A DNA stretch of 64,000 bases from Pseudomonadota bacterium. Lineage in GTDB: Bacteria; Pseudomonadota; Gammaproteobacteria; Burkholderiales; Rhodocyclaceae. Position 1 is the first letter of the stretch, and every line of letters begins with the position of its first letter. The notes below the pieces were generated by a model. It was not told the DNA's origin. It saw only the letters and a list, made by a program, of their open reading frames with translations, and made no database searches. The DNA lies in contig JAFEDI010000130.1 of the NCBI GenBank assembly GCA_018241725.1, positions 16,363-80,362 on the forward strand. Reading direction: 5' to 3'. The translations under genes were made by a program, and so were the position numbers. Shown piece by piece: positions 1 through 64,000 of this stretch.

Positions 1-1
1 A

Positions 2-1114
2 ATGGGCGCTTTATCCATCCGCAACGTGCGCAAGTCCTATCACGGCAACGAGATCCTGAAGGGCATCAACCTGGAGATCGACAAGGGCGAGTTCCTGATC
101 CTGGTCGGCCCGTCCGGCTGCGGCAAATCGACGCTGCTGTCGATGATCGCGGGCCTGGACAGCGTGACCTCCGGCGAGATCCGCATCGGCGACCGGGTTG
201 TCAACGACCTCAGCCCGAAGGACCGGGACATCGCGATGGTCTTCCAGTCCTACGCGCTGTATCCCAACATGACGGTGCGCGAGAACATCTCCTTCGGCCT
301 GCAGATCCGCAAGGTGCCGGCCGCCGAGCAGGCGCGCATCGTCGAGCGCGTCGCCAACACGCTGCAGATCGGCCATCTGCTCGACCGCAAGCCGTCGCAG
401 CTGTCCGGCGGCCAGCGTCAGCGGGTAGCGATGGGCCGGGCGATCTCCCGCGAGCCGTCCCTGTTCCTGTTCGATGAGCCGCTGTCCAACCTGGACGCCA
501 AGCTGCGTGTCGAGATGCGCACCGAGATCAAGCTGCTCCACCAGCGCATGGGCACCAGCATCGTCTATGTGACCCACGACCAGATCGAGGCCATGACCCT
601 CGGCGACAAGATCGCCGTGATGAAGGCCGGCGAGGTGCAGCAGTTCGGCACCCCGCGGGAGATCTACGACAACCCGGCCAACCTGTTCGTGGCCGGCTTC
701 ATGGGCTCGCCGTCGATGAATTTCATCCCCGCCAAGGTCGAGGCCGTGGGCGGCGGCTATGGCGTGAAGCTGGAAAGCGGCCAGCGCACCCACGTCTTCC
801 CGGTGCCGGCGGCCGACGGCAAGCTGAAGGCCTGGGAGGGCAGGGAAGTCCTGTTCGGCATCCGCCCGGAACAGATCACCCACAAGAGCGAATCCCGCCT
901 CGGCCTGCCGCAATTCCAGACCGCCGAGATGCCGATCCGCCTGACCGAGCCGACCGGGCCGGACACCATGGTGCTGGTGCCGATCAACGGCAAGGACGTG
1001 GTGTGCCGCGTCCATCCGGCCCACGCCCGCCAGCCGGGCGAGTCGATGGAGCTGATGTTCGACCTGTCCAAGTCGGTGTTTTTCGACCCGGCCAGCGAGC
1101 AGCGCATCGCCTGA
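2..1114 (+). CDS. ugpC: Sugar ABC transporter ATP-binding protein (MalK/UgpC family)
   Basis: This 370-aa protein is the ATPase that powers a carbohydrate importer at the inner membrane. Walker A (GPSGCGKST) is at about residues 36-44, the signature LSGGQ at 134-138, and Walker B (LFLFDEP) at 154-160, followed by an H-loop (VTHDQ). A C-terminal TOBE/OB region of about 130 residues gives the length typical of the MalK/UgpC group. The ATG is only two bases from the window edge, but the N-terminus looks complete. Its permease and binding-protein partners are presumably to the left, outside the window. A regulator and a glucokinase close by suggest a hexose substrate. The symbol is family-level; the actual sugar is not determinable here. 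Confidence 0.9.
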   Translation: MGALSIRNVRKSYHGNEILKGINLEIDKGEFLILVGPSGCGKSTLLSMIAGLDSVTSGEIRIGDRVVNDLSPKDRDIAMVFQSYALYPNMTVRENISFGLQIRKVPAAEQARIVERVANTLQIGHLLDRKPSQLSGGQRQRVAMGRAISREPSLFLFDEPLSNLDAKLRVEMRTEIKLLHQRMGTSIVYVTHDQIEAMTLGDKIAVMKAGEVQQFGTPREIYDNPANLFVAGFMGSPSMNFIPAKVEAVGGGYGVKLESGQRTHVFPVPAADGKLKAWEGREVLFGIRPEQITHKSESRLGLPQFQTAEMPIRLTEPTGPDTMVLVPINGKDVVCRVHPAHARQPGESMELMFDLSKSVFFDPASEQRIA

Positions 1115-1138
1115 GCTGCCGCCAGCCTGGACTTCGGT

Positions 1139-1627
1139 TCAGGCCGGCGGCAGCGAATACGCCAGCCCCAGTTCTGCACTCAGCGCCTCGACCACCAGTT
1201 CGTGGTCGAGGCGCTGGGGGAGTCCTGAAACTGCCACGAAACCAATGACACCGGCGCCTTCCACGCAGAGTGGAAAGGCGCCGCCGTGGCTTGCATAGTC
1301 GGCGGCCGGCAGGCCGTAGTGGCTCGTCAGGTCGCCGCCCTTTTCCTGCAGGCTCAGGCCGACGGCGTAGGAGCTGCGCAGGAAGCGCGTCACCACATTG
1401 CCCTTGCGGCGGATCCATTCGCCGTTGTCCGGTGTCGTGCCAGGCAGCGCGGCATGAAACAGCAATTGGCCGCAACGGCGGATCTCGATGGCAACGGCCA
1501 GCCGGCGCTCCACGGCCATGCCGCGCAGGCGCGAGCCTAGCCGCCAGGTGAAGTCCTCATCGAAGTGGGGCAGGCGCAGGGCGGTTTCCTGGGCGGCGAT
1601 GCGGGTGATCTCGTCCTTCAGTTCCAT
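1139..1627 (-). CDS. UPF0303 / haem-degrading-domain family protein
   Basis: This 162-aa cytoplasmic protein resembles the UPF0303 family (YBR137W/GlcG-HbpS-like fold). The family-like features I see are the C-terminal stretch HGGAFPLCVEGAGVIGFVAV and the central basic block with RRKGNVVTRF. Biochemical function is not established for the bacterial members. Its start overlaps the 3' end of the oxidoreductase gene by 10 nt, so it is the last gene of a leftward three-gene operon (DeoR regulator, oxidoreductase, this gene). A role in sugar or polyol metabolism is inferred from context only. Confidence 0.75.
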   Translation of the reverse strand: MELKDEITRIAAQETALRLPHFDEDFTWRLGSRLRGMAVERRLAVAIEIRRCGQLLFHAALPGTTPDNGEWIRRKGNVVTRFLRSSYAVGLSLQEKGGDLTSHYGLPAADYASHGGAFPLCVEGAGVIGFVAVSGLPQRLDHELVVEALSAELGLAYSLPPA

Positions 1628-2694
1628 GCGGCGCGCTCCTGCTCAGTCAGTTCCAGGCCGGTGCACTGGCCGCTGGCGGCACTGCGTCGGGCGGCGTCGA
1701 TGACGGCCATCACGGCCAGGGCTCCGTGGGCCGGTACCGGGTTGGGCGCGCCTTCCCGCAGCGCCGCATGGATGCCTGCGTAGTAGGCCGGGTAGTCGCC
1801 GCGCGGCAGCGGCAGCGTGGTGGCCGAGCCGTCGGCGGCGTACAGCGTGGGCGCTTGCGGATCGAGTCCCCAGTCCGGCGCGCCGGGGCGCAGGCCGGCC
1901 TTGAGCTGGTCTTCCTGGCAGTCCAGTCCGTGTTTGACCCAGCTGCTGGTGGTGCCGTGGGCGGCGAAGCGCGGCATGCCACCGGCCACCAGCATCGACG
2001 CGCGCAGCGTGACCTGCAGGCGTCCGTAGTCCAGGTCCACCTGCGCCCAGTCGTCGGCTTCGGCGCCGTCCCGCTGGACGGCGAAACGGGCCGATACGCT
2101 GTTGGGCAGGCCGAAGAGCTGCAGGGCCTGATCGATGAGGTGCGGTCCCAGGTCGTACCACACGCCGCCTCCGGCCACCGCCTGCTCGCGCCAGCGGGCT
2201 CGGACTTCTGGGCGGAAGCGCTCGAAGCGGGATTCGAGCTGGGTCGGTCGGCCGAGACGGCCATCGGCGAGCAGCGCGCGCAGGGCCAGAAAGTCCGTGT
2301 CCCAGCGGCGGTTATGGAAGACAGACAGCAGCCGGCCATGCTGTTCGGCGAGGCGGATCAGCTCGCGGGCTTCGGTCAGCTCGACGGTGAAGGGCTTGTC
2401 TACGACCACGTGCTTGCCTGCCGCCAGCGCCGCGGCAGCAAGCGGTGCGTGGGTGTCGTTGGGGCTGGCGATGACCACCAGTTCGATGTCCGGCGAGTGG
2501 ATAGCGGCCAGCGGATCGGCCTCCACGCGGGCTTCCGGCCAGTCGGCGGCGACGGCTTGCCCCTGGCTGGAGGCGATGCAGGCGAGGTGTAGCCCCGGCG
2601 TGGCGGCGATCAGCGGGGCGTGGAAGGTCTTGCCGGCGTTGCCGTAGCCGATTAGGGCGACGGAAATCGGGGGGTCGGATGGGGTGTTCGTCAT
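1618..2694 (-). CDS. Gfo/Idh/MocA-family NAD(P)-dependent oxidoreductase
   Basis: This 358-aa protein has an N-terminal Rossmann fold with ALIGYGNAGKTFH near residues 12-24. The conserved HVVVDKPF segment, equivalent to the EKP motif, follows near residue 95, then the C-terminal substrate domain typical of the family (GGGVWYDLGPHLIDQAL). The GYGNAGKTFHAP signature resembles the YdgJ/YvaA branch, which oxidises inositols or sugars. I chose the ATG at 2694, which overlaps the regulator stop as ATGA, because the upstream in-frame extension lies inside the regulator gene. Tight overlap on both sides shows an operon with the DeoR gene and the UPF0303 gene. The substrate is unknown. Confidence 0.88.
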   Translation of the reverse strand: MTNTPSDPPISVALIGYGNAGKTFHAPLIAATPGLHLACIASSQGQAVAADWPEARVEADPLAAIHSPDIELVVIASPNDTHAPLAAAALAAGKHVVVDKPFTVELTEARELIRLAEQHGRLLSVFHNRRWDTDFLALRALLADGRLGRPTQLESRFERFRPEVRARWREQAVAGGGVWYDLGPHLIDQALQLFGLPNSVSARFAVQRDGAEADDWAQVDLDYGRLQVTLRASMLVAGGMPRFAAHGTTSSWVKHGLDCQEDQLKAGLRPGAPDWGLDPQAPTLYAADGSATTLPLPRGDYPAYYAGIHAALREGAPNPVPAHGALAVMAVIDAARRSAASGQCTGLELTEQERAAWN

Positions 2695-3470
2695 CGGGTC
2701 TGCTCTCCGGCGGTGTCGAGGATGGTTTGGGCCAGGCCGGCGGGTAAGCTGGCAGATGAGTCGGCGTAAAAGGGACGGTCGCAGAAGAGCCGCGTGAAGT
2801 CGTCCAGCGGGGCGACCGCGTGGGGCGCGAGGGTGTCGAACTTGAGGTGGTCGGTGGCCAGCCAGTGGGTGCTGCTGCAGGCCTGCATCGCGCGCTTGAC
2901 CTCGGCGTCGCCGGCCTCGGTGGCGGTCAGCCCGTGGCGCGGGTGCAGCGCGCAGGCGCCGAGGATGGCCAAATCCACGCGGTAGCGGCGCACGGTGTCC
3001 ACCGTGGCGGCGCCGCGGAACAGGCGCTGGCGTGCATCCCATTCGCCGCCGGCCAGCACCAGGCGAATCTCTGGCCGGGTGCTCAGCGCCTGGGCGACAT
3101 CCAGCGAGTGGGTCACGACGAGGTGCGGCCCACGCAGCGCCCGCGCGACGGCCAGCAGCGTGGAGCCGGCGTCGAGCATCAGGGACGCGTCTGGCGGAAT
3201 TGCGTTGGCGACGGCGCGGCCGAGGGCTTCCTTCTCTTCCGGTAGCACTGCGTCGCGAGCGGTACGGGGCAGGGCGTGCATGTCGGCCAGCACCGCGCCG
3301 CCGTGGCTGCGGGTCAGCAGGCCCTGGGCTTCCAGGTGCTTCAGGTCGCGGCGGATGGTGTCGTCGGACACGTCGAGGGCGGCGGCGAGTTCGAGGATGC
3401 CGGCCTGGCCGCTGTTGGCCAGGTGCTGGAGGAGGGCGCGGTGACGGGCGGCGGGGAGCATGGGGTCCAA
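2691..3470 (-). CDS. DeoR-family transcriptional regulator
   Basis: This 259-aa protein has an N-terminal DeoR helix-turn-helix (about residues 8-60, with DVSDDTIRRDLKHLEAQG). A C-terminal DeoRC sensor domain of the phosphosugar-isomerase-like fold follows, with DAGSTL and VVTHSLD. Members of this family usually repress sugar genes and respond to phosphorylated sugars. It is transcribed away from the glucokinase-RpiR gene and heads the leftward operon with the oxidoreductase. A second ATG lies three codons in (3461). The intergenic region upstream holds a 10-nt direct repeat that is a candidate operator for this protein. Confidence 0.9.
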   Translation of the reverse strand: MDPMLPAARHRALLQHLANSGQAGILELAAALDVSDDTIRRDLKHLEAQGLLTRSHGGAVLADMHALPRTARDAVLPEEKEALGRAVANAIPPDASLMLDAGSTLLAVARALRGPHLVVTHSLDVAQALSTRPEIRLVLAGGEWDARQRLFRGAATVDTVRRYRVDLAILGACALHPRHGLTATEAGDAEVKRAMQACSSTHWLATDHLKFDTLAPHAVAPLDDFTRLFCDRPFYADSSASLPAGLAQTILDTAGEQTR

Positions 3471-3501
3471 ACAAAGAGGGGAATGCCCGCAATTTTATTT
3501 G

Positions 3502-3531
3502 CGGTTTTGTGCATAAGTATACGGTTTTGTG
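3502..3531. promoter_or_regulatory. Candidate DeoR/RpiR operator: 10-nt direct repeat
   Basis: CGGTTTTGTG occurs exactly at 3502-3511 and again at 3522-3531, a 20-nt period (about two helical turns). A related inverted copy (CGCAAAAAACCG) follows near 3543-3554. The repeats sit between the divergent DeoR and glk-rpiR genes, so either regulator could bind them. Binding is inferred from position and repeat structure only. Confidence 0.5.
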
Positions 3532-3640
3532 AAAAATGCACCGCAAAAAACCGCGCGGGCGGCATCGGCTTCCGCTTGGGTTATGCTTGCGGGCAGATTT
3601 GAAGGGCATCAGCGAACAGGAGAAGGACGTGGGAGGAGCA

Positions 3641-5539
3641 ATGGCCGCCGGCTGGGACGTGCAGGGCAACGAAGCGGGCGGGGCGCTGTACGACAGCGGC
3701 CCGCGCCTGCTGGCCGACGTGGGGGCGACCAATGCGCGCTTTGCGCTGGAGACCGCGCCGGGCCGGCTGGAGCAACTCGCCGTGCTGACCTGCGCGGACT
3801 ACTCCGGCTTCGTGGCGGTGGTGCAGGCTTACTTTGCCGGCCTGCGCGGGCCGCGGCCGCGCCATGCGGCGGTGGCCATCGCCAACCCCATCGATGGCGA
3901 TTTCGTGAAGATGACCAACCGGGACTGGCAGTTTTCCATCGAGGAGGCGCGCCGCAGCCTGGACCTGGACACCCTGCTGGTAGTCAACGACTTCACCGCG
4001 CTGGCCATGTCCCTGCCGTATCTCGGCAACCCCCAGCGGCGCCAGGTCGGCGGTGGCGAGGCGCGCCAGAACGCGGTGATCGGCCTGATCGGCCCCGGCA
4101 CCGGTCTGGGGGTTTCCGGCCTGATTCCCGCCGAGGACCGCTGGATCACGCTGGGTTCGGAAGGCGGCCATGTGAGCTTTGCGCCGGCCGACGAGCGGGA
4201 GGTGTTCATCCTGCAGTACGCGTGGAAGGAGCTGCCCCACGTTTCCGCTGAACGCCTGGTGTCCGGCCCCGGCCTGGAGCTGATCTACCGCGCACTGGCT
4301 GCGCGCGATGGCGTCGAAGCACCCGGCCGCAGCGCGCCGGACATCGTGCAGGCGGTGCTGTCCGGCGACACCGGCCTGTGCGCCGAGGCGGTGGAGTGCT
4401 TCTGCGCGATGCTCGGCACGGTGGCCGCCGACGTGGCGGTGACGCTGGGCGCGGTAGGCGGCATCTACATCGGCGCGGGCATCGTGCCGCGCCTCGGCGA
4501 GGTGTTCGACCGCTCGGCCTTCCGCCAGCGCTTCGAGAGCAAGGGCCGTTTCGCCGACTACCTGGCGCAGATCCCGACCTATGTGATCACCGCGGCCAAC
4601 CCGGCTTTCCTCGGCGTGGCGGCGATCCTCGGCGCCCATCTGCAGCGCGGCGAGTCGGAGAGCCCGATGCTCGGCAACATCCGCCGCGCCAAGGCCAGCC
4701 TGAGCCCGGCCGAGCAGCGCGTCGCCCAGTTCCTGCTGAGCCAGCCGCGCATGTTCCTCAACGAGCCCATCGTCGAGATCGCCCGCCATTCGGAAGTCAG
4801 CCAGCCGACGGTGATCCGCTTCTGCCGCTCGCTGGGCGCCCAGGGCCTGGCCGAGTTCAAGCGCAAGCTGGCCTCGGGGATCAGCGGCACGGTGCCGGTG
4901 CGCCATAGCCAGGTGCGGCTTGGCGACTCCGCGCCCGACCTGTCGGTGAAGGTCCTCGACAACACGGTGTCGGCGATCCTGCGCTTCCGCGACAGCCTCG
5001 ACCCGGAAGCGGTCGAGAAGGCCATCGCGCTGCTGCAGAAGGCGCGGCGCATCGAGTTCTACGGCATGGGCAACTCGGCGGTGGTGGCCATCGACGGCCA
5101 GCACAAGTTCTTCCGCTTCCGCATCCCGACGGTGGCTTATTCGGACTCACGCCTGCAGATGATGGCGGCGGAGCTGCTGGGCAAGGACGACGTGGTGGTG
5201 GCGGTGTCCCGCTCCGGCGCGATGGCCGACATCCTGCAGGCAGTGGACCTGGCGCTCGCCGCCGGCGCCAGCGTCATCGCCATCACCACCAGCAATTCGC
5301 CGCTGGCCGCCAAGGCCACCGTGGCGCTGGCGGTGGACCACGCGGAGGACGGCACCAGCTACATCTCGATGGTGTCGCGCATCCTGCACCTGCTGATGAT
5401 CGACATCCTGGCCGTTGGCGTCGCCGTGCGCCTGCTCGACCCTGCGGCCGCCGACCGGGAGCTGGGCAAGGGTCTGACCGGCGCGGTCGGCACACCCGCT
5501 CCGGGCGGACTCGGCAATTTGATCTCCCACGCCAGTTAA
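3641..5539 (+). CDS. glk: Bifunctional glucokinase / RpiR-type (HexR-like) regulator fusion
   Basis: This 632-aa fusion joins a ROK-independent (bacterial Glk) glucokinase (about residues 20-335; DVGATN nucleotide-binding loop at 26-31; IGPGTGLG) to an RpiR-type HTH (about 345-420; [13 protein letters not shown]). A SIS phosphosugar-binding domain (about 460-600) follows. The enzyme half makes glucose-6-phosphate. The regulator half probably senses Entner-Doudoroff phosphosugars, as HexR does. Such fusions are known in Betaproteobacteria. I set the start at 3641 because a strong GGGAGGAG ribosome site lies just upstream and the family N-terminus begins shortly after. Longer in-frame starts reach back to 3536 but run through the regulatory repeats. 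Confidence 0.92.
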
Positions 5540-5612
5540 GGCATTCAGGACGGTCTGCCCAGGGCTACCTGGGCCCACGGCCAGAAGGCCGGCCGGGTAA
5601 AAATTCAAGACG

Positions 5613-6926
5613 ATGCGTGAATCGGATACACAGCACACGCTGCTCAAGCGCCAGCCCTTGGCCTCGGCTTTGCTGGCCGTGATGATCGTGCTGGCTGCAT
5701 TGACAGGGACTGGCCACGGGCCGCCAAGCGGGTGGGCCGGCGCCAGCGCCTGGCTGGCCGCGGCGCTCCTGTGGCCACGCCTGCCCGCAGCGCAGAAACG
5801 CCAGGCCGTGTTGCTGGCGGGTTGCGGGCTGCTCGCCTTCGGGGTGAGCCTGTTCCGCGGCCAACGCCCGGCGTGGCTCAGTGTGCTGACGCAGAATACG
5901 GCGCTCCTGGGCATGCTCGGGGCGGTCAGCTTCCTGCAGTTGCTCAATACGGAGGAAGATGCCCGCGAGACGCTGCCGCAGGGGCGAAAGGCCTTGTGGC
6001 GCACGGCCCTTGGCGTGCATCTGCTGGGGGCGGTCATCAACCTGTCCGCGGTCTTCATCATGGCCGAGCGGATCAGGGCGGCGGGCAAGCTCCGTCCCGA
6101 GCAGGCCATGATCCTTGGGCGGGCCTTTTTGGCGGCGGCCCTGTGGTCGCCCTTCTTTGCGGCGACTGCGGTTGCGCTGACCAATGCGCCGGGCGCCAAT
6201 CCAATGCGGCTGGCCGGCATCGGCGCGGCGCTCGCTGCCGTGCTGCTGGTGCTGGCAGTGCGCGATATCGAAAGAGCGCTGGGCAACAGCAGCGCGACCT
6301 TCGTCGGCTACCCCATGCATCTGCGGGCGCTGCGTGTGCCGGCCTTGCTCTCCGTGCTGGTTGCGGCCGGGCATTGGCTGCTTCCGCAGTGGGCGGCGCT
6401 GTCCATCGTCAGCCTGTCTGCGCTGGCGATCGTCTGCGCGGTGACCTCCGTTGAAAAGGGCCCCGGGGCTGCCGCACGGTCGATCTACCGCCATGCCCGG
6501 GATCGCCTGCCCGGCATGTCCGGCGAGCTCATCCTGTTCCTGGCGGCCGGGGTCTTTGCCAGCGGCTTGCAGTCGCTGATCAGCCTCGGCGGCGTGTGGA
6601 TGCCTTTCAGTGCATTCGGCACCTTTGAGGCTGCGATCATCCTGGCCCTGATGATCCTGCTGTCCATTCTCGGCATCCACGTGGTGATCTCGATCACCAT
6701 CATGGCGTCCTGGCTGGCGCCGCTGCACCCGGAACCCGACCTGCTTGCCCTGGTCTTCGTCGAATCGTGGGCCATTGGACTTGCCGCGGGCTCGATGTCC
6801 GGCATTCACATCGCCATCCAGGGGCGCTTCGGCGTCCCGGCCAGCACCCTGGCGCGCGGCAACATGCGCTATTGCCTGCAAGCCTACTGCCTCGCCGTCG
6901 TGTGGCTGGCGCTCGCTTCCAGATAA
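5613..6926 (+). CDS. Polytopic inner-membrane protein, unknown transporter
   Basis: This 437-aa protein is very hydrophobic, with roughly ten to twelve predicted membrane spans (for example near residues 18-35, 60-80, 170-215 and 310-380). I do not recognise a definite family. Its size and the helix-rich, loop-poor layout with paired halves recall ion-transporter superfamily permeases such as the ArsB/NhaD/CitM type, but no signature proves it. It lies 73 nt after glk-rpiR on the same strand and 14 nt before an MFS gene, so the two transporters are probably co-transcribed. The substrate is unknown. Confidence 0.7.
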   Translation: MRESDTQHTLLKRQPLASALLAVMIVLAALTGTGHGPPSGWAGASAWLAAALLWPRLPAAQKRQAVLLAGCGLLAFGVSLFRGQRPAWLSVLTQNTALLGMLGAVSFLQLLNTEEDARETLPQGRKALWRTALGVHLLGAVINLSAVFIMAERIRAAGKLRPEQAMILGRAFLAAALWSPFFAATAVALTNAPGANPMRLAGIGAALAAVLLVLAVRDIERALGNSSATFVGYPMHLRALRVPALLSVLVAAGHWLLPQWAALSIVSLSALAIVCAVTSVEKGPGAAARSIYRHARDRLPGMSGELILFLAAGVFASGLQSLISLGGVWMPFSAFGTFEAAIILALMILLSILGIHVVISITIMASWLAPLHPEPDLLALVFVESWAIGLAAGSMSGIHIAIQGRFGVPASTLARGNMRYCLQAYCLAVVWLALASR

Positions 6927-6940
6927 GAAAAACCCCCATC

Positions 6941-8140
6941 ATGACCGCTCCCCCCGACCGTGAGCTCCGCCGGCCCATCCTGCTGCTTTCTGCGGCGGCT
7001 TTCGCCAGTGCTGTTTCGGCACGCCTGTGCGACCCGATGTTGCCCGATCTGGCGCAGCAGTTCGCCGCCTCGCCGGCCGAGGTGGCCCACGTGGTGTCGG
7101 GCTTCGCGGTGGCCTACGGGCTGGTGCAGGCTTTCTTCGGGCCCCTGGGCGACCGCCTCGGCAAGTACCGTTTGATCGCGCTGACCACCTTGCTGTGTAC
7201 CCTCGGTACCCTCGGCGCCGCGCTGGCCGCCTCCCTCGACCTGCTGATCCTGGCGCGCGTATTTACCGGGATTGCCGCGGCGGGAATCATTCCGCTCTCG
7301 ATGGCCTGGATTGGCGACAAGGTCTCCTATGCGGAGCGCCAGCACACCCTGGCCCGCTTCATCGGCGGACAGATCGCCGGAGTGATTGCCGGCCAGCTGA
7401 TCGGCGGGGTGCTCACCGATACGGTGGGCTGGCGCTGGGCCTTCGGCTTCGTCTGTCTGCTCTATCTGGTGATTGGCCTGCGCGTCCTGGCGGAGTCGCG
7501 GCGCAATCCGCTGACCTACCCGCAGCCTGGCGCCACGGGCGGGCAGGGCGGGTTGGTGGCCCAGATGGGGAACCTGTTCGGCGTGCCGTGGGCGCGGGTG
7601 ATTCTGGCGGTGGTTTTCGTCGAGGGCATGATCGTCTTCGGCGGCCTGGCCTTCGTGCCGCTCTACCTGCATGACCGCTTTGCGCTGAGCATGTCGCAGG
7701 CGGGCTTGCTGATGGGCATGTTCGGGCTGGGCGGGTTGTCTTACATCCTGTTTGCCCGGCGCCTGGTGAAATGGCTGGGGGAACTGGGCCTGGCCATTGG
7801 CGGTGCGGCCCTGATCGCGCTGGCCTGGCTGCTGATCGCCAGTGGCCCGGCGTGGGGCTGGGCCGTGCCGGCCTGCGCGCTGCTGGGGTTGGGCTACTAC
7901 ATGTTCCACAACACCCTGCAGACTCACGCAACCCAGATGGCGCCACAGGTGCGGGGCACCGCGGTGTCCCTGTTCGCATCCTGCTTCTTCCTCGGCCAGG
8001 CGCTCGGCGTGTCAGCAGGCGGGCTGCTCTATGAAACTCGCGGTGCGCTGACTGTCTTTGGTCTGGCGGCCAGCGTGATGGTGCCGCTGGGGGCTGTCTT
8101 CGCCGTGCTGCTCCGGCGGCACCACCGGCGCATGGCTTGA
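6941..8140 (+). CDS. Major facilitator superfamily transporter (DHA-type)
   Basis: This 399-aa protein shows twelve hydrophobic segments. The MFS motif A region between helices 2 and 3 reads GPLGDRLGKYR, and motif C-like glycines are in helix 5 (GGQIAGVIAGQLIGG). The layout fits the DHA drug/metabolite efflux branch. The ATG at 6941 follows the preceding membrane-protein stop by 14 nt; the upstream in-frame region is inside that gene. The substrate cannot be read from the sequence. Transcription meets groEL coming from the other side at a shared hairpin just downstream. Confidence 0.88.
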   Translation: MTAPPDRELRRPILLLSAAAFASAVSARLCDPMLPDLAQQFAASPAEVAHVVSGFAVAYGLVQAFFGPLGDRLGKYRLIALTTLLCTLGTLGAALAASLDLLILARVFTGIAAAGIIPLSMAWIGDKVSYAERQHTLARFIGGQIAGVIAGQLIGGVLTDTVGWRWAFGFVCLLYLVIGLRVLAESRRNPLTYPQPGATGGQGGLVAQMGNLFGVPWARVILAVVFVEGMIVFGGLAFVPLYLHDRFALSMSQAGLLMGMFGLGGLSYILFARRLVKWLGELGLAIGGAALIALAWLLIASGPAWGWAVPACALLGLGYYMFHNTLQTHATQMAPQVRGTAVSLFASCFFLGQALGVSAGGLLYETRGALTVFGLAASVMVPLGAVFAVLLRRHHRRMA

Positions 8141-8144
8141 TACG

Positions 8145-8169
8145 AAAAAGCCGGCCCCGAAGGGCCGGC
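8145..8169 (-). terminator. Rho-independent terminator of groESL
   Basis: Arms GCCGGCCC (8150-8157) and GGGCCGGC (8162-8169) form a perfect 8-bp stem with a four-base loop. Read on the minus strand the stem is followed by TTTTT (8145-8149), which makes it a terminator for groEL. It may also stop transcription arriving from the MFS gene. Confidence 0.85.
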
Positions 8170-8208
8170 CGTCACAAGCAGGGGGGCTGCCGTGAGGTGA
8201 TCAGGTGA

Positions 8209-9864
<1,656 letters not shown>

Positions 9865-9898
9865 TTATGTGTTGTCTGTCGGGTGCGGGGCTGAGGAA

Positions 9899-10189
9899 TC
9901 AGCCTTCGATGATGGCGATGACGTCTTCCTCGCGCAGTACGAGGGCGTCGCTGCCGTCGATCTTGACGGCCTGGCCGGCGTACTTGCCGAACAGCACGCG
10001 GTCGCCGACCTTGACGGCCAGCGGACGCAGCTCGCCGCTGGCGAGCAGCTTGCCGTTGCCGACGGCCAGCACTTCACCCTGATCGGGCTTTTCACCGGCG
10101 CTGTCGGGGATGACGATGCCACTGGCGGTGGTGCGCTCCGGATCGAGGCGCTTGACGATGACGCGGTCGTAGAGCGGACGAATGGCCAT
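9899..10189 (-). CDS. groS: 10-kDa co-chaperonin GroES
   Basis: This 96-aa protein has normal length for Gro[18 protein letters not shown] at the N-terminus, the mobile loop around residues 20-32 ([14 protein letters not shown]) and the [11 protein letters not shown] segment are diagnostic. It caps the GroEL ring. It is the first gene of the leftward groES-groEL operon, with a predicted leader of about 68 nt from a sigma-54 promoter at 10269-10283. Confidence 0.98.
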
Positions 10190-10268
10190 TTTTCTGAGTT
10201 CTCCGTTGCTTGATTTGGACGATCCGGCCGGCCTGCGATGGCAGGGCTGCGGCCTTGGATCACCTATC

Positions 10269-10283
10269 GCAAGGGCAATGCCA
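10269..10283 (-). promoter_or_regulatory. Sigma-54 (-24/-12) promoter of groESL
   Basis: On the minus strand the sequence reads TGGCATTGCCCTTGC. The GG (10282-10281) and GC (10270-10269) are separated by exactly ten bases, as in the RpoN consensus TGGCACG-N4-TTGC. Transcription would start near 10257. The NifA-type site at 10338-10353 lies about 55 nt further upstream, at a normal distance for an enhancer-binding activator. Confidence 0.8.
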
Positions 10284-10337
10284 GCACTCGACGCCTTTGA
10301 TTGCTAACAAAAATCTTCCAGAGGCCGCATTCAGCTC

Positions 10338-10353
10338 TGTTGAAATCGCAACA
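10338..10353. promoter_or_regulatory. NifA-type upstream activator site (TGT-N10-ACA)
   Basis: TGTTGAAATCGCAACA is a perfect TGT-N10-ACA element, the classical NifA binding pattern. It is centred about 88 nt upstream of the predicted groESL transcription start. It lies in the 377-nt gap between groES and the rightward DUF2325 gene. I found no properly spaced sigma-54 promoter facing DUF2325, so groESL is the likely target. Confidence 0.7.
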
Positions 10354-10566
10354 GCAATGCTTTTCGAGTGCCCGGACGGCAGCACTTTTCTGTCTTCATG
10401 AACAAGAATGAATTCAAAATATTCAATAGCTTAGCTGCACAGATGGAATAGCGCTTATGCCCTGTCCGGCTGCAATGCATATCGAAAGAATTTGGTTTGG
10501 TGCGTTGCGGGGCCGCGACACACTCACGTCATTCGTGCTGCGGCACGCTTTGAAGGAGTCGCCGAT

Positions 10567-10884
10567 ATGCAGGCAGTGATCGTGGGAGCGGACCGCATCG
10601 AAGGTATCCGCAGTGAAATCCTGCGGGTGGCCGACCAGTTCGGCATCAAGCAGATCGACCATTGGACCGGCCGCAAGGCTTCGGAGAACCGGCGCCAGCT
10701 GTCACGCCGCACCGGTCTGGTGGTCTTCATGTGCGACCGCGCCAATCACATGCTGATGCGCAACGTACGCAAGCAGGCCGAAGACCTGGGCATCCCCATG
10801 GTGTTCTGCCGGCACTCCGCCACCGAGGTGCGCGAGCGGCTCGACGACCTGAGCTGTGCCCGCTGCGCACATCGGAAGCAGTAA
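10567..10884 (+). CDS. DUF2325 domain protein
   Basis: This 105-aa small soluble protein matches the DUF2325 pattern: QAVIVGADRI at the start, a central DHWTGRK and VVFMCDRANH, and a terminal Cys pair (CARC) near residues 98-101. Family function is not established. The fold looks like a small Rossmann-type alpha/beta domain and the Cys pair could bind metal. It is monocistronic in appearance, divergent from groES, and ends about 125 nt before metN. Confidence 0.8.
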   Translation: MQAVIVGADRIEGIRSEILRVADQFGIKQIDHWTGRKASENRRQLSRRTGLVVFMCDRANHMLMRNVRKQAEDLGIPMVFCRHSATEVRERLDDLSCARCAHRKQ

Positions 10885-11008
10885 GCAAGAGTCCGCCGAG
10901 CGTGGAAAGCTATCCACGGCGGCGCTGTAAAGCTCAGCAGGATTACTTGGTTCGGGAGCGGGCAGGGCGGCGCTAGAGTCGCCCCATCGCTTCATTTTGC
11001 ATAAGCCC

Positions 11009-11845
11009 ATGTCCCGAACCAATAGCCCCGCGCCGGCCATCGAATTGCGCGGCGTCTCCCGCCGTTTCACCGATCCGGGCGGACAGAACGTCGGCGTCCA
11101 GCCGACCAGCCTGGCGGTGCCCGCCGGCGAGATCCACGGCATCATCGGTTTCTCGGGCGCCGGCAAGTCCACGCTGCTGCGCCTGGTCAATCTCCTCGAA
11201 CGGCCCGACGCGGGTGAGGTGATCGTGCACGGCCAGGACCTGACCCGCCTGTCCGCAGCCGGGCTGCGCCAGGCGCGCCACCGCATCGGCATGATCTTCC
11301 AGCACTTCAACCTGCTGCATAACCTCACGGTGGCCGAGAACGTCGCGCTGCCAATGCGCCTGTCCGGCGAGCCGGCGGCGCGGATTCGCGAACGCGTCGC
11401 GGCCTGCCTCGACTTCGTCGGCCTCGCCGCCAAGGCCGACGTGCATCCGGGCCGCCTCTCGGGCGGACAAAAGCAGCGCGTGGCCATCGCCCGAGCGCTG
11501 GCGCCGGAACCCCACGTGCTGCTCGCCGACGAACCAACTTCAGCCCTCGACCCACGGACCACGCTGGACCTGCTCGGCGTGCTGGCCGACGCCAACCGGC
11601 GCTTCGGCGTGACGATCCTGCTGGTCAGCCACGAGATGGAAGTCATCCGCCGCCTGTGCCATCGCGTGTCGGTGATGGAGGCCGGCCAGATCGTCGAGCA
11701 GCTCGACATCGCCAACGGACGCATCCCGGAAGGCTCGCGCCTGGGCGGCTGGCTGGCGGAGTTCGGCGGTACGACGGGCAGTGCTTCGCCCGAGCCGATC
11801 GAGCCTGCGCCCCATCATCTCGTCCAGGAGAGCGCCCATGCTTGA
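11009..11845 (+). CDS. metN: Methionine ABC transporter ATP-binding protein MetN (short form)
   Basis: This 278-aa ATPase belongs to the methionine importer MetNIQ. Walker A reads GFSGAGKST, with the GMIFQHFNLL Q-loop, the LSGGQKQRVAIARAL signature and the LLADEPTSALD Walker B. It is shorter than Escherichia coli MetN (343 aa) and appears to lack the C-terminal NIL (ACT-like) domain that mediates methionine trans-inhibition, so feedback control of transport may be absent. The ATG at 11009 is preferred over an upstream TTG. Its 3' end overlaps metI by 8 nt. Confidence 0.92.
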   Translation: MSRTNSPAPAIELRGVSRRFTDPGGQNVGVQPTSLAVPAGEIHGIIGFSGAGKSTLLRLVNLLERPDAGEVIVHGQDLTRLSAAGLRQARHRIGMIFQHFNLLHNLTVAENVALPMRLSGEPAARIRERVAACLDFVGLAAKADVHPGRLSGGQKQRVAIARALAPEPHVLLADEPTSALDPRTTLDLLGVLADANRRFGVTILLVSHEMEVIRRLCHRVSVMEAGQIVEQLDIANGRIPEGSRLGGWLAEFGGTTGSASPEPIEPAPHHLVQESAHA

Positions 11846-12503
11846 GACCCTCGAAGAACTGCTGCCGGAGATTCTCAAGGCCACCGGCGAAACCCTGCTG
11901 ATGATGGGCATCTGCCTGTCGGCAGCCCTTGTGCTGGGCGGCGCTCTCGGTCTGCTGGTTTTCCTCACCAGCCGCGGCCAGGCGCTGGGGCGCTACCGGG
12001 CCTTCAACCTGCTGGCCAACGGCGTCATCAACGTGGTGCGTTCCTTCCCCTTCATCATTCTGCTGGTGGCGATCTCGCCCTTCACGCGGGTGGTAGCGGG
12101 CACCTCCATCGGCCCGCTGGCCGCCAGTGTGCCCCTGTCCATCGCCGCGATCTTCTATTTCGCGCGCCTCATCGAGCAGACCCTGCGCGACGTGCCGCGG
12201 GGCGTCATCGAGGCCGCCGAGGCGATGGGCGCCTCACCGCTGCAGATCGTGCGTCACGTGCTGCTGGTGGAAGCCCGTTCCGGGCTGGTGCTGGCCGTCA
12301 CCGTGCTGGCGGTGAGCTTCCTGTCCTACTCGGCGGTGGCCGGTGTGGTGGGCGGCGGCGGCATCGGCGACCTGGCCATCCGCTACGGCTACTACCGCTT
12401 CCAGACCGACGTGATGCTGATCACCATCGTCCTGCTGGTAGCCCTCGTGCAGAGCATCCAGTTTCTCGGCCAATGGCTGGCCCGGCGCGTGGACAAGCGC
12501 TGA
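11838..12503 (+). CDS. metI: Methionine ABC transporter permease MetI
   Basis: This 221-aa inner-membrane permease has five or six predicted spans. It carries the EAA loop typical of importers (IEAAEAMGASPLQIVRHVLL), which docks onto Met[23 protein letters not shown] is characteristic of the MetI group. It overlaps metN at its start and is followed 42 nt later by metQ, so the three genes form one operon. Confidence 0.95.
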   Translation: MLETLEELLPEILKATGETLLMMGICLSAALVLGGALGLLVFLTSRGQALGRYRAFNLLANGVINVVRSFPFIILLVAISPFTRVVAGTSIGPLAASVPLSIAAIFYFARLIEQTLRDVPRGVIEAAEAMGASPLQIVRHVLLVEARSGLVLAVTVLAVSFLSYSAVAGVVGGGGIGDLAIRYGYYRFQTDVMLITIVLLVALVQSIQFLGQWLARRVDKR

Positions 12504-12544
12504 CCCCTCAAGAATTCGATCCAGACAAAACAGGAGAACACAGC

Positions 12545-13378
12545 ATGAAAGCCTCTCGACGTCAGTTCGGCCAACGGGTGCTGCACATTGCCGCCGTCCT
12601 CGGCGTGGCCGCCAGCCTGGGCCTCGGCAATGGCGCCCACGCCCAGGAAAAGAAGACCCTGACCCTCGGCGCCACCGCCGGCTCCAACTTCGACCAACTC
12701 AAGCTCGGCATCAAGCCCGTCCTCGAAAAGAAGGGCTACACCGTCAAGCTCGTCGAATTCAACGACTACGTGCAGCCCAACCTCGCGCTGGCCCAGGGCT
12801 CCCTCGACGCCAACCTGTTCCAGCACATCATCTACCTCAAGAAATTCTCGGCGGACAAAGGCCTCAACCTGGTGGACATCACCAAGGCGCCCATCGCACC
12901 ACTCGGGCTTTACTCCAAGAAGCGCAAGAGCCTGGCCGATCTGAAGAGCGGCGACCGCATCACGCTGCCCAACGACCCCAGCAACCTGGCCCGTGCGCTG
13001 GTCTTCCTCGAACAGAACAAGCTCATCAAGGTGAAGCAGGGCGTCGACCCGCTGAAGGCCACCGAGAAGGACGTCGCCGAGAACCCCCACAAGCTGGTGC
13101 TGACCCCCATCGAAGCCGCCCAGCTGCCGCGCACGCTGGACGATGCCGACTTCGTGGTGATCAACGGCAACTTCGCCATCTCCTCCGGCCTCAAGCTCAC
13201 CGAAGCGGTGGTGCTGGAGAAGACCCCGGACCACTACCTCAACGTGGTCGCGGTGAAGGCGGAAGACAAGGACAAACCGTGGGCGAAGGACCTGGCCGCC
13301 GCCTTCCGCACGCAGGAATACCGGGCTGCGCTGGACAAGTACTTCCAGGGGTATGCGCGGCCGGCATTCCTGCAGTAA
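12545..13378 (+). CDS. metQ: Methionine-binding periplasmic protein MetQ
   Basis: This 277-aa solute-binding protein of the NlpA/MetQ family delivers D/L-methionine to MetNI. The N-terminus has a Sec/Tat-like signal (RRQFGQRVL, hydrophobic core, AHA-Q cleavage near residue 33). There is no lipobox cysteine, unlike many MetQ lipoproteins, so it is probably a soluble periplasmic protein. LPNDPSNLARAL and GNFAISSGL are family-typical. The last ~180 nt of this gene are partly duplicated as a degenerate fragment at 17658-17790. Confidence 0.95.
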   Translation: MKASRRQFGQRVLHIAAVLGVAASLGLGNGAHAQEKKTLTLGATAGSNFDQLKLGIKPVLEKKGYTVKLVEFNDYVQPNLALAQGSLDANLFQHIIYLKKFSADKGLNLVDITKAPIAPLGLYSKKRKSLADLKSGDRITLPNDPSNLARALVFLEQNKLIKVKQGVDPLKATEKDVAENPHKLVLTPIEAAQLPRTLDDADFVVINGNFAISSGLKLTEAVVLEKTPDHYLNVVAVKAEDKDKPWAKDLAAAFRTQEYRAALDKYFQGYARPAFLQ

Positions 13379-13400
13379 GCAGAATCTTCCTTACCTCACG

Positions 13401-13605
13401 CTCCTGACGACCCCTGCGCCAGGAGCGCATCCTGCCGTGTAAAGAAATCCTTATCCCGGGCCTTCAGCGTGGCCAGGAAGTTGCTGACGATCTGGCGGTA
13501 GCTTGTCCATGTCGCCGGCCTTGTAGGGGGAGGGCGTGTTCTGGCGGTCGATGTGCAGGCAGCCCTCCGGCAGGAGCAGGTTGCGGGCGCCTTCCTCACT
13601 AATCG
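13401..13605 (-). pseudogene. Truncated remnant of the hypothetical gene at 16704-17516
   Basis: The segment repeats, at clearly recognisable nucleotide identity, parts of the intact gene at 16704-17516. It has the C-terminal part (YRQIVSNFLA, ARDKDFFTR, GSSG) and a short internal part (LLPEG...). Roughly 33 nt and 160-200 nt are missing internally and an extra base breaks the frame near 13502. It stops abruptly a few bases before the stop codon of the sensor kinase gene. No functional product is expected. It marks one edge of a rearranged region. Confidence 0.8.
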
Positions 13606-13615
13606 GAAGCGGCGC

Positions 13616-16516
13616 TTACTCCGTTTTCGGATGAGGCCGCCATTTCCGGAGTATCGCGTAGAGATCCTCCGGCTGATAAGGTTTGCCGAGATGGTCATTC
13701 ATCCCTGCTTCGAGACAACGTATCTGGTCTTCAACCATCGCATTGGCAGTTATCGCGATGATGGGAAGGTCAGCGAGCCCTGGCAGCTTCCGGATTTCGC
13801 GCGTTGCGGTCAGTCCGTCCATGACGGGCATTTGCATGTCCATCAACACCAGGTCAAAGGGTGCGCTCCTGACCATATCGAGGGCTTGAGCGCCATTCTC
13901 CGCAATCGTCACGCTTACGCCGACATCATGAAGGAACTCTTTGGTGACCTCCTGATTGACTTCATTGTCTTCAGCTAAAAGGACACGAACCCTTGCGATG
14001 CTTGAAAGGTCTGCCGGTGCTGTTGATATCGAGGCAAGCGGCAATGCCTCGGCATCCAGAACGCTGAGCCGCGCCGTAAACCAGAACGTCGAGCCCTGTC
14101 CCGGAGTACTGTCCACGCCGACCTCGCCCCCCAGCAGCGTTGCAATGCGTTTGGAGATGACCAGCCCCAGCCCCGTACCGCCGTATTTGCGCGAGATGGA
14201 CCCATCAGCCTGCTGGAAGCTCTCGAAGAGTCGCTGTTTTTGGTCTTCGCTCAAGCCAATCCCGGAGTCACTAACCGAAAAGCGGAGAAGTGCCTCCGGG
14301 TCTTCGTTCCCCAATTTCTCGACACGAATCACAATATTGCCGCGCTCCGAAAACTTCACCGCATTGCTTACATAGTTGGCGAGCACTTGAGTAAGGCGAG
14401 CGGGGTCGCCAACCACGTGAGTCGGCACATCGGGGGCTATGTCGACGAGGAGGCCCAGGCCTTTTTCCGCACAGCGCTCCTGCACCATGGACGACACATT
14501 ACTCAATACCGTGGGCAGTTCGAAGCGCACATGTTCGATGCGCATTTTCCCCGCTTCAATCTTGGAAAAGTCCAGGACGTCGTTGATGATGGTCAGCAGA
14601 TGCTCGGCGGCAACCCGGACCTTCCGGAGGTAATCGCGCTGCCGAGGATTGAGCTCACTTTGTTGAAGACGATGGGTAAAGCCCAGTATGGCAGTCATGG
14701 GGGTACGTATTTCATGGCTCATGTTTGCCACGAAGTCCGCTTTGGTTTGTGCCGCTTCCTCCGCCAGCGCCTTTGCGTGAGCAAGGGCATTGAACGCTTC
14801 CCGCTCCGGCGTGATGTCCTCGATGATGCTGACAAGTCCCCCTTTTGGATTACCGGGCTCGACGGCCTTTATCGATAGATGCGCCCAGAAACGGCTCCCA
14901 TTCTTGCGCATCATTTCAATATCCACGCTGAACGTCTCATCGTCATCGACGTGAGCGTCGACGTGCGCTCCCATGGAGTCGAAATCCGACTCAGTGCTGT
15001 AGAGAAGGCGCGTGGATTGGTGTTCCAGTTCGCCACGCCCATAGCCGAAGAGTTCTTCCACGGCGCGATTGCAGCGCAGGATTTTCCGGTCCTGAACGAA
15101 TACGATACCGACGGTTGTCGCCTCGAAGATGGCTTGCTGCTCGACATTCGCAACGCGTAGCGATTCCGCGGTTGCCGCAAGCGCTGCGGTGCGCTCGGCA
15201 ACGCGCGCTTCGAGCTCCGAGCGGTAAGCGGCCAGTTCCCGCTCGTCGCTTTTCTGCTTTGAGATGTCGTTCCAGATGACGTGCAGGAGCCGCCGATTGT
15301 CACGATAAATGGTGGTCAGCAGGATTCGTGCTTCGAAGGTCGTTCCGTCAGCGCGTTGATGCGTCCATTCAAAGCAGTTCGAGCCCTTGGCGAACGTCTC
15401 TTCAATCAGCTCCGCTGCTTTTTCGACTGAGGGCCGACCATCTGGCTGGGTCGGCGGTGAGATTTCCCAAGGGACGCGTCCAATCAGCTCTTCAGGCCTC
15501 TCCATGCGAAGCATGGTCAAGGTTGCCGCATTGGCAGCGATGAAGTGTGCCTCATCGGTGAGTGCTATCGGCTGCACGGTATTTTCAAAAAGCGCGCGGA
15601 AACGCTCTTCGCTTTCTTCCAGATGGACGGTTTTGGCCTCCAGCTCCCGTGTCTTTCGGGCAACGGCAACTTTGAGCAGGCGGACCCAGAATGCCATGGC
15701 TGCGCCCAGTAGAAGCAGGGAGGCAAAGGCAATTCCGACTATCTTCGAGTATGGCTCCCAACGAAGGGGGGTGCCCATCCATTTTTTGTTGAGTGCTTGG
15801 AGTTCGTCTTCCCCGATCGCTGCCGTACCCCGTTCAATCTGCTCCAGGATGGCTTCATCGCCCTTTCTGACGGCGCGATGAAACTGGCCCTTATAGAGTT
15901 CGAACGCCTTGACGAACTCATTGTGGATGCCTGCCCGGTATAGGTAATAATTTGCAGGGCCTTCATCCATGCAAAAGAGCTTGATGTCGCTTTTGCTCGC
16001 TTCTTCAATCAGGGCCATGTAGCTCCGTTGAGTTAGCAGCGAGGTGATGCCCCTTCTCTGTAACTCGTCGATGCAGGCATCTCCTGTCTCGACGCCAATC
16101 TGAAAGCCGCGCAGCGAATTCGGGTTGTGAATGCCGCTGATGGACCGATGCGCATAAATTGCAACAGGCAGCGTTGCGTACGGTTTGGAGAAACTGTAAA
16201 TAGCCTCTCGTTCGGGTATTTTAAAAATCGCATCGATGACGTCGAACTCGCCTGCACGCATCAACCGCTGAGCGTCGCTCCAGTTGGTCGCCACGAATCT
16301 GACGTGTATGCCCGTCTTTTTTTCCCACAGTTTCCAGAAGTCGACGAGGTAGCCTTCGGGGTGACCGTCAGCATCAAGGAAGATATAGGGCGGATAGCTG
16401 TTGTCACTGACGACGGATATGGTTTTAGCCGGCGTGTTAACGTCAGCGGCTATCGCCAGTAGTGATGTTCCACACTGGGCAAGAACAACTGCCAGCATCT
16501 TTACGAGTCGATTCAT
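13616..16516 (-). CDS. Hybrid sensor histidine kinase with periplasmic SBP_bac_3 domain
   Basis: This 966-aa membrane sensor begins with a signal peptide (residues 1-24) and a periplasmic amino-acid-binding-like domain (about 30-250). One membrane span (about 258-280) and two PAS domains (about 300-420 and 455-575) follow. Then come a HisKA domain with the phospho-accepting His in SHEIRTP (residue 601), HATPase_c (DSGIGL, GGTGLGL) and a C-terminal receiver with VLMDMQMPVMDG. The BvgS/EvgS-like layout suggests a small-molecule sensor in a phosphorelay, but there is no HPt domain or response regulator beside it. Codon use is less GC-rich than in the flanking met genes, and duplicated remnants lie on both sides, consistent with insertion. 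Confidence 0.93.
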   Translation of the reverse strand: MNRLVKMLAVVLAQCGTSLLAIAADVNTPAKTISVVSDNSYPPYIFLDADGHPEGYLVDFWKLWEKKTGIHVRFVATNWSDAQRLMRAGEFDVIDAIFKIPEREAIYSFSKPYATLPVAIYAHRSISGIHNPNSLRGFQIGVETGDACIDELQRRGITSLLTQRSYMALIEEASKSDIKLFCMDEGPANYYLYRAGIHNEFVKAFELYKGQFHRAVRKGDEAILEQIERGTAAIGEDELQALNKKWMGTPLRWEPYSKIVGIAFASLLLLGAAMAFWVRLLKVAVARKTRELEAKTVHLEESEERFRALFENTVQPIALTDEAHFIAANAATLTMLRMERPEELIGRVPWEISPPTQPDGRPSVEKAAELIEETFAKGSNCFEWTHQRADGTTFEARILLTTIYRDNRRLLHVIWNDISKQKSDERELAAYRSELEARVAERTAALAATAESLRVANVEQQAIFEATTVGIVFVQDRKILRCNRAVEELFGYGRGELEHQSTRLLYSTESDFDSMGAHVDAHVDDDETFSVDIEMMRKNGSRFWAHLSIKAVEPGNPKGGLVSIIEDITPEREAFNALAHAKALAEEAAQTKADFVANMSHEIRTPMTAILGFTHRLQQSELNPRQRDYLRKVRVAAEHLLTIINDVLDFSKIEAGKMRIEHVRFELPTVLSNVSSMVQERCAEKGLGLLVDIAPDVPTHVVGDPARLTQVLANYVSNAVKFSERGNIVIRVEKLGNEDPEALLRFSVSDSGIGLSEDQKQRLFESFQQADGSISRKYGGTGLGLVISKRIATLLGGEVGVDSTPGQGSTFWFTARLSVLDAEALPLASISTAPADLSSIARVRVLLAEDNEVNQEVTKEFLHDVGVSVTIAENGAQALDMVRSAPFDLVLMDMQMPVMDGLTATREIRKLPGLADLPIIAITANAMVEDQIRCLEAGMNDHLGKPYQPEDLYAILRKWRPHPKTE

Positions 16517-16703
16517 GACATCAAAAATGCTTCGATGGCAGCCTGTGCTCTTGGCTTGCTGAAACCAAGCTCATTGGTAGGTGTAGGGGTTCGCTTTGTA
16601 GCGGACGTTCTACCACGGCAAGCCTGGGCAGACGTGATGCAATTTCCACGGAAGGCGGGCAGTTATGTGAAAAATTGGGTCCCGTCCCTGGAGAAAAGCT
16701 TCC

Positions 16704-17516
16704 TCAGACGCCTGATGACCCCAATGCCAGCAGCGCCCCCAGCCGCGTGAAGAAATCCTTGTCCCGCGCGTACTGCTCGCTGGAGATCATTCCCCGCTGG
16801 GCCTCCAGCGCAGCCAGGAAGTTGCTGACGATCTGGCGGTAGCTGTCCATGTCGTCGGCCTTGTAGGGGGAGGGCGTGTTCTGGCCATCGATGTGCAGGC
16901 CGTACACGGCGTCGTGCATCATCAGGCCATAGGTCATCGCCTCGCCATCGGGCATGGCGGCCGTGGCTTGAAACCACGCCTCCCGCACCGCCGCGGGGGC
17001 TTCGTTGGGCGGGAAGTGGGCGATCAGGCCCGCGCCGACCTCGTCGAGGCCATCGCCATTGAGATCCACGCAATAGCCCTCCGGCAGGAGCAGATTGCGG
17101 GCGCCTTCCTCGCTGATGGCCGCCACGTCGATCGGCTCGGCCAGGCAGTGGTTCCTGCGGACGGCCTCCAGCTCCCCGGCAGACAGGCTGCTCAGAAACT
17201 GGCGGGGATTGCTCATCGCGCCGCTGGCGTAGGCCTTGTCCAGCACCTTGGCGTACACCGCCTGACTATCGGCGCCCACGCCACGCAGCGCGGACAGCTC
17301 CGTGTGCGTCCGCCCGAGGATGGCCTCCAGGGCCTCGGACGACGTGGGGCCCGCCTGGCCACCCGCCGCCTCCGGCCCGGCCGCAGCCCCGTCGGCAACG
17401 GCGCTGGCGGCCGCGAAGGCCGACTGGAAGGTCTGGTAGAAACTGCTGTCGGGCGCCTCGGCGTAGCTGTGGCGCTGAGACGCGGTGATCGGCTGACCCA
17501 CGGCCCGAATGTCCAT
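16704..17516 (-). CDS. Hypothetical protein with a Ca-binding-like DxNxDG motif
   Basis: This 270-aa protein has no family I recognise. The first ~60 residues are Ala/Gly-rich and low complexity. The middle contains DLNGDGLDEVG, an EF-hand-like or FG-GAP-like calcium loop, near residue 152. The C-terminus carries YRQIVSNFLAALEAQRG and ARDKDFFTRLGALLALGSSG. No signal peptide is evident. A truncated and frameshifted copy of its C-terminal half lies at 13401-13605, on the other side of the sensor kinase gene. Function is unknown; the duplicate suggests a small lineage-specific gene family. Confidence 0.7.
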   Translation of the reverse strand: MDIRAVGQPITASQRHSYAEAPDSSFYQTFQSAFAAASAVADGAAAGPEAAGGQAGPTSSEALEAILGRTHTELSALRGVGADSQAVYAKVLDKAYASGAMSNPRQFLSSLSAGELEAVRRNHCLAEPIDVAAISEEGARNLLLPEGYCVDLNGDGLDEVGAGLIAHFPPNEAPAAVREAWFQATAAMPDGEAMTYGLMMHDAVYGLHIDGQNTPSPYKADDMDSYRQIVSNFLAALEAQRGMISSEQYARDKDFFTRLGALLALGSSGV

Positions 17517-17657
17517 TTTCTGCCTCCGTGTCGGTAAGAGTTGCCGGTTGGCGGAATCGCCTGCCGGGCTTCTGGTGTGCAGGGGAGATACATCCGCATT
17601 TCAGCAGAAATCGCGCCAGGGGATATCTTTTGCAGCCAGCTGCCAACGTTCCAGTGC

Positions 17658-17790
17658 TCACCGAGGTTACGGTGCTGGAGAGGCCCGCTGGACCATCAAC
17701 TCAACGTGGTCGTTGTGAAGGCGGAAGACAAGAGCGAGCATTGGGCGAAGGGCCTGAGGCGGCACTTCCGACGCAGGAACACCGGACATC
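17658..17790 (+). pseudogene. Degenerate fragment of the metQ 3' end
   Basis: The segment resembles bases 13199-13330 of metQ. LTEVTVLE appears in one frame, then after a frameshift LNVVVVKAEDK...WAKGL in another, against LTEAVVLE and LNVVAVKAEDK...WAKDL in intact MetQ. It lies in an otherwise empty 303-nt gap (17517-17819) between the hypothetical gene and the McrBC-like genes. It is in the same orientation as metQ but on the far side of the hypothetical gene, so the order is reversed relative to the left copy. Confidence 0.75.
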
Positions 17791-17819
17791 CCATATGAGT
17801 TTCTAGATCGGCATAAATG

Positions 17820-19616
17820 CTAAGCGGCGTCTTGAAGCTCTTCTTGAACCTTCGCTTCGATCCCCATGGTGAGTAGTGTGATCTCTATGATTCGATCAAA
17901 ACACTTCTCCAGCACAGAATTAGTTCTGAATGAAACGGGAAGTCCGCTGGTAATCGGCAGCAATACGGGATTTTTCATTGAGCCTCCTAGCTTGTCGATT
18001 CGCGTTCCGATTGGGTTCGGAGTTTGATCAAGAAACTCAGGAAAAATAGCAAAGACACCTGTAATTTCGTTCCTGCTTAATGCATTTATCTCACCATTAA
18101 AAACGGCCATGTGGTCGTAGTATTTGTCACGCAGCTCCGGGAGCTTGTAGCGGTCCACCGAGAAGGAGTTGCTGTACTTTGCATCGAGAAGAATATGCCT
18201 GACCTCTCCAGCAGAAGTGAGTCTCATAGCAAAGTCAGGGCACCAATGAGCACCGGGATAGGCCCTGTGCGGCAATTTCACGAGATCCATATGTTCAGTT
18301 TCACCATTGAACTTATAGATATCTGCCTCGTAGTTAATCGTTGCGATGACTTCATTTTTGCTGAAGGTTAAAGAGGATGGAATCAGTCTATCAAAAGATT
18401 CTCCCATCACCACGTCGTCCAACATCCACCCGCGTACAACCATATACTCGAACAGCCTGAACAATACGAAGAACTCAAATATTTTTGATAGGGAGCGAAG
18501 CTTGATCAGGAAATTTTTGCCATCAAGCGTGGGTGACCCGATACTAAACCAGAGAGTCAACTGTTCGAAAACAGGCCTATAAAAGCGAGAGGTTCGAACA
18601 TAGGGCGTAATACGCGGAAAAATCTCCCCCCGGAATTCAATGTCGAAATTACGTTCAAGCTGAACGATCATACTGGCAGCTGCTTCGATCACCTGCTCGC
18701 AGCGCCTGTGCATCGCGCCACCGGTGAATTTGATCAAAATCTCCCCGATTGACACGTACTCTTTGTCGTAATTGGCAATCTTCTGGCCCCTAAACGAATC
18801 GCCGATGTCGTCCATTAGTGCCATGATTTTGGTTCGTATGGAATACAAGCCACCTAGCAACATTCGGTTTTCATCAACGTCATAGTCATGGTGCAACATA
18901 CTGGTGTCGATAGATTGCGTTGAATAATTTCTGCCTCGTAACATCACATCTCCCCGACCGACGGTTGGCCTTAGGGCGTCGAGGTTAAAAATTACATCGA
19001 TCGGATCAATTTGCCCGCCTGACTTTTCTAATTTCCAAGCCGGCACCTTTTCAGGTGTCAGCTTGTATCGTAAATGACGAATAAATTCGGCGCGTTGATT
19101 GAGCAGCATCTGGATAATGTGCTCTGCCGTTGAGAGGACAATTTCAGGATCAGCTCTGCCTTCTGGAGAGAGTCCCGCAGGTCGCTTTGTTCTTGACATG
19201 CAGGCTCTGATCACCCCTTCTCGACAATCAGCCAAATACCGAATCATTTTTTCGGCTTGTGCAGCAGTAATCTTGGTGGCGAGTACCTCGATGTGGTATT
19301 TGAACTCATGGTTTTCGCATATTAGGCGAATCGTAGAGTGGCCAAAAGATTCTCGAAAGGCTTTCTCGGGTGAAGAAGAGAAAGCAAATATCCAAGACCC
19401 ATTTTCGGATCGGCGATTGTCTGAGTGTAGTGGGACGTTGTAGTCCTCTATAAAAAGAATTGGTGGCTCGACTGCGTCATCATCACCAGCCAAGATAACC
19501 GTAATTTTGACGACCTGATTTTCTTTTGCCACCAAAATTGAGGTTGGCTCACTACCTGGAATCCAAGTAGTGAGCTGCTCATCAATGGTGATTTCAATAC
19601 GCTCCGGCCTCATCAT
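17820..19616 (-). CDS. McrC-like DUF2357 nuclease, defence module subunit
   Basis: This 598-aa protein has the pattern of DUF2357-type proteins encoded next to McrB-like AAA+ ATPases. The C-terminal third carries a PD-(D/E)XK nuclease core: PDFAMRL (Pro-Asp at 460-461) followed by ILLDAKYS (D479-x-K481). A downstream YKLPELRDKYYDHM helix is typical of McrC-like nucleases. The N-terminal half would recognise DNA or the partner. It begins 5 nt after the AAA+ gene and is clearly co-transcribed. Base composition is noticeably AT-richer than the surrounding genes. The predicted role is restriction of modified or foreign DNA; the target is unknown. Confidence 0.82.
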   Translation of the reverse strand: MMRPERIEITIDEQLTTWIPGSEPTSILVAKENQVVKITVILAGDDDAVEPPILFIEDYNVPLHSDNRRSENGSWIFAFSSSPEKAFRESFGHSTIRLICENHEFKYHIEVLATKITAAQAEKMIRYLADCREGVIRACMSRTKRPAGLSPEGRADPEIVLSTAEHIIQMLLNQRAEFIRHLRYKLTPEKVPAWKLEKSGGQIDPIDVIFNLDALRPTVGRGDVMLRGRNYSTQSIDTSMLHHDYDVDENRMLLGGLYSIRTKIMALMDDIGDSFRGQKIANYDKEYVSIGEILIKFTGGAMHRRCEQVIEAAASMIVQLERNFDIEFRGEIFPRITPYVRTSRFYRPVFEQLTLWFSIGSPTLDGKNFLIKLRSLSKIFEFFVLFRLFEYMVVRGWMLDDVVMGESFDRLIPSSLTFSKNEVIATINYEADIYKFNGETEHMDLVKLPHRAYPGAHWCPDFAMRLTSAGEVRHILLDAKYSNSFSVDRYKLPELRDKYYDHMAVFNGEINALSRNEITGVFAIFPEFLDQTPNPIGTRIDKLGGSMKNPVLLPITSGLPVSFRTNSVLEKCFDRIIEITLLTMGIEAKVQEELQDAA

Positions 19617-19621
19617 GTAGC

Positions 19622-22147
19622 TTACCAGCAGAAAAAATCGTACGAGTGCAGTTCGTTCTGCCCTGCGAAGATCATCCGGTCAAGATACTCGCCAGACATT
19701 TCAAGTCCGTTGGCATCGCACACCTTCTTGATCTCAAGCAAACGAGCACCAAATTTGCTGCCGGTGCCACGAATTTGTGGAAAGATATGCTGCATCATGG
19801 CCCAGTCGAAAGCCGTGAATTCATTTCCGGATGAGCGCATTAAAGCCCCGGCGCGAGCACAATACTGGCGAACCGCCTGAATTTTTCGTTGGCTCAGCGG
19901 AATCTGACGTCCGAATTCGCCGGAAGTATTTTGCATCGCAGATAGGATGCTATCCATTGCTGCCTTTTCATGCGGTTCAAACTCTGGGACGGTTGCGAAA
20001 ACGCCAAAGAGAGCATGCATAGTATCTGCTGAAATCGGTAGGCTCTGGAGCGTTGAGAGATCAATTTCCTGACTGTCGGTAATGTCGTGTGGTTGCATAA
20101 CAATAACCGTCGCCCGATCAAGGACACGTTGACTCAGAGGCTCTGTCGTACCGTCATAGTTAATCGTTGCAAGGAAGCGAAGCGACTCCGGCAAGTGAAG
20201 GACTTTTTTACCAAGGTTGATCTTTCGATCCTTTGGCGTATCCGCCATCCCCATGAATACAGACCAGTAATGCTCAATCGAACTCAGGTTGGCCTCATCA
20301 AGCAGCACATACGACATGGCGCGCTGGCCACTTCCCTCTTCTGAGCAAATAGCGTTCAAATATTCATATAAACCAGTTGATGCAGACTGAAACTGATCAC
20401 TTAGAGGGTTGTGAAAACCAACGATGTCACGGATTGACGTCCATCCACGTGCAACAGGCACAGTATGGAGCCGTGAGCGCAGACCTTGAGCCTCAGAGAA
20501 GAGGGTGCATAATGAAGTCTTCCCGACCCCTGGAAGTCCCGCTAAGAACGTTACAAAGCTCTGCTGCGTAGAAATCAGCAGATTGGCGACGTCATTATTG
20601 GTAAATTGACGCCCAAGCGCATTTAGACGCATCTTGATTGCATCAACTATTGCACGTTGGGCCAGAATCGTATCTTTAGTCTCAATGGGGTGGCAGGGCG
20701 TATTGACCGCCGGCAGCTCAATCTCCTCTGAACCAAATGCTCCATTAATGCTATCAACGTAGGGTCGCATCTGAAGTAACTTCTTTCGCAACTCATTTTG
20801 GTCACGCACCAGTTCTTCCTGGATGTTTGCATGGTCACGGCGGGCATTGACCGCTTCTTCCTTGAAGTATTCTTGAAGAACTTTTAGCCGATCGGTTTCC
20901 TTTTGGATATTAATCAATCCTTCCATTTGATTCAGACTTTTTCGAATCTCTGCCAGGCGCACATTGTTTGCTTCGATCTCTGCGTTACCTTCATTTATCT
21001 GTGCTTGGATTTTTTCTGACACAGTCTTAAGGTAAGCCTGTTGGTCGTTCTCAATGCCTTCGCGTAGCGTCTGTCGCTTAGTCTCGATTTCGTCACCCAG
21101 AGCAACCGATTCTTTTTTTCTGGCCTCAATCTCCTCTCGAAGTAGAGCTATTTCTTCCTGTCGCTTTCGCATTTCATCGGCATGTTCGGATTCGGCCTCC
21201 GATTTTAGTTTTCCGATAAAGCGGGCACGATGCTGCTCGATGTAAGCCTCAATAACCTTCGACCCCATTTCGCTTTTTAAAACACTTTCGAACACCGTGT
21301 TCATCTGGTCAAGTGTTGCAGTGCTAGAGTTGACAATTTCAGTGAACATTTCAAGGCGGCGGCGAGACATTGGTGAATTTCCGTGCCGAGATGCGCTAGC
21401 CATAGATGCCATGGTCGCCCAACTCTTACGATCAATAAGCTTGCCTCCAGAATCACCGGCCAATCCCTTTACGAACTCGATGATTTCTGAATCGGATGCG
21501 TACTCTTCAAAACCAGAGGCGGTAGCAACACGGACGACGTCGCCAAGAATCATCTTTGGGCCCGCAGGCGTATTTACCTGTGTTACATAATGACTGATGT
21601 TGTCATAGGTCGTTCTGTTGATTTGTTTCGTCCTCCCCGCACGCCCTAGGCCACCACCCGTAATAAATTTGAGCTCAATGACAGGGTCGCCGGCATTGGA
21701 GGACTTGTCTGTCCACTCCATGGGGCCAAAGCAATCGCCTTTGGCGTCCTTCACCATGACGTAGGTGGTTGCAGGTAGCATTCTGACGCTAAGGGATTTG
21801 TCATTCCTAGATGGCAACTCTGCTTCAAGCAGATCCAAGTATTCACTAGGCTGCAATTTTTCTGCGAAATTGCCAGACGTTTTGTAGATACATTGACCTG
21901 AGCTTGGTTCTTGTTGCGCGGCCTGAGCCATCAGCTCCACACGAATCTTGAAATATTCCCCATAGCGAAATTTACTATCAATCTCTTCGTAGCGCCCAAT
22001 CACAAAAGCTTGCAATGTTTGGCAAAAATTGTTTTCATTAATCGGAATAAGACTTCCATTTACTTCATCTGCGATTGCACTAATCAATCCAGTGCCAGCT
22101 AAATTTTTTGCCCGTAGTTTGCATGCGATGATTGTTCTGAATTCCAT
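19622..22147 (-). CDS. McrB-like AAA+ ATPase with long coiled coil
   Basis: This 841-aa protein has an N-terminal region of unknown fold (1-300), a long Glu/Lys-rich coiled coil (about 312-460) and a C-terminal AAA+ module. The module shows Walker A GLPGVGKT at 537-544, Walker B VLLDEAN at 614-620, sensor-1 ATIN at 660-663 and an arginine finger in RVLDRA near 674-679. The TINYDGTTEPLSQRVLDRA stretch replaces the MNxxDRS GTPase signature of McrB, so nucleotide preference may differ. With the DUF2357 nuclease it forms a two-gene McrBC-like (coiled-coil nuclease tandem-like) module. A GAGG ribosome site precedes the ATG. Low GC suggests horizontal gain. Confidence 0.85.
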   Translation of the reverse strand: MEFRTIIACKLRAKNLAGTGLISAIADEVNGSLIPINENNFCQTLQAFVIGRYEEIDSKFRYGEYFKIRVELMAQAAQQEPSSGQCIYKTSGNFAEKLQPSEYLDLLEAELPSRNDKSLSVRMLPATTYVMVKDAKGDCFGPMEWTDKSSNAGDPVIELKFITGGGLGRAGRTKQINRTTYDNISHYVTQVNTPAGPKMILGDVVRVATASGFEEYASDSEIIEFVKGLAGDSGGKLIDRKSWATMASMASASRHGNSPMSRRRLEMFTEIVNSSTATLDQMNTVFESVLKSEMGSKVIEAYIEQHRARFIGKLKSEAESEHADEMRKRQEEIALLREEIEARKKESVALGDEIETKRQTLREGIENDQQAYLKTVSEKIQAQINEGNAEIEANNVRLAEIRKSLNQMEGLINIQKETDRLKVLQEYFKEEAVNARRDHANIQEELVRDQNELRKKLLQMRPYVDSINGAFGSEEIELPAVNTPCHPIETKDTILAQRAIVDAIKMRLNALGRQFTNNDVANLLISTQQSFVTFLAGLPGVGKTSLCTLFSEAQGLRSRLHTVPVARGWTSIRDIVGFHNPLSDQFQSASTGLYEYLNAICSEEGSGQRAMSYVLLDEANLSSIEHYWSVFMGMADTPKDRKINLGKKVLHLPESLRFLATINYDGTTEPLSQRVLDRATVIVMQPHDITDSQEIDLSTLQSLPISADTMHALFGVFATVPEFEPHEKAAMDSILSAMQNTSGEFGRQIPLSQRKIQAVRQYCARAGALMRSSGNEFTAFDWAMMQHIFPQIRGTGSKFGARLLEIKKVCDANGLEMSGEYLDRMIFAGQNELHSYDFFCW

Positions 22148-22677
22148 ATAGCCCTCGTTTCTATAGTTCCCTATTGATTCGTGTTTTGTCTTTTATATTG
22201 CATACTGCGCAGTTATTTTAGGAGGCTGTTTTATAAGCCTGCCAAATGGTGCGCCTGAGGTGTCGTTGATTTGCTCTTGCCAAACTGCTCAGCCAGGCGC
22301 CCCGGTTTTCAATCAACTATTCTGCTGATTGGAGTGGCGGATGTTGACAGCTCTAGACAAGAGAATGTTGGAGGCCTTTTGGCGGAGGGGTTTCTTGTCT
22401 TCTTGGTCGTAATCCCACTTTTGCCAAGTAGAAACCAGTAACATTTGTAGCAAAGAGGTGCGAGCGCCTTGAACCTTCTAAAGGCTGTAGTGCAAAGACG
22501 AGAAGCGGGATTTTCATTGCGTCAGGTTATGGCGTAGTGATGTAGACAGATATCGCACGACTACCGACGGATTCGCTACGGAACAGTTCACATTTTTTAG
22601 ATTTAACAGACGAGGTGGAGAGTTTTGTGTTCGTCATCCCTCGCCCCAGGCTTCCCCTGCCCAGGACACACCCCTCC
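22148..22677. other. AT-rich intergenic stretch, nothing recognised
   Basis: About 530 nt upstream of the McrB-like gene. It must hold that operon's promoter on the minus strand, but I see no convincing -35/-10 pair, operator, tRNA or attachment site. It leads into the 21-nt repeat array. Confidence 0.5.
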
Positions 22678-22919
22678 GACTGGAGCATTTGCTCTCCAGC
22701 CTTGAACTTACTGGGCTCCGATTTAACTGTTCGCCCCTCGGATTTAAACTTTTTCTCCGCCAACCTGAGCTCACTCCCCTCAGACTTGAACCATCGAAGC
22801 CGCGACTTGAGCCAGCTCCCCCCGGAGCGAAACCACCTCAAGTCCAAGCGGAGCCAGCTTCCCTCAAACTTGAACCCACTTCCCTCCGAGCGAAGCTCGT
22901 CAAGCCAAAAGCCCACCCG
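22678..22919. repeat. 21-nt imperfect tandem repeat, about 11 units in strict phase
   Basis: Units starting at 22678, 22699, 22720, 22741, 22762, 22783, 22804, 22825, 22846, 22867 and 22888 resemble GACTTGAACC followed by about eleven variable bases, often CNNCTCCCCTC. Spacing is exactly 21 nt throughout, with substitutions but no indels. Both strands are open: plus reads heptapeptides like LPSDLNx (possible frame 22615-22971) and minus reads KSEGSxL/F (possible frame 22527-23015). The last units overlap the 3' end of the AraC gene. Phase conservation hints at heptapeptide coding, but I could not decide the strand. Confidence 0.8.
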
Positions 22920-23976
22920 GTTCAACGAAATCTTGACCCCGCTTCCCCCGCCCCCGAAACGCCTGCGGTGAAAGCCCAGTCCACCCCTTGAACGCACGGG
23001 AAAAGCTCTTCTCATTGCTGAACCCGATCAACACCGAGATCTGTTTGATCGACCGCGAGCTGCGATCGAGGAGCTCGATCGCTTGGTCGCGGCGGGTTTC
23101 GTCTTTGAGTTGTTGCAGGGAGGCGCCTTCGTCTTGCAGTTGGCGGTGCAGGGTGCGCACGGAGATGTGCAGGTGGCCGGCGACCTGATCGGCGGTGGCG
23201 CTGTGCTTGCCGGGGCTTTGCAGGAACTGGCGGACGCCCTGGACGAGGAGGCGGTCGCGGCGGTATTGCAGCACGGTCAGCGGCAGGGCGCGGTGGAGCA
23301 TGTCGCGCAGGGCTTGTTCGTCGCGGCGGATGGGCAGGGCCAGGTAGCGGGGTTCGAAGCGGATTGAGGCTTGTTGTGCGTCGAAGCGCACCGGGCCGGG
23401 GAAGAGGAGTTCGTAGGCGTCCGCGTGGGGCGGGGCGGGGAAGGGGAAGGTGCTTTCCTGCAGCGGGATGCGCGAGTCGATGGCCCAGCAGGCGTAGCCG
23501 AGCACGTAGCGCAGCAGGGTGACGAGGCAGAACTCGTGCATGGGGCCGAGGTCGCGCTGGGGCGTGATGCTCAGGCGGGCCGAGGTGGGTGTTATCTCCA
23601 GTTCCAGCGCGATGTCGTCGGTGAGCAGGCGGTGGTGGCGGCACCAGCGCTTGAGGGCGACGCCCAGGTCGGGCGAGGTGATCGACGCGCGGCACAGCAT
23701 GCCGTAGCTGCCCCACGGCAGGCGGCGGGAGAACCAGCCCAAGGCTTCGTCGTCGAGTTCCTGCATCGCGTGGCCGGAAATGACCTCCATCTGGGCGGCG
23801 GTGACGCGGGCAGCGGGGTCGTCGAGCAGGCGCGGATCGATCTCCGCGCGGGCCAGCGCGCCGGCCGGGTCGCGGCCGTAACGGTGGTAGGCGAGCACGA
23901 TGGCGCGGATGAAGGCAATCGGCGTGGCGGCGCGGCCGCTGTTGAGGGAGGCGGGCAGGGCGATCTTGGCGGGCAT
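22900..23976 (-). CDS. AraC-family transcriptional regulator (OruR-like)
   Basis: This 358-aa protein has an N-terminal ligand-sensing domain (about 20-215) of the type seen in OruR/ArgR-like AraC regulators. The C-terminal AraC HTH pair follows (about 245-340; [20 protein letters not shown] and [20 protein letters not shown]). I chose the ATG at 23976; the longer upstream frame runs into the ivd gene. It is divergent from the leucine-degradation operon with 147 nt between them, so it is the likely local activator or repressor, in place of the MerR-type LiuR used elsewhere. Its 3' end runs into the 21-nt repeat array. Confidence 0.88.
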
Positions 23977-24123
23977 GGGCGGATTCTCATTGCCGGTGGC
24001 ACGATTTGCAACCTCGATGGCGCCTGCGGCTCCGCGTTCCGGCGTACGCTGGCGAGCATTCGGCATAGGCGCTGCAAGTGCGCGCCGTGCCGCCAGACAA
24101 CGATCAGTGGAGGAGACCCGCCC

Positions 24124-25296
24124 ATGAACATCCCCAGCCTCAACTTCCATCTCGGCGAAACCATCGAAGCCCTGCGCGACACCGTGCAGGCCTTTGCGGC
24201 CAAGGAGATCGCCCCGCGCGCCGCGGACGTGGACCGGGACAACCTCTTTCCTGCCGACCTGTGGAAGAAGCTCGGCGACCTGGGCCTGCACGGCATGACG
24301 GCGCCGGAGGAATACGGCGGCACCAACATGGGCTACCTGGCCCACATCATCGCGCTGGAGGAGGTGTCCCGCGCGTCGGCATCGGTGGGCCTGTCCTACG
24401 GCGCGCATTCCAACCTGTGCATCAACCAGATCCGCCGCAACGGCACCGAAGCGCAGAAGCAGAAATACCTGCCCAAGCTGATCTCCGGTGACCACGTGGG
24501 CGCGCTGGCGATGAGCGAGCCGAACGCCGGCTCCGACGTGGTGAGCATGAAGCTGCGCGCCGACAGGAAGGGCGACCGCTTCGTCCTCAACGGCTCCAAG
24601 ATGTGGATCACCAACGGCGGCGACGCCGACACGCTGGTGGTGTATGCCAAGACCGACATCGAAGCCGGCGCGAAGGGCATGACCGCCTTCATCGTCGAGA
24701 AGGGCATGAAGGGCTTCAGCCACGGCACCCACCTGGACAAGCTGGGCATGCGCGGCTCCAACACCTTCCCGCTGTTCTTCGACGACGTGGAAGTGCCGGA
24801 AGAAAACGTGCTCGGCGGCGTGGGCAACGGCGCCAAGGTGCTGATGAGCGGCCTCGACTACGAGCGTGCGGTGCTGTGCGGCGGCCCGCTGGGGATCATG
24901 GCGGCCTGTATGGACGAAGTGGTGCCCTACCTGCACGAGCGCAAGCAGTTCGGCCAGAGCATCGGCGAGTTCCAGCTGATGCAGGGCAAGCTGGCCGACA
25001 TGTACTCCACCTGGATGGCGACCCGTGCCTACGTGTATGCGGTGGGCCAGGCCTGCGACAAGGCCGACCACGCCCGCACGCTGCGCAAGGACGCCGCCGG
25101 CGCGATCCTGTATTCCGCCGAAAAGGCCACCTGGATGGCCGGCGAGGCGATCCAGACCCTCGGCGGTGTCGGCTACACCAACGAATACGCCACCGGCCGC
25201 CTGTGGCGCGACGCCAAGCTGTACGAGATCGGCGCCGGCACCAGCGAAATCCGCCGCATGCTGATCGGCCGCGAACTGTTCGCCGAAACGGCCTGA
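24124..25296 (+). CDS. ivd: Isovaleryl-CoA dehydrogenase
   Basis: This 390-aa FAD-dependent acyl-CoA dehydrogenase oxidises isovaleryl-CoA to 3-methylcrotonyl-CoA in leucine breakdown. The catalytic Glu lies in [14 protein letters not shown], the IVD position. [17 protein letters not shown] lacks Glu at the medium-chain dehydrogenase position, as expected for [11 protein letters not shown] and GGVGYTNEY complete the family signature. A GGAGGAG ribosome site precedes the ATG. It is the first gene of a six-gene leucine/isovalerate operon divergent from the AraC regulator. Confidence 0.95.
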
Positions 25297-25310
25297 GCGG
25301 AGTAGCTGCG

Positions 25311-26918
<1,608 letters not shown>

Positions 26919-26929
26919 GGGGGCACCAC

Positions 26930-27721
26930 ATGTACGAGACGCTGGAAATCCTCCACGACGGCCCTGTCGCGACGATCTGGATGAACCGCCCGGAAGTGCA
27001 CAACGCCTTCAACGAGCAACTCATCTTTGAGCTCACCGCCGCCTGCCAGGCCCTCGACGCGGACGGCAGCGTGCGCGTGGTGGTGCTCGCCGGGCGCGGC
27101 AAGAGCTTCTCGGCGGGCGCCGACCTCAACTGGATGAAGCGCGCCGGCGCGGCGACCGTCGACGAGAACCTCGCCGACGCCCGCAAGCTGGCCGGCATGC
27201 TGCGGGTGCTGGCCGAGCTGCGCAAACCCACGCTGGCCCGCGTGCATGGCGCGGCCCTCGGCGGTGGCATGGGGCTGGCTGCGGCCTGCGACATCTGCGT
27301 GGCCGGCGAAGGCGCGGTGTTCGCCACGTCCGAAGTGAAGTTCGGGATCATCCCGTCGGCCATCAGCCCCTACGTGCTGCGCGCCATCGGTGCGCGCCAG
27401 GCTTACCGCTATTTCCAGAGCGCCGAGCGCATCTCCGCGACACGGGCTTATGAACTGGGCCTTGCCCACGAGGCGGTGCCGGCCGATGGGCTGGACGCCA
27501 AGGTCGGCGAGATCGTCACCGCGCTGCTGCAGGGCGGCCCGCTGTCCCAGGGCGCGGCCAAAGAGTTGATCCGCGCGGTGGCCGACAAGCCCGTCGATGA
27601 CGAACTGGTCGAAGACACCGCCCGCCGCATCGCCAGCCTGCGCGCCACGCCGGAAGCCCGCGAAGGCCTCGCCGCCTTCCTCGACAAGCGCCCGGCGGCG
27701 TGGATCGCGGACACACAATAA
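26930..27721 (+). CDS. Enoyl-CoA hydratase, probable methylglutaconyl-CoA hydratase
   Basis: This 263-aa crotonase-family enzyme has an oxyanion-hole region with GRGKSFSAGADLNWM and HGAALGGGMGLAAACDICV, plus FGIIPSAISPYVL. Position between mccB and mccA is the standard place for LiuC/GnyH, which hydrates 3-methylglutaconyl-CoA to HMG-CoA. The crotonase fold alone does not fix the substrate; operon context does. Confidence 0.9.
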   Translation: MYETLEILHDGPVATIWMNRPEVHNAFNEQLIFELTAACQALDADGSVRVVVLAGRGKSFSAGADLNWMKRAGAATVDENLADARKLAGMLRVLAELRKPTLARVHGAALGGGMGLAAACDICVAGEGAVFATSEVKFGIIPSAISPYVLRAIGARQAYRYFQSAERISATRAYELGLAHEAVPADGLDAKVGEIVTALLQGGPLSQGAAKELIRAVADKPVDDELVEDTARRIASLRATPEAREGLAAFLDKRPAAWIADTQ

Positions 27722-27734
27722 GAAGGGAGACAGC

Positions 27735-29738
27735 ATGTTCAACAAGATTCTCATCGCCAATCGCGGAGAGATAGCCTGTCGCGTCATCAAGACGGCGCGG
27801 CGGCTCGGCATCAAGACGGTGGCGGTGTATTCCGAGGCGGATGCCGGCGCGCGCCATGTGCGCCTGGCCGACGAGGCGGTGCTGATCGGGCCGGCGGCGG
27901 CGCGGGAGAGCTACCTGGTCATCGAACGGATCATCGAGGCGGCGGAGCAGACCGGCGCCCAGGCGATCCATCCGGGCTACGGTTTCCTGTCGGAGAACGA
28001 GGACTTCTGCCATGCCTGTGATGAAGCGGGCATCGTCTTCATCGGGCCGCCGGTGTCGGCGATCCGTGCGATGGGTTCCAAGTCGGAAGCCAAGAAGCTG
28101 ATGGAAAAGGCCCAGGTGCCGCTGACCCCCGGCTACCACGGCGACCACCAGGAGCCGGGTTTCCTCAACGTTCAGGCGGATGCCATCGGTTACCCGGTGC
28201 TGATCAAGGCCGCGGCCGGCGGCGGCGGCAAGGGCATGCGGCTGGTGGAGCGCAGCGAGGACTTCCTCGACGCGCTGGCGTCCTGCAAGCGCGAGGCGGC
28301 GTCCAGCTTCGGCAGCGACCATGTGCTGGTCGAGAAATACCTGACCCGGCCGCGCCACATCGAGATCCAGGTCTTCGGCGATACGCTCGGCAATTACGTC
28401 TATCTGTTCGAGCGGGATTGTTCCGTGCAGCGCCGCCACCAGAAGGTGCTCGAAGAAGCGCCGGCGCCGGGCATGCCGCCGGAGCGCCGCGCGGCGATGG
28501 GCAAGGCTGCCGTGGATGCGGCGCGGGCGGTCGGTTACGTGGGCGCTGGCACCGTCGAGTTCATCGCGAACCAGGACGGTACGTTCTACTTCATGGAGAT
28601 GAACACCCGCCTGCAGGTGGAGCATCCGGTGACCGAGATGATCACCGGCCTCGATCTGGTGGAGTGGCAGCTCCGCGTGGCGGCCGGCGAGCCTCTGCCG
28701 CTGGCCCAGGAGCAACTGGCGATCAACGGCCATGCGCTGGAGGCGCGCATCTACGCGGAAGATCCGGCCAAGGGCTTCCTGCCCTCCACCGGCAAGCTGC
28801 TGCACCTGGCGCCGCCGGAAGAGGGCATGCATGTGCGGGTGGATACCGGCGTGGAGGAGGGGGACGAGATCTCGCCCTTCTACGATCCGATGATCGCCAA
28901 GCTGATTGTCTGGGATGTAAACCGCGACCGGGCCCTGGCGCGAATGCTGCAGGCGCTGGCCGAGTACCGCGTGGTCGGTGTCGCCAACAACATCGAGTTC
29001 CTGTCCCGCCTGACGGCCTGCCCGGCTTTCGCCAATGCGGATCTGGACACCGGGCTGATCGAGCGCGAGAAGGATTACCTCTTCCCGGAGCAGCAACAAC
29101 CGACCCGCGAAGCTTGGCTGGCCGTGGCGCTGGCCGAGCTGCTGCGCGAACGCCAGCGTGCCGCCGCGATGGCGGCGCGGCATCCCGAACCGGCCTCGCC
29201 GTGGCACCAGCGCGACGGCTGGCGCATGAACGCCCCGGCGGCACGCAACCTGATGTTCCGCTTTGGCGAAGTGCAGAAGACCCTGCGCGTGGCGGCCCAT
29301 GGCGACAGCTTCGACATCACCCTGGACGAGGTGACGAGCACGGTGAGCGGCAGCCTCAACCCCCGCGGCCTGCTGCGGGCCGAGTTCGACGGCCTGCGCA
29401 CCACCGCGACGGTGGTGGTGGCCGGCGAGCGGCGCCATGTCTTCGGGCACGGCCACACCTGGCAGTTCGCCGCGGTGGACCCGTTGCACCACAGCGGCGA
29501 AGGCGGCGGTGCCGAAGGCGGTCTGCTGGCGCCAATGCCCGGCAAGGTCATCGCGCTGCTGGCCGAGGCCGGCGCGACGGTGGCCAAGGGCGCGCCGCTG
29601 CTGATCCTCGAGGCGATGAAGATGGAGCACACCATCACCGCGCCGTCCGCCGGCCTCGTCAAGGCCTTCCGCTTCGCCGTCGGCGACCAGGTGGGCGACG
29701 GCGCCGAGCTGGTGGAGTTCGAGGCGGCCGCCGAGTAA
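27735..29738 (+). CDS. mccA: 3-methylcrotonyl-CoA carboxylase alpha (biotin carboxylase) subunit
   Basis: This 667-aa biotin-dependent subunit has a biotin carboxylase domain (1-450; ILIANRGEIACRV, ATP-grasp loop AAGGGGKGMR, MNTRLQVEHPVTE). A linker BT domain follows, then a C-terminal biotinyl domain with EAMKMEHT, whose Lys carries biotin. It uses ATP and bicarbonate to charge biotin for MccB. It lies 13 nt after the hydratase gene with a GGGAGA ribosome site. Confidence 0.96.
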   Translation: MFNKILIANRGEIACRVIKTARRLGIKTVAVYSEADAGARHVRLADEAVLIGPAAARESYLVIERIIEAAEQTGAQAIHPGYGFLSENEDFCHACDEAGIVFIGPPVSAIRAMGSKSEAKKLMEKAQVPLTPGYHGDHQEPGFLNVQADAIGYPVLIKAAAGGGGKGMRLVERSEDFLDALASCKREAASSFGSDHVLVEKYLTRPRHIEIQVFGDTLGNYVYLFERDCSVQRRHQKVLEEAPAPGMPPERRAAMGKAAVDAARAVGYVGAGTVEFIANQDGTFYFMEMNTRLQVEHPVTEMITGLDLVEWQLRVAAGEPLPLAQEQLAINGHALEARIYAEDPAKGFLPSTGKLLHLAPPEEGMHVRVDTGVEEGDEISPFYDPMIAKLIVWDVNRDRALARMLQALAEYRVVGVANNIEFLSRLTACPAFANADLDTGLIEREKDYLFPEQQQPTREAWLAVALAELLRERQRAAAMAARHPEPASPWHQRDGWRMNAPAARNLMFRFGEVQKTLRVAAHGDSFDITLDEVTSTVSGSLNPRGLLRAEFDGLRTTATVVVAGERRHVFGHGHTWQFAAVDPLHHSGEGGGAEGGLLAPMPGKVIALLAEAGATVAKGAPLLILEAMKMEHTITAPSAGLVKAFRFAVGDQVGDGAELVEFEAAAE

Positions 29739-29888
29739 GGCAATCCGGCGCGGGGCGACGTCGTTTGCCCCCGCCTGCTGGGCGTCATCCCCTGGGGCGC
29801 GTTCCTGCGCCCCGAACGGTTCCAATCCGCCAGCCCGCACAGACGGGAGCGGACCGCAGCAATCCACAACCAAGATGTGAGGAGACCC

Positions 29889-31577
29889 ATGAACGCGCTG
29901 AGCTACGTCCACGGAGCATCGAACAAACCCCTGATCGGCCAGACGATTGGCCACCATTTCGACGCCGCCTGCGCACAGCACGCGGAGCGGGAGGCGCTGG
30001 TGGTGCGCCACCAGAACGTGCGCCTCAGTTATGCGGCGCTGCGCCTGAAGGTCGATGCGCTGGCCTGCGGCCTGCGTCGCCTGGGCCTGCAACCGGGGGA
30101 GCGGATCGGAATCTGGTCCCAGAACAACATGGAATGGGCCCTGACCCAGTTCGCCACCGCCAAGGCCGGCCTGGTGCTGGTGAACATCAACCCGGCCTAC
30201 CGGCGCAGCGAGCTGGAATACGCGCTGAACAAGGTCGGCTGCCGCGCGCTGATCCTGTCGCCGTCCTTCAAGAGCAGCGACTACCTGGAGATGCTGGCCG
30301 ACCTGGCGCCAGAGCTGGGCCATTGCGAACCGGGCCTGCTGCGCGCCCACAAGCTGCCCAGCCTGGAGATCGTCATCCGCCTGGGCTCCGGGCACACGCC
30401 GGGCATGCTGAACTTCGACAGCCTGTGCACACCGCCGAGCCGCGACGAGCTGGCGGAGCTGGAGGAACTGGGCGAGCGCCTGCAGTTCGACGACCCGATC
30501 AACATCCAGTTCACGTCGGGCACCACCGGCAATCCGAAGGGCGCCACGCTGTCCCACCACAACATCCTCAACAACGGCTATTTCGTCGGTGAGGCGATCC
30601 GTCTGCAGCCGGGCGACCGGGTGTGCATCCCGGTGCCGCTGTACCACTGCTTCGGCATGGTGATGGGCAACCTGGGCTGCCTGACCCACGGCGCGACGAT
30701 GGTCTATCCGGCCGAGGCCTTCGAGCCGCTGGCGGTACTGCAGACGCTGGCGGAGGAGAAATGCACCGCCAGCTACGGTGTGCCGACGATGTTCATCGCC
30801 CAGCTCGACCACCCGGAGTTTGCGCGCTTCGACCTGTCCAGCCTGCGCACCGGCATCATGGCCGGCAGCCCGTGCCCCATCGAGGTGATGAAGCGGGTCA
30901 TCGACAAGATGCACATGAGCCAGGTGACCATCGCCTACGGAATGACCGAGACCTCGCCGGTCAGCTTCCAGAGCGCCACCGACGACAGCATCGAGCGGCG
31001 GGTGTCTACCGTCGGCCGCGTGCAGCCCCATTGCGAGGTGAAGATCGTCGACAGCGACGGCCGCATCGTGCCGCGCGGCACGCCCGGCGAGCTATGTACC
31101 CGTGGCTACTCGGTGATGCTCGGCTACTGGGGCGACGAGGCGAAGAGCGCCGAGGCCATCGACAAGGCCGGCTGGATGCACACCGGCGACATCGCGACGC
31201 TGGACGAGGAGGGCTTCTGCAACATCGTCGGCCGCAGCAAGGACATGGTGATCCGCGGCGGCGAGAACATCTACCCGCGGGAGATCGAGGAGTTCCTGTA
31301 CCGCCACCCGAAGGTGTTGGACGTGCAGGTGGTCGGCGTGCCGGACAAGAAGTACGGCGAGGAGCTGTGCGCGTGGATCATCGTGCGGGAAGGCGAGCGC
31401 CTGACGGAGGACGAGGTGCGTGCCTTCTGCCAGGGGCAGATCGCCCATTACAAGATCCCGCGCTACATCTGCTTCGTGGACAGTTTTCCGATGACGGTGA
31501 CCGGAAAGATCCAGAAATTCCAGATCCGCGAGAAAATGAAGCAGACCCTCGGCCTCGACGAGGCCGCGACAGCCTGA
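29889..31577 (+). CDS. AMP-binding acyl-CoA synthetase of the leucine/isovalerate operon
   Basis: This 562-aa ANL-superfamily ligase carries the P-loop [17 protein letters not shown], the YGMTETSP A5 motif, the [13 protein letters not shown]7 hinge region and a C-terminal [13 protein letters not shown] with the catalytic Lys. It activates a carboxylic acid to acyl-CoA through an acyl-AMP. In this operon the likely substrates are isovalerate, 3-methylcrotonate or medium-chain acids, allowing free branched acids to enter the pathway. A 150-nt gap precedes it, which could hold an internal promoter. Specificity is inferred. Confidence 0.9.
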
Positions 31578-31593
31578 TTGAAGAAAGGAAGCC

Positions 31594-32505
31594 ATGAACC
31601 TGCCCCAGCGCGTACGCATCGTCGAAGTCGGCCCCCGCGACGGCCTGCAGAACGAGAAGAGGCTCGTCAGTACCGACACCAAGGTCGAGCTGATCGCCCG
31701 CCTTGGCGCGGCCGGCCTGAAGGCCATCGAAGCGACGGCCTTCGTGTCGCCCAAGTGGGTGCCGCAGATGGGCGACAACGCCGAAGTGATGGCGCGCATC
31801 GTGCGCCTGCCCGGCGTCGATTACCCGGTGCTGACGCCCAACCTGAAGGGCTTCGAGGCAGCGCTGGCGGCGGGGGTGAAGGAGGTCGCGGTGTTCGCCG
31901 CGGCGTCCGAGTCCTTCAGCCGCAAGAACATCAACTGTTCGGTGGCGGAGTCGCTGGAGCGCTTCGTGCCGGTGCTGGAGGCGGCCCGCGCCGCTGAAGT
32001 GCGGGTGCGCGGCTACGTGTCCTGCGTGCTGGGCTGCCCGTATGAAGGCGAAGTAGCGCCGGAGGCGGTGGCCGACGTGGCGGCGCGGCTCTATGAAATG
32101 GGCTGCTACGAGGTCAGCCTCGGCGACACCATCGGCACCGGCACGCCCGGCAAGACGCGCCGCATGCTCGACGCCGTGGCCCGCCGGGTGCCGGTGGATA
32201 AACTGGCCGGCCACTATCACGACACCTACGGGCAGGCGCTGGCCAACATCTACGCGTCGCTGGAAGCTGGAGTAGCGACCTTCGACACCTCGATTGCAGG
32301 CCTCGGCGGCTGCCCGTATGCGGTGGGTGCGTCCGGCAACGTGGCGACCGAGGACGTGGTGTACATGCTCGACGGCCTCGGTATCGAGACCGGCATCCAG
32401 CTCGATGCGCTGGTGGAGACCGCCTGGTGGATCTGCGGCGAGATCGGCCGAGCCTGCGGCTCGAAGGTGTCGCTGGCCCGGCGTGGCTGCGCGGCGGCCA
32501 GCTGA
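31594..32505 (+). CDS. hmgL: Hydroxymethylglutaryl-CoA lyase
   Basis: This 303-aa TIM-barrel lyase splits HMG-CoA into acetyl-CoA and acetoacetate, the last step of leucine degradation. The N-terminal [11 protein letters not shown] is the catalytic/metal motif. [12 protein letters not shown] and the signature [12 protein letters not shown] with the active-site Cys identify HMGL rather than homocitrate or isopropylmalate synthases. It is the last gene of the operon (16 nt after the ligase) and is followed by a strong hairpin. Confidence 0.95.
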
Positions 32506-32510
32506 AGAAA

Positions 32511-32532
32511 GCGGCCCGGATGGCCGGGCCGC
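32511..32532. terminator. Hairpin between convergent hmgL and rhodanese genes
   Basis: Arms GCGGCCCGG (32511-32519) and CCGGGCCGC (32524-32532) form a 9-bp GC stem with a four-base loop. On the minus strand it is followed by TTTCTTC; on the plus strand by a weak TGCATCGTTTA. It probably terminates both convergent transcripts. Confidence 0.65.
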
Positions 32533-32540
32533 TGCATCGT

Positions 32541-32921
32541 TTATTCGAAGTCCGGCAATTGGGGGCGCGCGACCGGATGGCCGGCGGCAGCCCATGAATC
32601 GAAGCCCCCTGCGAGCGACTCGACCTTCAGGTAGCCCATGTCGAGCAGCGTGGCGGCGGCCAGTGCAGCGCGTCCGCCGGTCTTGCAGTACAGCATGATC
32701 TGCAGGTCGCGGGCGGTGAGCTCCGGCGCTGCGCTCATGCGGAATTCCAGCATGCCGCGCGGAATGTTGATGGCGCCGGGGATGTGGCCGGCGGCATATT
32801 CTTCGGGCTCGCGCACATCCAGCAGGATGTTGGCGTCGCGGATGGCGGCGTCGGCCTTGCTCATCTCGATTTCCGTGATCCGCTGCTTGGCGGCGGCGAC
32901 CAGGTCGTGGGCTGATTTCAT
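32541..32921 (-). CDS. Rhodanese-like sulfurtransferase
   Basis: This 126-aa single-domain rhodanese has the active-site loop MLYCKTGGRAALAA with the catalytic Cys near residue 79, LLDVREPEEYAAGHIPGAINIP (about 33-54), and the C-terminal GGFDSWAAAGHPV. It transfers sulfane sulfur to an acceptor. It is divergent from the sulfide:quinone-oxidoreductase-like gene, and both may be controlled by the AT-rich palindrome at 33001-33022, suggesting a joint role in sulfide/persulfide handling. Confidence 0.92.
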   Translation of the reverse strand: MKSAHDLVAAAKQRITEIEMSKADAAIRDANILLDVREPEEYAAGHIPGAINIPRGMLEFRMSAAPELTARDLQIMLYCKTGGRAALAAATLLDMGYLKVESLAGGFDSWAAAGHPVARPQLPDFE

Positions 32922-33000
32922 GGTTTCCTCGCAAAGGTCTACGTGACTGGCGTTCGCGCCTGAAGTGCGTGAACGTGGTTTTCGCTTTTGATTTGGGTTT

Positions 33001-33022
33001 AATATTAGAAAATACTAATATT
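33001..33022. promoter_or_regulatory. AT-rich palindromic operator between rhodanese and SQR genes
   Basis: AATATTAG (33001-33008) and CTAATATT (33015-33022) are perfect inverted arms with six bases between. The site is 33 nt upstream of the SQR-like ATG, inside the expected promoter. AT-rich palindromes in front of rhodanese/SQR genes are typical operators of sulfide-responsive ArsR-family repressors (BigR/SqrR type). No such repressor gene is present in the window, so the binder is unknown. Confidence 0.6.
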
Positions 33023-33043
33023 TGAATTATAACCCATCCATAA

Positions 33044-34919
<1,876 letters not shown>

Positions 34920-35114
34920 GAAGGAATTGTCGGGCGATCATGGACGGGGCGCCGATGTTGCCGCATCTATTGAATATGGTCCATATCGTGCGTAAAAGCA
35001 TCACTTTTGCTGCAGCTGATCCCTATAAGTGCGTGCCCCAACTTGCGCAAGCATCGCGGCCTCACTATATTCAGCGACCTTGAAACCCACCTACCCCAGA
35101 GGAGCCTGTAGTTC

Positions 35115-35642
35115 ATGAAAAAGTCCGCCCTGTTGACCGTGCTGTGTGCTGCCGTGCTGGCCGCCTGCTCGTCGAACGCACCGAAGACCGCCGCTACCAC
35201 CGAGCAACCGGTTGAGGCGCCCAAGGCCGCGACCGCTCCGATCCCCGCCGCCGGCATGTCCGCTGCAGAACTCGAAGCCCGCAAGATCGCCGAAGAGCGT
35301 GCCGCGCTGGCCAAGCAGAGCGTTTACTTCGCCTTCGACAAGTTCAACGTCGAAGCCAAGTACGCCGACGTGCTCAAGAACCAGGCCGCATTCACCAACG
35401 CCCACGCCAGCGACGCGATCAGCATCGAAGGCAACGCCGACGAACGCGGTAGCCGCGAGTACAACCTGGCCCTCGGCCAGAAGCGTGCCGAAGCCGTGCG
35501 CAAGGCGCTGGTCACGATGGGCGTGTCCGACTCCCGGCTGGAAGCCGTCAGCTTCGGTTCCGAGAAGCCCCGTGCCGACTGTCACGAAGAGAAGTGCTAC
35601 GCCGAGAACCGTCGCGTGGACTTCAACCACAAGGACAAGTAA
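35115..35642 (+). CDS. Pal/OmpA-family peptidoglycan-associated lipoprotein
   Basis: This 175-aa outer-membrane lipoprotein has a signal with lipobox LAAC (Cys near 18) and an Ala/Pro/Thr-rich spacer. A C-terminal OmpA domain (about 68-172) carries VYFAFDKF, SIEGNADERGSREYNLALG and RRVDF, which bind peptidoglycan. It looks like Pal, but no tolQRAB or ybgF is adjacent; it stands alone with its own terminator, so it may be an accessory Pal-like protein rather than the Tol partner. Confidence 0.88.
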   Translation: MKKSALLTVLCAAVLAACSSNAPKTAATTEQPVEAPKAATAPIPAAGMSAAELEARKIAEERAALAKQSVYFAFDKFNVEAKYADVLKNQAAFTNAHASDAISIEGNADERGSREYNLALGQKRAEAVRKALVTMGVSDSRLEAVSFGSEKPRADCHEEKCYAENRRVDFNHKDK

Positions 35643-35709
35643 TCCGCGTCCTGCCGCTTCAGTCCTGAACTGAACCGGCCGGACCTCGCGTTCCGGCCGG
35701 TGGCGTGGC

Positions 35710-35766
35710 GAGGCCCGCTGAACTCTCCCCAAGAGGGAAGGATTCAGCGGGCCTCGTGTTTTTTTG
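35710..35766 (+). terminator. Strong rho-independent terminator after the Pal-like gene
   Basis: GAGGCCCGCTGAA (35710-35722) pairs perfectly with TTCAGCGGGCCTC (35743-35755) and is followed by GTGTTTTTTTGG. A second GC hairpin without a T-run lies just before it (ACCGGCCGGA 35674-35683 with TCCGGCCGGT 35692-35701). It separates the Pal gene from the convergent fds operon. Confidence 0.9.
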
Positions 35767-35792
35767 GGGCAGGAAAAACGCCGCCCCGTGCG

Positions 35793-38645
35793 TCAGCTGG
35801 TCGTGGAGGTGGCGCCGCGCAGCAGTTCGAGCTGCTCATCGCGGCGGCGGGCGAAGCGCTGCTGCCAGTCGGACGGCTGCGTGCACAGGCTGACCTGCAC
35901 GGCAGTGACCTTGTATTCCGGGCAGTTTGTGGCCCAGTCCGAGTTGTCGGTGGTGATCACGTTGGCGCCGGATTCGGGGAAGTGGAAGGTGGTGTAGACC
36001 ACGCCCGGCTGCATGCGCTCGGTGATGGTGGCGCGCAACACCGTCTCACCGGCCCGGCTGGCGATGCCGACCCAGTCGCCGTCGCGGATGCCCCGGTCTT
36101 CCGCGTCCACCGGATGGATCTCCAGCCGGTCCTCGTCGTGCCAGGCCACGTTGGCGGTGCGGCGGGTCTGGGCGCCCACGTTGTACTGGCTGAGGATGCG
36201 GCCGGTGGTGAGGATCAGCGGGAAGCGCCGGGTGACCTTCTCGGTGGTGGGCACGAAGGCGGTCAGCATGAAGCGCCCCTTGCCGCGGACGAAGCCGCCC
36301 ACGTGCATCGTCGGCGTGCCATCCGGCGCGGCCTCGTTGCACGGCCACTGGATGCTGCCCTTGCGTTCGAGCAGGTCGTAGCTCACGCCGTGGAAGCTGG
36401 GCGTGAGGCGGGCGATCTCGTCCATGATCTCCGACGGATGGGCGTAGTGCATCGGGTAGCCCAGCGCGGCAGCCAAGGCCAGCGTGGTTTCCCAGTCCGC
36501 CTTGCCGGCCAGCGGCGGCATCACCTTGCGCACGCGGGAGATGCGCCGCTCGGCGTTGGTGAAGGTGCCATCCTTCTCGAGGAAGCTGGAGCCGGGCAGG
36601 AAGACATGCGCCCACTTGGCTGTTTCGTTGAGGAACAGGTCCTGTACCACCACGCACTCCATCTGCGCCATGGCGGCTTCCACGTGCTGGGTGTTGGGGT
36701 CGGACTGCACGATGTCCTCGCCCTGGATGTACATGCCCTTGAAGCTGCCATCCAGCGCCGCGTTGAACATGTTGGGAATGCGCAGGCCGGGCTCCGGGTC
36801 GATGCTGACCTGCCAGGCGTCCTCGAAGAGGGCGCGGGTGGTGGCGTCCGACACGTGGCGGTAGCCGGGCAGCTCGTGGGGGAAGGAGCCCATGTCGCAG
36901 CTGCCCTGCACGTTGTTCTGGCCGCGCAGCGGATTGACGCCGACGCCGGGGCGGCCGACGTTGCCAGTCGCCATGGCCAGGTTGGCGATGCCCATCACGG
37001 TGGTCGAGCCCTGGCTGTGCTCGGTGACGCCGAGGCCGTAGTAGATCGCCCCGTTGCCGGCCTGGGCGTACAGGCGGGCGGCGGCGCGAATGTCGGCGGC
37101 CGGCACGCCGGTGATGGGCTCTACCGCTTCCGGGGAGTTCTCCGGTTGGGACACGAACTCGCGCCAGGCTTCGAAATCCGCCTTCTCGCAGCGTTCGGCC
37201 ACGTAGGCTTCATCCACCAGACCTTCGGTGACGATGGTGTGGGCCAACGCATTGACCATTGCCACGTTGGTGCCGGGGCGCAGCTTGAGGTGATGGACGG
37301 CGGCCACGTGGGGCGTGCGCACCAGGTCGATGGCGCGCGGATCGACGACGATCAGGCGGGCGCCCTGGCGGATGCGCTTCTTCAGCAGTGAGCCGAACAC
37401 CGGATGGCCATCGGTGGGGTTGGCGCCGATCACCATCACCACGTCGGCCTTCAGTACCGACGCGAAATCCTGGGTGCCGGCGGATTCGCCCAGGGTCTGC
37501 TTGAGGCCGTAGCCGGTCGGCGAGTGGCAGACGCGGGCGCAGGTGTCCACGTTGTTGTTGCCGAAGGCGGTACGCACCAGCTTCTGCACCAGGTAGGTCT
37601 CTTCGTTGGTGCAGCGGCTGGAGGTGATGCCGCCCACCGCGCCGCGGCCGTACTTGGCCTGGATGCGCTTGAACTCGCCGGCGGCGTAGGCCAGCGCCTC
37701 GTCCCAGCTGACCTTCTGCCAGGGTGCGTCGATGCTCGGCCGGATCATCGGCGTGGTGATGCGGTCGGCGTGGGTGGCATAGCCCCAGGCGAAGCGGCCC
37801 TTCACACAGGCGTGGCCCTGGTTGGCGCCGCCGTCCTTGGCCGGCACCATGCGCACCACCTGGTTGCCCTTGACCTCGGCCTTGAAGGAGCAGCCGACGC
37901 CGCAATAGGCGCAGGTGGTGGTGACGCTGCGCTCGGCTTGGCCGAGCTGGATTACCGATTTCTCCATCAGCGTGGCGGTCGGGCAGGCATTCACGCAGGC
38001 GCCGCAGGACACGCATTCGGAGTCCATGAAGGCCTGGTCCTGGCCGGGCGACACGCGGGAGTCGAAGCCGCGCCCGGAGATCGTCAGCGCGAAGGTGCCC
38101 TGGGTTTCCTCGCAAGCCCGTACGCAGCGGTTGCAGACGATGCACTTGGCCGGGTCGTAGCTGAAGTAGGGGTTGGATTCGTCCTTGCAGGGCTCGCTGA
38201 AGTGGTTCTCGCCCTTGAAACCGTAGCGCACCTCGCGCAGGCCGACGACGCCGGCCATGTCCTGCAGTTCGCAGTTGCCGTTGGCGGAGCAAGTCAGGCA
38301 GTCGAGCGGGTGGTCGGAGATGTACAGCTCCATCACGTTGCGGCGCAGCTCGGCCAGTTTTGGGGTCTGGGTGCGTACGACCATGCCGGCTTCCACCGGC
38401 GTGGTGCACGAGGCCGGGAAGCCCTTGCGGCCTTCCACCTCCACAAGGCACAGGCGGCAGGAGCCGAAGGGTTCCAGGCTGTCGGTGGCGCACAGCTTGG
38501 GGATCGAACAGCCGGACTGGCCGGCGGCGCGCATGATGCTGGTGCCGGCGGGCACGCAGACCGGCTGGCCGTCGATGAGCAGGCTGATCGGGGTGTCGGA
38601 TTCGCGGGCCGGGGTGCCGAAATCGGTGTCGCGGGGCAGGGACAT
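35793..38645 (-). CDS. fdsA: NAD-dependent formate dehydrogenase catalytic subunit FdsA
   Basis: This 950-aa molybdenum/tungsten bis-MGD enzyme oxidises formate to CO2. The N-terminal [2Fe-2S] domain has Cys at about 46, 52, 63 and 66. A His-Cys3 [4Fe-4S] motif follows (HPLDCLTCSANGNC), then two ferredoxin clusters (CIVCNRCVRAC, CVSCGACVNACP) and the FdhF [4Fe-4S] site CAYCGVGC. The Mo-ligating Cys is near 373 in RVCHSPTGYG. I placed the start at 38645, where the family N-terminus begins. It is the last gene of fdsG-fdsB-fdsA. The usual fdsC/fdsD genes are not found downstream. Confidence 0.95.
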   Translation of the reverse strand: MSLPRDTDFGTPARESDTPISLLIDGQPVCVPAGTSIMRAAGQSGCSIPKLCATDSLEPFGSCRLCLVEVEGRKGFPASCTTPVEAGMVVRTQTPKLAELRRNVMELYISDHPLDCLTCSANGNCELQDMAGVVGLREVRYGFKGENHFSEPCKDESNPYFSYDPAKCIVCNRCVRACEETQGTFALTISGRGFDSRVSPGQDQAFMDSECVSCGACVNACPTATLMEKSVIQLGQAERSVTTTCAYCGVGCSFKAEVKGNQVVRMVPAKDGGANQGHACVKGRFAWGYATHADRITTPMIRPSIDAPWQKVSWDEALAYAAGEFKRIQAKYGRGAVGGITSSRCTNEETYLVQKLVRTAFGNNNVDTCARVCHSPTGYGLKQTLGESAGTQDFASVLKADVVMVIGANPTDGHPVFGSLLKKRIRQGARLIVVDPRAIDLVRTPHVAAVHHLKLRPGTNVAMVNALAHTIVTEGLVDEAYVAERCEKADFEAWREFVSQPENSPEAVEPITGVPAADIRAAARLYAQAGNGAIYYGLGVTEHSQGSTTVMGIANLAMATGNVGRPGVGVNPLRGQNNVQGSCDMGSFPHELPGYRHVSDATTRALFEDAWQVSIDPEPGLRIPNMFNAALDGSFKGMYIQGEDIVQSDPNTQHVEAAMAQMECVVVQDLFLNETAKWAHVFLPGSSFLEKDGTFTNAERRISRVRKVMPPLAGKADWETTLALAAALGYPMHYAHPSEIMDEIARLTPSFHGVSYDLLERKGSIQWPCNEAAPDGTPTMHVGGFVRGKGRFMLTAFVPTTEKVTRRFPLILTTGRILSQYNVGAQTRRTANVAWHDEDRLEIHPVDAEDRGIRDGDWVGIASRAGETVLRATITERMQPGVVYTTFHFPESGANVITTDNSDWATNCPEYKVTAVQVSLCTQPSDWQQRFARRRDEQLELLRGATSTTS

Positions 38646-38655
38646 GGGACGTTCC

Positions 38656-40206
38656 TTATTCGGCAGTGACCGGCGCGATGCCGAAATCCTGCGGGAAATG
38701 GGTGAGGGCGGACTTGACGGGGTAGGGGGCCATGCCACCCAGCGCGCACAGGGAGCCGTTGAGCATGGTGTCGCACAGGCTGTCGAGGAGGGCCAGGTTG
38801 GCGTCCCGCGCCTCGCCGGCGATGATGCGGTCGATGACCTCCACGCCGCGGGTCGAGCCGATGCGGCACGGCGTGCATTTGCCGCAGGATTCGGTTGCGC
38901 AGAACTCCATCGCGTAGCGCGCCAGCCTGGCCATGTCGGCTGTGTCGTCGAAGGCGACCAGCCCGCCGTGGCCGATCATCGCTCCCATCGCCGCGTAGGC
39001 TTCGTAATCAAGGGGCACGTCGAACTGCGATTCCGGCACGTAGGCGCCCAGCGGGCCGCCGACCTGCACGGCGCGGATGGGGCGACCGCTGGCCGAGCCG
39101 CCGCCGTAGTCGAGCAGCAGCTCGCGCAACGTGATCCCGAAAGCCTTCTCCACCAGGCCGGGGTGGCGCAGGTTGCCGGCCAGCTGGAAGGGCAGCGTGC
39201 CGTGGGAGCGGCCCATGCCGTAGTCCCGGTAGAAGGCGGCACCGCGGGCGAGGATCAGCGGCACGGCGGCGAGGCTCATCACGTTGTTGATCACCGTCGG
39301 CTTGCCGAACAGGCCCTGGATGGCCGGCAGCGGCGGTTTGAAGCGCACGATGCCGCGCTTGCCCTCCAGGCTCTCGAGCATCGCGGTTTCTTCGCCGCAC
39401 ACGTAGGCGCCGGCGCCGAGGCGGACTTCCAGCTCGAAGCTGCGGCCCGAGCCGGCCACGTCGGGGCCCAGCCAGCCGGCTTCGCGGGCTTTGGCGATGG
39501 CCTGCTGCAGGGTGTGGAAGGCGTGGGGGTATTCGGAGCGCAGGTAGATGTAGCCGTGGCGGGCGCCCACCGCCAGGCCGGCGATGGTCATGCCCTCGAT
39601 CAGGCAGTAGGGATCGCCCTCCATCAGCATGCGGTCGGAGAAGGTGCCGGAGTCGCCTTCGTCGGCGTTGCACACCACGTATTTGTCCGGCCCGGCAGCG
39701 TGCAGCACGGTGTTCCACTTGATGCCGGTCGGGAAGGCCGCGCCACCGCGCCCGCGCAGGCCGGAGTCGGTGACTTCCTTGACGATGGCGGCACCGTCCA
39801 GGCCGACCGCCTTCAGCAGGCCCTCGAAGCCGCCGTGGGCCTCGTAGTCGGCGAGGGACAGGGGATCGGTGATGCCGACGCGGCGGAAGGTCAGGCGCTC
39901 CTGGCCGGCCAGGAAGGGAATGTGCTCGGTCAGGCCATGGCCCAGGCGATGCATGCCGCCTTCGTGGAAGCCGGCGTCGAACAGGGCTGGCACGTCCTCC
40001 GCCGTCACCGGGCCGAAGGCCAGGCGACCGGCGTGGGTGTCCACCTCGACGAGGGGCTCCAGCCAGTACATGCCGCGGGAGCCGTTGCGCACGAGTTCGA
40101 TGTCGATGCCGCGGACGGTGGCTTCGGCGGCGATGGCCTGGGCCACGTCCCCGGCGCCGACCGACAAGGCCCCGGAGTCCATGGGAACGAAGATGCGGAT
40201 GCTCAT
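38656..40206 (-). CDS. fdsB: Formate dehydrogenase NADH/FMN subunit FdsB
   Basis: This 516-aa protein is a NuoF/HoxF-like subunit that passes electrons from the Fe-S chain to NAD+. It has an N-terminal thioredoxin-like extension (1-110) and an FMN/NADH-binding domain with RGRGGAAFPTGIKWN and CNADEGDSGTFSDR. GAGAYVCGEETAMLESLEG and a C-terminal [4Fe-4S] motif ESCGKCTPCRIG follow. The start at 40206 overlaps the fdsG stop as ATGA, showing translational coupling. It acts in the cytoplasm with FdsA and FdsG. Confidence 0.95.
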   Translation of the reverse strand: MSIRIFVPMDSGALSVGAGDVAQAIAAEATVRGIDIELVRNGSRGMYWLEPLVEVDTHAGRLAFGPVTAEDVPALFDAGFHEGGMHRLGHGLTEHIPFLAGQERLTFRRVGITDPLSLADYEAHGGFEGLLKAVGLDGAAIVKEVTDSGLRGRGGAAFPTGIKWNTVLHAAGPDKYVVCNADEGDSGTFSDRMLMEGDPYCLIEGMTIAGLAVGARHGYIYLRSEYPHAFHTLQQAIAKAREAGWLGPDVAGSGRSFELEVRLGAGAYVCGEETAMLESLEGKRGIVRFKPPLPAIQGLFGKPTVINNVMSLAAVPLILARGAAFYRDYGMGRSHGTLPFQLAGNLRHPGLVEKAFGITLRELLLDYGGGSASGRPIRAVQVGGPLGAYVPESQFDVPLDYEAYAAMGAMIGHGGLVAFDDTADMARLARYAMEFCATESCGKCTPCRIGSTRGVEVIDRIIAGEARDANLALLDSLCDTMLNGSLCALGGMAPYPVKSALTHFPQDFGIAPVTAE

Positions 40207-40697
40207 GCCGGCACCTCCTCGCGCAGCCCCTCGACGATGCGGTCGAAGCGGGCACAGCTGACCCGGCCGAGGATCTCGTCGCCGACGCGGATGGCTGGCG
40301 AACAGGCGCAGTTGCCGAGGCAGTAGACCGGTTCGAGACTGATGGCGCCGTCCGGTGTGGTCTGGTGCCAGTCGATGCCGAGGCTGCGCTTCGCGTGCTC
40401 TTCCAGCGCCACGCCACCTTTGGCCTGGCAGGACTCGGCACGGCACACCTGGACCACGTGGCGTCCGGGCGGCGTCGTGCGGAAATGGTGATAGAAGCTG
40501 ACGACACCGTGGATCTCGGCGCGGCTCTGGTTCAGCGCGGTGGCGATGACGGGGATCGCCTCGGGGGGCACCCAGCCGAGGGCGTCCTGTATCGCGTGCA
40601 GCATCGGCAGCAGGGCGCCGGGCCGGGGGCGATGGGTTTCCACCGCGGCATGGATCGCTGCGAGGCGGTGGTCGGACGGGGCGGGTGTCGCGGACAT
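40203..40697 (-). CDS. fdsG: Formate dehydrogenase gamma subunit FdsG
   Basis: This 164-aa NuoE-like subunit has a thioredoxin-like fold binding a [2Fe-2S] cluster through Cys in VCRAESCQAKG and VYCLGNCACSPA. It is the first gene of the leftward fdsGBA operon. I chose the start at 40697; an upstream in-frame ATG (40778) would add a non-conserved extension. The 280-nt region to the divergent chemosensory genes is AT-rich around 40850-40870 and should hold the promoter. Confidence 0.93.
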   Translation of the reverse strand: MSATPAPSDHRLAAIHAAVETHRPRPGALLPMLHAIQDALGWVPPEAIPVIATALNQSRAEIHGVVSFYHHFRTTPPGRHVVQVCRAESCQAKGGVALEEHAKRSLGIDWHQTTPDGAISLEPVYCLGNCACSPAIRVGDEILGRVSCARFDRIVEGLREEVPA

Positions 40698-40979
40698 GGC
40701 ATTCCTCAAGGTGCGAAACGGCAGGGCGCCGGATTCGATTTCCAGGGAATGGTAGCCGGGCCGGCCGTGGAGCGACATCGAGAAAAGTCGAACGCTTGTT
40801 CGACGTCGCCGAAGGGCGATGCGCAGCCAAAGCCGCGACCGTCACAAGAATATAACTAAAGATATACATACTCCGGCGCTCCCGCAGATCGTTTCTTTCT
40901 GTTTCGCGGTGCCGGTCGTTCGGCTCCGGGCACGATGGAAGGGGCGACGCGGCTTTGTCCATTCCTATTGATACCTAGC

Positions 40980-43370
40980 ATGAATATCCGACATCGCATC
41001 ATCCTGCTGGTCGTCCTGAGCCTGACGGCGATGCTGTCCATCGGCGGTTATGCCGCCTTGCAGTCCCGCTGGAACGCTTCCGAAGTGCGCATCGTCACCG
41101 AGGGCATCGTGCCCAGTGCGCTGGCGTCGGCCGACCTGGTCGCCCACCTGAAGGACGTCCAGCTGACGACGATGGAGCTGGTCTCCGCGCCGGACGCCAA
41201 GCTGGCGCTGCAGACCGAGGACAAACTGAAGACCGACAAGGCGGCTCTCAAGGAGGCCATCGAACAACAGGGCGCACAAGCCACCAGCGACACCCAGCGG
41301 GGCCTCGTCGTACAGGCGAAGGAAAGCCTGGACAACTATTTTGCGGCCATCGACGACGCGACCCGCTTCAAGCTGTCCGGCCAGAAGGAGATGGCCGAGG
41401 CCGCCCTGTTCGGTGCGGTGGGCGAGTACCAGCGCGAGATCCAGTCGGTCGTCGAAACCCTGCGCATCGAGAAGAACCGTAGCAAGGACGGCGCCATCAC
41501 CGCCCTCAACGACAGCCTGGCGCAGACCGTGACCGGCATCTCGGCGGCGGCGCTGACTGCGCTGGCGATCCTCGCGGCGGTCGGCGGCATGCTGTACCGC
41601 CAGGTGGTGCGGCCGATCGGCCGCATGCAGTCGATGATGACCGAGATCGCGACGAGCCAGGACTTCAGCCGCCGCCTGCCGGTCGAGCGGGAGGACGAGA
41701 TCGGCCGCTCCATCGTTGCCTTCAACACGATGCTCGCCAAGATCGAGGAAAGCTCGGCGCAGCTGCGCCAGAAGACTGCCGACATCCAGACCATGCTGCA
41801 GAACATGCCCCAGGGCATCCTGACCATTGCCGACGGCAACCGCGTGCATCCGGAGTATTCGGCTTACCTCGAGAGCATCTTCGAGACGCAGGACATCGCC
41901 GGGCGCGACATGATGGAGCTGGTGTTCTCCGGCACCAACCTGGGTTCCGACCTGCTGTCGCAGATCGAGGCCGTCGGCGGCGCCTGCATCGGCGAGGACG
42001 CGATGAACTTCGAGTTCAACGCCCACCTGCTGCCGGGCGAGATCGAGAAGACCCTGGCCGACGGGAAGGTGAAGATCCTTGACCTCAACTGGTCGCCGAT
42101 CACCGACGCGGACGGCAACACGGTGCGCTTGCTGCTGTGCGTGCGCGATGTGACCGAGCTGCGCAAGCTGGCCGCCGAGGCCAACGAGCAGAAGCGCGAG
42201 CTGGAGATCATCGGCGAGATCCTGGCGGTCAGCCAGGAGAAGTTCCATGAATTCATCGCCGGCGCCCTCAAGTTCGTCGACGAGAACGAAGCCTTGATCC
42301 GCCAGCGCGACGAGGCGCAGACCGGCACCGTCGACCGCCTGTTCCGCAACATGCACACCATCAAGGGCAACGCCCGGACCTACGGCCTGCTGCACCTGAC
42401 CAACCTGGTGCACGAGGCGGAACAGACCTACGAGGCTCTGCGGGGTACACGCCCGGCCATCGCCTGGGACCAGGAACAACTGCTCGAAGAGCTGAACGGC
42501 GTGCGCGCCGAGGTGGAGCGTTACGCCCGCATCAACGAGGTCAGCCTGGGCCGCAAGGGGCCGGGCCGCCGTGGCGGTGTCGAGCGCTACCTGATGGTGG
42601 ACCGGGAGCAGATCCAGCACACCTTGCAGCGCCTGGAAACGGTGAACACCGGCAACATGCGGGAGCTTGTCGCCGCCCGTGACGAGGTGCATCGCGTGCT
42701 GCGCCTGCTCGGTACCGAATCCATCAGCCACGTGCTGTCCGGCATCTTCGATTCCCTGCCGTCGCTGGCCCGGGAGCTCGGCAAGGTGGTGCCGATGGTC
42801 TCCATCGACGACAACGGTTACGTGGTGCGCAGCCAGGCCGGCAGTCTGCTGAAGAACGTCTTCATGCACCTGATCCGCAACGCGGTGGATCACGGCCTGG
42901 AAACGGTGGACGAGCGCATTGCCGCCGGCAAGCCGCTGGCCGGACTGATCTCCCTCGATGCGAGCGTGCGTGACGGGCAGTTTCAGCTGGCGCTGCGCGA
43001 CGACGGACGCGGTCTGGCGCTGGCGCGCATCCGCCGCATCGCGGTCAACAAGGGCCTGATCGGCGAGGATGCGCAGCTCGACGACGTGACGACGGCCCGG
43101 CTGATCTTCCAGGCGGGTTTCTCGACGGCCAGCCACGTGACCGAGGTGTCCGGCCGCGGCGTCGGCATGGACGCAGTGCTCGACTTCGTGAAGCGCGAGC
43201 ACGGGCGCATCGAAATCATGTTCCTGGACGATGCCGAAGGCGCAGATTTCCGCCAGTTCCAGATCGTCGTGAGCCTGCCCGACAGCTTTGCAGTGCGTGT
43301 GGACACCGGGCCGGATGCCCGCGACGCGGAGCTTCCGGCAGCCGACAAGGCTCTGCAGGCAGCGGTTTGA
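40980..43370 (+). CDS. Membrane-bound CheA-like kinase with HAMP, PAS-like and HPt domains
   Basis: This 796-aa protein combines receptor and kinase. A membrane span (7-25), a four-helix periplasmic domain (30-180), a second span (185-205), HAMP (205-258) and a PAS-like region (265-395) come first. An HPt domain with phospho-accepting His459 (MHTIKGNARTYG) and a CheA-type HATPase (N-box LIRNAVDHG at about 631-639, DDGRG at 674-678, GRGVGM at 725-730) follow. It lacks the CheW-like P5 domain of true CheA, so it should not join a normal CheW array. It heads a co-directional cluster of CheX-like, CheY-like and MCP-like genes. Confidence 0.85.
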   Translation: MNIRHRIILLVVLSLTAMLSIGGYAALQSRWNASEVRIVTEGIVPSALASADLVAHLKDVQLTTMELVSAPDAKLALQTEDKLKTDKAALKEAIEQQGAQATSDTQRGLVVQAKESLDNYFAAIDDATRFKLSGQKEMAEAALFGAVGEYQREIQSVVETLRIEKNRSKDGAITALNDSLAQTVTGISAAALTALAILAAVGGMLYRQVVRPIGRMQSMMTEIATSQDFSRRLPVEREDEIGRSIVAFNTMLAKIEESSAQLRQKTADIQTMLQNMPQGILTIADGNRVHPEYSAYLESIFETQDIAGRDMMELVFSGTNLGSDLLSQIEAVGGACIGEDAMNFEFNAHLLPGEIEKTLADGKVKILDLNWSPITDADGNTVRLLLCVRDVTELRKLAAEANEQKRELEIIGEILAVSQEKFHEFIAGALKFVDENEALIRQRDEAQTGTVDRLFRNMHTIKGNARTYGLLHLTNLVHEAEQTYEALRGTRPAIAWDQEQLLEELNGVRAEVERYARINEVSLGRKGPGRRGGVERYLMVDREQIQHTLQRLETVNTGNMRELVAARDEVHRVLRLLGTESISHVLSGIFDSLPSLARELGKVVPMVSIDDNGYVVRSQAGSLLKNVFMHLIRNAVDHGLETVDERIAAGKPLAGLISLDASVRDGQFQLALRDDGRGLALARIRRIAVNKGLIGEDAQLDDVTTARLIFQAGFSTASHVTEVSGRGVGMDAVLDFVKREHGRIEIMFLDDAEGADFRQFQIVVSLPDSFAVRVDTGPDARDAELPAADKALQAAV

Positions 43371-43380
43371 GGGGACGAGC

Positions 43381-44355
43381 ATGGATATGAACAGCGACAA
43401 ACTGATCGTCAGCAAGGTGCTGATCCTCGACGACGCGGTCGGGCATTTCGACGGCCTCAAGGCCTTCTGCGGTGACGCCGGCCTGCTCGGCATCCGGCCG
43501 CATGGCGACGCCGGCAGCGTGATGAGCATCCTGCGTTCCAACGTGGACCTGGGCGGCATCATGCTTTACGAGAACTACGGCGGCCCGGCTGGCGAAGGAC
43601 TGGGCCTGGCCCGGGAGATCCACGCGCTGCGCCCCGAACTGCCGATCTTCCTGCGCCGCGACGCGACGGCCAGCGTGGCCGGCCTGACCGAGCGGGACGC
43701 GGCGATGTTCCGCTGCGCCTACACGCTGCAGGACCTGCAACACCTGCGCGCCTCCCTCGATGCGTCGATCTTCAGCCGGGTCTATCCCAACGATCTGGTG
43801 CGCGGCATTGCGGAGATGACGCGAGCCTCGCTGGAAAGCCTGTTCCACGGCTGCGACGTGGACATGGAAACCCCTTACCTGGTGAAGGACCGGATCATCC
43901 ACGGCGAGGTGTTCACGATGATCGCTATCGAGAGCAACTGGTGTCGCGGCTACATGATGCTGCAGGCCTCGGAGAGCGCCTTGCTGCGCCTGCTGGGCGA
44001 GGACTGCGAAGAGCGCGAGCCGATGGGATTCCGTGAGCTCAACAACGTGCTTGGCGAGGCCACCAACCTGATCTGGGGTTCGTTCAAGAACCGCTACGTG
44101 GGGACGACCGACACAGGGCTCCACGGCCAGACCCAGGTGCCGATCATCATCAATCATCACCGCAACTACATCTCCTTCGGCTCGGACGACCCGCAGCTTT
44201 GCTTCAAGTACACGCTGCGCCCGCAAGGCCGCGGAGATGTGGCGGTGCCGGTGTACCAGCGCTTCGTTTTCAACCTGAGCTGGTCGCCGGAAGCCTTTCA
44301 CGAAAATCCGTCCGTCGAGGCGCTGGTCGAATCCGGCGAGCTCGAACTGTTCTGA
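43381..44355 (+). CDS. CheX-family protein with degenerate N-terminal receiver
   Basis: This 324-aa protein has an N-terminal receiver-like domain (about 8-125; VLILDDAVGHFDG). The expected phospho-Asp region reads GIMLYENYGG, so phosphorylation looks lost. The C-terminal half (about 135-310) is a CheC/CheX-type phosphatase domain with the ExxN motif in FRELNNVLGEATNLIWG. CheX enzymes dephosphorylate CheY. The last residues, ESGELELF, nearly match the tail of the second CheX-like protein in this cluster. It begins 10 nt after the kinase gene and probably opposes it. Confidence 0.78.
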   Translation: MDMNSDKLIVSKVLILDDAVGHFDGLKAFCGDAGLLGIRPHGDAGSVMSILRSNVDLGGIMLYENYGGPAGEGLGLAREIHALRPELPIFLRRDATASVAGLTERDAAMFRCAYTLQDLQHLRASLDASIFSRVYPNDLVRGIAEMTRASLESLFHGCDVDMETPYLVKDRIIHGEVFTMIAIESNWCRGYMMLQASESALLRLLGEDCEEREPMGFRELNNVLGEATNLIWGSFKNRYVGTTDTGLHGQTQVPIIINHHRNYISFGSDDPQLCFKYTLRPQGRGDVAVPVYQRFVFNLSWSPEAFHENPSVEALVESGELELF

Positions 44356-44388
44356 ACATCCATCTTTAAATTTTGAGGAGTATTTCCC

Positions 44389-44754
44389 ATGGCACAGGTT
44401 TTGGTTGTCGATGATTCCAGCACGGTCCGTAACGAAGTCTGCGATTTCCTGAAGGCCAACGGCCTGACGGTCAGCGCGGCGGTGGATGGCCGCGACGGGC
44501 TGGACAAGCTGAAGGCGGACCCGGGCATCAAGCTGGTCGTCAGCGATGTGAACATGCCCAACATGGACGGCCTGACGATGGCCGAGAAGATTCGCAGCGA
44601 GCAGCGCAACGCCAGCGTCAACATCATCATGCTGACCACCGAAAACAGCCCGACGATGAAGGAGCGCGGCAAGGCAGCCGGCGTCAAGGGCTGGATCGTC
44701 AAGCCCTTCAATGGCCCGGCGGTGGTCGGCTCGCTGAAGAAGCTGGTCGGCTGA
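44389..44754 (+). CDS. CheY-like single-domain response regulator
   Basis: This 121-aa stand-alone receiver has an acidic pair in VVDDSST, phospho-Asp in [12 protein letters not shown] (about residue 55), Thr in MLTTEN and Lys in IVKPF. All catalytic residues are present. It has no output domain, so it acts by binding a partner. Position between two CheX-like phosphatases and downstream of an HPt-kinase makes it the likely phosphoacceptor of this system. A GAGGAG ribosome site lies upstream. Confidence 0.93.
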
Positions 44755-44779
44755 GGCGCGCGGTAACGCGGAAACATCG

Positions 44780-45571
44780 ATGGAAACGGGATTGAACGCC
44801 TTCCTGGTCGCGCTGCTCGGCGGCAGCCTCGCCACCTCCGTGTGGTGGTCGAAATGGACGCAGGTCCGCAGGAGCCATCGTTCGGCCCTGGCCGAGCGGG
44901 ACCGGCTCATCGACGAGCTCGGGCCGCGCATCCCGCCGGCCGAGGCGGAAGCGACGCGGGCCTCGCTGCAGGCGCGCATCGACGCGCTGGAGCAGCACCT
45001 CGCAGCCCAGCAGAACAGCCACCAGGCGGCGCTCGCCCGTAGTCGCGAGGAGGCCGAGGCGGCGAGCGCCGCTGCCCTCGCGGCGCTGGAGGCAGCGCAC
45101 CAGCAGAAGCTGGCCGAGCAACGCAGTGCGCTGGCCACAGAGCAGGGCGCTTGGCAGGGGAACGTGGCGTCCCTGCAAGGCATGATCCGCAGCCTGGAGC
45201 GCTGGCACGGCGAGATGCAAGCCATCTTGCGCAACAACCAGGAGCTGAAGAAGCAGAACGAGCAGTTTCAGAACATCAACAAGAGCGTAGTGATGCTCGC
45301 CCTCAATGCGTCCATCGAGGCGGCCCGCGCCGGCGAGCAGGGCCGGGGCTTCTCGGTTGTCGCCGACGGCGTGCGCGACCTGGCGCTGACCTCCACACGC
45401 CTGGCCCAGGACTACAAGACCAACCTGGACAAGAACGACCTGATCACTACGACTACCTTCCAGGACATGCAGGCCAGCGGCAACATGATCCGCACGGCGC
45501 TGTTCGGGCTCGGCGCAACCACGGACCGCATCGCCCGGATCGTCGCCGGGCAGGACGGGGCGCATGATTAG
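44780..45571 (+). CDS. Minimal MCP-like signalling protein without a sensory domain
   Basis: This 263-aa protein has one N-terminal membrane anchor (about 5-23) and a long Ala/Glu/Gln-rich coiled coil (about 50-160). A short piece of the methyl-accepting hairpin tip follows, with [20 protein letters not shown] at about 175-194. There is no ligand-binding domain, no HAMP and only a short return helix, so it is a stripped-down receptor. The tip normally contacts CheA and CheW; here the kinase has no CheW-like domain. Its 3' end overlaps the next gene by 8 nt. Confidence 0.8.
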
Positions 45572-46136
45572 CCGGGATGCGCGGGAGTCCATCGAATGGC
45601 TGTTCGACAAGGCCATTCGCGAGCACAGCGTGAATGCTGCGTCGGACCGCTGCGAGATCCATCCGCACGCGGGCCGGGATGAGGCGGGGAGCGGCTCCAG
45701 CGCCGATCTGGTGGTGCTCAACATTTCGTCCTACCTGTTCAGGATCGTTGCGCTGTTCGAGTTCGAGCGGGACGGCGGGATGAGGAGCCACCTGGCCGGG
45801 CTGGCGGGTCTCGATGAGCGGACGCTGGACGAAAATGTGCTGTTCGATGCCTACGCGGAATTTGTGAACATGGTGTGCGGCGCGGTCAATCGCGGACTGT
45901 CGGCACGTTTTCATGCAGGCATGTCGACACCATTCTTCCTGGAAAGCGCCTGTGTGGATCACGTGGCGATCCTGCAGCCGACCGAGATCGTGGCGCTGAC
46001 GGCCACGATCAACGACACCGCCCGCTTCAGGCTGACCCTGTGCGTGCAGGTGGCAAGCAACGAGACACTGGACTTCCGCGTCGAGCGGCATGAAGAGCAG
46101 CAGGTTGAGTCGAGTGGCGAGCTGGAGTTCTTCTAG
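45564..46136 (+). CDS. Second CheX-like phosphatase-family protein
   Basis: This 190-aa protein has CheC/CheX-like architecture with an ExxN element in [17 protein letters not shown] (about 97-113) and hydrophobic strands typical of the fold. It ends in ESSGELEFF, matching the ESGELELF tail of the larger CheX-like protein, which suggests a shared docking peptide. It is translationally coupled to the MCP-like gene. It probably dephosphorylates the CheY-like protein or is an adaptor; enzymatic activity is not proven by the motif alone. Confidence 0.72.
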
Positions 46137-46205
46137 CGACTTGCCGGGGCATTCTCAAGTGATTATTTCACTTGCATATAAATGCAGAGTGGCTAAACTT
46201 CACGG

Positions 46206-46298
46206 CGCGACACCTTGATGAGTCATCTCCATCCTGGTGTCGTTCTGTAGATGACTCCCAGCTTTTGTCCGGCCACCCCCCTGGCCGGCTTTTTTTTT
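46206..46298 (+). ncRNA. Candidate structured small RNA with pseudoknot and terminator
   Basis: A sigma-70-like promoter (TTGCAT 46172-46177, 16-nt spacer, TAAACT 46194-46199) predicts a start near 46206. A hairpin CGACACC (46208-46214)/GGTGTCG (46236-46242) with an inner GATG/CATC stem follows. Its loop region GAGTCATCT (46220-46228) is complementary to AGATGACTC (46249-46257), giving an H-type pseudoknot or a switch between two helices. A terminator (CCGGCCA/TGGCCGG, 46269-46288, then a run of about nine T) closes it, for about 93 nt. It matches no family I know. It lies between the second CheX-like gene and the two-receiver gene. Confidence 0.65.
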
Positions 46299-46445
46299 GC
46301 CCTCTGTTCCTGCTCTTCGTGCCGTCCGCGCTCCGGGGCAATCGATCCATGAGCGCCGTTTTCGCCATTTTTTAGCGGATCGACCTCAATTTTTTTCATT
46401 TTTGTTCGCTAACAGTGCCGTCCAAACTGGTTAGGCACAAAAACA

Positions 46446-47258
46446 ATGACGAACACCGCTTCCCGATTCGAGAACACCCGGCTCCTGCTCGTCGAGCCGT
46501 CGGCCCTGCAGGCCAAGATCATCCAGCGGGAGTGCGAGGAAATTGGACTGACTCGCGTCCGCACGGTCGGCAGCTCCGCGGAAGCCCTGGAGGCAATGCG
46601 CGCGGAGCGGCCGGATGTGGTGCTCAGCGCCCTCTATCTGCCGGATCTGCCCGGTACGGAGCTGGTGGCGGCGATGCGCACCGATCCGCGTCTTGAGGAT
46701 GTGGCCTTCATCCTGATTTCCAGCGAAACCCGCCCGCAGGCCCTCGACCCCGTGCGGCAGGCCGGCCTGTGCGGCATCCTGCCCAAGCCCTTCGATGCGT
46801 CCCAACTGGCCAGGGCGATCAGCCGCACGATGGATCTGCTCGGTACTCGACGCGATCTTGAGAACGAGGTCGACCTGGAGGAGGTGCGCGTACTGCTGGT
46901 GGACGACAGCCCCAATGCGCGCAAATTCATCCGGCGCATCCTCTCCAACCTGGGGCTGCAGCACTTCATCGAAGCGGATAACGGGCGGGAGGCCGTGGTG
47001 CTGCTCGGTGACACGATGGTCGACCTGATCGTCACCGACTACAACATGCCGGAGATGGATGGTCGGGAGCTCGTCGAATACGTGCGAACCCGCAGCTGGC
47101 AGCAAGCCGTGCCGATCCTGATGGTGACCAGTGAATCGGACGCCGGCCGTCTGGCCGCTGTGGAGCAGGCCGGCGTGTCAGGCATCTGCGACAAGCCGCT
47201 GGAGACGGACATGCTGCTCGACCTGCTCACTACCATGCTCCAGCGCGATCAGGACTGA
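46446..47258 (+). CDS. Tandem-receiver response regulator (REC-REC)
   Basis: This 270-aa protein has two CheY-like receivers. In the first (about 10-130) the phospho-Asp position reads VVLSALYLPDL, so Asp is replaced and the domain is probably inactive, although KPF is kept. The second (about 145-268) is intact: LLVDDSPNARK, IVTDYNMPEMDG, Lys in CDKPL. There is no output domain. It is separated from the chemosensory genes by the small RNA and its terminator, and has an AT-rich leader (46370-46440). It may be a phosphate sink or a second output of the same system. Confidence 0.88.
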   Translation: MTNTASRFENTRLLLVEPSALQAKIIQRECEEIGLTRVRTVGSSAEALEAMRAERPDVVLSALYLPDLPGTELVAAMRTDPRLEDVAFILISSETRPQALDPVRQAGLCGILPKPFDASQLARAISRTMDLLGTRRDLENEVDLEEVRVLLVDDSPNARKFIRRILSNLGLQHFIEADNGREAVVLLGDTMVDLIVTDYNMPEMDGRELVEYVRTRSWQQAVPILMVTSESDAGRLAAVEQAGVSGICDKPLETDMLLDLLTTMLQRDQD

Positions 47259-47270
47259 CCCGGCGACGAA

Positions 47271-50200
47271 TCAGGCCTTCACGGCCTCCAGCAGGTCGCG
47301 GGCAGCCTTGACCCGTGCCTTGATGTCCGGCATCGACAGCTTGCGTACCAGCTTGTCCGGGCCGGACATGCGGATGCCGCGGTCCTTCTGCATCAGCAGG
47401 ATGACCTTGGTCGGATCGATCGGCGCGGTGGCTTCGAACTGTACCGACAGTTGGGATTCGGACGCGTCCAGCTTGGCCACGCCGAAAGGCTTGACCAGCA
47501 TGCGCAGGCGGTGGGTTTCGAGCAGTGCGCGGGCCTGCGGCGGCATCTCGCCGAAGCGGTCGATGAGTTCTTCCTGCAGGGCCTGCAGGTCGTCCTCCGT
47601 CTCGCAGTTGGCAAGACGCTTGTAGAGGGTCAACCGCTCCTGCACGTCGCTGCAGTAGTCGTTGGGCAGCAGGGCGGGGGCATGCAGGTTGATCTCCGAC
47701 ACCACCTCCAGCGGCTGGCTCAGGTCCGGCTCCTTGCCTTGCTGCAGGTCGCGCACCGCGCGCTTGAGCATTTCGGTGTACAGGCTGACGCCGACCTGCT
47801 GCATCTCGCCGGACTGGTTCTCGCCGAGCACCTCGCCAGCGCCGCGGATCTCCAGATCCTGCATCGCCAGGTAGAAGCCGGAACCCAGTTCTTCCATCAT
47901 GGTGATCGCTTCCAGGCGCTTCTGGGCCTGGGCGGTCGGCTTGGCGTGGGCGTCGGTCAGAAGATAGGCGTAGGCCTGGTGGTGGGAGCGGCCGACGCGG
48001 CCGCGCAGCTGGTGCAGCTGGGCGAGGCCGAAGCGGTCGGCCCGGTTGATGATGATGGTGTTGGCCGTCGGGATGTTGATGCCGGTCTCGATGATGGTCG
48101 TACACAGCAGCAGGTTGGCCTTCTGCGACGTGAAGTCGCGCATCACGCGCTCCAGCTCGCGCTCCGGCAGCTGGCCGTGGCCGATCACGATGCGCGCCTC
48201 GGGTAGCAATTCCTCGAGGGATTCGCGCATGTTCTCGATGGTCTCGACCTCGTTGTGCAGGAAGTACACCTGCCCGCCGCGCTTGAACTCGCGGATCACC
48301 GCCTCGCGGACGATGCCCTTGCTGTGGCGTTGCACGAAGGTCTTGATGGCGAGGCGCTTCTGCGGCGCGGTGGCGATCACCGAGAACTCGCGCAGGCCTT
48401 CCAGCGCCAGGCCCAGCGTACGTGGGATCGGCGTGGCGGTGAGGGTCAGGATGTCCACCTCGCTGCGCAAGGCCTTCAGGCCTTCCTTCTGGCGCACGCC
48501 GAAACGGTGTTCCTCGTCGATGATGACGAGGCCCAGGCGTTTGAAGGTGACGTCCTTCTGCAGCAGCCGGTGGGTGCCGATGAGGATGTCCACCTTGCCC
48601 TCGCCGAGCTGCTTGATGGCCTCGGCCTGTTCCTTGGCGCTCTTGAAACGGGACAGCTCGGCGACCCGGATCGGCCAGTCGGCGAAGCGGTCGGCAAAGG
48701 TCTGGTAGTGCTGTTCGGCCAGCAGTGTTGTTGGGCACAGCACAACCACCTGCTTGCCATCGGCCACCGCGATGAACGCGGCGCGCAGCGCGACTTCGGT
48801 CTTGCCGAAGCCGACATCGCCGCAAACCAGGCGATCCATCGGCTTGCCGGATCTCATGTCGGCAATGACGGCTTCGATGGCGGCCAGCTGGTCCGGCGTC
48901 TCCTCGAAGCCGAAGCCCTCGGCGAAGGCCTCCAGGTCGTGCTGCTTGAAGTCGAACTTGTGGCCCTTGCGTGCCGCCCGCTGGGCGTACAGCGCGAGCA
49001 GCTCGGCGGCCGTGTCGCGGACCTGTTGGGCGGCCTTCTTCTTGGCCTTCTCCCACTGGCCGGAGCCGAGGGTGTGCAGACTGACGGCTTCCGGATCGGC
49101 ACCGGCGTAGCGGGTGATCACATGCAGCTGGGCAACCGGCACGTAGAGCTTGTCGCCGTTGGCGTATTCCAGGTGCAGGAACTCGGTCTGCCCTTCGCCG
49201 AGGTCCATGTGCACCAGGCCCATGTAGCGGCCGATGCCGTGGCTGGAGTGGACGACCGGATCGCCTTCCTTCAGCTCGGACAGGTCGCGTAGCCAGCCTT
49301 CGACGGTGGCCGCCTTGCGGCTGTCGCGACGGGTGCGCGTGCGGGCGGTGGCGGCGTAGAGCTCCGATTCTGTGACGACCGCCAGCCTGGCTTCCGGCAG
49401 GATGAAGCCTGCCGCCAGCGGCCCGGTGCCAAGGGCAAGCCCCGTGTCACCGCCGAGGAAGGCGTCGAAATCCGCCGTTGCCGCCGGCTTCAGGCCGTAC
49501 TCGGCGAAGAACTCGGCGATGGTCTGCTGGCGGCCGGCCGATTCGGCAAGGATCAGCACGCGGCCCGGGAAACCGTTGGTGAATGCCTTCAGGCGGTGCA
49601 GCGGATCACTGGCCTTGCGCTCCACGGACACATCCGGCAACGCCTGGGTCGGGCCGTCGCCGCCTGTTTCCGGGATGGCCAGGCGGGTGCGCTCCTTGAG
49701 AGCGACGAAGAAGGCTTCTTCGGACAGGAACAGCTGGTCCGGTGGCAGGATCGGCCGGGTCTTGTCACCACCGAGCAGCTGGTGGCGGCTGCGGGCGTCC
49801 TTCCAGAAGGCCTCGATGGCGCCCGGCACGTTGCGGTGGAGCAGCACCGGCGCGTTGCCGGGCAGGTAGTCGAAGAGCGTCGCCGTCTCGTCGAAGAACA
49901 GCGGCAGGTAGTACTCGATGCCCGCCGGCGCAATGCCGTGGGAGACGTCCTTGTAGATCGGGCTGCGCGAAGGGTCGCCCTCGAAGGCTTCGCGGAAGCG
50001 GCCGCGGAAGCGCGTGCGGCCAGTCTCGTCCATCGGAAACTCGCGGGCCGGCAGCAGGCGGACTTCCTTCACCGGGAATACCGTGCGCTGGGTGTCCGGG
50101 TCGAAGGTCTTGATGCTCTCCACTTCCTCGTCGAACAGATCGATGCGGTAGGGCAGCGCGGCGCCCATCGGGTAGAGGTCCACCAGGCCGCCGCGCACGC

Positions 50201-50714
50201 TGTATTCGCCGGGCGACATGACCTGGGTGACGTGGGCGTATCCAGCCACCGTCATCTGCATGCGCAGGCGCTCCACGTCGAGCTTCTCGCCCTGTGTCAG
50301 GAAGAAGGTGTAGGCGGCGAGGAAGGCCGGCGGCGCCAACCGGTACAGCGCGGTGGAGGCCGGCACCAGTGCGATGTCGGCTTCGCCGCGGCTGATCGCA
50401 TAAAGCGTGGACAGTCGCTCGGAGATCAGGTCCTGGTGCGGCGAGAAGCTGTCGTAGGGCAGGGTTTCCCAGTCCGGCAGCAGGTGCGTGCGCAGGCCGG
50501 GGGCCAGCCAGGCAATCTCGTCGGACAGGCGCTGGGCATCCAGCGGATTGGCCGTCACCACCACCAGCATCCGCCCGCCGCCGGCCAGTCGGGCGATCGC
50601 CAGCGCGTCGGAGGAACCGGTACAGGCCGGGAGGTCCAGGCGCTGGCCGGGCTTGGCCTTGGCATGGACGTCGAAAGCGGGCAGGAGGTCGCGGAAGGAG
50701 GGTGAGGCAGTCAT
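47271..50714 (-). CDS. mfd: Transcription-repair coupling factor Mfd
   Basis: This 1147-aa protein has normal length for Mfd. It removes RNA polymerase stalled at DNA lesions and recruits UvrA. The N-terminal UvrB-like region begins near residue 15. The RNA-polymerase interaction domain is around 480-560 (DPVVHSSHGIGRYMGLV). SF2 translocase motifs follow: the Walker A loop GDVGFGKTEVALRAAF, the DEEH box in IIDEEHRFGVRQK, and GRVGRSHHQAYAYLL. A C-terminal TRCF domain completes it. It converges on the two-receiver gene with 12 nt between stops, and its start is 49 nt from the next leftward gene. Confidence 0.98.
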   Translation of the reverse strand: MTASPSFRDLLPAFDVHAKAKPGQRLDLPACTGSSDALAIARLAGGGRMLVVVTANPLDAQRLSDEIAWLAPGLRTHLLPDWETLPYDSFSPHQDLISERLSTLYAISRGEADIALVPASTALYRLAPPAFLAAYTFFLTQGEKLDVERLRMQMTVAGYAHVTQVMSPGEYSVRGGLVDLYPMGAALPYRIDLFDEEVESIKTFDPDTQRTVFPVKEVRLLPAREFPMDETGRTRFRGRFREAFEGDPSRSPIYKDVSHGIAPAGIEYYLPLFFDETATLFDYLPGNAPVLLHRNVPGAIEAFWKDARSRHQLLGGDKTRPILPPDQLFLSEEAFFVALKERTRLAIPETGGDGPTQALPDVSVERKASDPLHRLKAFTNGFPGRVLILAESAGRQQTIAEFFAEYGLKPAATADFDAFLGGDTGLALGTGPLAAGFILPEARLAVVTESELYAATARTRTRRDSRKAATVEGWLRDLSELKEGDPVVHSSHGIGRYMGLVHMDLGEGQTEFLHLEYANGDKLYVPVAQLHVITRYAGADPEAVSLHTLGSGQWEKAKKKAAQQVRDTAAELLALYAQRAARKGHKFDFKQHDLEAFAEGFGFEETPDQLAAIEAVIADMRSGKPMDRLVCGDVGFGKTEVALRAAFIAVADGKQVVVLCPTTLLAEQHYQTFADRFADWPIRVAELSRFKSAKEQAEAIKQLGEGKVDILIGTHRLLQKDVTFKRLGLVIIDEEHRFGVRQKEGLKALRSEVDILTLTATPIPRTLGLALEGLREFSVIATAPQKRLAIKTFVQRHSKGIVREAVIREFKRGGQVYFLHNEVETIENMRESLEELLPEARIVIGHGQLPERELERVMRDFTSQKANLLLCTTIIETGINIPTANTIIINRADRFGLAQLHQLRGRVGRSHHQAYAYLLTDAHAKPTAQAQKRLEAITMMEELGSGFYLAMQDLEIRGAGEVLGENQSGEMQQVGVSLYTEMLKRAVRDLQQGKEPDLSQPLEVVSEINLHAPALLPNDYCSDVQERLTLYKRLANCETEDDLQALQEELIDRFGEMPPQARALLETHRLRMLVKPFGVAKLDASESQLSVQFEATAPIDPTKVILLMQKDRGIRMSGPDKLVRKLSMPDIKARVKAARDLLEAVKA

Positions 50715-50763
50715 GCGGAACGGTGCTGCAGCGGAAACAAGGGGCGAATTATAGGCGCGGGGC

Positions 50764-51531
50764 TCAGACCCGTGCGATCCGGAAGGTCTCGGCGATGCGG
50801 CCTGTCTCGATGCCTACGTCGTTCCAGGTGATCTCGACGACCTGTACTGCACCGTGACGATCCTGGCGGATCAGCGTCGAGCAGCGGGTGCCGTAGCCGG
50901 GCGCGCGGATGAAGGCGCTCGACAGCATGCGCTCCCAGGCCAGGCTTACGCCGGTACGCGGCAGGCTGGCATCGGCGGCGGGGCGGTCGTCCCGCAGCAG
51001 CGCTTCCAGCGGCGCGGTGTTCGGCAGCGCGCACAGAGCTTTGCCGAGCCGGGACTTGCCGGCCACGGCCTTTGGCCATGGCGTGTCGAGCAGGTGGTTG
51101 GACAGCGCATAAAGCCCGGGTTGCAGGATGTGCGCCGCACCGCTTTCGCTCTCATAGATGCCGAGGGATTCACCGTCGGACATCAGCAGGTTGAAGGCGT
51201 TGTATTGCGGGCCCTCGTGGCGCAGCCGTTCGAGGGTGGAGGCCGTGCTTTCAGCGCTGGCGAGAAAATCCGTGACCAGATGGCCGCGGGACGGTCGTCC
51301 GTCACGCTGGCGTTGGGGATCGCGGAAATTCGTCAGGCCGGCAAAACGCCCGTCACGGGTCACACCGAGCCAGGTGCCGCCCGCTTCGAGATCGCGCCCG
51401 GCAAAGATCGACGGGCGTTCAGGCCACCAGGCGGCGGCAGCAGCCGGGCGGGTGAAGAACTCGTCCCGATTCGCAGCCACCACCAGCGGAAAGTCCGGAT
51501 GTGCCTGCCAGGCCAGCAGGATCAGGCACAT
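50764..51531 (-). CDS. NRDE/TANGO2-family protein
   Basis: This 255-aa protein starts with the diagnostic Ntn-like N-terminus MCLILLAW and contains VVAANRDEFFTRP, the NRDE motif. GTWLGVTRDGRFAGLTNFRD and a C-terminal STLIRQDRHG complete the TANGO2 pattern. The family is widely conserved; a haem-trafficking role has been proposed for some members, but bacterial function is not settled. It overlaps the DUF4936 gene by 10 nt, forming an operon with ygfZ. Confidence 0.9.
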   Translation of the reverse strand: MCLILLAWQAHPDFPLVVAANRDEFFTRPAAAAAWWPERPSIFAGRDLEAGGTWLGVTRDGRFAGLTNFRDPQRQRDGRPSRGHLVTDFLASAESTASTLERLRHEGPQYNAFNLLMSDGESLGIYESESGAAHILQPGLYALSNHLLDTPWPKAVAGKSRLGKALCALPNTAPLEALLRDDRPAADASLPRTGVSLAWERMLSSAFIRAPGYGTRCSTLIRQDRHGAVQVVEITWNDVGIETGRIAETFRIARV

Positions 51532-51812
51532 GGGATGAAACGTTCAGTGTGACGGCGGCCGTCATCCGCGATGAAGCGGGCCACGCCCTGGCGCTCGACC
51601 GCCTGTTCGAGGCTGCGCTCGAACTCTGCCGGGGCGCCCACGTTCTCGTAGATCTCCATCCACGTCCAGGGATCGTCGGCCTTGCGCAGGAAGCGCCCGG
51701 CGACACCGGTTTCCCGGTGGATGTCGGCCTGCAGCAGATGGAGTACCCGGGCCAGATCGGCCTCAGTGCCGATCCGTACCGGGTAGTAGATGTAGTAATG
51801 GGACAGGGCCAA
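51522..51812 (-). CDS. DUF4936 family protein
   Basis: This 96-aa cytoplasmic protein matches the betaproteobacterial DUF4936 family: HYYIYYPVR at the start, FLRKADDPWTWMEIYE in the middle, and RHTERFIPCA at the end. It looks like a ferredoxin-like (dimeric alpha+beta barrel) fold. Function is unknown. It lies 9 nt after ygfZ and overlaps the NRDE gene, so it shares their transcript. Confidence 0.8.
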   Translation of the reverse strand: MALSHYYIYYPVRIGTEADLARVLHLLQADIHRETGVAGRFLRKADDPWTWMEIYENVGAPAEFERSLEQAVERQGVARFIADDGRRHTERFIPCA

Positions 51813-51821
51813 GGAAGGGAC

Positions 51822-52853
51822 TCAGGGCAGGGCGTAGGGCAGGGGAAGGAACTGCACGATGGAGCCGGCCGGCGAGCCCAGGTGGACTTCTGTCGATTCG
51901 GCGCTCGATGTCTGCAGCACCACCAGCACGTCGTAACCGCCCTCGGGCGCGGGCGCCGCGCTGACCACCTTGCCGGCGGACTGCTCGCCGAACTCGGGGG
52001 AATACACGTCGGTACCGGCCAGCGGCGCCGCGTCGATGTCCGCATGCACGCGGAACATGCGCTTCTTGAGTTTGCCCAGGTAATGAGTGCGGGCGACGAT
52101 TTCCTGGCCCGGGTAGCAGCCCTTGTTGAAGCTCACGCCGCCGATCAGCTCGTAGTTGAGCATCTGGGCGACAAACTCTTCCTGGATCGGCTGTGTGACG
52201 ACCGGCAGGCCTTCGCAGATGTCGATCCACTGCCACGCAGCGGAACCCGCCGGCACGGCACCGGACGCGACAAACTTTTCCCACAGCCCGGAGGCTTCGG
52301 ACAGCGGTGCGGAAACGATGAAGCGTGCCCCATCCAGGCGCACGACGGTGGCGATGCCGGAGGCGGTGGCCCGCGGCGCGCCGGGGATGTGCAGTCCGGC
52401 GGCTTCGAGTGCCGCACCCGCCTGCGGGCCGGCCAGGCCGATCAGCACGCTGTCGCCGCTGTCGTCCATCAGGCGCACCTTGGAACGCAGGATGTACATG
52501 GACAGCTTCTTCAGGATCGCGGCGTGGATGTCCGCCGACAGGGTCAGCAGGTAGTCGCTGCCTTCCCGCCATAGCAGGAGGTTGGCGAGCATGCGGCCCT
52601 TCGGGCTGTTGAAGCTGGTGAATTGGGCCTCGTTGGGGCCGAGCTTCTTCACGTCGTTGGAGAAGAGGTTGTGGAGCAGTACGCTGGCGTCTTCGCCACT
52701 GGCGCGGATCGCGCCGAGGTGCTGCAGCGGCACCACTACGGTACCCTGGGCGGCGAGGATCACATCCTGCCGTTCGTCTTCATGGAACTTGACGGAGAAG
52801 TCGGAAAAACTCGCGCCTTTCGCGCCCAGATAATTTTGCCAAGTTGCGTTCAT
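51822..52853 (-). CDS. ygfZ: Folate-binding Fe-S cluster repair protein YgfZ/IbaG-type
   Basis: This 343-aa GcvT-like protein carries the YgfZ signature KGCYPGQE with the essential Cys (about residue 246). It binds tetrahydrofolate and supports maintenance of certain Fe-S enzymes such as MiaB. I used the ATG at 52853; an upstream in-frame start runs into the promoter area shared with mltG. It is the first gene of a leftward operon with DUF4936 and the NRDE gene. Confidence 0.93.
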   Translation of the reverse strand: MNATWQNYLGAKGASFSDFSVKFHEDERQDVILAAQGTVVVPLQHLGAIRASGEDASVLLHNLFSNDVKKLGPNEAQFTSFNSPKGRMLANLLLWREGSDYLLTLSADIHAAILKKLSMYILRSKVRLMDDSGDSVLIGLAGPQAGAALEAAGLHIPGAPRATASGIATVVRLDGARFIVSAPLSEASGLWEKFVASGAVPAGSAAWQWIDICEGLPVVTQPIQEEFVAQMLNYELIGGVSFNKGCYPGQEIVARTHYLGKLKKRMFRVHADIDAAPLAGTDVYSPEFGEQSAGKVVSAAPAPEGGYDVLVVLQTSSAESTEVHLGSPAGSIVQFLPLPYALP

Positions 52854-53023
52854 CAGTCTTGTCCTGTCGCAAAAACGAGTCTCAAAGCGGTTTGCGCTAT
52901 TATGGGCGCTGCCGCACGCGGGGTGCCAGCGCTTTCGAAGCAATAATCAAGCCCTCGTGAATCTGCCAGGACATCCTCCTTTCTTCACTGCATTCGTTCG
53001 TTCCCGACGCGCCAAGTTCCCTG

Positions 53024-54025
53024 ATGAAGCGCCTGTTTTTTCGCTTGCTGACCCTGGTCCTGCTGTGCGCTGTCGGCGCCGTCGGACTATTGGCATGGTT
53101 CGCACACGCACCGGTGCATTTGCGCCAAAGTCCCCTTGATTTCACCATCGAACCTGGCTCGCCGATGAAGCAGGTGGCTCGCCAGCTCGTCGACGCGGGC
53201 GTCGATGTGGAGCCTTTCGGCCTTATCCTCCTTTCCAGAATGACTCGGCAGGCCAACGGGATCAAGGCCGGAAGCTACGAGGTCGAGACGGGCGTCACGC
53301 CGCTGGGGCTGCTCGACAAGCTGACCCGCGGGGACGTCACGCAGGCGGAGCTGCCGCTGATCGAAGGCTGGAATTTCCGCCAGTTCCGGGCTGCGCTGGA
53401 TCGCCATCCCGACCTGCGCCACGACAGCGCGGGCCTTGCCGACGCGGAGATCCTGGAGCGCATCGGCGCCGCCGCTACTCATCCCGAAGGCCTGTTCTTT
53501 CCCGACACCTACCTGTTTTCCAAGCGCAGCAGCGACCTGGACATCCTGCGCCGGGCCTACCGGCAGCAGCAGAAGGTCTTGCTGAGGGAGTGGAAGCAGC
53601 GGGCTGGCGGGCTGCCCTACAGGAATCCCTATCAAGCGCTGATCATGGCCTCCCTCGTCGAGAAGGAAACCGGGCAGGCCAAGGACCGTCCGCTGGTGGC
53701 CTCGGTCTTCCTCAACCGCCTGCAGGCCGGCATGCTGCTGCAGACCGATCCGACGGTGATCTACGGCCTCGGCTCGGACTTCGACGGTAACCTGCGCAAG
53801 CAACACCTGCAGAACGACACGCCGTACAACACCTACACGCGGCCCGGCCTGCCGCCGACGCCGATCGCAATGCCGGGCGTTGCCGCGCTGCAGGCGGCGC
53901 TCCACCCGGCTCGCACTCAATACCTGTATTTTGTCGCCCGTGGTGACGGATCGAGCGCCTTCTCGCGCACCCTCGACGAACACAACCGGGCCGTGGCCCA
54001 GTACATCCGGAAACGCAACCCGTGA
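53024..54025 (+). CDS. mltG: Endolytic murein transglycosylase MltG
   Basis: This 333-aa protein has one N-terminal membrane anchor (about 7-27) and a YceG/MltG catalytic domain. The catalytic Glu is in [20 protein letters not shown] and [18 protein letters not shown] are the conserved substrate-site motifs. It cleaves nascent peptidoglycan strands and sets glycan length. It overlaps tmk by 4 nt and starts the mltG-tmk-holB-pilZ-tatD cluster common in Proteobacteria. Confidence 0.97.
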
Positions 54026-54639
54026 AATCCCGCTTCATTACTTTCGAAGGCATCGACGGTGCCGGCAAGAGCAGCCAGATCGCCGCGGCCGTCGCATTGA
54101 TCGAATCCCGTGGCATCGAGGTCGTACAGACCCGCGAGCCGGGCGGCACGCCGCTCGGCGAAAAGCTGCGCGAGATCGTGCTGCACGAGCCGATGCACCT
54201 GGAGACGGAAGCACTGCTGATGTTCGCGTCGCGCCGGGAACACCTGGCGCAGCGCATCGAACCGGCCCTGGCGGAAGGCAAGTGGGTGGTGTCGGATCGC
54301 TTCACCGATGCGACTTACGCCTACCAGGTCGGTGGGCGCGGGCTGGACGAGGGCCGTTTCGCGGCCCTTGAGCAGTGGGTGCATCCGCACCTGCAGCCGG
54401 ACCTCACGCTGATCTTCGATCTCGACCCGAAAGTGGCCGCCCAGCGTCTCGCCGGCACCGGCAATGCACCGGACCGCTTCGAGCGGGAACAGGCCGATTT
54501 CTTCGCCCGTGTGCGGGACGCCTATCTCAAGCGCGCCGCTGCGGCCCCCCTGCGCGTGAAGGTGGTGGATGCCGGTAATGACCCGGAAACCATCCGTGCC
54601 GAGGTGGCGGACATCCTCCTGCGGAACTGTTTCCAATGA
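54022..54639 (+). CDS. tmk: Thymidylate kinase
   Basis: This 205-aa enzyme phosphorylates dTMP to dTDP. The P-loop is [12 protein letters not shown] (about 7-18). The DR(Y/F) motif reads [12 protein letters not shown], and the lid has basic residues in [18 protein letters not shown]. Length is normal. ATGA overlaps with mltG upstream and holB downstream indicate coupled translation. Confidence 0.97.
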
Positions 54640-55697
54640 TCTTCGAATGGCAGAAGCCTCTGTGGCAGCGGGCGTTGGATCGGGCGGAACGCATGCCCCA
54701 CGCGCTGCTGTTCGCCGGCCCGGCCGGTGGCGGCAAACGGATCTTCGCCGAGGCGCTGGCAGCCCGCGTGCTGTGTGCGAATCCCGGGCCGGATGGCCAC
54801 GCCTGCGGAGTCTGTGACGACTGCCTGTGGCGTCAGGCCGGAAATCACCCGGACCTGATACGCGTGGTACCGGAAGCCGACCAGGAGGAGCGCGGCGAAG
54901 GCGCCGCCGAGAAGCCGGAAGGCGGCAAGGCGGCCAGCCGCCAGATCGTCATCGAACAGATCCGCGATCTGCAGCAGACACTGACCACTGGCGGGCATCG
55001 GGGCAGCCAGCGGGTCGTCATCGTCGATCCGGCCGAGGCGATGAATGTGTTCACCGCCAATGCGCTGCTCAAGCTGCTGGAAGAGCCGACCACCAACGTG
55101 CAGTTCCTGCTCATCTCGTCGTCGCCCAAGCGCCTGCTGCCGACCATCCGCAGCCGCTGCCAGACCTGGGCCTTCTCCCGCCCGCCGGCCGACACGGCCG
55201 CCCGCTGGCTGGCCGAGCGCCAGGTTGCCGATGCGGAAGCCTTGCTCGCCTTTGCCGGCGGCATGCCGCTGGCCGCGTCGGAACTGGCGGAAGGCGGTGG
55301 CGCGGCGGCACTGCGGCGTTTCGTTGCCGATGTGAGCGCGGTGCCGGCCAAGGCGCCGCTGCGTCTGGCCGGGGAGTGGGACAGTTGGCTCAAGAGCAAG
55401 GATGCCCAGTCCAGCGGGCTCGACATGGCTACCCTCACGAGCTGGCTGCAGCGCTGGATCGCCGACCTTGTCAGCCTTCGCCTCGGTGGTCCGGTGCGTT
55501 TCTTCCCAACCCGGCTGAGCGCACTGCAGGCCATCGCGGACAGGCTGTCCGTTGATACGGCCCTCGGCTGTTACAATGACATCACCCAGTCGCGCCGCGT
55601 TGCTCAGCATCCGCTCAACGCGCGACTCTTTCTCGAAGACATGCTTCTGCGGTACGCCCGGAGTATCCAGGCGACCGCGACGACGGTGCGCCGATGA
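54636..55697 (+). CDS. holB: DNA polymerase III delta' subunit
   Basis: This 353-aa clamp-loader subunit begins with [20 protein letters not shown], a degenerate Walker A as expected for delta'. A zinc-binding Cys cluster ([17 protein letters not shown]) follows, and the SRC motif is in TIRSRCQTW. It positions the clamp loader for loading the beta clamp. It overlaps tmk and the PilZ gene by 4 nt each. Confidence 0.95.
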
Positions 55698-56062
55698 ATG
55701 AACCCGCTAGGCGGCCGGCCCAGGCCCGGCCCAGCGTCCTGTCCCTGAATATCAGCTCCAAGTCGGCGCTCTATGCCGCCTACATGCCGTTCATCAAGAA
55801 CGGCGGGATCTTCGTGCCCACGGCCCGCGAATACAAGCTCGGCGACGAGATCTTCATGCTGCTGCAGATCATGGACGATCCCACCAAGCATCCGGTGGCC
55901 GGCACGGTGATCTGGCAGACTCCGGCCGGTGCCCAGGGGAACAAGACCCAGGGTATCGGAGTCAAGTTCAGCGAGGACGAAGCCGGGCAGGTGCTGCGCA
56001 ACCGGATCGAGCAGATCCTGGCCGGGCACCTGGGTTCGTCGCGTCCCACCCATACGATCTGA
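55694..56062 (+). CDS. pilZ: PilZ domain protein
   Basis: This 122-aa protein is a type IV pilus PilZ-like single domain. It has VLSLNISSKSALYAAYMPF, then NGGIFVPTAREYKLGDEIF, and GIGVKFSEDEAG. The c-di-GMP-binding RxxxR and D/NxSxxG motifs are not present in canonical form, as in the original PilZ of pilus systems, which does not bind c-di-GMP. It lies in the classic holB-pilZ-tatD order. Confidence 0.9.
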   Translation: MNEPARRPAQARPSVLSLNISSKSALYAAYMPFIKNGGIFVPTAREYKLGDEIFMLLQIMDDPTKHPVAGTVIWQTPAGAQGNKTQGIGVKFSEDEAGQVLRNRIEQILAGHLGSSRPTHTI

Positions 56063-56096
56063 TCCGCCGGGTCGCCTTACTTCCGATTGCGCTGCA

Positions 56097-56870
56097 ATGC
56101 TTGTTGATTCCCACTGCCACATCGATTTCCCCGATCTGATCGAAGACGAAGCCGGAGTGCTGGCCCGCATGGCCGACAACGGCGTGACCCACGCGCTGTG
56201 CGTCAGCGTGAAGCTGGAAACCCTGCCGGGCATTCTGGCCCTGGCGGAACGCCACGCCAATGTGTTCGCGTCCGTCGGCGTGCACCCCGACAACGCCGAC
56301 TGCGAAGAGCCGGACGAAGAACGCCTGCTGGCCCTGGCCACCCATCCCAAGGTGGTGGCGATCGGCGAGACCGGGCTCGATTACTACTGGCACAAGGACG
56401 CGCCGGAATGGCAGCGGGTGCGCTTCCGTACCCACATCCGCGCCGCCCGCCGCAGCGCCAAGCCGCTGATCATCCATACCCGCGATTCCGCCGCCGACAC
56501 GATCCGCCTGATGCGCGAGGAAGACGCGGGCGCCGCCGGTGGCGTGATGCACTGCTTCACGGAAACCCGCGAAGTCGCCGAGCAGGCCCTCGACCTGGGC
56601 TTCCATATTTCCTTCTCCGGCATCGTCAGTTTCAAGAACGCCGAAGCCCTGCGGGACGTGGCCCGCTACGTGCCGGCCGACCGTCTGCTGGTGGAAACCG
56701 ACTCTCCCTACCTGGCACCGATGCCGTACCGCGGCAAGACCAACCAGCCGGCCTATGTCCGCCATGTTGCGGAAGCGGTGGCCAAGGCCCGTGGCGAGAG
56801 CCTGGAACAGATCGCCGAGCTGACGACCCGTAATTTCTTCAGGCTCTTCAAGGACGCACAACCGTCATGA
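56097..56870 (+). CDS. tatD: TatD-family metal-dependent hydrolase/DNase
   Basis: This 257-aa amidohydrolase-fold protein has the metal-binding HCH motif in VDSHCHIDFPD, then GVHPDN, IGETGLDYYW, IIHTRDS, GVMHCFTE and VETDSPYLAP, all TatD signatures. Family members show 3'-5' exonuclease activity. The ATG at 56097 gives the standard N-terminus. It overlaps the next gene by 4 nt. Confidence 0.95.
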   Translation: MLVDSHCHIDFPDLIEDEAGVLARMADNGVTHALCVSVKLETLPGILALAERHANVFASVGVHPDNADCEEPDEERLLALATHPKVVAIGETGLDYYWHKDAPEWQRVRFRTHIRAARRSAKPLIIHTRDSAADTIRLMREEDAGAAGGVMHCFTETREVAEQALDLGFHISFSGIVSFKNAEALRDVARYVPADRLLVETDSPYLAPMPYRGKTNQPAYVRHVAEAVAKARGESLEQIAELTTRNFFRLFKDAQPS

Positions 56871-57553
56871 ACTCCGTTTTCAAGCTTCGTGCGATGCGCC
56901 TGCTGGGCGCCTGCCTGATCAGCGTTCAACTGTGCGTTCCGGCCGCCGCGGCCTCCCTGGACGACCTCTTCAACGCCACCAAACTCGGCGATGCCGCCGA
57001 AGTGGCGCAGCTGGTGAGACAGGGCATGGACGTGAATTCGAGCGATCCCAGCGGCAACACCCTGCTGATCCTCGCCACGCGTGAAGAGCAGCCCAAGGTC
57101 GTTGCCGAGCTGCTCAAGCAGCGCGGCATCAAGCTGGATACGCGGAACAGCGCCGGCGATAGTGCGCTGATGCTGGCCAGCCTGCGCGGTTTCACCGGAA
57201 TTGCACAGCAACTGCTGGAGGCCGGCGCCGCTTTCGACCATCCGGGCTGGAATCCCTTGCTATACGCCGCCTTCGAAGGTCGCCTGGCTGTCGTCAATCT
57301 GCTGCTTGAAAAGGGTGCCAACCCCAATGTTCTGGCACCTAATCAGTCGACGCCGCTGATGTTTGCCGCCCGCAACGGACACGAGGACGTCGTGCGCGCG
57401 CTGTTGAAGGCTGACGCAAACATCGACTGGAAGAACGACCAGAACGAGAACGCCGAAAGTTGGGCAGGCAAGAACCGCAACACGGACATCGTCGAACTGA
57501 TTCAGGCCGAACGGAAAGCCCGGGCCGGCAAACTGCAGCTCGAGATCAATTGA
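56867..57553 (+). CDS. Secreted ankyrin-repeat protein
   Basis: This 228-aa protein has a signal peptide (about 1-28, cleavage after AAA) followed by about five ankyrin repeats. Recognisable units are GDAAEVAQLVRQGMDVNSSD, SGNTLLILATREEQPKVVAE, GDSALMLASLRGFTGIAQQL, WNPLLYAAFEGRLAVVNLLL and STPLMFAARNGHEDVVRALL. Ankyrin repeats mediate protein binding; the partner, likely periplasmic, is unknown. It is coupled to tatD by a 4-nt overlap. Confidence 0.9.
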   Translation: MNSVFKLRAMRLLGACLISVQLCVPAAAASLDDLFNATKLGDAAEVAQLVRQGMDVNSSDPSGNTLLILATREEQPKVVAELLKQRGIKLDTRNSAGDSALMLASLRGFTGIAQQLLEAGAAFDHPGWNPLLYAAFEGRLAVVNLLLEKGANPNVLAPNQSTPLMFAARNGHEDVVRALLKADANIDWKNDQNENAESWAGKNRNTDIVELIQAERKARAGKLQLEIN

Positions 57554-57743
57554 CGCGATAACGGTAACGCCTGCCGTGATCCAGGCGCCAGGGGAGGGAG
57601 GGTGCCACCTGACGCAGCACGCCGACCCCAACCAGCGCCAGCAGCGCAGGGACGGCAGCCTGCATGCCGTAGCCCCCGGCCAGAAGCACACCGACCAGAA
57701 CACCCGTGACCATCAGAATGCGGCAAATCAAGGTTTCCATCAT
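57546..57743 (-). CDS. Small membrane protein of unknown function
   Basis: This 65-aa protein is dominated by two hydrophobic segments (about 5-22 and 27-45) and has a basic C-terminal tail (RLDHGRRYRYRVN). A good GAGGAG ribosome site precedes the ATG at 57743, which supports it as a real gene; a longer in-frame start at 57794 lacks such a site. The last 8 nt overlap the convergent ankyrin gene. It is divergent from the recombinase, and the LexA boxes between them could also control it, making it a possible SOS-linked membrane protein. Confidence 0.6.
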   Translation of the reverse strand: MMETLICRILMVTGVLVGVLLAGGYGMQAAVPALLALVGVGVLRQVAPSLPWRLDHGRRYRYRVN

Positions 57744-57839
57744 CGACTCCTCAACACGATATTGAAGCCCGGCTGGGCGAATGCGCGGATGCACATGAAG
57801 CTGATCGACGGCTCGATCCGGGCTCCGCGTTCTCGGTAA

Positions 57840-57855
57840 CTGTAATTATATACAG
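57840..57855. promoter_or_regulatory. LexA (SOS) box 1, perfect CTGT-N8-ACAG
   Basis: CTGTAATTATATACAG matches the LexA consensus exactly, including the AT-rich centre. It lies 83 nt upstream of the chosen recombinase start and 97 nt from the divergent small membrane protein. A second, near-perfect box follows 23 nt later. Confidence 0.8.
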
Positions 57856-57862
57856 TAAACTA

Positions 57863-57878
57863 CTGTACGCAAGTCCAG
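57863..57878. promoter_or_regulatory. LexA box 2, one mismatch (CTGT-N8-CCAG)
   Basis: CTGTACGCAAGTCCAG has one mismatch to CTGT-N8-ACAG. It is offset 23 nt from box 1, about two helical turns, as in other tandem LexA operators. Because it covers a possible GTG start at 57878, the downstream ATG at 57938 is the better start for the recombinase. Confidence 0.6.
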
Positions 57879-57937
57879 TGGTCTCATGTCGTCCGTCCAT
57901 CGAGCTGATTCGCATCCAGCCGGATACATCACTGTCC

Positions 57938-59146
57938 ATGTCCATCACCTACACCACCGTAGTGCCGCTGCGTCCGTTGGACGAGATCGCCGTTCCCGCC
58001 GGGCTCGATGGCCACGACGGTGCCAACCGCGCCGACCCGGCGCGCCTGCAGATCCAGGCCACCACAGACGCGGACGCGATCCGCTGTTTCCTGTCCGAGT
58101 ACGATCGTTCGCCGGGCACCTACCGGATCTACCAGCGGGAGTGCGAGCGGCTGCTGCTGTGGTCGCTGGTCGATTGTGGCCGGCCCTTGTCCAGCCTCAA
58201 CCGGCAGGATTTCGAGGGTTATCTGAACTTCCTCGCCGATCCGCAGCCGTCCGTGCTGTGGTGCGGCGCCAAGGTCAACCGGATGTCGGAGAAATGGCGC
58301 CCTTTCGTCGGCCCGCTCAGCGAGAGCGCGGTGCTCACGGCGATGGCTGCCATTAATTCCTTGATGACCTACCTGGTGGACGCCGGCTACCTGCAGGGCA
58401 ATCCGCTGGGCCTGATCCGCCAGCGCCGCCGCAAGATGTCCGGCGAGGTCACCGGTCCGCTGCGGGCCGTCGCGCAGACCGAAGAGATGGAAAAGGTTGA
58501 ACGTTTTCTCGACCAGCAGATGTGGGATGCGGTGACGGCGGCCATCGAGGCAATGCCGCGGGACGCCGAACGGGGCCGCGACGAATACGAGCGGGCCCGC
58601 TTCATCGCCGCCATTCTCTACATGCTGGCACCCCGAGCCGGCGAACTGGAGTCCCACCGCATGAACAGCTTCCGCGAGGAGCGCGGGCTGTGGTGGTGGC
58701 ACGTGGTCGGGAAGGGCGGCAAGAAGGCCAAGGTGCCGGTGGCGGACGACATGCTGCAGGCACTGATCCGCTACCGCAAGCACCTGGGGCTTACCGCCGT
58801 GCCGCGGCGGGACGACAATACGCCGCTGCTGGTGTCGGTGAAGGACGGCAGCCCGATCACCGCCCGTCGCATGAACCAGATCCTCAAACAGATATTCAGT
58901 GCCGCGGCGGAGCTGTTGCCGCCCGACGCGGAGCACAAGAAGGAGAAGCTGCGCGCCGCCTCCGCTCACTGGGGGCGCCACACCGGCATCACCGCCAAGC
59001 TCGACAGCGGCATCAACGAGCGCTTCGTGCAGAAGGATGCCCGCCATACGGACGCCCGCACGACGCAGCGCTACATCCACGAGGAAGAAGAGCGTTGGCA
59101 CGACGAGGCACAGAAGCAGCGCCTGCCCTGGGGCGGGAAGAAATAG
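57938..59146 (+). CDS. Tyrosine recombinase / phage-type integrase
   Basis: This 402-aa site-specific recombinase has a core-binding SAM-like domain (about 30-150) and a catalytic domain. Arg I is in LAPRAGELESH, the beta-hairpin Lys in VVGKGGKKAKV, the HxxR box in HWGRHTGITAKL, and the second His and nucleophilic Tyr in HTDARTTQRYIH. All catalytic residues appear present. Tandem LexA boxes upstream suggest induction by DNA damage. It is immediately upstream of the nitrogenase genes on the same strand. I saw no attachment site or tRNA next to it. It may belong to a genomic island, or be a resident recombinase. Confidence 0.85.
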   Translation: MSITYTTVVPLRPLDEIAVPAGLDGHDGANRADPARLQIQATTDADAIRCFLSEYDRSPGTYRIYQRECERLLLWSLVDCGRPLSSLNRQDFEGYLNFLADPQPSVLWCGAKVNRMSEKWRPFVGPLSESAVLTAMAAINSLMTYLVDAGYLQGNPLGLIRQRRRKMSGEVTGPLRAVAQTEEMEKVERFLDQQMWDAVTAAIEAMPRDAERGRDEYERARFIAAILYMLAPRAGELESHRMNSFREERGLWWWHVVGKGGKKAKVPVADDMLQALIRYRKHLGLTAVPRRDDNTPLLVSVKDGSPITARRMNQILKQIFSAAAELLPPDAEHKKEKLRAASAHWGRHTGITAKLDSGINERFVQKDARHTDARTTQRYIHEEEERWHDEAQKQRLPWGGKK

Positions 59147-59196
59147 CCCGGGAGTATTTCCGGGCGGAACGCGGATGTGCGTCCGTCCTTTGAAAC

Positions 59197-59210
59197 GTTC
59201 CGGAATGTAC
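59197..59210 (-). promoter_or_regulatory. VnfA-like activator site upstream of the E-N-X operon
   Basis: The minus strand reads GTACATTCCGGAAC, i.e. GTAC-N6-GAAC. From memory, this matches one of the two VnfA target sequences described in Azotobacter vinelandii (GTACCATGCGGAAC) at 11 of 14 bases. It is about 134 nt upstream of the sigma-54 promoter. No perfect NifA site (TGT-N10-ACA) is present in the 257-nt leader. Confidence 0.5.
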
Positions 59211-59343
59211 CTGAATTCATAGCGCCCTTTCCGCTGCGCGCCTTCGAGAGTCATCCCGCCTCACGCCGCAATCCGCCTATTGCCGCGGATCGGCGGCATT
59301 TCGCTTTTCGATTTCAGTCCCATTTTCGCTGACGGCCATCAGG

Positions 59344-59359
59344 TGGCCCGGAGCTTGCT
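59344..59359 (+). promoter_or_regulatory. Sigma-54 promoter of the ORF-nifE-nifN-nifX operon
   Basis: TGGCCCGGAGCTTGCT has GG and GC separated by exactly ten bases and keeps the TTGC -12 box. Predicted transcription starts near 59370, 34 nt before the Cys-rich ORF. Confidence 0.8.
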
Positions 59360-59403
59360 GAATTGCGTTCATCGCAATAAGCCGGTTCACCCGGGAGTTT
59401 GAA

Positions 59404-59790
59404 ATGCCATCCGATGCACTGCCCGTATTTCAGGTGCAAAGCACCGCCTCGTGCCGCATTTGCACCATTCGCCTCGAGCAATTGTGTTACTGGCGCGCCT
59501 GGTGGTTTCGCGCATTCCGGGAGGTGCTGGCCACCGGCATTCGGGCATTTGCCTTCGCTTACGCGATCCGCGCCGAGGATCATCCCGCGCGCTCTCCAAT
59601 GTGCTACCGCTGCTTGCGATTCAGGAAGAACGCCATCAAGGAACGCTCCCCCCTGTTCAATTGGCTGGATGCCTATTTGAACCCCATTTTCAATCGGGTG
59701 CGGGATTCCTTGCTGACCGAGCAGGAAAAGGAGCATGCCCGCCAGCTCGCCCAGCGGGCAGCAAATCCTGATTTCAAGGACCACGACTGA
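59404..59790 (+). CDS. Cys-rich small protein, first gene of the nitrogenase cofactor operon
   Basis: This 128-aa protein has no family I recognise. Two CxxC pairs (Cys17/20 and Cys67/70) plus Cys28 could bind zinc or an Fe-S cluster. Between them is a strongly aromatic stretch (CYWRAWWFRAFREVL), and the C-terminus is charged and helical. A GGGAG ribosome site precedes the ATG. It follows the sigma-54 promoter directly and ends 40 nt before nifE, so it is expressed under nitrogen-fixing conditions. Possible roles are metal or cluster delivery to the scaffold, or an adaptor; none is proven. Confidence 0.75.
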   Translation: MPSDALPVFQVQSTASCRICTIRLEQLCYWRAWWFRAFREVLATGIRAFAFAYAIRAEDHPARSPMCYRCLRFRKNAIKERSPLFNWLDAYLNPIFNRVRDSLLTEQEKEHARQLAQRAANPDFKDHD

Positions 59791-59830
59791 AACCGACCAA
59801 CCGGCGCCGAATGGCTGAAGGGATACGACC

Positions 59831-61228
59831 ATGAACGCAGATGAAATCCAGGCCCTGCTCGACGAGCCCGCCTGCGCCCACAACAACAAGGGCAAGACCG
59901 GCTGTGCCAAGTCGAAACCGGGGGCGACCCAGGGCGGCTGCGCCTTCGACGGCGCGCAGATCGCGCTGCTGCCGATCGCCGATGCGGCCCACATCGTCCA
60001 CGGCCCCATCGGCTGTTCCGGCAGCTCGTGGGATGTGCGTGGAACACGCTCGTCAGGCCCGGACACCTATCGACTGGGGATGACCACAGATCTCTCGGAT
60101 ATCGATGTGGTGATGGGGCGCGGCGAGAAAAAGCTGTTCCACGCCATCGGACAGGCGGTCGAGCGTTATCGCCCCGCGGCGGTCTTCGTCTATACGACCT
60201 GTGTGCCGGCCCTGCATGGCGACGACGTGGCCGCAGTGGCGAAGGTCGCCGCCCAACGCTGGCAGATCCCGGTCGTTCCGGTGGACTGCGCCGGCTTCTA
60301 CGGCAGCAAGAGCCTCGGCAACCGGATTGCCGGCGAAACGCTGTATCGCCACGTGATCGGAACCCGCGAGCCCGCACCGGCCCGGCCGCGCCCGGACGGC
60401 CTGCCGACCCACGACATCAACCTGATCGGCGAATACAACATCGCCGGCGAGTTCTGGCGTGTCGCGCCCCTGTTCGATGAACTGGGCCTGCGCATCCTGT
60501 GCACGCTGTCCGGCGATGCGCGCTTCCATGAAGTGCAGACCATGCACCGGGCGCAGGCCAACATGGTGGTCTGCTCCAAGGCGATGCTCAACGTGGCGCG
60601 CAAGCTGCAGGAGGACTATGGCACCCCGTTCTTTGAAGGCAGCTTCTACGGTGTGGAAGACACCTCCCAGGCCTTGCGGGATCTCGCCTGCCTGGTTGGG
60701 GATGCGGACTTTCGCGTGCGCACCGAGGTCGTGATCAGCCGGGAAGAGGGTGGGGTGGCCCAGCGCCTCGCGCCGTTCCGCGATCGCCTGGCCGGACGGC
60801 GGGCGCTGATCTTCTCCGGCGGCGTCAAATCCTGGTCCATCGTGTCGGCTTTGCAGGACCTGGGCATGGACGTCGTGGCGACAGGCACCGAGAAGTCCAC
60901 CGAGGAAGACCGCGCCCGCATCCGTGCGCTGATGGGCCCCGAAGCCCGCATGATCGGCAACAACGACCAGGGCGCGCTGATGGAGACCTGCCGCGAGTAC
61001 GGCGTCGACATCCTCTTCGCCGGTGGCCGCTACCTGTATCCGGCGCTCAAATCCGGCATCCCTTTTCTCGACATCAACCATGAGCGGGATTTCGGTTATG
61101 CCGGTTACGACGGCCTCGTCGAACTGGCGCAGCACATCGCCGACGTAATCGACAACCCGATCTGGGCCCAGCTCGTCCGCAAGCCGGCCTGGCACCGGCG
61201 GCCCGCCATGGCCCTGGCTTGTGCCTGA
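59831..61228 (+). CDS. nifE: Nitrogenase cofactor scaffold NifE/VnfE family
   Basis: This 465-aa subunit of the E2N2 scaffold is where the NifB-derived Fe-S core matures into FeMo-co or FeV-co. Family signatures include [10 protein letters not shown] near the start, [36 protein letters not shown] with a cluster Cys, [11 protein letters not shown], and the cofactor-site region [14 protein letters not shown]-like (here [14 protein letters not shown]). Length is normal. It is followed by nifN 10 nt later. NifE and VnfE are too similar for me to separate by eye. Promoter elements favour a vanadium-system assignment. Confidence 0.93.
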
Positions 61229-61238
61229 GGGGACCGAC

Positions 61239-62645
61239 ATGGCGATGGTACATATCTCGAACAAGCCGCTGACCGTCAATCCGCTCAAGGTCAGTCAGCC
61301 GATGGGCGCCACCCTGGCCGTGCTGGGGCTGGACCAAGCGGTGCCGCTGCAGCACGGCGCCCAGGGCTGTACCGCCTTCAGCAAGGTTTTCTTCACCCGT
61401 CACTTCCGCGAACCGGTAGCACTGCAGACCACCGCGATGGACCAGGTGGTGACGGTGATGGGCGCCGACAGCAGCGTCGTCGAAGCGTTGCGGACGGTGG
61501 CCGAACTCAACAACCCGGAAGTGATCGGCCTGATGACCACCGGTCTGACCGAAACCCAGGGGGCCGACATCGCGCGGACGGTCAAGGAGTTCCAGCGCAG
61601 CAGTCCGGAATTCATGGACATCAGCGTGATCCCGATCAACACGCCTGATACCCTCGGCAGCCTGGAGAGCGGCTATGCGCGCGCGCTGGAAGCCGTCATC
61701 GAGCACCTGGTGCCGGAGGGCCGGGTGGCCGGCTACCGGCCCCGGCAGGTGAACGTGTTGCTGTCGTCGATGCTGACGCCGGGGGACGCCGAAGCCGTAC
61801 GGGCCTGGGTCGAGGCTTTCGGCCTGCGTCCGGTGATGCTGCCGGACCTGGGCGGCAGCCTGGATGGGCATTTCGACCCGGCGGGCTTCTCGACCCTGTC
61901 GCGCGGCGGCGTGTCGCGCATCGATGTGGCGACGATGGGCAAGTCCGTCGCCACGCTGGCCGTCGGCCCGTCGGTCTTCACCGCTGCGGATCGGCTGAAG
62001 GCCCGCACCGGCGTGCCGGATCACCGCTTCGAAGGGCTGATGGGGCTGGCGGCGTGCGATGCCTTCACCGAGGCGCTGGCCGGCATTTCCGGGCGCTCCG
62101 TCCCGGACCGGATCGACCGGCTGCGCGAGCAGCTGCTCGATGCGATGGTCGACACCCACTTCGTGCTCGGCGCCCTGCGCCTTGGCGTGGCCGCCGACCC
62201 TGACCACCTGGGCATGCTGGCCCGCTTCCTGACCGGCGTCGGCATCCATGTGGTCGCCGCGGTAGCGTCGAGCCGTGCGGAAGGGCTGGTCGATCTGCCG
62301 ATCGAAGCGGTCGTCGTCGGCGACCTGGAAGACCTGGAAGCGCGGGCCCAGGCGGGCAAGGCCCAGGTGCTGATCGCCAACTCCCATGGCGCGGACATCG
62401 CGGAGAGGCTGCGCATTCCGCTACTCCGGGCCGGCTTCCCGCTGTACGACATCTTCGGCGGCGCAGCTCGCAAATGGGTCGGCTACGACGGGAGCCGCCA
62501 GGCGCTGTTCGACCTCGCCAATCTCGCCGGTGCCGCACGCCCGGAAATTGCGCCATACCGCTCCTTCTACGGAAAGGAGCGCCCTCCGGAAATGGACGGA
62601 CACGTCCCGGTCGCCGCGTCCGGCGCATCAACACTTCTCGGTTGA
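61239..62645 (+). CDS. nifN: Nitrogenase cofactor scaffold NifN/VnfN family
   Basis: This 468-aa partner of NifE has TVNPLKVSQPMGATLAVLGL, QHGAQGCTAFSKVFFTRHF with the conserved Cys, QTTAMDQVVTVMGAD, and GLMTTGLTETQGADI, all typical of NifN. I used the ATG at 61239, which has a GAGGGG ribosome site and gives the family N-terminus; a GTG at 61221 would overlap nifE. With NifE it forms the heterotetramer that hands the cofactor on to the dinitrogenase. Confidence 0.93.
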   Translation: MAMVHISNKPLTVNPLKVSQPMGATLAVLGLDQAVPLQHGAQGCTAFSKVFFTRHFREPVALQTTAMDQVVTVMGADSSVVEALRTVAELNNPEVIGLMTTGLTETQGADIARTVKEFQRSSPEFMDISVIPINTPDTLGSLESGYARALEAVIEHLVPEGRVAGYRPRQVNVLLSSMLTPGDAEAVRAWVEAFGLRPVMLPDLGGSLDGHFDPAGFSTLSRGGVSRIDVATMGKSVATLAVGPSVFTAADRLKARTGVPDHRFEGLMGLAACDAFTEALAGISGRSVPDRIDRLREQLLDAMVDTHFVLGALRLGVAADPDHLGMLARFLTGVGIHVVAAVASSRAEGLVDLPIEAVVVGDLEDLEARAQAGKAQVLIANSHGADIAERLRIPLLRAGFPLYDIFGGAARKWVGYDGSRQALFDLANLAGAARPEIAPYRSFYGKERPPEMDGHVPVAASGASTLLG

Positions 62646-62655
62646 AGGAGATCCC

Positions 62656-63246
62656 ATGTTACGCATTGCATTTGCCTCAACGGACCAGCAAAAGGTCGAT
62701 CTCCATTTCGGTGCTGCGGATCGCCTCGTCCTGTTCGACGTGGAGCCCGGGCGGGCCAGCCTCGTCGGCATCGGAGAGTTCATCAAGGCGGAAATGAAGG
62801 GCAGCAACAAGGACAAGGGGCTACCGCGGGAACTGCAGGGGGTGGCCCACTTGCAGTCGCAACCCTATGCGCCCGCGCCGGAGGACGTATTGCCCCCGCC
62901 GGACAGGCCGCCGGAGGACAAGGTGATCGCCAAGCTCGACTTCCTGAAGGGCTGTGCCGCGGTTTATGCGGCGTCCATCGGCGCATCGTCGATCCGCCGC
63001 CTGATGGCCCTCGACGTGCAGCCCATCATCGTGGATAACGGCCACGAGATCATGGACTTGCTGAACGAGGTCAGCTTTGCGCTGCATTACGGCGGACTGG
63101 CCTGGGTGGACCGCGCCGTGGCGAGGCTGGATAAATCGCCCGACCGTTTCGACACTCTTGCGGAAGGGGATTGGGACGCGGAATCGACCGCCCTGAATCC
63201 CACCGTGATCCATCAACTGATCACCTCGATGGATGATTTAGCCTGA
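62656..63246 (+). CDS. nifX: Nitrogenase cofactor carrier NifX/VnfX family (extended)
   Basis: This 196-aa protein has the NifX core: LRIAFASTDQQKVDLHFG at the start, then KLDFLKGCAAVYAASIGASS and a helical end. NifX binds NifB-co/VK-cluster and cofactor precursors between NifB, NifEN and the apo-enzyme. It is longer than Azotobacter NifX (about 158 aa): a Pro-rich insert (PAPEDVLPPPDRPPEDK) lies in the middle and about 60 residues are added at the C-terminus (from DNGHEIMDLLNEV). It starts 10 nt after nifN and the operon ends at a strong hairpin. Confidence 0.88.
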   Translation: MLRIAFASTDQQKVDLHFGAADRLVLFDVEPGRASLVGIGEFIKAEMKGSNKDKGLPRELQGVAHLQSQPYAPAPEDVLPPPDRPPEDKVIAKLDFLKGCAAVYAASIGASSIRRLMALDVQPIIVDNGHEIMDLLNEVSFALHYGGLAWVDRAVARLDKSPDRFDTLAEGDWDAESTALNPTVIHQLITSMDDLA

Positions 63247-63302
63247 CCGATCTTCCCGCGGGGGGCGTGCCATCCACCGCAACAAGGGAGCGCTCGGAGC
63301 CT

Positions 63303-63347
63303 TGCCGGATAAATGGACTCTTGGGTTGTCCATTTATCCGGCCTTTT
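63303..63347 (+). terminator. Rho-independent terminator between nifX and nifH
   Basis: GCCGGATAAATGGAC (63303-63317) and GTCCATTTATCCGGC (63327-63341) form a perfect 15-bp stem with a nine-base loop, followed by CTTTTTC. It separates the E-N-X transcript from the independent nifH promoter. Confidence 0.92.
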
Positions 63348-63411
63348 TCATTTCAGGCTCCGATGCTTTTTGCGCCGCTTGCACGGAGGCGAACGCCGGT
63401 TGGATGGCGTT

Positions 63412-63425
63412 GTACTCAAACGAAC
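63412..63425 (+). promoter_or_regulatory. VnfA-like activator site upstream of nifH/vnfH
   Basis: GTACTCAAACGAAC is GTAC-N6-GAAC, with the same half-sites as the element in front of the E-N-X operon but in the other orientation. It is about 75 nt upstream of the sigma-54 promoter. No perfect TGT-N10-ACA is present in this 314-nt gap. Confidence 0.5.
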
Positions 63426-63446
63426 GGTTTTATTTACGGAAATTGA

Positions 63447-64000
<554 letters not shown>

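Follow-up and report, generated by a model that had tools for sequence, protein, structure and literature searches.

Comparative analysis of the window, by which we mean the whole stretch of 64,000 nucleotides analysed, suggested that the intergenic region upstream of a two-receiver response-regulator gene encodes a stand-alone, lineage-specific small RNA (sRNA) of ∼93 nt that acts in trans, a reading to which we assign a probability of roughly 0.7 on the basis of sequence comparison and folding models. According to this reading, a promoter of its own would drive an RNA that ends at a U-tailed intrinsic terminator, a single-stranded linker of 24 nt would probably serve as the seed that pairs with targets, and Hfq would probably be loaded at the U-rich 3′ end. 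In addition, weak pairing is possible between the apical loop of a hairpin (UCAUYU) and the centre of the seed (AGAUGA), and might tune access to the seed.

Organization of the locus

All features described here are on the forward strand and are numbered by their position in the window. A promoter-like element (46172–46199) is composed of TTGCAT (46172–46177), a 16-nt spacer and TAAACT (46194–46199), and its spacing would place the transcript at about 46205–46297. The RNA is predicted to contain a nested stem-loop (46207–46243), consisting of a lower stem (46207–46214/46236–46243), an upper stem (46217–46220/46230–46233) and an apical loop that includes UCAUCU. It is followed by the linker GTTCTGTAGATGACTCCCAGCTTT (46242–46265), which is mostly single-stranded and is the proposed seed, and by an intrinsic terminator (46269–46298) with a 7-bp GC-rich stem (46269–46275/46282–46288) and nine T (46290–46298). 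The preliminary description of this DNA had been built on the terminator with its T run and on two interlocked pairs of complementary segments, namely helix 1 (S1; CGACACC, 46208–46214, with GGTGTCG, 46236–46242) and helix 2 (S2; GAGTCATCT, 46220–46228, with AGATGACTC, 46249–46257), and all of these parts are present.

The promoter in that description stands in part. The TTGCAT-16-TAAACT pair is aligned and kept in all four homologs described below (with TAGAAT in G020), but it is weak relative to the E. coli consensus, and a consensus scan that needs 9 of 12 positions found no promoter. The −35 region is overlapped by a palindrome (46172–46187), imperfect in the source genome (TTGCATATAAATGCA), decayed in G020 and reading TTGCATA-AA-TATGCAA in G021 and G016, which is a possible operator. 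No regulon is evident for it, since its one further exact site in the source genome is situated within a 415-aa open frame and G012 and G018 contain none.

Distribution among relatives

When 100 related genomes, among them the 23 Zoogloea genomes analysed, were searched at the DNA level, strong matches were returned from four genus genomes: the source genome (G000), G020 (94% identity), G021 (85%) and G016 (86%; query 19–111), the next best match having an E-value of 0.008. Scanning genome contigs for 21 linker bases recovered three contigs, corresponding to G020, G021 and G016. The covariance-model search that the preliminary description had proposed as a check, run with stricter filters and covering 21 of the 23 genus genomes, found four copies at 110–117 bits in the same four genomes, one strong copy in each; beyond these, scores peaked at 26.4 bits in 395 genomes of the family and at 30.1 bits in 200 of the order. 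The RNA thus appears to be restricted, judging from these searches, to one clade of a few closely related Zoogloea.

Several weaker matches were considered and rejected. Query positions 19–50 matched many genus genomes at 84% identity, and the nine loci examined as possible paralogs share, by eye, one reading frame, which we take to be TerC-like. Linker matches with at most two mismatches occurred in 40 of the 395 genomes, and 30 loci from those genomes had no run of six T just downstream; the near-linker matches in G012, G010 and G142 share one similar context that looks coding by eye. Ten of the covariance hits of 20–30 bits outside the four genomes were inspected and were not convincing. 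Three of these ten, all from one genus (L150, L157, and L166), cover the hairpin and some of the linker but lack the terminator; they were rejected as coding because they are situated in a shared 358–359-aa frame. The others align mainly through the terminator or the hairpin, with L177 aligning over some of the linker as well.

Sequence constraint and coding potential

The linker comprises 24 contiguous columns that are invariant in all four genomes. For comparison, 70 of 136 four-fold sites (51%) of the adjacent two-receiver gene are invariant across the four. Four-fold sites differ by 15% between G000 and G020 and by 29–35% in all other pairs, including G021 versus G016, so that the four genomes represent about three lineages. 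At 51% invariance, the chance of 24 invariant columns is ∼1e−7 per start position, uncorrected for scanning, which makes it unlikely, as far as this alignment can tell, that the run arose without constraint. The two-receiver gene itself, on the other side, also has an invariant run of 29. The sequence directly upstream of the promoter and directly after the terminator aligns poorly among the four genomes, and the terminator stem is paired in all four. These observations bear on the possibility that the locus is a non-functional remnant, or that a terminator and a hairpin have come together by chance between two genes. The weak promoter consensus and the narrow distribution would fit it, but 24 invariant columns, a compensated hairpin and a kept promoter and terminator would have to persist despite four-fold differences of 15–35%, and we regard it as the most improbable of the readings weighed here. 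Promoter, hairpin, linker and terminator are conserved together in four genomes, which argues for the discrete small-RNA unit first proposed.

There is no conserved open reading frame in the RNA: a 10-aa ATG frame occurs in two of the four sequences, and the remaining two have no frame of at least 8 aa that ends within the RNA. One linker frame (46243–46268, forward strand; frames were partly read by eye) reads SVDDSQLLSG, which we take to resemble the way receiver domains begin (VDDSxLL). It continues beyond the linker in G000, G021, and G016 and meets a stop in G020; the resemblance could be due to chance, or the frame could be what is left of a receiver gene.

Secondary structure and the proposed pseudoknot

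The 96-nt RNA at 46202–46297 folds at −37 kcal/mol, which beats all 200 shuffled sequences (z −4.62), and its minimum-energy fold consists of the nested hairpin and the terminator, without the second helix. In this fold, helix 1 extends to a nested stem of 12 pairs, in which 48 of 48 cells are paired over the four sequences; for the whole nested structure the four-sequence alignment gave 76 of 76, while slid versions pair 24–49% of cells. Two pairs of the upper stem are changed on both sides (U-A and G-C to C-G and A-U), turning GATG/CATC into GACA/TGTC with pairing retained. Both compensated pairs are common to G021 and G016, so that each may go back to one event. The controls are modest: column shuffles matched the observed covariation score together with the pairing percentage in 17 of 500 cases, the number of pairs changed on both sides in 370 of 500 and the number of further pair types in 469 of 500. 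With four homologs only, the covariation is thin. The linker is predicted to be largely open, with a mean unpaired probability of 0.67–0.77 in all four sequences.

The preliminary description had interpreted S1 and S2 as an H-type pseudoknot, or as two alternative folds, of a structured sensor or regulatory RNA, possibly one that senses a ligand. In the two closest genomes, G000 and G020, S2 is indeed intact (9 bp plus 2, with a duplex energy of −13.1 kcal/mol), and these are the only genomes in which it is. The columns of its 5′ arm change from GAGUCAUCU to AUUCAUUUC in G021 and to AUUCAUCUC in G016, breaking seven of nine pairs in the former and eight of nine in the latter; taken over all sequences, eight of nine pairs fail somewhere. 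Within the four-sequence alignment, 58.3% of S2 cells are paired and no compensatory change was found. The 3′ arm never changes because it is situated inside the invariant run of 24 nt (46242–46265), and column shuffles of S2 are consequently uninformative either way. S1 and S2 jointly pair 76.6% of cells, as compared with 26.6–45.3% in slid versions, and this value is mostly owed to S1. Moreover, S2 competes with the upper stem, which is the part of the molecule that shows compensation. In the covariation check suggested at the outset, compensatory changes were seen in two pairs of the nested stem and in none of S2.

Interlocking alone is also unremarkable. Perfect interlocked helices of at least 7 and at least 9 bp arose in two of 3000 shuffles of the intergenic stretch, but the whole-window count is the fairer comparison, since 64 kb had been scanned when the motif was noticed, and here three interlocked pairs of that size were counted, where 20 shuffled windows gave 1.4 on average. 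The two further pairs of the same size class lie at 11374–11441 and 45026–45082.

What may remain of the idea is a weaker contact between loop and linker, which is possible on modelling grounds. Loop-linker complementarity in G000 and G020 is equalled by 0.6% of shuffled loops, that is, it beats more than 99% of them; in G016 the proportion is 3.3%, which is borderline, and in G021 it is 21%, which is unremarkable. A shifted contact of 6 bp (UCAUYU/AGAUGA) can be drawn in both G021 and G016. With S2 lost uncompensated in two of the four homologs and opposed by a compensated stem, we consider a pseudoknotted or switching sensor RNA unlikely.

Comparison with known RNAs

That the RNA matches no known family, as had been stated from the sequence, was borne out by Rfam: none of 4227 models reached its gathering score in the window, nor did any in six loci that included L002, L003, and L004. 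Generic Hfq-dependent trans-acting sRNAs combine a stem-loop, a single-stranded seed and a Rho-independent terminator. The candidate resembles them in the order of its parts, in a conserved stretch that is predicted to be single-stranded and could serve as a seed, and in U-rich sequence before and after the terminator stem; it differs in matching no sequence family. Protein sponges of the CsrB/RsmZ type carry repeated GGA motifs in loops, and none of the four RNAs contains a GGA motif.

By E-value, the best Rfam score below threshold belonged to Hrs13 (RF02631), which aligned through the terminator and hairpin; at 20.7 bits against a gathering score of 52, we judged this to be chance and rejected the identity. 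Hrs13 stands for Hfq-regulated sRNA 13 and is named five times in a paper on Erwinia amylovora (PMC4070566). The nearest pseudoknot sRNA considered is RydC, an enterobacterial Hfq-dependent sRNA whose pseudoknot is described as highly conserved and needed for stability, and whose predicted pairing with cfa mRNA uses the RydC 5′ end (PMC4337610). Both are short RNAs with a 3′ terminator and a U-rich tail in which interlocked segments can be drawn. The Zoogloea RNA differs in that its second helix is unconserved and its invariant stretch is the linker. Within the portions of the Zoogloea literature that our search reached, nothing on this RNA and nothing resembling sRNA work was found.

Gene neighbourhood

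The two-receiver gene (46446–47258; Pfam Response_reg in two stretches) is the constant downstream neighbour in all four genomes, which would be expected if the RNA were a cis-acting leader or attenuator whose terminator readthrough feeds the two-receiver mRNA. Three observations count against such an arrangement. First, within the RNA upstream of the terminator, no 5-nt segment is complementary, by Watson-Crick pairing, to the 6-nt core of the 5′ or the 3′ arm of the terminator. Second, a motif CTCAA-N15-TTCGCTAA (46385–46412), which we take to resemble a sigma-28 (FliA) promoter, is separate from the sRNA and precedes the two-receiver gene in 16 of 19 genus loci (one of the three exceptions, L093, matches only in part and lies close to the end of its contig); from its position, it would be the gene's own promoter, located after the sRNA terminator. 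Third, close homologs of the two-receiver gene (E-value below 1e−58) are found in 19 of the 23 genus genomes, and 15 of these 19 gave no strong RNA match; the gene is 90–100% identical within the four genomes and 67–73% in its best match elsewhere. Since no antiterminator is evident and the terminator is followed by a sigma-28-like promoter of its own standing, the RNA does not resemble a leader riboswitch, and we hold an attenuator to be very unlikely.

The chemosensory setting of the first account is not conserved among the four genomes. The upstream gene is CheX-like in G000 and G020; the window copy, at 21.1 bits, falls short of the Pfam cut-off of 27, and the G020 copy, compared by eye, is almost the same. 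At the same position, G021 and G016 have a divergent thioredoxin-like [2Fe-2S] ferredoxin gene (PF01257), presumably of the formate-dehydrogenase gamma type. With a CheX-like neighbour in two of four genomes, a conserved chemosensory link is not supported by the gene order.

Candidate targets and Hfq

An Hfq gene above the Pfam cut-off is present in all four genomes, and binding of the U-rich 3′ end by its product would be consistent with the proposed stand-alone sRNA. When complements of the linker were sought by pattern, a single start region came up recurrently, namely the leader of a gene that we take to belong to the arylsulfatase family; most other recurrent sites lay within open frames or on the strand opposite to them and were set aside. 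The leader site CATCTACAGAA (L193, L195, and L196) matches the linker in G020, G016 and G021 and has a mismatch in G000 (L194). Relative to the start codon it spans about −42 to −17, and it ends 8–11 nt before AGGAA. Predicted duplex energies are −30.3 kcal/mol in G021, −28.4 in G016, −22.6 in G020 and −10.4 in G000, where a duplex of −17.5 kcal/mol falls in coding sequence (+22 to +40), outside the leader. Among 31816 overlapping background windows of G021, 0, 5, and 192 reach −30.3, −28.4, and −22.6, respectively. The leader is absent from five further genus genomes, out of nine with a match at E-value 1e−60 or better. Because each genome has thousands of start regions and the site was found by search, the arylsulfatase-family leader is suggestive at most as a target, and in G000 it is not supported. 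Pairing of the linker with the start region of the two-receiver gene was equalled by 242, 265, and 274 of 300 shuffles in three of the four genomes and by 17 of 300 in G021.

A more elaborate version would combine these elements into a young sRNA that arose in one Zoogloea clade. In it, a pseudoknot between apical loop and linker would mask the seed, its register having moved by one base from lineage to lineage with the contact kept, and the RNA would control an arylsulfatase-family mRNA in the majority of clade members. To this version as a whole we give a slender chance.

Significance

Our analysis indicated an sRNA gene that is probable, narrow in distribution and otherwise ordinary-looking. 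It opens no new RNA class, but gives Zoogloea an sRNA that has apparently not been described before. The case also illustrates how a few genomes, once compared, can tell a likely sRNA apart from a pseudoknot that is attractive but not conserved.
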